Positions 1 through 34,806 of a stretch of 34,806 nucleotides of DNA are shown piece after piece. A program made the position numbers and the translations under genes. Numbering within the stretch: position 1 is the stretch's first letter; each line of letters starts with the position of its first letter. A model generated the notes under the pieces. It searched no databases. It worked only from the letters and a program-made list of their open reading frames with translations, and had not been told where the DNA came from. The DNA comes from Planctomycetota bacterium (GTDB taxonomy: Bacteria; Planctomycetota; Planctomycetia; Planctomycetales; Planctomycetaceae). Where the stretch lies: the NCBI GenBank assembly GCA_018242565.1, contig JAFEBR010000740.1:1-34806 (forward strand), written 5' to 3'.

Positions 1-344
1 ATGGCGAATTTATCCATCATGCCGGCCAGGCGCGGCATGTGCTCGCAAATGTCGATGCCCGGGATCTTGGTGGCGATGGGCTGAAAGGACCCCCGAATCT
101 CTTTGGGGGCATCCATCTTCAGATCGTACATGTCCTGATGCGATGGACCGCCCGAGAGATACACCATGATCACGGCTTTGTGCGAAAGCCGTTTGCCAGC
201 AGGGGCTTGCGGTGTCGACGATTCGGCCCGCAGGATCTGCGGCAGGGTCAACCCCCCTAAGGCCAGTCCCCCGATTTTGAGGAAGTGCCGGCGCGAGTGC
301 CGGTCACAATATGCCCCGTGACGATTTCCGAAAATTGACAGCAT
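1..344 (-). CDS. DUF1501 family Tat-exported protein (3' part outside window)
   Basis: The reading frame starts at an ATG at 344-342 and runs off the left edge of the window, so only about the first 114 residues are visible. The N-terminus has a twin-arginine signal (SRRHFLKIGG, then GLALGGLTLP), followed by a segment with KAVIMVYLSGGPSHQDMYD, which is the opening of the DUF1501 (sulfatase-like, alkaline-phosphatase fold) domain. In planctomycetes these proteins usually sit next to DUF1549/DUF1553 proteins and are thought to be exported folded. Their reaction is unknown. Here the nearest DUF1549/DUF1553 gene is 3.3 kb upstream, separated by pilT, a ThuA-like gene and a DUF4870 gene. The family call is firm. 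The function is not known. Confidence 0.88.
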   Translation of the reverse strand, partial: MLSIFGNRHGAYCDRHSRRHFLKIGGLALGGLTLPQILRAESSTPQAPAGKRLSHKAVIMVYLSGGPSHQDMYDLKMDAPKEIRGSFQPIATKIPGIDICEHMPRLAGMMDKFA

Positions 345-526
345 CAGGAAAGATCCTGGTAAAAGTCCAAATCAGTTGGGCCCGCAGTCCATTCCAACGC
401 GCGGGAACCCCAGATGATAGATCAATCACTGCTGATCCGACAAGTTCGAATCGACTGGCGAAAGGAACTCGAGAGTCAGCAGTTGGCCCGAGCAGGCACC
501 CGGTCGAGGCAGTTCACCACTTCGGC
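345..526. other. Intergenic spacer between pilT and DUF1501 genes
   Basis: A 182-nt spacer. I see no gene, terminator with a U-tract or clear promoter in it. The DUF1501 promoter or ribosome site must lie here if the gene is not co-transcribed with pilT. Confidence 0.4.
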
Positions 527-1630
527 TTAACGATGCAGGATGGACGCTTCACGGACATTCTGTTCAGCCGTCTCGCGCGAGATCTTTTTCGACAGATAGA
601 GTTGCCGAACCGACTCATCAAAGCTGATCATCCCGTCACTGCGATGGGTCATCAGGTAGTTGTCGATGCTCTCGAGTTTCCCCTGGCGGATCCCCGTGGC
701 AATCGGGTGTGTATTCCACAGAACTTCCAACGCCAAATGCCGTTTGGCGCCCCGTTCGTATCCAGGCAACAGCCGTTGGCTGATGATCGCCCGCAGGCTT
801 AAGGCCAATTGTGAACGCACATCCGATTGGACATCCTGCGGGAACAGGTCGGCGAACCGACTGATGGCGCCTTTCACATCCCGAGTGTGCAGCGTCGTGA
901 AGACGAGGTGTCCGGTTTCGGCCGCACTCAAGGCCATTTGCGCCGTCTCCCGGTCACGGATCTCTCCCACCAGAATCACGTCGGGGTCCTGTCGCAGTCC
1001 GAATTTCAGGCCGTCGGCGAAACTCTCGACGTCGGTGCCAAGTTCCCGCTGCGTGATGACCGAATCAGTTGATCGGGGATACAGGTATTCCACGGGGTCT
1101 TCGACGGTGATGATCCGATAGCCCCCCGCCTGATTGAGCAGGTTGACAATCATGGCCAGCGTTGTGGTTTTTCCAGAACCCGTGACACCGGTTACGATCA
1201 CCAGCCCATCGGGCAGAAAGGCCAGCCTTTCGGCCAGGGGTTGCGGAAAGCCAGCCCAGCGAAACTCGGGAATCTCTGCCGGAATGATCCGGAAGCATCC
1301 CGCCAGCCGATTGGCAGTGTAAAACAGATTCCCGCGGAAACGCTGTTTTCGTCCGCCGGACTCCAGGTCGAACGAAAAGTCGACACTTTTCCTGGTGTCG
1401 AGCAACGATCGTAGTGCGGGAGGGCACAGGGCACGCAGTTGCTCGCCGATTGAGGCCGATTCCAGCGCCGGTTCGGTCAGTGCCTGCAATTCGCCGTGCA
1501 CTCGCAGCGTCGGTGGATAGTCTGCGATCAAGTGCAGATCAGACGCCCCGGCGGTTACCGCGGCCGACAACCAGCGAGCCAGGTCTGCCGAGATTTCTGC
1601 GGGAGGCGATGCATCGGGCAGCGTGTTCAT
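527..1630 (-). CDS. pilT: PilT/PilU-like secretion ATPase
   Basis: Hexameric motor ATPase of the PilT/VirB11/GspE superfamily, 367 residues, the usual PilT length. PilT drives retraction of type IV pili from the cytoplasmic side of the inner membrane. Visible motifs are an N-terminal PAS-like region containing GASDLHL (about 28-34), Walker A GVTGSGKT (148-155), the Asp box VEDPVEY (176-182), Walker B with DPDVILVGEIRD (215-226) and the His box GHLVFTTLHT (240-249). The C-terminus has the SFDESVRQLYLSKKIS signature seen in PilT/PilU. No pilin, PilB or PilC gene is next to it, so its partners must be elsewhere. A PilU-type or other retraction-ATPase role cannot be excluded. The gene is solitary, with 234 nt upstream to the ThuA-like gene. 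Confidence 0.93.
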   Translation of the reverse strand: MNTLPDASPPAEISADLARWLSAAVTAGASDLHLIADYPPTLRVHGELQALTEPALESASIGEQLRALCPPALRSLLDTRKSVDFSFDLESGGRKQRFRGNLFYTANRLAGCFRIIPAEIPEFRWAGFPQPLAERLAFLPDGLVIVTGVTGSGKTTTLAMIVNLLNQAGGYRIITVEDPVEYLYPRSTDSVITQRELGTDVESFADGLKFGLRQDPDVILVGEIRDRETAQMALSAAETGHLVFTTLHTRDVKGAISRFADLFPQDVQSDVRSQLALSLRAIISQRLLPGYERGAKRHLALEVLWNTHPIATGIRQGKLESIDNYLMTHRSDGMISFDESVRQLYLSKKISRETAEQNVREASILHR

Positions 1631-1864
1631 AATCCAAAAGCTCGAAGATCAGGTTGGGCCGTCAAGGTGTAACAACGCCTTGCTTTGGAAAGTTGCCCTG
1701 CTCCACGCATTTCCGCCGTTGTTCACCGTCTCGACTTTCCGGGCAGGTCGCGAGGGCACCCATGGACAGCGCGGCCGTGCGAACCGCGCCTCTAATTGGC
1801 TCACGTCTCAATTCCACGGATGGGCCAGAGTTCGGCAGGACGTTCTGGAGGTGGTCTCGTCCAG

Positions 1865-2821
1865 TCAGTTGGCCGGCGTTCGCTGTTCGGCCGCGAGCCA
1901 GCGCACTGCATTATCGAGAATCTGCAGGACTTCCGGTTGTTTGAAGACATCAAACGTTTCATGTCCCGGCCGGAAGTAGACGACACGTCCCCGGCCAATC
2001 TTCCAGACGCTGCCACTGCGGAATTTTTCGCCCGCATCCCAGCTTTCTTGAAACACGTATTCGTCGGCGGGGGGCACATGGAATGGTTCGTCGTACATTT
2101 CGGTGTGCGGAATGTCGAACTGTTCCGGCACGCCCTTGGCCAGCGGATGCTTGGGCAGCAGGACGCGCACATGGCTGGGTTTGCCATCTCCCCGATAGGC
2201 CGGGAAGCAGCAATTTGGCAGCCGAACTTTCAGCAGAATTTTGCCATCCCCTTCCACGATGCGGTCGACCGTGGGGGTCAGCGGATCGTTTCGGCTGGGG
2301 GCCGCATATTTTTCCGGTCGGATTGCTTCGACCCGCGCCCGGGCGCGCTCATCGGCGGGCAACTTCGCCATCGCGTCGAGCACCGCACGTTCGTTCATGG
2401 CCTCGATGAAAGGCGTTGCCCAGTGTGCCGAGTGCAGGGCCAGCAGCGATAATTGACCGCGCTTGATTCGCTCGACAATTTTCTGCCCCGTTTCCGGCTT
2501 GATTTCGCGCTGGCGGACATGACCCCACCAGACGAGGACATCTGTGTTATCGAGTTCCGCGTCCACCAGTCCCTGCTGCGGATCATCCTGTTTGCGGGAA
2601 ATGACCGTCAGGCCGGGTTGTCGAGCCAGGAAACCGGCAATCTGGTTCCCCAGAAAATTCTCATACACCTGTTTTTGTGCGGGTTGCTGTTCATCCCACA
2701 CCAGGACCCGTATGGGCTGGTCATCAGCGGCACATAATCGGTCCGTTCCCAGACAACTCAGTAAGACTCCACCCAATAAGAGAACAACGAGGCGGCCAAT
2801 GTCTGGCAGAGTCCGGTGCAT
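1865..2821 (-). CDS. ThuA-like domain protein, exported
   Basis: A 318-residue protein with an N-terminal signal (hydrophobic stretch about 10-24). It contains LLSC at about 20-23, which fits a lipobox, but a signal peptidase I site after LCAA is also possible. The mature part matches the ThuA (trehalose-utilisation-like, glutamine-amidotransferase-fold) family: IRVLVWDE at the start, DVLVWWGH in the middle, LLALHSAHW, then HTEMYDEPF and GRVVYFRPGHE near the end. Planctomycetes carry many exported ThuA-like proteins, generally assumed to act in carbohydrate turnover, but the reaction is not established. The ATG at 2821 is supported by an AGGA six bases upstream. It lies between DUF4870 and pilT, each more than 150 nt away. 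Confidence 0.85.
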   Translation of the reverse strand: MHRTLPDIGRLVVLLLGGVLLSCLGTDRLCAADDQPIRVLVWDEQQPAQKQVYENFLGNQIAGFLARQPGLTVISRKQDDPQQGLVDAELDNTDVLVWWGHVRQREIKPETGQKIVERIKRGQLSLLALHSAHWATPFIEAMNERAVLDAMAKLPADERARARVEAIRPEKYAAPSRNDPLTPTVDRIVEGDGKILLKVRLPNCCFPAYRGDGKPSHVRVLLPKHPLAKGVPEQFDIPHTEMYDEPFHVPPADEYVFQESWDAGEKFRSGSVWKIGRGRVVYFRPGHETFDVFKQPEVLQILDNAVRWLAAEQRTPAN

Positions 2822-2989
2822 ACAGATCCTGTCGAAATGAGGTAAGAACCCCGCTTGTGAACACGAATTGGTCAGCCAGTTCGATAAGACCCGACGAAGC
2901 GCGTCGTCAACGCGGCTTCGCCGGAACCCGACTGTGCCACACCCATGCCCTGCATTGTGCGTGGTTGTTCACAAAACCTCAATCGACGT

Positions 2990-3400
2990 TCAGGAGAGGA
3001 TCTTGACGACGAACGGATAGCGATAGGCTTCTCCCTGATTCGCTTTCATGGCGGCGAGTATCGGCATGACAATCGACGCGGCGAACAGTGCGATCGCCAC
3101 CGGGATAATCAACAGCAGCGCGATACCGACTGTTAACAAGGTCAAAGGGACCGCCAGCAATCCCAGTAACAGCCCGGCGATCAGGATGTTGAGATGGAAA
3201 TTGACAGCCTCTTTGCCCTGATCGTCGATAAACTGCGACTGATCCTTTTTGACCAGCCAGATGATCAGGGGGCCCAGAATGGCCAGGCCACCCAACCACA
3301 TGGCAATGAGCGCAGACAAGTGCACAAACAGGGCCCATTGCTTCTCTTCGGGGGTGATTTCCCCGTAGGACATGGAATTGGGAATTGAGTCGTCTTCCAT
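2990..3400 (-). CDS. DUF4870 domain membrane protein
   Basis: A 136-residue membrane protein. After a short acidic N-terminus comes the DUF4870 pattern: EEKQWALFVHLSALIAMW (about 18-35), a second hydrophobic segment ending in WLVKKDQS, the conserved FIDDQGKEAVNFHLN (57-71), then a long hydrophobic stretch (72-118) that can hold two helices. The C-terminus is AMKANQGEAYRYPFVVKIL, typical of the family. Members resemble TMEM/YtpI-like small membrane proteins of unknown function. An AGGTG about seven bases before the ATG supports this start. Nothing in the context suggests a specific role. Confidence 0.88.
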   Translation of the reverse strand: MEDDSIPNSMSYGEITPEEKQWALFVHLSALIAMWLGGLAILGPLIIWLVKKDQSQFIDDQGKEAVNFHLNILIAGLLLGLLAVPLTLLTVGIALLLIIPVAIALFAASIVMPILAAMKANQGEAYRYPFVVKILS

Positions 3401-3537
3401 TTCAGCACCTGTGCGAAGGGCCTGCCCATCGTTCCACGCCGGCAGCGTCAGAAAGTCTGGCCAGGACGGTTTACCACATCGGATTCAAACCACCGCCGAT
3501 GGAACCTGGCAGGAAACCACCAAACCGCATGATTGCC

Positions 3538-3622
3538 TTCGGCTCTGCCGCAGGTCTGCGTCAGAGCCGAAAGGCGTCGAACACCGAGACGAACGCCCAA
3601 CTCAAACCCGCCTGGGTTTGAG
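3538..3622 (-). terminator. Two consecutive hairpins downstream of the DUF1549/DUF1553 gene
   Basis: Stem 1 is CTCAAACCC (3601-3609) paired with GGGTTTGAG (3614-3622), nine perfect pairs with a 4-nt loop. Stem 2 is TTCGGCTCTG (3538-3547) paired with CAGAGCCGAA (3562-3571), extendable by three more pairs across one bulged A. They begin about 50 nt after the stop of the minus-strand gene at 3675, so they may end its transcript or protect its 3' end. Neither has a good U-tract. The rest of the 274-nt spacer (3401-3674) holds no gene I can support. Confidence 0.45.
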
Positions 3623-3674
3623 CCTGCTCATCACGATCTTATTCGCCAGGCCCGTCGAAATCTTGGCGGGTCGG

Positions 3675-6155
3675 CTACCGATTGAACAGAAACGCGGGGC
3701 TGTTCATCAGCGCCCACATCAGGTCCTGAGCCGCTTCCGCCTTGGACGAGACTCCCAGGAAGTAACCCGCAGCAGTCATTCGCTCGGCATCCGTCGGGAA
3801 ACGATCGAGCACCGACAGGTACAGGTCTTCAATGAGCGTCTTTTCGTCGACGTTGGCGGCCGTCAGACGGGCGATCAAGCCCTGCGGGTGGATAATGGCT
3901 TCCGACACGGTCGGGCCATTCACCAGATTCAAGGTTTGCGCCAGGCTGACTTCGGCGGCACGCTCACACTCGCAGGGGATTTCCCGCGGCGGACGCCCGA
4001 ACATATCGAGAAAACCAATCTGGACATTGGCGTCGGGCAGTTGTGTGGCGCGGAAACCCGCGGGAACACCGGGCAGTGAAACCGGACTGCTGGTCGCCAC
4101 CATAATCGCATCAAACAGTTGTTCGGCCGTCAATCGGCGCGGCTTGAAGTGCGAGTAATTCTCATCGTCGTCGGCGTTCCATTTGTTCGTCTGGAAGCTG
4201 CGCTGATAGGTATGCGACTGCGCGATCGTCCGCAACAGATGTTTCATGTCCATCTTCTGGGCCACGAAATCATCGGTCAGGGCTTTGAGCAGTTCGGCGT
4301 TCGACGGTGGGTTACTGCTGCGGATATCGTCGACCGGGTCAATGATCCCGCGCCCCATCAGGTAACTCCAATATCGATTCACCAGGGCCGTCGCAAAGTA
4401 GGGGTTGTCTTTCGAGGTCAGCCATTGTGACAACTGATCTCGCAATTCGCCGTGGGAATCGACGGCCCCCGAACCGGGGTGATCAAACGGAAAGCGGGCT
4501 GGCACCGCGGCGTTGCTGCGGGGATTCACTACCGCCTGCGGACTACGCAGGGGGTAAACGACTTCTTCTTCGGGCAGTGCGCCGGGTTTTCGTCCGACAG
4601 CCGAGAAGTAGGCGGAAAGCTGGTAGTACTGCCCCTGGGTCCAGCGTTCAAAGGGATGGTCGTGACATTTGTTACAACTGAATCGGGTGCCCAGAAAAAC
4701 CTGTGTGAGGTTTTCCATCACCGCCGACGGTTCTCGCGAAATCCGGTAATAGTTGGCCGCCGGGTTTTGAAACGTACTGCCGTTGGCAGTCAGCAGTTCG
4801 GCGACGAATTTGTCATAGGGCTTGTTAGCCGCGATCGCACTGCGAATCCAGTTGCGGTAGCCCCAGACCCCCTTTTCGCTCACGTATTTCCGGTTGGCCA
4901 GCAGCAGATCGCTCCACTTGAGGGCCCAGTGATCGATGTATTCTGAAGTATCCAGGAGTTCATCGATCTTGGCATTCCGTTTGGTTCGCGAATCTCGCGG
5001 ATCTGCCAGAAAGGCTTTGACCTGCTCGAGCGTCGGGGGGAGTCCCATCAGGTCGAGCGAAACCCGCCGCAGAAACTCAGCGTCGGTACACAGGTCCGCC
5101 GGCAGAGTCTTCATCTTCTTCAGTTTGTTGTTGACGTGCTTGTCGATCAGGTTGAATTCGGGGCTGTCCACCCAGGCGAATCCGCTGCGATCACCCAGTA
5201 CGGTGATCTGGTTGGCCGCGTAGGCACCTTCATATCGAACCAGAATCGCGGTTTCGCCGCGGCGGACAGATTCCACCACCCCGCTCGAGTCGGTGGAATT
5301 GGTCACGGTGGCCGTGTTGAAATTGCTGCTGCTGAAGACGGCGTCGCGGGTGACATCCCGGCTCGTGCCGTCAGGGTAATGCGCGATCACAATCTGCTGC
5401 AGCTTGCGGCCTTCGCGGTCGATGACCGGGCTGCTCGGAAAGATTTCCAGCCGGGCGACGCGGGTCTGGTTGTCGTACTGGCAACCCTCGGCGATCCAGT
5501 CGTGAATCAATTTGTAGTAGCGAGAATCTTCGGCGAACAGGAAGCCACCCACATGCGGGACCGCTTGCGTGGGCTTCAGCAACATCAGGCTCTGGTTGGG
5601 GAGTGAGCGGTTGAAACGCCGTCCCGACAGGTCATCGACCAGCGCAAAATAGTCCGTCTCGGGGTCGTAGCCCCGCAGTGTCAATTTAAAGCCGTTTTTC
5701 CCTTCCTGGGCGCCGTGACACGTTCCCTGGTTGCAACCGACCTTGCTCATGGCCGGTTGAATTTCCCGGACGAAACTGATCGGAGCGGGTTGAGCTTCGT
5801 GAACTTCGACGGGTATCGAAATTTCTTTTCCCGCCGCCTTCACGATCAACTGCGATGTCCCCTGTTTACGGGGAGTGACGTAGCCATCGGCCTCCAGGAC
5901 GGCGCAATCACCGGACACGGCAAACTGGGCACTGACTGTCAGGTCAATCGACACCCCCTCGGCCGTCTTGCCCGTGACGAGCACTCGGCGGCTGTCGCGG
6001 ATGCCGCGCAATTCGAGCCGCGACGGGAAGGTCGACAATTCCACGATGGGTGGCACCGCGGGTGGTTCGGCCGCCGGCAGAGCGGTCGTGAGGCAGAGTA
6101 TCGTCAGGCAGGCAACCCAGAGTTTCGAGCGGATGAGGCGGGCAGGCACGAACAT
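3675..6155 (-). CDS. DUF1549/DUF1553 protein with Ig-like domains
   Basis: An 826-residue exported protein with a signal peptide (cleavage likely near LPAAE, about 30). In order: a bacterial Ig-like (BIG2-type) region (about 35-120), a segment with CNQGTCH (141-147), a second Ig-like region (about 233-320), DUF1549/PSCyt2 (about 331-515) with RRVSLDLMGLPPT and a CxxCH motif CNKCH (494-498), and DUF1553/PSD1 (about 570-815) with ALVNRYWSYLMGRGI. This is the standard planctomycete architecture. CxxCH suggests covalent haem, but biochemical function is unproven. The first cysteine motif has four residues between its cysteines, so it is not a canonical haem site. AAGGA seven bases upstream supports the ATG. 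It lies 145 nt after the WD40/cytochrome gene, and the two probably act together outside the cytoplasm. Confidence 0.93.
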   Translation of the reverse strand: MFVPARLIRSKLWVACLTILCLTTALPAAEPPAVPPIVELSTFPSRLELRGIRDSRRVLVTGKTAEGVSIDLTVSAQFAVSGDCAVLEADGYVTPRKQGTSQLIVKAAGKEISIPVEVHEAQPAPISFVREIQPAMSKVGCNQGTCHGAQEGKNGFKLTLRGYDPETDYFALVDDLSGRRFNRSLPNQSLMLLKPTQAVPHVGGFLFAEDSRYYKLIHDWIAEGCQYDNQTRVARLEIFPSSPVIDREGRKLQQIVIAHYPDGTSRDVTRDAVFSSSNFNTATVTNSTDSSGVVESVRRGETAILVRYEGAYAANQITVLGDRSGFAWVDSPEFNLIDKHVNNKLKKMKTLPADLCTDAEFLRRVSLDLMGLPPTLEQVKAFLADPRDSRTKRNAKIDELLDTSEYIDHWALKWSDLLLANRKYVSEKGVWGYRNWIRSAIAANKPYDKFVAELLTANGSTFQNPAANYYRISREPSAVMENLTQVFLGTRFSCNKCHDHPFERWTQGQYYQLSAYFSAVGRKPGALPEEEVVYPLRSPQAVVNPRSNAAVPARFPFDHPGSGAVDSHGELRDQLSQWLTSKDNPYFATALVNRYWSYLMGRGIIDPVDDIRSSNPPSNAELLKALTDDFVAQKMDMKHLLRTIAQSHTYQRSFQTNKWNADDDENYSHFKPRRLTAEQLFDAIMVATSSPVSLPGVPAGFRATQLPDANVQIGFLDMFGRPPREIPCECERAAEVSLAQTLNLVNGPTVSEAIIHPQGLIARLTAANVDEKTLIEDLYLSVLDRFPTDAERMTAAGYFLGVSSKAEAAQDLMWALMNSPAFLFNR

Positions 6156-6300
6156 ATGTCATCCTTAATGATTGCAGTACAAACCCCGGCGCGGGGCAAA
6201 AATCGAATGGAATCAGGAGCAGCTTGTTTCCGGGCGGTTTCCGGTCATCCTTCACCTGGCATCGGTTTGACGCAGGCGGCGGACCGGATGTTCTTCTTTA

Positions 6301-7731
6301 TTATTTTACAGCGACTGCCGGTGTGACCGTTACGGGAATGAATTCCCGCTCCAACTGGCCATTTTCGGCATTGAAAATCCGAATCTTGCCTTCGAAGCCC
6401 CCGGTGACGACATGCTTGCCATCCGGGGCAAAGGCGACGGTAAAGACTCCCCGGCTGTGACCGGGCAATTCAAATAACAATTTGGCGTCGTCAGTGCTGT
6501 AGATCCGCACGGTGCCCGTGCCCCCTGTGCTGGAGCCTGCGACAAATTTCGATCCGTCGGCGTTAAAGTCGAGGGCGAAAATCCGTCCGGGCATGGGCTG
6601 GTACCCTTTGAGCTTGTTGAAGTCGTCACCGATTTGACGGGCCTGCGTGCGGATCATCTTGTACAGCTTGGGCTCGCCATCCGACCCACCGATCAGCAGT
6701 TCGTCTTTTTTCGGGTGGCGCCGCAGGGCCAGCAGGCCCCCTTTCAGGGCGCCCGGCGTAATGCTGGTGATGTTGTCTACGAATTGACCGGTTTCGACGA
6801 TCGACAATTTCATCGAACGATCTCGGCTGATGGTGATCATGTGTTTTCCGTCCACAGAAAACGCGGTTCCCATGACCCAGTCGGCGTGTGCGTCAAATTT
6901 AAAAATCTGCTCGGCATCACTGACTCGCAGAATCCGGGTACTGTTGTCGGCGCCGCCGAATGCAAACAGACTGCCGTCGTCGCTGAATCGTCCGCCAAAC
7001 AGCGTGTCGGCGGTGACGGTGGCGCTGCGTTCCAGTTTCTTTTCAGCGACATTCCAGAACTGCACTTCACCGAACAGGGAGGGATTGCCCCCGGTGGCTG
7101 CCAGGAGTTTGCCATCGGGCGAGAAAGCCAGTGAGGTGATCGACTGTGAGCGCCCGATGAGGCGGGCGACCAGTCCGCTGCCATCCGCCTTATGAATCAG
7201 AATCTCGCGGAAGCCCGAAATCGCCAGTAATTGTCCATCGGGCGAATAGGCGACTGCCGAGATGACCGGAGCACTGTGGTAAACAGGCGGGTGTTCGGGG
7301 CTGATGGTGTCCTGGACCTCGGCCGGGGTGTCGTCCTTGGCTCCTTCCTGGACCCAACGACGGATCAGTTCGACCTGGGCCTTGGGTAAGGGGGGAGCAT
7401 TTTTGGGCATCTCAGGTTTGTCCCCCGAGATCAGGTCGACGAGCAGGCTTTCGTCGGGCTTGCCGGGTTCGAATCCGATCCCTTGTTCGCCCCCCTTCTT
7501 CGTCCCCTCATAGGTGGTCAAAACGAGTTTGCCACCCGCTTTTGCGGGCTGGTGGCAACCTGTGCAATGCCGTTGCAGAATGGGCCGTACCTGCCGATAG
7601 AAACTCACAGGACCCGTTGGTTCTGCGGCCTTATCGTCGGCTCTGACGTCGTTTGTGAACGAGCTGCATAAAACCCATGTCGCCACCAGTGACATGGAAT
7701 AGACGGCACGCAACCAGTCTCCGCGCTGCAT
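6301..7731 (-). CDS. Planctomycete cytochrome c (PSCyt1) plus WD40 repeat protein
   Basis: A 476-residue exported protein. A signal peptide (about 1-31, ending RADD) precedes a planctomycete-type cytochrome c domain with haem motif CTGCH (56-60), the distal part EMPKNAPPLP and a helix with RRWVQEGAKDD. Residues about 150-470 form WD40 repeats, seen as recurring units such as AYSPDGQLLAI, AFSPDGKLLAA and AFAPDGKHVVTGG, and likely fold as a beta-propeller. Such fusions are typical of planctomycetes and pair with DUF1549/DUF1553 proteins like the next gene downstream. A second in-frame ATG at codon 13 would still leave a usable signal. The function is unknown. An electron-transfer or binding scaffold role is inferred. 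Confidence 0.92.
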   Translation of the reverse strand: MQRGDWLRAVYSMSLVATWVLCSSFTNDVRADDKAAEPTGPVSFYRQVRPILQRHCTGCHQPAKAGGKLVLTTYEGTKKGGEQGIGFEPGKPDESLLVDLISGDKPEMPKNAPPLPKAQVELIRRWVQEGAKDDTPAEVQDTISPEHPPVYHSAPVISAVAYSPDGQLLAISGFREILIHKADGSGLVARLIGRSQSITSLAFSPDGKLLAATGGNPSLFGEVQFWNVAEKKLERSATVTADTLFGGRFSDDGSLFAFGGADNSTRILRVSDAEQIFKFDAHADWVMGTAFSVDGKHMITISRDRSMKLSIVETGQFVDNITSITPGALKGGLLALRRHPKKDELLIGGSDGEPKLYKMIRTQARQIGDDFNKLKGYQPMPGRIFALDFNADGSKFVAGSSTGGTGTVRIYSTDDAKLLFELPGHSRGVFTVAFAPDGKHVVTGGFEGKIRIFNAENGQLEREFIPVTVTPAVAVK

Positions 7732-7921
7732 ACTGGATGTCTCTTCAAGAGTGTATTGTAAACCACCAAGTCGCAGGCCCGACAGATAAAAGAATACCGA
7801 CCTGACCCGGCTGGCGTAAAGGCGGTGGCCTTACAGTCCGGCGGACTGAACCCGCAAACTAATGGATCTTTTTATCCAATTTGGAGTGCCGATTCGGTCG
7901 CCGTGGCCTGTCGCAGTGCGT

Positions 7922-7959
7922 CAAAACAAAAACCCCTGACCAATCAAGGGCAGGGGGTT
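7922..7959 (-). terminator. Intrinsic terminator of the BON-domain gene
   Basis: On the minus strand a hairpin (7931-7959) with a stem of AACCCC-TG paired with CAGGGGTT, one bulged C and a 12-nt loop, is followed directly by TTTTTGTTTTGA. It starts about 50 nt after the stop codon of the minus-strand gene at 8008. The hairpin plus U-tract is a textbook Rho-independent terminator. The remaining spacer up to 7731 shows nothing else I can support. Confidence 0.85.
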
Positions 7960-8007
7960 GAGATTTTGACTGTTTTGAAGTGTTCGCGGCGAGCGGCCGC
8001 GTTTCAA

Positions 8008-8772
8008 TCATTCGATCTCTGGGATCGGGGCATCCGCCGTGGCGACTTTCAGTTCGTTTTGAACGGTACGCACACCGGGTTCCATGCGAGCCAGGATCGA
8101 CGCCAGTTTCACATCTTTTTCTGAGGCGACTTCCCCTCGCAGTACCACCACTGAGCCATCCATCTGAATGTCGATCGATTTGAACTGTTCTTTATTCGCC
8201 AATTTCGTGAATCGGCCTGTCAGTGCGGTCTGGGTCTTCACGGCCGTCGGTGCCGGGTGATCAAAGGCCACCACCATCTGCGGGCGGACGGCCCGGGCAT
8301 TCTGCATGTTGCTGCCGGTGGGGGACTGGCCGTTCTGGTTGCCCTGTTGCTGACCCGTGCGGCGGGCCGCATTGTTCCGATTCTGGCCTTGCCGGTTGTT
8401 CATGTTCATATTCTGGTTGGCACCGTTCTGGGCAGTGTTTCCCATACCGGCCAGGCGGGTGTTCCGCTGGCCTACCATCGTGCCGGCCTGTTGGCCGTTG
8501 GCTCCCATTTGACCGGCAGCGCCCATTTGTCCGCCGGCCGCACCCATCCCGGTGCCACCCGCCGTCGAGCCAAATGCTGTCGTCGGGAAATTGGAGGTCG
8601 GAAATGCCGAATTCGCCATCTGGGCATTTCCCGTCGTGGCTGTGCCGACACCCGATGTGCCACTCATTGGTCCACTGCCACCAAACAGACTGTTCGATTG
8701 CGCGCTGGCTGAATGCGAAAAGATTCCCATTGCCAGGAGGGCCAATGCCAGAGAGACAACATGCCGTTTCAT
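8008..8772 (-). CDS. Exported BON-domain protein with Gly/Gln/Asn-rich N-terminal half
   Basis: A 254-residue protein. I start it at the ATG at 8772, which gives a clean signal peptide (MKRHVVSLALALLAMGIF, cleavage after SASA) with GGAAGG upstream. A TTG 23 codons earlier would bury the signal. Residues about 25-165 are low complexity, rich in Gly, Gln, Asn, Met and Ala (runs such as GQMGAAGQMGANGQQAG). The C-terminal 75 residues form a BON domain, with DGSVVVLRGEVASEKD and a final VQNELKV strand. BON domains bind phospholipid or envelope components and occur in osmotic-stress and secretin-linked proteins. It is monocistronic, judging by its own terminator. The disordered half may be a wall- or surface-exposed spacer, which is inference. 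Confidence 0.85.
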   Translation of the reverse strand: MKRHVVSLALALLAMGIFSHSASAQSNSLFGGSGPMSGTSGVGTATTGNAQMANSAFPTSNFPTTAFGSTAGGTGMGAAGGQMGAAGQMGANGQQAGTMVGQRNTRLAGMGNTAQNGANQNMNMNNRQGQNRNNAARRTGQQQGNQNGQSPTGSNMQNARAVRPQMVVAFDHPAPTAVKTQTALTGRFTKLANKEQFKSIDIQMDGSVVVLRGEVASEKDVKLASILARMEPGVRTVQNELKVATADAPIPEIE

Positions 8773-8989
8773 AATCAAGGCCTTCCGTACCGTTTGAGAG
8801 GACGTCGGCAGTCCGATTTCCTCTTTAGTATAACTCGGCAAAAACTCACGACAAGCTAAACTTCAGTCTTCCCAGCCCGACCATTCCCAGTGACTGTCTC
8901 GGAAATTGGTCGCGGCAGCGGAGGATCAGCACTCTCCCGGGGGGCAGTTTCTGCGGGTGGCCGCACTCCCCCCGTTGGTCCACACCGTT

Positions 8990-10003
8990 TCAAAAGTCTT
9001 CGTCGTCCGACTGGTCCTGGTCAGCCGTGGCGCGAGACGTTTTTCGCTGACTCGGCACTCGGGGCTGTCGTCTGGTCGGGCGATCGGTTTCGTCGTCTGA
9101 AAAAATGTCATTGTCATCAGCTGCTTGCCGGCTCTGTTTCGCCTTCGTGCGTGCAATCGAGGCGGGTCGGACCGGGGCCACATCGGCCACGTCTTCCGCT
9201 TGAGCTTGTTCTTCATAACCGACCAGAGCGATTTTCTCTTTTTCAGTCTGCTTCAACCGGGCGGTGGCCTCTTTCATGATCCGCCGTCGTTCGGCATCCG
9301 TCAGCTCCACGGCCTTGGGCCGTTTGGCCTGCAGTTGTTCCTGAATCTCTTGCGGCGAGGGAAGTCGCGTGGAGGTGGTGTGCTGGGCCGGTGCCGTCTG
9401 GTCAACGGTTGGCAGTTTGGCCGCGGCATTAGCCGGCAGTTTCACGAGAGGACCGGTGTCTTCCTGGGCGGAGTCGTCGTCAAACTTCTTGTTGCCGGGC
9501 AATACCACGCTGACCATATCGGAATAGGCCGGGAAGCCCTTCTTCGGCGTGTAACGGATTCGGAGCGAGCACTTGGCTTCATGGACACCCGGGCGGGTGT
9601 ACGGAACGAACACCGAGTAGGTGGCTCCGAGGGGGCCGTTGAAGAGAAATGCGTTCCAGGTTTCGGCGGGATAATCGAACTGGTGGATGGGCTGCGCCTG
9701 TTCTTCTTCGTCCCCCTGATCGTCGAAGACGTAAATGCGCACGTCGCCATCGACCTGGGCCGGAGTATCGCTGTTCTGACCGAAAAACATGATCTGGGCC
9801 GAAAACCCGCGGCAGGTTTTCCCCTGGTTCATGCCGCTGGCCGGTTCCCAGATCCCGAGAACCCGGATGACGGGATTCTTCTGCCCCGTCTTGGGAAATT
9901 GATGCTTGGCAAACTTGAAGAGTCCCGAATTCGAGCAACCGGCAAGGGTCAGCAACAACAGGGCTGTTGCCAGGCGTTGGGTGGCGATGTGGGTCTTCTG
10001 CAT
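8990..10003 (-). CDS. Putative lipoprotein of unknown function
   Basis: A 337-residue protein with a lipoprotein signal: hydrophobic ATALLLLTLAGC ending in a lipobox with Cys23. Residues about 40-185 form a conserved-looking globular part (VIRVLGIWEPASG, then RIYVFDD, YSVFVPYTRPGVH and SLRIRYTPKKG), probably beta-rich. The remaining half is polar: Pro/Gln linkers, a charged helical stretch (about 225-260, ELTDAERRRIMKEA), and an acidic, Arg-rich tail ending QSDDEDF. I do not recognise a named family. It lies 199 nt downstream of the secretin gene on the same strand, so a role as an envelope partner of that secretin is possible but unproven. Confidence 0.8.
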   Translation of the reverse strand: MQKTHIATQRLATALLLLTLAGCSNSGLFKFAKHQFPKTGQKNPVIRVLGIWEPASGMNQGKTCRGFSAQIMFFGQNSDTPAQVDGDVRIYVFDDQGDEEEQAQPIHQFDYPAETWNAFLFNGPLGATYSVFVPYTRPGVHEAKCSLRIRYTPKKGFPAYSDMVSVVLPGNKKFDDDSAQEDTGPLVKLPANAAAKLPTVDQTAPAQHTTSTRLPSPQEIQEQLQAKRPKAVELTDAERRRIMKEATARLKQTEKEKIALVGYEEQAQAEDVADVAPVRPASIARTKAKQSRQAADDNDIFSDDETDRPTRRQPRVPSQRKTSRATADQDQSDDEDF

Positions 10004-10129
10004 AACTGCACCTGTCCGAACTTGTCACCAGGGGGGAGATCGACGGCTGTCGATCGGGTGTGATGCGTGAATCTGTCTCTTCCGTATCAGGTCCTTCGGG
10101 ATCAGCCAGCAACCGCCGTGCGGGTCGCT

Positions 10130-10174
10130 GTTGACCGAACGTCAACCGGTGTGTCGTTCGTCGGCACACCGGTT
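10130..10174 (-). terminator. Adjacent hairpins downstream of the secretin gene
   Basis: AACCGGTGTG (10144-10153) pairs perfectly with CACACCGGTT (10165-10174) over an 11-nt loop. It overlaps a smaller hairpin, GTTGAC (10130-10135) with GTCAAC (10141-10146), and the two are mutually exclusive by three bases. The larger one begins 29 nt after the secretin stop codon. There is no strong U-tract, so it may be a weak terminator or a processing/stability element between the secretin and lipoprotein genes. Confidence 0.5.
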
Positions 10175-10202
10175 GTGCATTCCGGTCCAGGTCGAGTCGT
10201 TG

Positions 10203-13200
10203 TTACGGCTCGTCGCCTTCGTCGGTCTCTTCAACCACCGGTTGGGGTGGTTTCTTCGACTTCTTGCGTGAGGCTGGCTTTTCCGGGTTCACCGGTTTCG
10301 CCACCGTTTCCTGGTCGTTCACTTCCGCGGCCTGGGCATTTGCCGACCGCGACTTTCCTTTGGCTGAGGCCGATTTTCCGTCAGCCTGGAAGGCGGCCTG
10401 AGCGACCGATCCTGACTTGCGTTTCTTCGCCGCCGCTTCGGCACCCGGAGCGGGTTTCGGTTCCTTGGTCTTTTTCGTCGTCGGCCGGGCGGGGATACCC
10501 GCGTCGGGCGGCGTCGGGGTCGTGCTGTCAGTCGCCGAGGGAGTGGTGTTCAAGGTCGGTCCCATCGGTTGCGGATTCGTGATCGGATCGTTTCCGATCA
10601 CCGTTCCCGGGGGACAATAATTCGCACCGATTCCATACAGCGGGCCGTGCATACGTTCCGCTTCCGATTCGATGAAGTTCAGGCGTTCGATTTCGATCTG
10701 CTTGTACATCTCGGCTTCCTGGTCGTCGGTGATGACGCGTGGGGTCAGGAAGATCAGCAGTTCGGTCCGCTGCGTCTGCTTGTAGTCATACCGGAAGGCG
10801 CGACCGAGGATGGGAATGTCACCCAGCAGCGGTACTTTGCGTTCTTCGGTGTTTTCCTGCTTGGTGATCATGCCACCGAGGATGACCGTCTGTCCGCTGT
10901 TCACGGCGATGGTCGTCTGGGCGTTGGTCGTGTTCACGATGGGCGAGGTGATGTTCTGACCGCCGGCACTCTGCCCCAGGCTCACCGACTTCTGGTCGAG
11001 CGAGTCTTTACGGGCCACGACTTCCATGATCACCAGCCCATCGGGGGTGATGCGGGGCGTGACCTGCAGAATGATACCGATCGCACGCTGTTGCACGGTC
11101 GGAACGATCACACCGGCCGTACCGTTCGAGTTGAACCCGTTGATACGGGGAATTTCCTGACCAACCTGAATCTGGGAGTATTGGTTGTCCACTGTCCGAA
11201 TCTGCGGCCGGCTGAGAATGTCGACCCGGGTACGAACCGCCAGGGCTCGCAGCAGGAAGTTGATGTTCTCTGAGCCAGCTTGCAGCACCAGGCCGCCGTA
11301 ACCCAACTGACCGTTCGACAGGGCTGTTCCGAATCCGGTCACAGCCTGGCCAGCGACGTTATTGGGATTGCTGGCCCCGGCGAACGTGTTGTTACCCAGT
11401 TGCTGAGCACCGCCGGCGGCAGGCCCGAACAGGTAACCAGGGGTGGCCGATTCAGAAATGATGTTATTGGTCGTCGTCTGCACCCCGTTGGGCGAAGTAT
11501 TCGTGGTTGAGACCGTCACTGGTGTGGGAATGGCACTCCGGCGAAACAGGATCGAATCCTGGAAGCCGAGTTCCATGCCGAATTCGTCGGTATTGGTCAG
11601 TCCGACTTCCACGATCAGCCCCTGGATCAGCACCTGTCGCGGCGTACGGTCCAGTTTGAGAATCAGATCGTAGATGTCCTTGAAGAACCGCGGCGTGGCA
11701 CTGATCAGCAGGCTGTTGCTGGTCGCTTCCGGGACCACGATCACTTCCCGTTCGATCTGTTCGAACGGACTCAGAATTCCCGGGTCAGCCGTCAACACTT
11801 GCTGTTGTGTCTGCAGGAACTGGCTGATGGCCGTGGAGACGTTGGCCGCCGGGGCGTTCTTGAGGCGGTACACCTCGTTCTGCCGCTGACGGATGTCGCT
11901 TTCATCCAGTTTCATCACGACGGCTTCCACGACGCTCAGCGCGCCGCCACCACCGATCGCAATGATGCTGTTCGTGCGGACGTCAACGCTGAACCGCAGG
12001 GGAATCAGCATGCTGCTGGAGTCTTCGGCGTCGGCCACGAGCAGACCGGGCACGCCCTGCTGCTGGTTGCCGCCCCCTTGTCCCCCCTGTTGTCCCGTCC
12101 GCTGAATACCAAACAGGCGTTCGAGCAGGGTCTGCACCGAGGTCGCGTCGGCGTTCGTGAGTTTGAATACCTTGATTTCGGCGATGGTCGCCGAGGGGCG
12201 GTCGAGTTGCTTAATGATCCGCGACACAAATTCCATGCTGCTGTGAGGCGCGGTCACGAGGATGCTGTTGGTCCGCAGGTCGGCATGGAAGCGGATGTCA
12301 GACAGAATCCCGGAGCGGAGCTTGCGGCCATCGGGCCCTTCTTCGTCCAGGAATTCGAGGATCGTCGATTTCACTTCCCGCAACTCGGCCGAACTGCCCG
12401 AGTTCGACTGGGCCTGCTGCTGAGCGGCGAAACCGCCCTGGGCACCGGGCTGACCGGTCGTGGGAGCCGTTGTGGCTCGTGCGGGACCCAGCACATTCTG
12501 GATCGCGCTCGACAGCGTAAAGGCCACTTCATCCGCTACGGCATTGGTCAGCGGGAAGATCTTGAACTGCTGTTTCGAATCGCTCTCGTCTTTATCGAGT
12601 TGCTCAATCAACGAGACCACTTCTTTCAGGTCCCGCGGGCGTGCCTGCACAATCACCGAGTTCGTTCGCAGGTCGTCGATGATCTTGACTCGCGGCAACA
12701 GGCCCGGCGTATTCGCCGTGTTCTGGTTGGCGGCCTGCGTGGTCGTCGTCTGCGGCGGGTACAGTGCTTCCACTTTGTCGACGACCTGTGAAGGAACGGC
12801 ATACTTGAGCCGAACGACGGCAAACTCGGTTTGCGGGTTGCTGGCGCGGTCGAGTTCGTCGATCAACTGGAAGACATAGTCAATGTCAGCGTTCGAGGCG
12901 ACGATCAAGACGGCATTGGGGCGGGCCACGGGGAACACCGAGATGGCCTGCGATTGTTGCACCGAGCTGTTGCGGGCTCCTGCCAGCCGGTCGTAAACAT
13001 TGGTCAACAGTGTGGCCAGCGAGTCGCTCGAGATATGCCGCAGGATGGCGAGTTTGACACGCGGTGCCGTCTGGATACTGAGGCGTTCGATTTCTTCGAT
13101 CACCTTTTCAACGGCCTCGACGTCGGCCTGATTACCGCGGATCACCAGGATCCCCAGTTCAGGAACGGATTCGACCAGCACGTCCCCCTTCAGGCTGCCA

Positions 13201-14462
13201 AACAGGGCGCGTTCGCCATCATTGTCGGCTGCATCTTCCGCTCGTTCGCGGTTGGCAGCAGCGTCTGTGGGACGACGGGCGGGCATTTCTGGCTCTGCGT
13301 CCTGATCGTCGGCTTCGGGCTTCGCGGCGTCGTCGCGAGTGTTGCGTCGCGACGTGTCCCGCGTCGCCTGGGCGAGTCGGTCGAGTTCCGGCTGCAGGGC
13401 GGTCGCCATCTTGCTGGCGTCCTTCTTGGTCCGGATCACGCGGGTGGTCGCCGCACCGTCTTTGTTCTTGCTCGAACCATCCAGCGACTTGATCAGCTTG
13501 ATGATCGGCTTGGTTTCTGTTTGTGGTGCCGAGACGATCAGTTCGTTGCGATTGGAATCAATCCCGACGGCGAATTGAACAGGGGTTGATTCAGCCGAAT
13601 CGGTTCGGCGTTTGCCCGAGGGCAGCTTGCGTACTCGGAAGCCGCGCAGTCCCTGGGGGCCGTCGTCGGTCTTTTCAGCCGCGTTCCCAAAAGCGCGGTA
13701 GACACGACCGGCAATGGAACTGGCTTTCTGGGTCCGCAGCGGAACTGTGGTCTCGACGAAATTCGCTTCGGGATCAGCCTCGGCTTGTCGCGAGGTGGGC
13801 GCGTCTTCGAACTCGGCTGCCGTCAGTTGAATCGGATTGGCGCGCTTGGCCTGGCGGGCCGGTTTCTCGGCTTTCGCATCACCTCGAGCCAGCTTGGCCG
13901 GCTCGTAACTGTCCGGCTTGGCCGTGGCGGTTTCGGTTTCTGTATCGCTGGCCGGTTCGCGGGGGTCCGTTAAGCGGGCATCGCCCTTGAGGACGGCCGG
14001 TTGGTACTCGTGTTTGAAGTCTCGCAGTTGGTTCAAGACCAGGAACCGGCCCTTGAACTGGACCCGGAAGTTGACCGGTTCCAATTCCTGGTTGATGATC
14101 TTCAGCGCTTCGGCTTTGGTATGCCGCTTCATATCCCAGCGACTGAATTTCTTCTTCGGGATAAAGTCGGCGACCAGAGTGGTCTCAGTCGCCTCGGCGA
14201 AGTCCTTCAGGACTTTTTCCATGGGCGCTTCGACATAATTGAGCCGAATGACACCGCGCTTCGCCGCGCCCGGATCATCGGGATCCGAGGTGTCGATGGT
14301 TTCGACCGGTTCCGCCTCGGCGGTGGGCTTGGCCGACTGCCGGCTCGATTTCGGTGGTGCCGCCGACAGCGGCTCAACCGCCAGCATCCCGAACGGAATC
14401 GCCAGCAGGCAGAGGCCGATGCCAACAAACCGTGTTCTACGCCAGTGAACCGCTGTTTTCAC
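10203..14462 (-). CDS. Very large GspD-type secretin with expanded N-domain array
   Basis: Outer-membrane secretin of the type II secretion/GspD class, about 1,419 residues, roughly twice the usual GspD. I choose the GTG at 14462: GGAG lies seven bases upstream and the first residues then form a signal peptide (TRFVGIGLCLLAIPFGMLAV, cleavage near SAAP). In order: an N0-like domain (about 69-145), then about seven N1-type modules (about 235-940), each a strand-helix unit ending in patterns like TNSVIVQARPRDLKEVVSLI, separated by disordered, charged linkers. The secretin beta-domain (about 940-1245) has VLIQGLIVEVG, VDILSRPQIRTVDNQ, GQTVILGGMI and the C-terminal PLLGDIPILGRAF. A Lys/Pro/Ala-rich tail (about 1250-1419) follows. 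No other gsp genes are adjacent. The planctomycete cell plan may require a longer periplasmic channel, which is inference. Confidence 0.92.
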   Translation of the reverse strand: MKTAVHWRRTRFVGIGLCLLAIPFGMLAVEPLSAAPPKSSRQSAKPTAEAEPVETIDTSDPDDPGAAKRGVIRLNYVEAPMEKVLKDFAEATETTLVADFIPKKKFSRWDMKRHTKAEALKIINQELEPVNFRVQFKGRFLVLNQLRDFKHEYQPAVLKGDARLTDPREPASDTETETATAKPDSYEPAKLARGDAKAEKPARQAKRANPIQLTAAEFEDAPTSRQAEADPEANFVETTVPLRTQKASSIAGRVYRAFGNAAEKTDDGPQGLRGFRVRKLPSGKRRTDSAESTPVQFAVGIDSNRNELIVSAPQTETKPIIKLIKSLDGSSKNKDGAATTRVIRTKKDASKMATALQPELDRLAQATRDTSRRNTRDDAAKPEADDQDAEPEMPARRPTDAAANRERAEDAADNDGERALFGSLKGDVLVESVPELGILVIRGNQADVEAVEKVIEEIERLSIQTAPRVKLAILRHISSDSLATLLTNVYDRLAGARNSSVQQSQAISVFPVARPNAVLIVASNADIDYVFQLIDELDRASNPQTEFAVVRLKYAVPSQVVDKVEALYPPQTTTTQAANQNTANTPGLLPRVKIIDDLRTNSVIVQARPRDLKEVVSLIEQLDKDESDSKQQFKIFPLTNAVADEVAFTLSSAIQNVLGPARATTAPTTGQPGAQGGFAAQQQAQSNSGSSAELREVKSTILEFLDEEGPDGRKLRSGILSDIRFHADLRTNSILVTAPHSSMEFVSRIIKQLDRPSATIAEIKVFKLTNADATSVQTLLERLFGIQRTGQQGGQGGGNQQQGVPGLLVADAEDSSSMLIPLRFSVDVRTNSIIAIGGGGALSVVEAVVMKLDESDIRQRQNEVYRLKNAPAANVSTAISQFLQTQQQVLTADPGILSPFEQIEREVIVVPEATSNSLLISATPRFFKDIYDLILKLDRTPRQVLIQGLIVEVGLTNTDEFGMELGFQDSILFRRSAIPTPVTVSTTNTSPNGVQTTTNNIISESATPGYLFGPAAGGAQQLGNNTFAGASNPNNVAGQAVTGFGTALSNGQLGYGGLVLQAGSENINFLLRALAVRTRVDILSRPQIRTVDNQYSQIQVGQEIPRINGFNSNGTAGVIVPTVQQRAIGIILQVTPRITPDGLVIMEVVARKDSLDQKSVSLGQSAGGQNITSPIVNTTNAQTTIAVNSGQTVILGGMITKQENTEERKVPLLGDIPILGRAFRYDYKQTQRTELLIFLTPRVITDDQEAEMYKQIEIERLNFIESEAERMHGPLYGIGANYCPPGTVIGNDPITNPQPMGPTLNTTPSATDSTTPTPPDAGIPARPTTKKTKEPKPAPGAEAAAKKRKSGSVAQAAFQADGKSASAKGKSRSANAQAAEVNDQETVAKPVNPEKPASRKKSKKPPQPVVEETDEGDEP

Positions 14463-14548
14463 GGGAAGTCTCCGAGTGTCACTCAATTCGAAACTTAATC
14501 TGAATCCACGCCTGTGTGTCTCGTAAGACACAACGCGCCCATACAACC

Positions 14549-14730
14549 GTTAAAGTCGCGTTCTCTGGTTTTATCGGCAAACTTTAACAGTGGCCTAAAC
14601 TCGGACCGGCTGCCTGCGACCAGAAAATCACAAAAAAAGTGTCCTAACTACTGGCGCGACATTGGGATGTGACTGAGTTTTGAGACAAAGCAGGGGCTCA
14701 AACGCGCAAAATCCCGTAAAAAGCAGGGGC
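14549..14730. promoter_or_regulatory. Divergent regulatory region between secretin and rlmN with repeats
   Basis: This 275-nt-class spacer separates divergent genes and so must hold both promoters. It contains an inverted repeat, GTTAAAGT (14549-14556) with ACTTTAAC (14581-14588), and a perfect 11-bp direct repeat, AAAGCAGGGGC, at 14687-14697 and 14720-14730, 33 bp apart (close to three helical turns). An A-tract (14631-14638) lies between. The spacing suggests protein binding on one face of the DNA. I could not assign -10/-35 boxes with confidence. Confidence 0.45.
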
Positions 14731-14821
14731 CGGACTTGCTTCAACGTGGCTGGTCCCCGAAACTACCGACAGATGTCGTTTTGCCGCTCTGCCGGGCGGT
14801 GCCAGGGGTAAATCCAGACCT

Positions 14822-15889
14822 ATGATTCTGCTCAAAGATCAAACACTGCCTGAACTTACGACGTCTCTGGCTGACTTGGGCCCGTCGGATCGGGTTGTTC
14901 GACTGTTGCAGGCCGGGGCTGTTCGGCAGCGAATGACCGAAGTTCCGACCGAAATGCCCAACGTGGCCCGCCGATTACTGCAGGCGGTCCGCGAGCGAGT
15001 CACGATTCCCCATTTGAAACTGGTTAACAAAACTGTCTCACCTGTCGACGGTTTTGCGAAATACCTGTTTGAGGGGCAGGGCCCCGGCCGGTTTGAAGCC
15101 GTCCGCATTCCCCTGCTGCATAAGCCCGAAGATAAGAAGTATGTCATCTGCGTCAGTTCCCAGGTGGGCTGCGCGATGGATTGTGCCTTCTGTGCGACGG
15201 GCCGGATGGGGTTTCAGAGGAACTTGGCAACTTGGGAAATGGTAGACCAGGTCACTCATATTCAAGCCGATTCAGAGCACCCGGTGCGTGGCGTGGTCTT
15301 CATGGGCATGGGGGAACCGATGCTCAATTACGACCGGGTCATGAAAGCTGCCAAGATTTTCTCCGAACCGTGCAGCCTGGCGATCAATTCAAAATCGATT
15401 ACGGTTTCGACCGTGGGAATCGTGCCGGCGATTCGACGATTCACTGCCGAAAAGCGTCCCTACCGGCTGATCGTTTCATTGACAGCTGCCGAAACCAAGA
15501 AGCGCGAAAGTCTGTTTCCCGTCGAGCGCATTCATCCTTTGCCCGAATTACTCGAAGCCGTTCGTGAGTACCACTCGGTAACGGGGAAGCGCGTGACGTT
15601 CGCCTGGACGGTCTTGGCCGGAATTAACACGGGCCGCGACGATGCCCGGGCTTTGGCCGAACTGACTCGCGGTTTGCCGATCTTGCTGAATCTGATCGAC
15701 GTCAACGATCCGACAGGAAAATTTCGGCGTCCGTCAACAGAGGAAGCGAATCGCTTTCGCGATTACCTGCGGGAAGAATTGGGAATGCCGATTCAGAAGC
15801 GGTACAGCGGTGGACAGGATATTCACGGAGCGTGCGGCATGCTGGCGGCTCTCACGGAAACAGCCGGGCCCACGTTGGAGCAGTCATAA
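14822..15889 (+). CDS. rlmN: RlmN/Cfr-family radical SAM rRNA methyltransferase
   Basis: A 355-residue radical SAM enzyme that methylates C2 of A2503 in 23S rRNA (and, in some bacteria, tRNA A37). All catalytic features are visible: the [4Fe-4S] motif CxxxCxxC at Cys117, Cys121 and Cys124 (QVGCAMDCAFCATG), Cys110 in ICVSSQ, the SAM-binding GMGEPMLNYD, and Cys338 in the C-terminal DIHGACGML, the methyl-carrying cysteine. Cys110 and Cys338 correspond by position to the E. coli pair Cys118/Cys355. The tail reads RYSGGQDIHG where many RlmN have SRGDDI, so it is a divergent subgroup. Cfr-like C8 activity cannot be excluded from sequence alone. It is the first gene of a plus-strand group and overlaps the next gene. 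Confidence 0.9.
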   Translation: MILLKDQTLPELTTSLADLGPSDRVVRLLQAGAVRQRMTEVPTEMPNVARRLLQAVRERVTIPHLKLVNKTVSPVDGFAKYLFEGQGPGRFEAVRIPLLHKPEDKKYVICVSSQVGCAMDCAFCATGRMGFQRNLATWEMVDQVTHIQADSEHPVRGVVFMGMGEPMLNYDRVMKAAKIFSEPCSLAINSKSITVSTVGIVPAIRRFTAEKRPYRLIVSLTAAETKKRESLFPVERIHPLPELLEAVREYHSVTGKRVTFAWTVLAGINTGRDDARALAELTRGLPILLNLIDVNDPTGKFRRPSTEEANRFRDYLREELGMPIQKRYSGGQDIHGACGMLAALTETAGPTLEQS

Positions 15890-16524
15890 TGCGGTTGGAG
15901 AAGTTGCCTGAACAGATACGTCTGATCGGGCCGCACTGGGTGTTTGAGTTTCAACGAGTCGCCGACCGCTGGCAGCATACCGTGCTGTGGAAACAGGGCC
16001 CGGAATTTCTGCCGGTGCTGCAATCGGCAGAAGGCACTCCCACTGGCGAGCATCTGCCCTCTCCCGCGTTTCAGGATCTGCTGCTGGAACCACTCGCAGG
16101 TGATGACTGTGAATTTCAAGTGATGGGGCAGTCGGGACAGGGCATTTACACCGCGGCGATTCGCTATGATGCGACAGACGGCGCCCTCGATTTTGATGTC
16201 TGTGCCCGCGGAAAAAAGGGGCTGGAATCGTTGTGTCTGACCAGCACGTATCTCCTGCCGCGGGAACAGCGGGCCCCGATTTCCGTCGAGCCTGAGGAGA
16301 GTGTCGTCGCTCTGCCGGAACGCAATCTCACTTTGAAACTTGCCCCTGTCCCGATCGCCGGGGTGCCGGTTGCCAAATGTCGCCGCGTCACCGAAGCGGG
16401 CCAGGCCGGACTGGCGATCGGGCATTTTGCCACGGCGGAAATCGGCGGGGGCTCCCGTCAAATCAGTGTTCGCTGGCGCTATCGTCTGAGCGTCTTGAGT
16501 GGACCCTTGATTTCAGCGGATTGA
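15889..16524 (+). CDS. Unknown protein translationally coupled to rlmN
   Basis: A 211-residue protein I do not recognise. The ATG at 15889 shares a base with the rlmN stop (TAATG), a sign of coupled translation. An in-frame start further up would overlap rlmN and gives a non-conserved leader. There is no signal peptide or membrane segment. The chain looks beta-rich with many short hydrophobic strands (HWVFEFQRV, YTAAIRYDA, LDFDVCARG, RQISVRWRYRLSVL), suggesting a cytoplasmic beta-sandwich or barrel. Coupling to rlmN suggests a role linked to ribosome or RNA modification, which is inference only. Confidence 0.78.
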   Translation: MRLEKLPEQIRLIGPHWVFEFQRVADRWQHTVLWKQGPEFLPVLQSAEGTPTGEHLPSPAFQDLLLEPLAGDDCEFQVMGQSGQGIYTAAIRYDATDGALDFDVCARGKKGLESLCLTSTYLLPREQRAPISVEPEESVVALPERNLTLKLAPVPIAGVPVAKCRRVTEAGQAGLAIGHFATAEIGGGSRQISVRWRYRLSVLSGPLISAD

Positions 16525-16580
16525 TGCTTCAAAATGCCGCTGGTTTGTGTGTCGAAACGTGAAAAGGTCGTACACGGGAA

Positions 16581-16618
16581 CCAGGTGGCACCGATTCCGC
16601 GGGAATCGCCCCACCTGG
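16581..16618 (+). promoter_or_regulatory. Strong leader hairpin upstream of the PLSKLE-repeat gene
   Basis: CCAGGTGG (16581-16588) pairs with CCACCTGG (16611-16618). Inside, after a small internal loop, CGATTCC (16592-16598) pairs with GGAATCG (16602-16608) over a GCG loop. Fifteen pairs in total end about 6 nt before the GAGGA ribosome site and 15 nt before the ATG at 16634. No U-tract follows, so it is not an intrinsic terminator. Its position suits control of translation or RNA processing. Confidence 0.7.
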
Positions 16619-16633
16619 CCACGAGGAATTTGT

Positions 16634-17431
16634 ATGTCGTTTGAACAAGTGGAAGTGCTGAAAAAGCAGTTCACCGATAAATATGTGGAAGTGGACGCTG
16701 CGGTCCCCGAGTTGCGCCGCTTTCAGGGGCTGACCGGCCAGGTCAAGACCGTCAACATGAGCGGTCGGGCCCTGGTGCAGTTTCAGCATCCGGTGGACAT
16801 CAGTTGGTACGACATTGAAACCTCTTATTTGCGCGTCGTGGATGCCCCGGTGAAAAAAGCCCCGGCGGCAAAAGCGGCGGAAACCGAGGCCAAAGCGGCC
16901 CCGGCGGCCAAACCGGCCGCTGCTAAGCCGGCTGGCAAAAGTCCGCTGGAATTGGCGCGGGCCCAGGGCGCGGCTGGTTCGGGCGGTGCTGCCGCTGCAC
17001 CGGCGGCAGGTGCCAAGCCGTTATCGAAACTGGAACAAGCTCGTCTGCAAGGGGCGGCTGGAGCCGCGAAACCGGCTGCCGCAACTCCCGCAGCGCCGGC
17101 ACCTGCTGGCGGAAAACCGCTTTCAAAATTGGAACAGGCACGTTTACAAGGTGCGGCCGGATCGGCCAAACCTGCCGCAGCGACGCCTGCAGCACCCGCT
17201 CCCGCTCCGGCGGCGTCGGGGAAGCCCCTTTCCAAATTGGAATTGGCTCGCCAACAGGGGGCTGCCGGCAGCAAAGCGAGTGCTCCCGCCGAAGCTCCAG
17301 CGGCTGCCCCGGCAACTCCCGCTCCTGCACCCAAAACCGAAGCCCCGGCTGTGCCGACGACCGGTCCAGGGGGCAAACCACTTTCAAAAATCGAACTCGC
17401 ACGCCTGCAAGGCGCCTTCAAAGGAAAATAA
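16634..17431 (+). CDS. SH3-like protein with five C-terminal PLSKLE motifs
   Basis: A 265-residue protein. GAGGA eight bases before the ATG at 16634 fixes the start. Residues 1-70 form a compact domain with a KOW/SH3-barrel look (FQGLTGQVKTVNMSGRALV, then ISWYDIETSYLRVV). The rest is Ala/Pro/Lys linker carrying five copies of a 15-17-residue motif close to GKPLSKLEQARLQGAAG, at about 101-115, 127-143, 160-176, 197-212 and 247-262. The first copy is degenerate (GKSPLELARAQGAAG) and the last ends the protein. Each motif looks like a short amphipathic helix, so the tail may be a multivalent binding arm. I do not know a named family. It sits six bases upstream of ndk, likely co-transcribed, behind a strong hairpin. 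Confidence 0.85.
   Translation: MSFEQVEVLKKQFTDKYVEVDAAVPELRRFQGLTGQVKTVNMSGRALVQFQHPVDISWYDIETSYLRVVDAPVKKAPAAKAAETEAKAAPAAKPAAAKPAGKSPLELARAQGAAGSGGAAAAPAAGAKPLSKLEQARLQGAAGAAKPAAATPAAPAPAGGKPLSKLEQARLQGAAGSAKPAAATPAAPAPAPAASGKPLSKLELARQQGAAGSKASAPAEAPAAAPATPAPAPKTEAPAVPTTGPGGKPLSKIELARLQGAFKGK
16934..17428 (+). repeat. Five in-frame coding repeats (PLSKLE motif)
   Basis: DNA encoding the five helical motifs, with starts at about 16934, 17012, 17111, 17222 and 17372. The unit core encodes P-L-S-K-L/I-E-x-A-R-x-Q-G-A. Linkers between units are Ala/Pro-rich and differ in length (about 12-35 codons), so this arose by duplication followed by linker drift, not by simple slippage. Confidence 0.8.
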
Positions 17432-17437
17432 GCGAAC

Positions 17438-17902
17438 ATGGAACGTACTCTGATTCTGTTTAAACCCGACGCCGTTCAACGCCGCCTGGCGGGCACCTTG
17501 CTCTCCCGGCTGGAGAACAAAGGGCTGAAGATTGTCGGGCTGAAAATGCTGAAGGTCTCTAAGGAACTGTCGGCGAAACATTATGCCGAACACGTTTCCA
17601 AGCCTTTCTATCCGTTGCTCGAAGCGTTCATCACTTCGGGGCCCGTGATCGCCCTGGTTGCCGAAGGGCCTTCCGCTGTGGCGGTGGTCCGCGGCATGAT
17701 GGGACCGACCAACGGCGCTCAGGCGGCTCCTGGGACGATTCGTGGTGATTTCGGCGTCAGCCGGCAGATGAACCTGATGCATGGCAGCGACAGCGTCGAA
17801 GCGGCCAAGAAGGAAATCGACGTGTACTTCCGCCCTGAAGAACTCGTCAGCTATGACTCGTCGCTGAAAGACTGGGTCTGCGCAGCGGACGAAGCGAAGT
17901 AA
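17438..17902 (+). CDS. ndk: Nucleoside diphosphate kinase
   Basis: A 154-residue NDP kinase, which transfers the gamma-phosphate from ATP to nucleoside diphosphates through a phospho-histidine. Visible features are the N-terminal ERTLILFKPDAV with Lys9, the MMGPTNG loop (87-93), TIRGDFGVS (100-108) and the active-site NLMHGSDS with catalytic His115. NLMHG replaces the more common NxVHG, a conservative change. Length is normal. It follows the PLSKLE-repeat gene by six bases and is the last gene of the rlmN-led group. A GC-rich hairpin lies 20 nt after the stop. Confidence 0.97.
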   Translation: MERTLILFKPDAVQRRLAGTLLSRLENKGLKIVGLKMLKVSKELSAKHYAEHVSKPFYPLLEAFITSGPVIALVAEGPSAVAVVRGMMGPTNGAQAAPGTIRGDFGVSRQMNLMHGSDSVEAAKKEIDVYFRPEELVSYDSSLKDWVCAADEAK

Positions 17903-17921
17903 ATCGGGACAGCCCGGCTGA

Positions 17922-17944
17922 GGTCGCGAGCGCTCCTCGCGACC
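17922..17944 (+). terminator. GC-rich hairpin after ndk
   Basis: GGTCGCGAG (17922-17930) pairs perfectly with CTCGCGACC (17936-17944) over a 5-nt loop, 20 nt after the ndk stop. There is no U-tract, so it is a probable 3'-end or stability hairpin and not a classical terminator. The spacer on to 18129 shows nothing else I can support. Confidence 0.5.
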
Positions 17945-18129
17945 CCGCCGATCCCAACCGTGCGGGCCTTTTGTCCTGTGCGAGGAATGTGCCCCAAAGT
18001 GGCTGGCAGTCAGATTGAAGGCAAACGACGTGATCGACACGAGCCGTCACCTTCTGGCCCGCATGATACTCGCTAGCCGGCCCTGATTCTCGGGCTAGTG
18101 GGTTGGTTTCCCGCTCATCGGACTCAACG

Positions 18130-18538
18130 TCACTGCCCGATGAATTGAACTCCGAGGGAATTTGCCGCTCGGCACAATTCCTTGTCCAGCGAGGCCAGCG
18201 GCAGTTGCCGCCGCAACGCCAAATCGAGATCCGCCCCATCGCAGCTTGTCAGCATCTGGCTGCGGCACAGGGGCCACAAATGATCGAGCGCTTGTCCAGA
18301 GACATCCTCATCGATTTCGATCTCGAATTCCGCCAGCAACTGCACAAATCGAGAAGAATCGGCGGGAGAGATGTGTTGCGACAATTCCCCCATAGCCAGG
18401 ACATTGGTCACCGCTAAAAACCAATGCGCTGGAACCAGCGCGGATTCATTGAGAAGACGGTCTTGGATCTGGTCGCTGGGCGGCGTGCGTTCTTCAGCGA
18501 AACGCCCAGCCATTGTCATCGAACAATCGATGATTCAT
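18130..18538 (-). pseudogene. Degenerate VapC-type PIN-domain toxin
   Basis: VapC toxins are Mg-dependent RNases whose PIN fold needs about four acidic residues. This gene follows the Phd-type antitoxin by seven bases, in the usual order. Its natural start, the ATG at 18538, is followed by one extra base, so the VapC frame (IDCSMTMA...) has a stop just before it. The first in-frame ATG (18519) comes after the first catalytic Asp. The expected glutamate in a pattern like LEVxN is alanine (FLAVTNVL), and the usual Trp after MTMA is absent (AGRF). Later parts are well kept: VPAHWF, TSCDGADLDLALRR and PLASLDKEL with its acidic residues. It is most likely an inactivated toxin. An unusual start codon or a sequencing error could change the first point but not the Glu-to-Ala change. 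Confidence 0.75.
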
Positions 18539-18545
18539 GTGGAAT

Positions 18546-18812
18546 TCATCGGCGCCCCTCGTCGATCAGGTCGCGAACGCGCAGACCATCCAGTTGGTTT
18601 CTGCACGCCAACTCACGCATCTTCCGCACTGTCTCTCGACGGCTTTCGACCGAAGAAGTCTTCCGCACCGGAATCAGTCGCGCAATGGCGGTTCCGTGCC
18701 GGGTAATTGTAATTTCTTCGCCGCCGGCAACTCGATCCAAAAGCTCCGACAGGCGAGTTTTCGCCTCGCAGGCACCGACGACGTTCGCGGGACTTTTGGT
18801 TGTATCGTCCAT
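18546..18812 (-). CDS. Phd/YefM-type antitoxin
   Basis: An 88-residue protein of the prevent-host-death family. The N-terminal DNA-binding part shows ACEAKTRLSELLDRVAGGEEI followed by TITRHGTAIARLIPV (about 33-48), the classic Phd/YefM pattern. The C-terminal half (about 55-88) is charged and helical, as expected for a toxin-neutralising segment. Such antitoxins bind and block the partner toxin and repress their own operon. The partner gene downstream encodes a VapC-like protein that appears inactivated, so this may now be an orphan antitoxin. Confidence 0.88.
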   Translation of the reverse strand: MDDTTKSPANVVGACEAKTRLSELLDRVAGGEEITITRHGTAIARLIPVRKTSSVESRRETVRKMRELACRNQLDGLRVRDLIDEGRR

Positions 18813-19277
18813 CAGTTGGAATTCCCGGAAAGTACAGAACGGAATGCGACCGGTCTACGACCAGTCTGCGAGGATTGTGCTCGAAAATTAACAAGGACGT
18901 CTGCGATTCAGGAATGCGGTTGCCGACAGAATTCCTGTCTCAGAACACGACGGCATCCCCTGCAACCAGGAGAGATTCACCAGCGAAAACGATTGTTTAA
19001 ACACGCGGGGAACGCACATCTCGAAACAGTGCCCGGATTTCCAGGAACACGACATGCAGCCCGGTTCCCGCATCCCGTCGATTTCGAAAGTCCCCATCAT
19101 TTTTTGCGACAGACCCAATTTGCCGTGGCCTCCAGCCAAGACAAGAACTCAGCCGCATTTCAGAAGACCAACTCGACACCAGCATGGCCCGCCACCCAGG
19201 CCGGGACAGCCCGCGTGTGCGCTCCGCGCGGATCGGGTGATACCCCCGCCGGGCGCTCCGAGTTCGCTTATTAAAGG
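18813..19277. other. 465-nt gene-poor region
   Basis: Open frames here are short, lack ribosome sites and do not resemble known proteins. The sequence CGGGACAGCCCG near 19202 also occurs at 17905, after ndk, and may be a short dispersed element. The antitoxin promoter must lie at the left end (about 18813-18900). I could not assign its boxes. Confidence 0.4.
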
Positions 19278-19568
19278 CTAGCGTTCAATCATTTGCCCAT
19301 CGGCGTGGACGGCACGCCCAAATACATACGCCCCTTTTCGATCGTAGAAATTAAGAAAGTGTTGCTGTAGCTTGCCGGACGAATCGTAAATCTCTCCAGT
19401 CACGAGCCGGATTTTTAGATTTTTCCGATAGCGGTCATCATCGATCAGGGGCGAGGAGCCCTCATAGTATCGTTCGTAGGCGATAGACTTGCGTTCGACA
19501 ACCTTGCCGTCTGCTGAATAACCAATGAGAAACACTTGATTGCGGTGGACACGTGGTTTCGACGCCAT
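19278..19568 (-). CDS. Small unknown protein, 96 residues
   Basis: I do not recognise this protein. The start at 19568 is well supported: AGAGGA lies about seven bases upstream. The sequence has no signal peptide or membrane segment and reads as a small mixed alpha/beta, strand-rich domain (QVFLIGYSADGKVV, KIRLVTGEIYDSSGKL, QHFLNFYDRKGAYVFGRAV). It is flanked by gene-poor DNA on both sides and stands alone. The neighbouring TA remnant suggests an accessory location, which is inference. Confidence 0.6.
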   Translation of the reverse strand: MASKPRVHRNQVFLIGYSADGKVVERKSIAYERYYEGSSPLIDDDRYRKNLKIRLVTGEIYDSSGKLQQHFLNFYDRKGAYVFGRAVHADGQMIER

Positions 19569-20062
19569 TTTTAATCCTCTGAATCGAGACGATCGAGTTT
19601 CAACGACGGCGTGCTCGAAATCCTGTCTGTCCCGTTTCCAGTGGTGGAGTTGTCCGCTTTATAATGAATTGTTCACGATTTTAGAATTCGCGAATCGGAG
19701 TGGTCTTAAAAGCGGCCGCGCAGAATTGCGAGTCCTGGCGATTCCACAGATAGGCCGGGCAATCAGGGCGACCATCGCCCACGCCGGTAGCGCTGATCGA
19801 ATACCGCCATCGACTTTGGGTGACGGGAGATTCACACGATTCGGCGATCATGGCTGCTGTCGTGCCTTGTGCCTGCGGCTGGGGAACTTGCTGGTCCGGT
19901 GCTATCTGGCGGCGATTTTGGCAGAGTCGATGAGCGGATTCATCCGGTGTAGGGAGGGCACGCGGATACCGCCGGGATGAACCCGACGGCTCGCTGGAGT
20001 TTGATGTTCGGTGGGGGCCATGTGGATGGCACAAGGGTGGCGACGCTTGAGGCCTGGTCCCG
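19569..20062. other. 494-nt gene-poor region
   Basis: A minus-strand open frame (19681-20337) overlaps the membrane-protein gene and ends in a Ser/Arg/Cys-rich sequence unlike any family I know, so I do not call it. A TATAAT at 19660-19665 on the plus strand lacks a convincing -35 box. Nothing else is supported. Confidence 0.4.
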
Positions 20063-21463
20063 TTATTTTTTCCGCGCCGGCGCGTCGGCACCGGCGGTTG
20101 GCGATTCGAGCTGAATCTGAGTGAAGATGCCGATCCGGGCGTCGTGCAGTCGGCGTAACTGCATGGCGAAATACTCGTCGGAGGCAAAAAAGAAGCCGGT
20201 GTGGCGTTTGACCAGTTCGGGGAGCGGGACTCCCTGCGAAATCTCTTGAGCCAGGGCCTCGGCATGTTCCTTGCGAGGGGCGGTTGTGGACCAGCCGGCA
20301 ACCACATAGGCCGGATACAGCAGGAATTGGACGACACACAGACCGGCGGTAACGATGTGCTTCCAGCGGTCGGGGGCGCACCGCACGGCCGCCAGGTAAA
20401 TCGCCACCAGGAGTGGGCAGATTAACGTGAAATACCGCGCCGCCAGGACGGCGCGTTCTCCCATTCCGGAACGGCCCCAGGCGATGGCGGCCGCCAGTCC
20501 CAGGTGGGCAAGCAGGACGAGGGCGACGCCGAAGCGGGCTAATCGGCTGGAACGTGATTGATCGGTTCCATGCCAGAGCCACCACAGTGCGGCCGCCGAG
20601 AGTGTCAGGCTCAACAGGGCCACGGGATACCCGATGACACGCACAATGGCGCCGAATGCCATTCCAAATTCCAGAATCACATGGCGGACCAGCAGTCCTT
20701 TATCGGTCGCGGCGGGGTGCAACGCGGCCCGGGGGACATACGTCAGCAGACACTCCACCGGGATGATCAGCAACAGCGCCAGAGCCAGGACTTGAGTGCC
20801 CCGGGAAACGGGAGTGCGATAGTCGTGCTTCCACCAGACACAGGCGGCAAAAAACGGGGCGAGGGCCAGACCGCAGGCAATTCCTGCCGCGGAACAGAGT
20901 GGCCAGAGGGCCAGCATCAGTCCCAGGCAAATGAGTCGCGACTTGGTGGGGCGTTCGCAATCGGCAAACAGGGCCGCCGCCAGGCAGCCAAAGCAACCGG
21001 CGATGACCAACTGCACCTGGAACGACATCACCAGATTCGCGGCGTGGCCCCAATTGAGCAGTAGCGCGGGAAAGAAGGCGTCGCTCCAGACCCACGTTCC
21101 GCGAATTCGTCGAATCAGCCACAACAAGCCGGCGCTGGTGGCACTCATGAGGGCCCAGCTGAGAAACATACCCGCGCGAAATTCGTGGCCCGTCAGTCGG
21201 TCGAGTCCAATCAGAATCAAGCGGGGGATGAGAATGCGATGTTCGTTATGCGGCGCCCAGAGTGTCTGCCAATTGATGGGGCGCTCGCCGGTCAGGAACG
21301 GCACGACGCCGTCCCATTCATCCCAGAATGGAACCCGGATTCCGAACCACAGAATCAAGCCCCCCGTCAACAATGTCAAAGCCGCCCACGACAGCCAGAC
21401 AAACCAGGTGGTGCGGGCCGGTGTGGTGGAGAGGGATTGAATGCGAGGCGCAGTTGCAGACAT
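20063..21463 (-). CDS. Polytopic membrane protein, possible GT-C-type glycosyltransferase
   Basis: A 466-residue membrane protein with about ten hydrophobic segments: about 20-42, 100-115, 130-150, 150-168, 178-200, 222-242, 270-290, 300-318, 335-352 and 370-388. The first external loop holds the acidic motif VPFWDEWDGV (about 44-53), a pattern like the catalytic Asp-rich loop of GT-C glycosyltransferases such as PMT/ArnT-type enzymes. The C-terminal 80 residues (KEHAEALAQEISQGVPL, then FFFASDEYFAMQLRRL) look soluble. A GT-C assignment rests on this motif and topology only. Another function is possible. It has no close operon partner. Confidence 0.75.
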   Translation of the reverse strand: MSATAPRIQSLSTTPARTTWFVWLSWAALTLLTGGLILWFGIRVPFWDEWDGVVPFLTGERPINWQTLWAPHNEHRILIPRLILIGLDRLTGHEFRAGMFLSWALMSATSAGLLWLIRRIRGTWVWSDAFFPALLLNWGHAANLVMSFQVQLVIAGCFGCLAAALFADCERPTKSRLICLGLMLALWPLCSAAGIACGLALAPFFAACVWWKHDYRTPVSRGTQVLALALLLIIPVECLLTYVPRAALHPAATDKGLLVRHVILEFGMAFGAIVRVIGYPVALLSLTLSAAALWWLWHGTDQSRSSRLARFGVALVLLAHLGLAAAIAWGRSGMGERAVLAARYFTLICPLLVAIYLAAVRCAPDRWKHIVTAGLCVVQFLLYPAYVVAGWSTTAPRKEHAEALAQEISQGVPLPELVKRHTGFFFASDEYFAMQLRRLHDARIGIFTQIQLESPTAGADAPARKK

Positions 21464-21779
21464 CGTGGCAGTCGTGAACGGAGCTCAGAATCAGGAGAAC
21501 GCGAAGACACTGGTTCGGCCGCACGAGAGGAGTGTTCGTCGGCTGCCAGTTGGCTGTGCGTGGTATCGAAATCGACGATCCTGGTCAATTGGCAATGAGA
21601 TCAGGCGAATTGGACGTCGGCATGCACGCTCCCCGAGTTGCGGGGGCCGATGACCAGGAGTCGTGAATTGAGACGGATCGATTGTGCGCCGGTGGATTGC
21701 GCTGCTAGCCACGCCGGTGCTATCGAACCGCGGGACTGGACCAGATTTTGGCTTCCGGAAAAAAAATGGAAAACCCCCC
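21464..21779. other. Spacer upstream of the membrane-protein gene
   Basis: A 316-nt stretch between the membrane-protein start and the small-RNA promoter. Open frames in it have no ribosome site. It contains TTCCGGAA followed by an A-run near 21753-21766. I see no gene. Confidence 0.4.
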
Positions 21780-21808
21780 TTGACCTGTTTTGGAATCGCC
21801 GATATTTT
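21780..21808 (+). promoter_or_regulatory. Sigma70-type promoter for a candidate small RNA
   Basis: TTGACC (21780-21785), a 17-nt spacer, then TATTTT (21803-21808). This is a strong match to the sigma70 consensus with ideal spacing. No plus-strand protein gene follows. The only downstream feature is the terminator ending at 21923. Transcription should start near 21815. Confidence 0.65.
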
Positions 21809-21814
21809 CCCGCC

Positions 21815-21923
21815 CACACTTGACGCAGCAAACGCAGCAACAAGTGATTAACAAGCCAATCGCCCCGGAAGTAGTGGATGTCCTTTGCCCCCCTGGGACC
21901 CGCTGCTTCCGGGTGTTTTTTTT
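21815..21923 (+). ncRNA. Candidate small RNA of about 109 nt
   Basis: A promoter at 21780-21808 points into this stretch, which ends in a strong intrinsic terminator. CCCGGAAG (21864-21871) pairs with CTTCCGGG (21906-21913), and the stem extends inward by about ten more pairs, including G-U pairs, to a C-rich loop (TTTGCCCCCCT). Eight T residues (21916-21923) follow. The 5' part contains a perfect tandem 9-mer, ACGCAGCAA, at 21823-21831 and 21832-21840. The C-rich loop could pair with G-rich ribosome binding sites, as in several known regulatory RNAs (inference). It does not match 6S, SRP RNA or tmRNA signatures. It is convergent with the phosphodiesterase gene. Confidence 0.55.
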
Positions 21924-21946
21924 GCGCGGGCCCAAATCGCATCGGG

Positions 21947-22453
21947 TCAACCGACCGAAGATCCGGAGTCAACGACCTGCAGGTGGGTGACACCGAGATC
22001 GTCGAGATCCACGATGGCAATCGTGCGCGGGTTGGCGCGATAGAGCGCACCGGGATTCAGCACCAGCGTGCGCCCGACCTGGTGGTATTCCGGGACATGA
22101 GTGTGGCCGTAACACACGAGGTCCCACTGACCGCTCTGAATGGTCTGTTCAAACAGATCCCGGTCGTCGCTGTGCAGCCAGGCGATTTTTCTCCCGCCGA
22201 GGTCGAGTGAGCCAAATCGGTCGTGGCAGGTCAGCCCGCACATTTCGATGGCGTCGCGAAGTTCCCGTTCGTCGTAGTCAACATTTCCGAACACGAAATG
22301 GGCCGGCCAGCGGGCAAACAGCGAGACGATGTCTGGTGAACCCAGGTCCCCGCAATGCAAGACCGCGGACACGTCTTGCTGCTCGAGGATCCGAACCGCC
22401 GCGGCCGTTGAGCCCAGGTGCCCATGTGTATCGCTGACAACGCCAAGGCGCAT
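21947..22453 (-). CDS. YfcE/MJ0936-type metallophosphoesterase
   Basis: A 168-residue cytoplasmic calcineurin-like phosphodiesterase, matching the usual YfcE length. The two-metal site is complete: Asp8 and His10 (SDTHG), Asp36 (HCGD), Asn57 (FGNVD), His94 (LHSDD) and His117/His119 (YGHTHV). The family hydrolyses phosphodiester bonds in vitro. The physiological substrate is not known. It is preceded by 203 nt with no gene and followed by the small-RNA locus on the other strand. Confidence 0.92.
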   Translation of the reverse strand: MRLGVVSDTHGHLGSTAAAVRILEQQDVSAVLHCGDLGSPDIVSLFARWPAHFVFGNVDYDERELRDAIEMCGLTCHDRFGSLDLGGRKIAWLHSDDRDLFEQTIQSGQWDLVCYGHTHVPEYHQVGRTLVLNPGALYRANPRTIAIVDLDDLGVTHLQVVDSGSSVG

Positions 22454-22656
22454 GAGTGTCTTCCCCAGGGTTCAGGAAAAAATGAATTCGGAACCGTGGC
22501 GCAAATTTTGACAAATTGCGGCCGGGAATGACAGGACCTTGAACAAGGCCTGGCCCGGAAAAGAACCCGGCCGTCTCGATCGTCGTCCGATCGGCATGAG
22601 TGTTACGCCTGCCGATTGGTGTGTGGGCACAGTCGAAAACTCTGCCACGAATCGCG

Positions 22657-22944
22657 TCAGCGGGGGTCCTGCAGGCCCTCGACGTAATCTTTGGCTTCCT
22701 TAAGCCCCACGCCAGTCTGCTCTCGGTAGAGCTTGATGGCTTCGATTTTCTGTCCCGATTGCAGGCAGTCCAGGATTTTCTGGTCCACATCCTGGTGCGG
22801 ATTGATTCCCAGATGATCCAGGATCAGATCGAGTTTCCGCTCGATGCGACTGTTGTTCGACGGCGGTGTGCACCGGCGCGCCAGCGAGAATAACACCACG
22901 ATCAGAGTTCCCAGGGACAGCCAGAAGACGGCGTCATCAAACAT
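22657..22944 (-). CDS. Membrane-anchored protein with an L7/L12 C-terminal-like domain
   Basis: A 95-residue protein. I start it at the ATG at 22944, with GGAG six bases upstream. An earlier in-frame start lacks such a site. It has one N-terminal membrane helix (FWLSLGTLIVVLFSLA, about 7-22), a charged linker that may be a short coiled coil (SRIERKLDLILDHLG), and a C-terminal segment SGQKIEAIKLYREQTGVGL then KEAKDYVEGL. The last part closely follows the helix-turn pattern of the ribosomal protein L7/L12 C-terminal domain. In the ribosome that domain recruits translation GTPases. Here it sits on a membrane anchor, so a different partner is likely. The function is unknown. Confidence 0.85.
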   Translation of the reverse strand: MFDDAVFWLSLGTLIVVLFSLARRCTPPSNNSRIERKLDLILDHLGINPHQDVDQKILDCLQSGQKIEAIKLYREQTGVGLKEAKDYVEGLQDPR

Positions 22945-22992
22945 CGTAGGCTCCAGACAATTTGTAGGAATGTCCCTGGTGATGATTCGCAA

Positions 22993-23452
22993 ACCCGGCG
23001 AAATTCGCCGGCAACCGCGCTGGGCTGGGCCAGGGTGCCCATTTGCACCTGCTTACGCCAAATTCGGTTTCCGGCAGGGTTGGCGCCGGACGTCAATTTC
23101 CAGAGGGTTGCTGATTTTCAGGGTTTTGAGATGTCAGTTCCGGTCAGGTGAAAACATCAAGGCACAGTCACTGAGGGGCGTGATTCGCAATTCTCCACCC
23201 TGTACAGGCACAACGTGACATCGGCGCGAATGGATCATGACGAACGCCCCGCCGGGTCAAATTCTTTATGCCCCGTGGAGTCAGGAAGTTTTCGGGAATC
23301 CGTATCCGATCTGCGGTGTACACGGGCACCGACAGTGCTGGATGAACGCGGACCGAAGTGTGTCAATCGGGCCGGCTGCCTGCAACATCTCGCCGACGCA
23401 GGCGGGAATCGCGCCCGGTAACGTGTGTGGGAACTGCGGTCAGCCGGGACGT
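22993..23452. other. 460-nt spacer upstream of the L7/L12-like gene
   Basis: It contains the near-perfect palindrome described separately (22995-23011). A plus-strand frame from 23237 is Cys-rich (CGNCG) but overlaps the ROK gene, has no ribosome site and is not called. No other feature is supported. Confidence 0.4.
22995..23011. promoter_or_regulatory. 17-bp palindrome upstream of the L7/L12-like gene
   Basis: CCGGCGAA (22995-23002), one A, then TTCGCCGG (23004-23011). It lies 51 nt upstream of the gene start at 22944, a fitting position for a dimeric regulator's operator. It could also be an RNA hairpin, but the one-base centre makes a DNA site more likely. Confidence 0.4.
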
Positions 23453-24466
23453 TTACCGTCGAAAACACTCACGCGCCAGTGCCAGTGCGCCGTGGATGAC
23501 GACCTCTTCGCCAAGTGCCGCGGGGACGATCGCCGCGATGTTGGCAAACGGTTCAAACACTTCAGCGCGGCAGGCTGCGCGGACGGGCTCAAAGAACAGT
23601 GTTTCCCCCAACAGCGAGACACCGCCACCAATCACGATCCGGGCCGGGTTAATCAGCGAAATCGCCTGAGCCAGGGCCCAACCCAGCGTACTGGTGGAGT
23701 CCGCGAGTAAGTCCTGGCTCAATGGATCGCCTTGTGCGGCGGCCTGCCCGATCATACGGGCGGTGATGCGTTGCACATCGCCTTCTGCCAGCTGCAACAA
23801 CCGTTCGATTCTCACCGGAGTTTTTGATGACGCACTGGCCGGGTGTGTCGCCAGTGCTTCGGCAATCGCCTGTCGGCAGCGGTACTCCATGCCGAATCCC
23901 GAAGCGATCGACTCGACCGTGCGCCCGGGAACATTCACGCGGAACGGACGGGGGCCCGGGCGCAGGTGACCGATTTCGAGGGCCCCGGCTCCGCTTCCCC
24001 GAAAGATCTGGCCGTGTTCAATGAGACCTCCGCCGATGCCCGATCCCACGGTGACATACATCACCGGATCGAAGCCACGCCCGGCTCCGAAATGTGCTTC
24101 CGCGTAAGCGGCCGTATCGGCGTCATTATGCAGAATGGCGGGCCAGCCGAATTGCGTCGAGATCCATTCGACCAGGGGAAAACTCCCCCAGCCGGCCACC
24201 TGATTGCTGGTCACCACGCGGCCGGCCTGGGTATCGACGGGGCCGCCGAACCCAATGCCAACGCCCACGATCTGGTTCCGTTCCAGCCCCGACTGTTTCA
24301 GCAATTCATCGACGCCCGCGATAATCTGCTGCTGGATGCGCTCGGCTCGCTGAGACGCATCAATGGCGCCGCGCCAGAAAGCACGGCACGGTTCGCCAGA
24401 GCCGTGCCCAATGGCGATTTGCAGTTTCGTGCCACCGATTTCAATTCCGAGGTACCAGCCTGACAT
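23453..24466 (-). CDS. ROK-family sugar kinase-like protein without the zinc motif
   Basis: A 337-residue ROK protein with an actin-like ATPase fold. Visible are the phosphate loop GIEIGGTKLQ (7-16), GIGFGGPVD, the catalytic NDAD with TAAYAEA, the glycine-rich VGSGIGGGLI and EIGHLRPG. The usual zinc-binding CxCGxxGCxE segment is replaced by a stretch with no cysteine (PFRVNVPGRTVESIASG), keeping only the glutamate. There is no N-terminal helix-turn-helix, so it is a kinase type and not a NagC/Mlc-type repressor. It follows the SIS-domain isomerase by eight bases, so the pair is an operon and the substrate is probably a sugar or sugar phosphate made or used by that enzyme. Confidence 0.9.
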   Translation of the reverse strand: MSGWYLGIEIGGTKLQIAIGHGSGEPCRAFWRGAIDASQRAERIQQQIIAGVDELLKQSGLERNQIVGVGIGFGGPVDTQAGRVVTSNQVAGWGSFPLVEWISTQFGWPAILHNDADTAAYAEAHFGAGRGFDPVMYVTVGSGIGGGLIEHGQIFRGSGAGALEIGHLRPGPRPFRVNVPGRTVESIASGFGMEYRCRQAIAEALATHPASASSKTPVRIERLLQLAEGDVQRITARMIGQAAAQGDPLSQDLLADSTSTLGWALAQAISLINPARIVIGGGVSLLGETLFFEPVRAACRAEVFEPFANIAAIVPAALGEEVVIHGALALARECFRR

Positions 24467-24474
24467 TGGGTCGC

Positions 24475-25116
24475 TCAGGAGGCTTTGAAGACAGCGGTCT
24501 TGTGGGTGCTGTTGTCGTACCGGCCGACGTGGTTGACGCGGCCGTACAAATCATTGAGAACCCAGTGAAAGACGGTGAGATGCACACACTCGACCATCCC
24601 CATATCCCACAGGGGGACGTGCAGGCTTTTCGTTGCCAGCTTAAGCAACTTGCCCCCATCGTAGCCGGTCACACCCCAGGTGGTGATTCCATGAGCATTC
24701 GCCCATTCGACGGCTTTGAGGACATTGGGGCTGTTGCCACTGCCGCTGATGGCGACGAGCATGTCACCAGAACTTCCGTAGTTCTTCAGTTGCTCAACAA
24801 ACACCCGGTCGAAGCCTTCGTCGTTGCCCCACGCCAGAATGTTGGGCGTGTTATCGGTCAGGCTGAGGATTTTCAGACGCCGGGCCTGGTCGTTGGTGAA
24901 GTCCTCGCGCTTCAGCGTGTTTTTCCCGGCGTCGGCACAGAAGTGCGAGGCGTTGGAACCGCTACCACCGTTGCCACAGACAAACACGAACTTCTGATTC
25001 TTCCAGGCGGCGTACATATCGGACGCCAGACCTTCTAACTGCGAAAGATCGAGCGTTTGAAAGACTTCCGAACAACGCTCGAGGTACTCTTTTGGATTTA
25101 GCTCTGCACCCAACAT
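24475..25116 (-). CDS. GmhA-like SIS-domain phosphosugar isomerase
   Basis: A 213-residue SIS-domain protein close to GmhA, which converts sedoheptulose 7-phosphate to glycero-manno-heptose 7-phosphate. Features are [19 protein letters not shown] (phosphate loop, His58 and Asp62), [27 protein letters not shown] (about 123-136) and the C-terminal pair His179/His184 in ECVHLTVFH. GmhA normally has Glu and Gln at the positions of Asp62 and Glu176, so two metal ligands are conservatively altered and the substrate may differ. It is first in an operon with the ROK gene. An inverted repeat lies 28 nt upstream of its start. Confidence 0.85.
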
Positions 25117-25143
25117 GACTCGACTCCAAAGAAAAAACGGATC

Positions 25144-25162
25144 GTTCGACGCGCGGTCGAAC
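25144..25162. promoter_or_regulatory. Inverted repeat in the gmhA-like/ATPase divergent region
   Basis: GTTCGAC (25144-25150), loop GCGCG, then GTCGAAC (25156-25162), a perfect 7-bp inverted repeat. It is 28 nt before the isomerase ATG, in the 222-nt spacer between that gene and the divergent P-type ATPase operon. It is a candidate operator or a 5'-UTR hairpin. Confidence 0.45.
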
Positions 25163-25338
25163 TGCTGCGAGTGTCAATCTAGCAATCCATTCGCGGAATA
25201 AAAAGGACAACGGGACCGCACCGGGAACTGTCCGGAATCGCGGTGTTTCTGCGGGGAAAGTCGAGTCGTTATGTCGGCCGCGAAGGGCGACTTTGAGCCT
25301 CAACCTCCCTCTGGCTTCCCCTCCCCCCGCTCGTTAGG

Positions 25339-28300
25339 ATGGAAAATCTCTCTCAGGTATTCAACGAAATGCACTATGTTCCCGAATCATCGCGCGCCTT
25401 TCTGGAAGGTGAAGCAGACGGCACAGGCCGGCCTGCCGAGTCTGAAGTGGGGTTTCATGTTTCGGCAGCGCCCATCTATGTCCTGACGGCGATTGTGGCC
25501 GGCCTGTTGGCGATCGATTTTCTCGCCGGCTTTACGGCGGATCCGCGGTGGCTGGCCTGGCGCAGTCTGTTTGGTTTTCGTCTGGCTCTGCTGGCCGCCG
25601 TCCTGGGGGGGGCCAGGATTCTGTACCACACCCTCGAAGGCCTGTTCGCGGGACGGGTGGGGGCGGACCTGGCTTTAACGATTGCCTGCCTGGCGGCCAT
25701 TCTGTTGGGTGAGCATTCCGTTGCGGCGCTGGTGGTGCTCATCGCTCTGTGTGGCGAGAGTATCGAAGGCTATACGGTGGACCGCGCGTCGAGTGCCATC
25801 CGGCGGATCTTCCAACTTTGCCCTCAAACGGCGCATGTCGTGCGCGACGAACGCGAAACCGATGTGCCGGTCGAATCCCTGGTGGCGGGTGATCGAGTGG
25901 TCGTTCGGCCGGGGGAACGAATCCCGGTTGATGGACTGCTGCAATCGGGTACGACGGCAGTGGATCAGAGCGCACTGACCGGCGAGAGTTTTCCCATCGA
26001 TAAGACAGTCGGCGATCGCGTGTTTGCCGGAACGCTGAATCAGTTCGGAGCGATCGTCGTCGACGTCGAAAAAGTCGGGACGGCCACCGCCTTCGGTCAG
26101 GTGGTCCAACTCGTTGGCGCGGCGGCAGCCCGTAAGGCGCCGCTCGAACGCACGGCCGATCGCCTGGCACGGTACTTTCTGCCGGTAGTTCTGGCCCTCG
26201 CGGCAGCGACCCTCGTTGGCTGGCGCCTGAAGTCGGGCACCTGGAGCGCCGGTTGGATGCCCGCACTGGGGGTGCTGGTGGTGGCCTGCCCTTGTCCCCT
26301 GGTGTTGGCTACGCCGTGCGCCGTCATGGCTGCCATGGCCTGGTTGGCGCGTGCCGGCATCGTCATCAAAGGTTCGATCGCCCTGGAACGACTGGCCCGG
26401 ATTGACCGGATCGCCTTCGATAAAACCGGAACACTGACCGAAGGTCGTCTGCAGATTGGTGACGTGCAGACGATTCCTGAACTTGATGCCACCGAATTGC
26501 TGCGCATCGCCGCTGCTGCTGAAAAGTCGAGCGAGCACCTGTTGGCACGCGCCATCGTCGCCGCGGCGGAATCTCGGAATGTCGTAGTCCCCAACGCGGG
26601 GGAAATCACCGCACACCCCGGTTTGGGCGTTTCCGCCCGAGCCCCGTTGGTGATGCTGCCCGAGCAAATCTGCCCGCCGAATCTCGCAGTGGAAAATCCA
26701 CAGTGCCTGCTCGTTGTCGGGAACCGACGCCTCTTGGAGTCGCTGGGGGGGGCGATTCCGGCCGATTGGGACGCACGCTTGCTGGCCATTGATCAGGCTG
26801 GCCAGTCCCCCATTTTTGTAGCTGTGCAGTTCGGTGAACTCGCCGCCTCGGCTGAGGCCGTTTCTGTGCCCCGATTACTGGGTGTCATTGGCGTTCGTGA
26901 TACCCTGCGTGCGGAATCGCCCGCCGTCGTGCGGGAACTGAAGGCCCTCGGGATCCGCTCGGTGTCGCTGTTGACCGGCGATCGTCGCCAGGCAGCGAGT
27001 GCTTTAGCCGCCCAGATCGCGGAGCTCGATGATGTGCAGGCCGAACTGCTGCCGGCTGACAAGGCCCACTGGATCGAACGCGAAGTCGCGGCGGGGGGGC
27101 ATGTGGCAATGGTCGGCGACGGTGTCAACGATGCACCGGCTCTCGCCGCCGCCACGGTCGGATTGGCTTTGGGCCGAATCGGCAGCGATCTCGCAGCCGA
27201 AGCCGGCGACGTGATTCTCATGGGGGATCCATTGGCTCCCCTGCCCAGTCTCCTGCGCCTGTCTCGACAACTCGTCCAGGTCATCCAGCAGGGCATCTAC
27301 CTGTTTGCGTTCGGTTTGAATGGCTTAGGTGTCGTGCTGTGTGCCTGGGGGATTCTCAATCCCGTCGGCGGGGCATTGTTCCACGAGTTTGCGTCGCTCG
27401 CCGTGATGATCAATTCCTTGCGGCTGTTATGGTTCGAGCGTTGGGACCGCACCGCCCTCGGGCGCGCAGCGACAGCTTGTCTCGAAACGCTCGAGCAATT
27501 GGCCGATCGTCTGGCACCCGCCCGCATTGTGATGTGGCTGGTGCAGCGCTGGCAGGTCGTTTTGAAATCGTCCGTGGTCGCCGTGGGGATCGGGTATCTC
27601 CTGTCTAATTGTCTGCTGCTCTCTGCGGATGAATCCGCACTGGTCTCGCGATTTGGCCGGTATCAAACCACGCTTGAGGCGGGTTGGCATTGGCGCTGGC
27701 CGTATCCTCTGGAAGTGATTCGGCGCGAGAAAGTGCACCAGTTGCGATCGCTGCCCGTGGGGTTTCGGTCTGAACGGGGTGCTGCCTCGGCACGCGGCAA
27801 TTTCGTGCGGCCGGTGGAATGGCAGGCCGAACATAATGAGCGAGGCTATGTCGCCGTGCCGGGGGAATCATCGCTGCTGGCGGGCGATGAAGTCGCGCTG
27901 GAACTGACCGCTGAGGTGCATTATCGCATCACCAGCCTGCGCGATTACGTGGAGGGGACGAGCCAGCCCACCGCCCTGCTGAGGTCGGCCTCGGAAGGGG
28001 CCATTCGCCAGGTTGTCGCGGCCCGCGTACTCGATGAAATTCTGGCGGAGTATCGCCGGGAGGTCGAAGACCGCTGCCTGCAGGCGATTCGTGAGGCGAT
28101 CTCGACGTATCGACTTGGAATCGAGGTCGATCATTTCTGCCTGCTCGATGTCCACCCGCCCACGGCCGTCGTCCCCGCCTATCGCGACGTGGCCAATGCC
28201 ATGGAAGAGCAGGAGCAGTCCCGGAATCTGGCGCAGGTGGAATATGCCCGACGGGTTCTCTCGACCGGCGGCGAGTCGGCTATTCGCGCACTCAGCACAG

Positions 28301-28770
28301 AGTTCCGCCCCGCTCAGGCCGGAGGCCCCGGACGATCAACCAGTGGGAATGTGGCCGACTGGACTCTGACGGATGATGCGTGGGCCCGGTTGGTCGACGA
28401 AAGCGCAGGCGAAATGCTGTTGTCTGGTCAGGCGGCGGCCAGGTTGCTGGAAGCGCGGCGCAGTGCGACGCGCGAGTGGAACATTGCGACCGGACAGGAA
28501 GCGCGGTTCAGTGCCCTGGCCTCGGTCCAACGAACAGAGCCCGAATTGAGCCGTTTTCAGCTCTACTGGGAGACTCTGGAGCGTGTCCTGGGAAGTCGCC
28601 CGCTGACGATTCTGGATCCCAAAACCGGGCGGACCCATCTCTATCTGGCGGATCCGGAACGATTCAATCTCAACCCCAGCAGCATTTTGCCGGCGTCACA
28701 GTCGACGAATTCTGTTCTGCCAACAACGGCCGGTGAACGCGCTCCGCCACCCGGCGGCCGGGAGCAATAA
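25339..28770 (+). CDS. P1B-type metal ATPase fused to an HflK-like SPFH domain
   Basis: One uninterrupted chain of 1,143 residues. Residues 44-697 form a heavy-metal P-type ATPase: eight membrane segments, TGES (214-217), the membrane CPC motif (317-319), phosphorylation site DKTGT (361-365), TGDR (546-549) and GDGVND (593-598). There is no N-terminal HMA metal-binding domain, and the usual SEHP is SEHL (398-401). After a linker, a ninth helix (about 742-762) leads to an HflK-type SPFH domain (about 763-970): [44 protein letters not shown] and [17 protein letters not shown]. Topology puts the ATPase catalytic loops in the cytoplasm and the SPFH part outside. A C-terminal 170-residue extension follows. 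It starts an operon with two more SPFH genes. The start is uncertain: a second ATG lies at codon 11, and neither has a strong ribosome site. Confidence 0.93.
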
Positions 28771-28834
28771 CTGGCTCCCCACCTGTTGAGTTGGCTGTCC
28801 TTCGATCAAACATTTGAACCCATTGAAATCTGGT

Positions 28835-29953
28835 ATGTCTGCGCTGATCTCTGATCAACCTTCCGCATCGCCGAGTCGCTGGCTGCGAGCCCTCGGCACG
28901 GCGGTGTTATTGGTCTTGTTGTTGCATGTCATTGTGACCTCCGTTTTGTTCGTGGATGAAACGGAATTTGTCATCGTCGAGACACTGGGCCGCATTGTGG
29001 CGGTGTATGATCGCGTCGATCCGTCGCGCAGTGACCGCGGGTTGCATCTGAAATTCCCCTGGCCGGTCGGCACCGTCCGCCGCTTCGATCGCCGACAACA
29101 GTTGTTTGATCCTCCCGGTCGGGAGATGTTCACCCGCGACAAGAAGAACGTCACTGTCAGCAGTTACCTGTGCTGGAAGATTGCAGATCCACCCGCCGGT
29201 GAGGTTCCGCTGCTGGAACGTCCCGTGGTCAAGTTTTTCCAGGGACTGGGAACGATTGAGACGGCGGAATCGAGACTGGAAGCCCGCGTACGTTCCGCCC
29301 TCGAAATTGAACTCGGGCAGGTCGAACTCTTGCAGTTGCTGCATGTGGGCACGACGGATGGAGGCCCCGACGGCGACAGCCCGCTGGGGCAGATTTCGCG
29401 TTCGGCGCTTGATCAATTGCGTGGTCAGGTCGAGGCCGAGTCGAGCACGAGTCGCCTGGGGATTGAACTGGTGGACCTGCGGATTAAACGCATCAATCTG
29501 CCCGAAGGCAATCGGCAGGCGGTGTACGAGCGGATGCGCACGGAACGAGAACGAATCGCCGAACGCTACCGCAGTGCCGGGCTGGCCGAGAAATCTCGCA
29601 TTGAAAGTCAGGCCCGTCGCCAGAGTGATGAATTGCTGGCGCGGGCTGAAGCCGACGCCGAGCGAATTCGCGGCGAAGGGGAAGCTGACGCAATCCGCAT
29701 TCTCAACCGGGCCCATGCCCAGGATCCGGAGTTTTACGAATTTCAGCGGACGCTGGCCACCTATTCACGAGTCCTGTCGGACAAGACGACGCTGGTCCTG
29801 TCTTCGGGAAGCCGTTTGTTCAAATTGCTGACGGAAGGTGTTCCGCCACCCAGCGTCAAACCGGTGGAACCGACGGCCCGCAAGGAACTGCCTGAAGAAC
29901 CGTCGGACTCACCCGTGATCGAATTGCCGGAACCGGCGCGGGAGCCGAATTGA
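28835..29953 (+). CDS. hflC: HflC-like SPFH membrane protein
   Basis: A 372-residue protein. I prefer the ATG at 28835 to a TTG seven codons earlier. One N-terminal anchor (about 17-38, GTAVLLVLLLHVIVTSVLFV) precedes an SPFH/band-7 domain (VDETEFVIVETLGRIVAVYD, then GLHLKFPWPVGTVRRFDRR). The helical region has the HflC-like signature RMRTERERIAERYRSAGLAE followed by a long coiled coil rich in Ala/Glu/Arg (about 230-300), with SRLFKLL near the end. In E. coli, HflC with HflK forms a cage around the FtsH protease. Here the upstream partner is fused to a metal ATPase. The Pro/Glu-rich tail (about 335-372) is not typical of HflC. It follows the fusion gene by 64 nt. Confidence 0.88.
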   Translation: MSALISDQPSASPSRWLRALGTAVLLVLLLHVIVTSVLFVDETEFVIVETLGRIVAVYDRVDPSRSDRGLHLKFPWPVGTVRRFDRRQQLFDPPGREMFTRDKKNVTVSSYLCWKIADPPAGEVPLLERPVVKFFQGLGTIETAESRLEARVRSALEIELGQVELLQLLHVGTTDGGPDGDSPLGQISRSALDQLRGQVEAESSTSRLGIELVDLRIKRINLPEGNRQAVYERMRTERERIAERYRSAGLAEKSRIESQARRQSDELLARAEADAERIRGEGEADAIRILNRAHAQDPEFYEFQRTLATYSRVLSDKTTLVLSSGSRLFKLLTEGVPPPSVKPVEPTARKELPEEPSDSPVIELPEPAREPN

Positions 29954-30147
29954 AACGCGATCTCGAAAAACTCGGCGGCGGCGTTCGCTCGCGTCTGGAA
30001 TCACAGTTGCGGGCCGGGTGTTGCCATCATGGCCCGGCGCGTAAGAGAACCGCCTGGCTGTCTGCCAGCATTCAGTACAACCTGCGGTCGCATGGCTTTA
30101 TCTCACCAGAGCACACGCTCAGTCTCGCGTCAGGAGCGCCCCAATGA
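29950..30147 (+). CDS. Possible 65-residue protein nested between two SPFH genes
   Basis: A TTG-initiated frame that overlaps the upstream SPFH stop by 4 nt (TTGA, 29950-29953) and the next gene's start by 4 nt (ATGA, 30144-30147). Both junctions are the kind used for translational coupling, and the frame fills the gap exactly. The product is basic (MKRDLEKLGGGVRSRLESQ start) with two adjacent cysteines followed by two histidines (CCHH, about 25-28), and has no membrane segment. Codon usage is not clearly coding, and a 6-bp hairpin (30013-30018 with 30033-30038) lies inside. The double overlap could be chance. I rate it as a candidate only. Confidence 0.35.
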   Translation: MKRDLEKLGGGVRSRLESQLRAGCCHHGPARKRTAWLSASIQYNLRSHGFISPEHTLSLASGAPQ

Positions 30148-31142
30148 AGCGGGTGTTGACCGGCCTGGTGATCGTGTTGGTGGTGTACGTCCTCACCGGC
30201 TGTTATGTCGTGCGCGGCAATGAACAGGCCCTGGTTCGCCGTTGCGGCCGGGCCGTGCCCGGTTTGATCAAGGGTGGCTTGCACATCGATCTCCCCTGGC
30301 CTTTCGCACAGATTCAGCGCGTGAATGTGTATGAACTGCGTACGATCTCGGTCGGCAATGTGCCGTTGGAATCGTTCGAGGGCGCCGGCTTCTTGCGCGA
30401 AGCGGGCCTTGACCGTCAGGCGGAATTCTTGACCGGCGACAAGAACATTTTGAACCTGCAGGTCAACATTCATTACTTGATTGTTGATCCCCATCGGTAT
30501 TTCTTCGGAAGCCAGGCTCCTGAAATCGGCCTGAAACTGCTGGCCGAATCACTGGTGACAGAGACCATCTCGCAATGCAGTGTCGATTATGTCCATCCGC
30601 TGGGGCTTAACGAATTGCGGGCGCTGCTCACCCGGTTGGTGCGCGACGCCGTGGCGCAGCAGCCTTGGGGATTGTCGGTCGATGACGTGACGATTGCCGG
30701 CGTGCTCCCCCCGGTTGAAGTCAAAGCCGCGTTTCTGGATGTGTCGAACGCCCGGGCGGAACGCGATCGCGTTATCAGCCAGGAATTGGCGCGAGGCGAA
30801 AAGCTGAAAGCGTCGTCCGAGGCTGGTGCCAGGCAGTTGCTGGATCGGGCCGAGTCCGACCGGCTGGCACGCGTGCAGGCAGCCCGTGGTTCCGCCGATC
30901 GATTTTTACGGGTGATCGGGCAGATGCAACGCGAAGCAGAGTCGAATGAACAGTCGTTACAGGAGGTCCGCCGGGCCACAATGCAGCGATTGTGGACTGC
31001 GGCTCTGGAAGGACTGTTGCCGCGGCTCACGCGCCAGATCCTGCTGGATTCGCAGCAACCGCTCGACGTGTTTCTGGTGAATCCGGCCCCCTTAACGCCG
31101 GTCATTCCAAGTGCACCGTCCCAGAACGAAGGCGCGAAATAG
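30144..31142 (+). CDS. HflK-like SPFH protein with a lipobox
   Basis: A 332-residue SPFH protein. The N-terminus is a lipoprotein-type signal: KR, a hydrophobic core (VLTGLVIVLVVYV) and lipobox LTGC with Cys20. Without processing the same stretch would serve as a membrane anchor. The band-7 part follows HflK: GNEQALVRRCGRAVPGLIKG, LHIDLPWPFAQIQRVNVYEL, FLTGDKNILNLQVNIHYLI and VLPPVEVKAAFLDVSNARAE. A coiled-coil region (about 210-290) precedes a conserved-looking LLPRLTRQILL. It is the last gene of the operon with the ATPase-SPFH fusion and the HflC-like protein, and probably forms a mixed assembly with them. Confidence 0.88.
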   Translation: MKRVLTGLVIVLVVYVLTGCYVVRGNEQALVRRCGRAVPGLIKGGLHIDLPWPFAQIQRVNVYELRTISVGNVPLESFEGAGFLREAGLDRQAEFLTGDKNILNLQVNIHYLIVDPHRYFFGSQAPEIGLKLLAESLVTETISQCSVDYVHPLGLNELRALLTRLVRDAVAQQPWGLSVDDVTIAGVLPPVEVKAAFLDVSNARAERDRVISQELARGEKLKASSEAGARQLLDRAESDRLARVQAARGSADRFLRVIGQMQREAESNEQSLQEVRRATMQRLWTAALEGLLPRLTRQILLDSQQPLDVFLVNPAPLTPVIPSAPSQNEGAK

Positions 31143-31257
31143 AGTCGGTTGACGCGAGTTCAATGTTCGGACGCGCAGTCACGAAGCACAGCATTCTATG
31201 TGGCACAGCCCCCCACCGCCGATCTCAGCAGAGACTCGGCGATAGCGGTCGGGCGAC

Positions 31258-32598
31258 TCAGGAATCGACGGTTTCCAGAGCGCGCGTCACATTCCCGGCG
31301 AGATTGTCGATTGCGGCCAGTCGACCGGCACAGCGGGGATGGGCAAAGATGCGGACTCGCTTCACATAATCGTCGAATTGCGTGCCGGCCAGCGCCCGCA
31401 CGACGGGTGACACTTCCCCCAATGGGCGATAGCGGCCTTCCTTCGGAAAATAGATATCCACCCGGAATTCAACTTCCCGGTCACCTGGAGGGGCGTCGAT
31501 CAACAGATCGGTCCCTTCCAGTCGCTCGCCGATTTTCGCACCCAGGACCTCCGCCAGTCGCTGGGCACAGCGAACCAGGTAGTCAAATGGCCGACGGGCC
31601 AACCGATGATAGACCTCGGCGTGGTGATGCAGCGTGAATTCCGCTACCCGTTTGTAAATCTGGCGGCGCGGGCCGAAGATCCCTTCGAGCAACGGCTCAC
31701 ATGATCCGCCGCGTGCCAGTTGGCGCAGGTCGTGGATGACGTCGGCTTCTGTTTTCTGGAACAGTTCACGCAGATCGAGCCGGTCGCGCAGGTCGAAAAA
31801 CGCTCGCGCGAACATGCAGGTGGCCGACCGCACAGCGTGGTGCCAATACACTTCGCTGAACATGACGTAACGGGCAAACACCATCAGTTCCGCGGCGGTC
31901 TTGCCTTTGTAATTGAGTGCGAGTCCGTCTCCCGCCTCGTTGAGCACGAGTGATTGAATCAGCCGATGCTTATCGAAATTCCTCCCGTAGGGAACGCCAC
32001 AGTGCAGGCTGTCGCGCCCGAGATAATCCATTTTGTCGATGTCGATCGGTCCCGAGAGAATGGATCGCAACAACCTCAACCGGGGGGTATCGGTGCGTGG
32101 GACCAGCACATCCAGGACTTCCTCGGGAGCGATGTGCCATTCGGCTTGCAGGACCTGGGCGAGTTCTCGCTGGGGAGACAAAAACTCCGCCGCGAATTCC
32201 TCGTGCGGGGGCAGGTCGGCCAGGCCCATGTCTTCGATCGGATGGCAGTAGGGCCAATGTCCCAGATCGTGCAGCAGGGCGGCCGTCATCAGCACCTCGG
32301 CTGAGTGACAATCGACAATCTGCCGAAAACGTTCATCTTTGGCAAGCTGCCACAGATACCGAAGTGCATTGTGAAACACGCCCAGGGCGTGTTCGAAGCG
32401 GGTATGCATGGCTCCGGGGTAGATGCGCGAGACCAACCCCAACTGCGAAATCTGCGCGAGCCGGCGAAATTCCACGGTATCGACCAGGGCGCGGACCCGC
32501 GGGGTGAACGGCACATCCTGTTCATCGGGAATTCGTACAATTCCCTGGCCGGCATCGAGCCGGGCCAATTCTGGTATGTCCCTGAGTACGTGCTTCAT
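31258..32598 (-). CDS. HD-domain phosphohydrolase (SAMHD1/dGTPase-like)
   Basis: A 446-residue cytoplasmic HD-superfamily enzyme. The metal-binding residues are visible: His70 (HTRFEHALGV), His110-Asp111 (ALLHDLGHWPYCHP) and the distal DIDKMDYLGRD (186-196). These patterns match the SAMHD1/bacterial dNTPase-like group, whose members remove triphosphate from nucleotides, but the substrate here is not shown. The N-terminal RALVDTVEFRRLAQISQLG (about 36-54) is also typical. The C-terminal 200 residues hold helical bundles. It is convergent with the SPFH operon (115 nt apart). A good promoter lies about 185 nt upstream. Confidence 0.9.
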   Translation of the reverse strand: MKHVLRDIPELARLDAGQGIVRIPDEQDVPFTPRVRALVDTVEFRRLAQISQLGLVSRIYPGAMHTRFEHALGVFHNALRYLWQLAKDERFRQIVDCHSAEVLMTAALLHDLGHWPYCHPIEDMGLADLPPHEEFAAEFLSPQRELAQVLQAEWHIAPEEVLDVLVPRTDTPRLRLLRSILSGPIDIDKMDYLGRDSLHCGVPYGRNFDKHRLIQSLVLNEAGDGLALNYKGKTAAELMVFARYVMFSEVYWHHAVRSATCMFARAFFDLRDRLDLRELFQKTEADVIHDLRQLARGGSCEPLLEGIFGPRRQIYKRVAEFTLHHHAEVYHRLARRPFDYLVRCAQRLAEVLGAKIGERLEGTDLLIDAPPGDREVEFRVDIYFPKEGRYRPLGEVSPVVRALAGTQFDDYVKRVRIFAHPRCAGRLAAIDNLAGNVTRALETVDS

Positions 32599-32929
32599 GC
32601 CGGCGAGATTGTGCCCTGTGCGACGGGTCAGTTGATTTCAAATTCCCACGACCGCAGTGGGTGCGCTGATGAAAGATTGGCTGTTTCCGCAGCTTGCGCT
32701 ACGGCCGACGTGGCGGGGCACAGAGCCTGAGTCTCAGTGACCCCGAGATTGGCAGGAGAAGATCCTGCACCAATGCGGCCCGATTATAGGCGGACGAAAA
32801 TCACTCGGGCAAGCGGCTGCAACCGGCAGCCGTCGCGGGCCTCGCGATTCTCGCAGAGCACCGCTCGGCTGCTGAGCCGAGAACAAACAGGACGGCAGTC
32901 GCCATGCGTGCAGCGTCTTGACTCGCGTC
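32599..32929. other. 331-nt spacer between hpnH and HD-domain genes
   Basis: It holds the promoter described at 32783-32812 and the long 5' leader of the HD-domain gene. I see no gene or named RNA in it. Confidence 0.45.
32783..32812 (-). promoter_or_regulatory. Sigma70-type promoter of the HD-domain gene
   Basis: On the minus strand TTGCCC (32812-32807), an 18-nt spacer, then TATAAT (32788-32783). The perfect -10 box points to the HD-domain gene with a leader of roughly 175 nt. Confidence 0.5.
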
Positions 32930-34090
32930 TTAGCGCGTGATGATCGGCAATTGATAGGCTGCCGTGGACACCGATTCTCGGGGACTCGCCGGCGTCGGGA
33001 ACGGAGCCTCGCTGTCGAGCGGTTGCAAAAGCGGCCGACCGGTCGTTTTGGGGGGCTCAGACGAAGACTTGTCGTCCGGAATCCCAAACAGGACCGCCCG
33101 CACGGTTTGCAGAAAGCCACTGAGCGTGCCGAATGTCGCGGCGACCGCGCTGGGTTCATAACCGCTGTGCACCATGCAGTCACTGCAGTGCGGGTTGCCG
33201 CTCTGGCAACCGTAATTCTCCCACTGAGTCGATTCCATCAACTCCTGGAACGACTGCGTGTAGCCTTCCTGCAGCAGATAGCAGGGCTTCTGCCAGCCGA
33301 AGATGTTGTAAGTGGGGTTGCCCCACGGGGTGCATTCGAGTTTCCACTTGCCCTGCAGGAACATCAGGAACAGCGGCGACTGGTTGAATTTCCAGCGGCG
33401 CGAAGCCTTTTCCAGCGTGCGGCGGAACAGTTGTACGGTTTTGCGGCGTTTCAGGAAGTGCTCTTGATCGGGGGCTTTTTCGTAACTGTACCCCGGCGAC
33501 AGCATCATCCCTTCCACTCCCAGTTCGGTCATCGCATCGAAGAACTGGCGGACGCGTTCAGGTTCAGCACCGTCAAACAGCGTTGTGTTGGTGGTGACCC
33601 GAAAACCGGCGGCAATCGCTGCCCGGATGGCGCGTTCGGCGATGTCGTAAGTTCCTTCCCGGCAGACGGCATGGTCGTGCTCTTCGCGCAAGCCATCCAT
33701 GTGAACCGAAAATGAAAAGTACTTCGAGGGCTGGAATCGATGCAGGTGCTTTTCGAGCAGCAGCGCATTCGTGCACATGTACACGTACTTCTTGCGCGCC
33801 ACGATACCCGCCACGATCTCATCAATCTGGGGGTGCAGCAGTGGCTCACCACCCGGAATTGCCACCATCGGGGCACCGCACTCATCGACGGCACGCAGGC
33901 AGTCTTCGACCGAGAGGTTCTTTCGCAGAATGTCGCCGGGATACTGGATCTTGCCGCATCCCGCACACGCGAGGTTGCAGCGAAACAGTGGCTCCAGCAT
34001 CAAGACCAGTGGATATCGCGTTACGCCGCGCAGCTTTTTGCCCAGCACGTACGTTGCAACAGTCCACATCTGCGAAATGGGAACACCCAT
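32930..34090 (-). CDS. hpnH: HpnH, radical SAM adenosylhopane synthase
   Basis: A 386-residue radical SAM protein of hopanoid synthesis. HpnH adds adenosine to diploptene to make adenosylhopane, the precursor of extended hopanoids. The start MGVPISQMW at 34090 is fixed by GGGAGG six bases upstream. The [4Fe-4S] motif is Cys38, Cys42 and Cys45 ([11 protein letters not shown]), followed by [13 protein letters not shown] (SAM-binding GGEP) and the conserved [16 protein letters not shown]. The C-terminal DUF3463-like part has [19 protein letters not shown] and [19 protein letters not shown] proline/serine-rich tail of about 45 residues extends it beyond the usual length. It lies downstream of the protease gene with a hairpin between. 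No other hpn genes are in view. Confidence 0.95.
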
Positions 34091-34233
34091 TAATGCCTCC
34101 CTGCAAAAAGTTATCTGGGTTCGGCCAGCTTGATAGCAGTTTTTCGCTAATTTGTCAGCGTCAATTTGTAAAAACTGCCAAAATTTCCCAACTGCCTCGG
34201 GGCGCCGGCACGATCGAGACGCCACCAAGCAGA

Positions 34234-34266
34234 ACACGCCGTCGGGCCAGTGACCCGACGGCGTGT
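34234..34266 (-). terminator. Hairpin after the Prc-type protease gene
   Basis: ACACGCCGTCGGG (34234-34246) pairs perfectly over 13 bases with CCCGACGGCGTGT (34254-34266), with a 7-nt loop. On the minus strand it comes 25 nt after the protease stop and is followed by TTCTGCTT, a weak U-tract. It is a probable terminator that separates the protease gene from hpnH. Confidence 0.7.
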
Positions 34267-34291
34267 GCAAGAGGCGATCAATCTGACCAGG

Positions 34292-34806
34292 TTATTTCTT
34301 CGAGACGTTGGCGTTTTGCAGCATGCCCACGTAGTCCGAAATGATCCGCAGGATTTCATTATTGTAGCTATTGTCCGCGAACACGACCTTATCCTCGGTG
34401 GCCCCGTCTTCGGCGGCCTCGGCCTTATCGCGGGCTTTCTGCTCTTCTTCAATCCGTTCCTTGCGGAGTTCGTCTTCATTCAGCGAAACGGTTTTTCGCT
34501 GCTTTCGAGCCAGGTATTTCTCGACATCCTTTTCAATCTTCTGGAAGTCGGGGCTTTCTGAAATCCGCTTGCGACTGTTTTCCTTAAGCGCTGCTGTGAT
34601 ATCCGACGTCACCTGACGGAACCGGGTGTGCGGCACCGAGTCGATATGATCGAACGGCAGGGCGTTATCCAGGAACTGTTCACCCAGGTCCATGTTGTCG
34701 AGCAGCGACGGCAGGGCGATATCCGAAGGAACGCCCGTGTTCTGCGTGCTGTCGCCATTCACGCGATAGAACTGGTTGATGGTCAATTTCAGGGCCCCGA
34801 GATTCG
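34292..34806 (-). CDS. prc: C-terminal processing peptidase Prc/Tsp (5' part outside window)
   Basis: The frame is open through the right edge of the window, so the ATG and the protease active site lie outside. A TTG at 34786 is not the real start, since the frame continues upstream in the same reading (NLGALKLTINQFYRVNG). The visible 171 residues match the end of Prc/Tsp: LKLTINQFYRVNGDSTQNTG (the end of the S41 protease domain), then PDIALPSL-type sequence, ALPFDHID, and a long charged helix (about the last 90 residues, KIEKDVEKYLARKQRK) as in the DUF3340 C-terminal domain. Prc degrades periplasmic proteins from their C-termini. The tail ends GMLQNANVSKK. Confidence 0.9.
   Translation of the reverse strand, partial: NLGALKLTINQFYRVNGDSTQNTGVPSDIALPSLLDNMDLGEQFLDNALPFDHIDSVPHTRFRQVTSDITAALKENSRKRISESPDFQKIEKDVEKYLARKQRKTVSLNEDELRKERIEEEQKARDKAEAAEDGATEDKVVFADNSYNNEILRIISDYVGMLQNANVSKK

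Follow-up and report, generated by a model that had tools for sequence, protein, structure and literature searches.

The 6C/B11 RNAs of mycobacteria and other actinobacteria carry loops of about six C, and 6C, which has two C loops, reportedly acts independently of RNA chaperones, going by the title of Mai et al. 2019. McaS and GadY of E. coli combine base pairing with CsrA binding and act with Hfq; CsrB has about 18–22 CsrA sites. CsrB/CsrC and RsmX/Y/Z bear the CANGGANG / CAGGAUG motif in hairpin loops; the consensus published for RsmE/CsrA is CANGGANG, and RNAs selected with CsrA mostly display the motif in a hairpin loop of six nucleotides (PMC6849547, PMC7652899). CsrA, which has glgC as its classic target in E. 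coli, is antagonised by a base-pairing sRNA that contains two or more GGA motifs (PMC7652899). The C-rich loops of 6C/B11 act on a G6 tract in the 5′ UTR of eccB4 in M. abscessus (PMC10470900), and the Alpha-r14/cuckoo RNAs and suhB (mmgR) of alphaproteobacteria also have a C-rich motif in their hairpin loops (PMC10746234). The Rhodopirellula-1 motif (Weinberg 2010) is listed without an Rfam accession (PMC2864571).

We analysed a stretch of 34,806 nucleotides from a Planctomycetota bacterium (hereafter the window), in which positions 21780–21923 very probably constitute a real small-RNA gene. Its RNA family is undescribed in Rfam and in the open-access literature searched: Rfam models gave no credible match in the window or its relatives at gathering or relaxed thresholds, and the open-access papers yielded no description of an sRNA family or a CsrA decoy from planctomycetes. 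The RNA resembles 6C/B11 in its loop of about six C. However, it has one C loop, inside the terminator hairpin, instead of the two of 6C; it belongs to another phylum; and its longer relatives bear CsrA-type sites. Because the two-loop arrangement is lacking and the 6C model gave no gathering match in the window or relatives (nor, in the region, any match up to E = 10), the RNA falls outside the 6C family. The chaperone independence reported for 6C is nevertheless expected here, as no Hfq was detected. The suhB model scores 12.1 bits against a cut-off of 41. The Alpha-r14/cuckoo motif CCUCCUCCC is a true anti-Shine-Dalgarno sequence, whereas the planctomycete loop GCCCCCCU does not complement AGGAGG.

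Organization of the locus

The initial annotation described a promoter TTGACC-17-TATTTT, about 109 nt to a long stem with eight U, and no protein gene after the promoter. All of these elements lie where it placed them:

21780–21808, plus strand: promoter TTGACC-17-TATTTT, then CCCGCC (read from the sequence; promoter kept upstream of homologs)
21815–21923, plus strand: predicted short-form small RNA, ~109 nt (start placed from the −10 box)
21823–21840, plus strand: tandem ACGCAGCAA ×2, present in the window, not conserved, probably incidental
21856–21863, plus strand: conserved unpaired CCAATCGC directly 5′ of the stem (alignments A1 and A2)
21864–21913, plus strand: conserved terminator hairpin CCCGGAAGTAG...CTGCTTCCGGG, inner stem GTCCT/TGGGAC (17 pairs, covariation)
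21887–21894, plus strand: apical loop GCCCCCCT, the least variable element (alignments A1 and A2)
21916–21923, plus strand: eight T, intrinsic terminator end (read from the sequence)
21924–21927, plus strand: GCGC directly past the U-tract, conserved in homologs

The −35 box TTGACC (21780–21785) and the −10 box TATTTT (21803–21808) are separated by a 17-nt spacer, and a start ~7 nt past the −10 box would give a transcript of ~109 nt up to the last T of TTTTTTTT (21916–21923). Among the open reading frames of the window, none is likely to be a protein gene overlapping the candidate RNA, and both neighbouring genes run on the minus strand: 20063–21463 encodes a 466-aa protein without an NCBIfam match, and 21947–22453 a YfcE-type phosphodiesterase. 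Farther away, the minus-strand frames 23453–24466 and 24475–25116 resemble, by eye, a sugar kinase of the ROK type and a sugar isomerase with a SIS domain.

Within the 13 kb around the locus, we counted 2 promoter-like sites (3.0 expected by chance) and 15 terminator-like sites (13.8 expected). Because each feature is at chance level, the window sequence alone is no proof of a gene; the combination is lifted above chance because it is conserved in relatives. The tandem ACGCAGCAA, which had been proposed as a second contact, fared differently: the repeat is absent from a homolog of the same genus (L002) and from the other homologs compared, and a role as a contact site is not supported.

Conservation of the hairpin and distribution of the family

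The plus strand of segment 21810–21925 folds at −46 kcal/mol (z = −4.2), a value equalled by 0 of 200 shuffles, while the minus strand of the same segment gives z = −0.7. Among 84 aligned members, pairing is kept in 93.5% of cells over 17 stem pairs, and eight pairs are altered on both sides, with a covariation of 0.235 versus 0.109 for shuffles that take no account of relatedness among members. The covariation suggested for a search in related planctomycetes is thus present. The C-rich terminator loop singled out by the initial annotation is the most constant part of the conserved hairpin: five or six C followed by T occur in every row of the BLAST-derived alignment A1, which is unbiased in this respect, and the loop is near-invariant in A2, which was partly collected with a pattern containing the loop and is therefore biased on its constancy.

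The GCGC past the U-tract is conserved DNA outside the predicted RNA end (51/82 homologs versus 2.3 expected), and this counts against our preferred explanation because a plain terminator has no need of it. A pairing of CCAATCGC with this GCGC was considered and rejected, as no covariation is visible by eye and AATAGC variants retain GCGC.

When 59 genomes were searched at the DNA level, the region was recovered from most of those in the same family. Matches extend to ~25 other genomes, down to E ~1e-3, and beyond the genus only the hairpin and the sequence closely adjoining it align. The hairpin model R1, a covariance model built from 20 of these hits, matches 142 of 170 same-family genomes, nearly always with one copy each, and 142 of the 258 genomes sampled from the class. 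About one in six of the 170 family genomes has no R1 match, and in both the family and the class sets the match is missing from some near-complete genomes. One complete genome (G121:C1) carries four copies of the hairpin RNA, at 443332, 2948732, 3286754 and 5929275; other genomes have one.

When named genomes were scanned with a pattern, nearly all hits were in planctomycetes (Planctomycetaceae, Schlesneria, Fuerstiella, Pirellulales, Thermogutta and Blastopirellula marina), with a few record titles naming other or unspecified bacteria. One sequence labelled as an archaeon (L110) fits the scan pattern and fails the model, and is regarded as a chance match. The pattern has no match in viral contigs, which leaves a viral origin unsupported.

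A promoter of the form TTGAC-16/18-TAnnnT lies within 600 nt upstream in 80 of 84 homologs, and within 250 nt in 45 of 83 (shuffle mean 3.2, maximum 7). Promoter and stem, whose absence from relatives was to have told against the gene, are thus both conserved. The genes adjoining homologous RNAs vary between loci, and two apparently conserved ‘proteins’ (clusters 0 and 1 of the neighbour comparison) proved to be the translated RNA itself. The conserved promoter and terminator hairpin bear out the initial proposal of an independent plus-strand sRNA gene with its own promoter; 21780–21923 on the plus strand is a conserved, structured and probably independent RNA gene.

Short and long forms

Two forms differ in how far the −35 box lies from the modelled hairpin region. 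This distance is ~45–160 nt in the short form, which comprises the window and other members of its family, and ~180–405 nt in the long form, which comprises members of other families together with some of the same family. The predicted RNA is ~110 nt long in the short form and roughly 200–370 nt in the long form, with ~310 nt predicted for Blastopirellula marina. Because all sampled members outside the family are long where a promoter is present, the long form is probably ancestral.

The 5′ part of the long form is rich in the CsrA/RsmE site CANGGANG: 75 sites occur in 51 of 52 RNAs, one to three in each, against a shuffle mean of 4.6 and maximum of 10. In the strand comparison, 77 sites are in sense, 0 in antisense and 2 in equal lengths of upstream DNA. 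Long forms of the Pirellulales type have a 5′ domain hairpin GUCYGCA...UGCGGAC and a second hairpin with a C-ANGGAN-G hexaloop, whose closing C-G is invariant and whose stem covaries. Run on the 258 genomes, a model of this 5′ domain (R2) has nearly all its strong matches immediately 5′ of an R1 hit; the window's genome has no R2 match. Only one of 21 short forms has a CANGGANG site, and the window's own RNA contains neither CANGGANG nor a GGA loop. Because of this missing site, CsrA binding is not directly applicable to the window RNA, which, on its sequence, does not qualify as a CsrA decoy of known type.

The long form thus carries CANGGANG / ANGGA in hairpin loops, as CsrB/CsrC and RsmX/Y/Z do, but it has one to three sites instead of many, and a near-invariant C-loop terminator; the window form is site-free. 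By analogy, McaS and GadY may be its nearest models, being base-pairing sRNAs that bind CsrA, although they have no sequence relation to it and the window form lacks GGA-loop sites.

CsrA, Hfq and glgC

The csrA gene was found in all 59 relatives' genomes searched, and the window's genome (G000) has 11 csrA matches. CsrA-like matches number 2–16 per planctomycete genome among the relatives. Hfq (PF17209) gave no match at E ≤ 0.1 in G000, which is 97% complete, with positive controls; an Hfq-dependent trans-acting sRNA was rejected on this basis.

The glgC gene (glucose-1-phosphate adenylyltransferase) lies near the RNA in 19 of 84 loci and is convergent with it in 18, mostly within ~210 nt and in several families. 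This adjacency stems from common descent of one locus and does not represent repeated, independent events; in the window, glgC does not adjoin the RNA. Most glgC leaders beside the RNA (L003, L041 and others) have ANGGA near the start codon, which may mean little because GGA is found in Shine-Dalgarno sequences anyway. Because long forms carry CsrA sites and often adjoin glgC, the CsrA/glycogen regulatory circuit may include this family as a component so far missed. Neither the long form with its CsrA-type sites nor the glgC neighbourhood figures in the initial annotation.

Candidate targets of the C-rich loop

The loop had been supposed to pair with ribosome-binding sites. In four genomes, AGGGGGGC followed by ATG gave 66, 37, 8 and 4 hits versus 58, 37, 24 and 11 for a composition-matched control, and was thus not enriched. 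The 103 places with the loop complement and ATG are mostly not at plausible gene starts, and those with the longest complementarity (L250 and L252) precede open reading frames of 1 and 7 codons, which are not gene starts. Specific pairing with ribosome-binding sites was not borne out, and the search for the loop complement before ATG yielded no targets; because the loop-complement sites are not enriched near ATG, antisense action via start sites lacks positive support.

One orthologous gene in two congeners (L299 and L334) keeps AGGGGGGCCTGTG in a G-loop hairpin directly before its start; CACAGGGGGGCCTGTG, likewise kept directly before the start in both, is one base pair from identical. From its sequence, it is a possible C-loop target, as a hint only. 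Its product has a TAT-like signal and, by eye, is DUF1501-like.

Possible functions of the RNA

On balance, sequence and analogy favour an Hfq-independent C-loop antisense sRNA whose long relatives are also CsrA decoys. The sigma-70-type promoter would produce a free, stable RNA of ~110 nt, and its C6 loop would serve as the seed for antisense pairing with G-rich mRNA stretches without Hfq, as in mycobacterial 6C/B11. In long-form relatives, the ANGGAN hairpins would bind CsrA, making the RNA a CsrA decoy or a CsrA-controlled sRNA that plausibly touches glycogen (glgC) genes. The short form of the window would then retain the C-loop module alone, its CsrA module having been lost. It is conceivable, though we hold this more tentatively, that the whole class shares a two-module family with a CsrA-decoy 5′ domain and a C6-loop antisense terminator hairpin, ancestrally convergent to glgC, from which the window lineage dropped the CsrA module.

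The presence of CANGGANG on one strand of 51 of 52 long forms, the many csrA copies and the glgC beside the RNA could also mean that the RNA is mainly a CsrA decoy of the CsrB/RsmY kind, with a 3′ hairpin that is a protective terminator, a C loop that is structural or protein-binding and a short form that is a degenerate remnant. We consider this rather unlikely: one to three sites per RNA are few for a sponge, and in many genera the site-less short form has preserved its promoter, its stem and loop and CCAATCGC, unlike a remnant. It is likewise unlikely, and slightly more so, that the partner of the C-loop hairpin is a protein or the ribosome instead of mRNA, in a housekeeping or structural RNA. 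The extreme conservation of the loop, the single copy, the conserved promoter and the lack of enrichment of mRNA sites would fit such a role, but Rfam gave no match to a known housekeeping RNA family and the RNA is absent from some near-complete genomes.

That the hairpin is merely a conserved transcription terminator or attenuator of adjoining genes is very improbable, despite its classic stem and U-tract and its convergence to glgC in many loci. Terminator loops are normally unconserved and this one is near-invariant; besides, 80 of 84 homologs have their own promoter upstream, and the neighbours vary. Chance features in intergenic DNA would account for the chance-level numbers of promoter-like and terminator-like sites in the region, but family-wide conservation and covariation refute that explanation, to which we assign a negligible probability. 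Our preferred reading remains the C-loop antisense sRNA.

Implications for planctomycetes

Planctomycetes have many CsrA copies, yet we found no CsrA antagonist RNA described for them in the open-access literature. If the more tentative two-module reading is true, this would be the first Csr-antagonist RNA proposed for the phylum, in bacteria whose genomes have as many as ~16 CsrA matches and, in the one genome tested, no detectable Hfq. The family offers testable RNAs in cultured species such as Blastopirellula marina DSM 3645 (locus L118), with a loop that can be mutated and a candidate protein partner. If some lineages have indeed lost the CsrA module, they would illustrate how evolution can take a dual-function sRNA apart.
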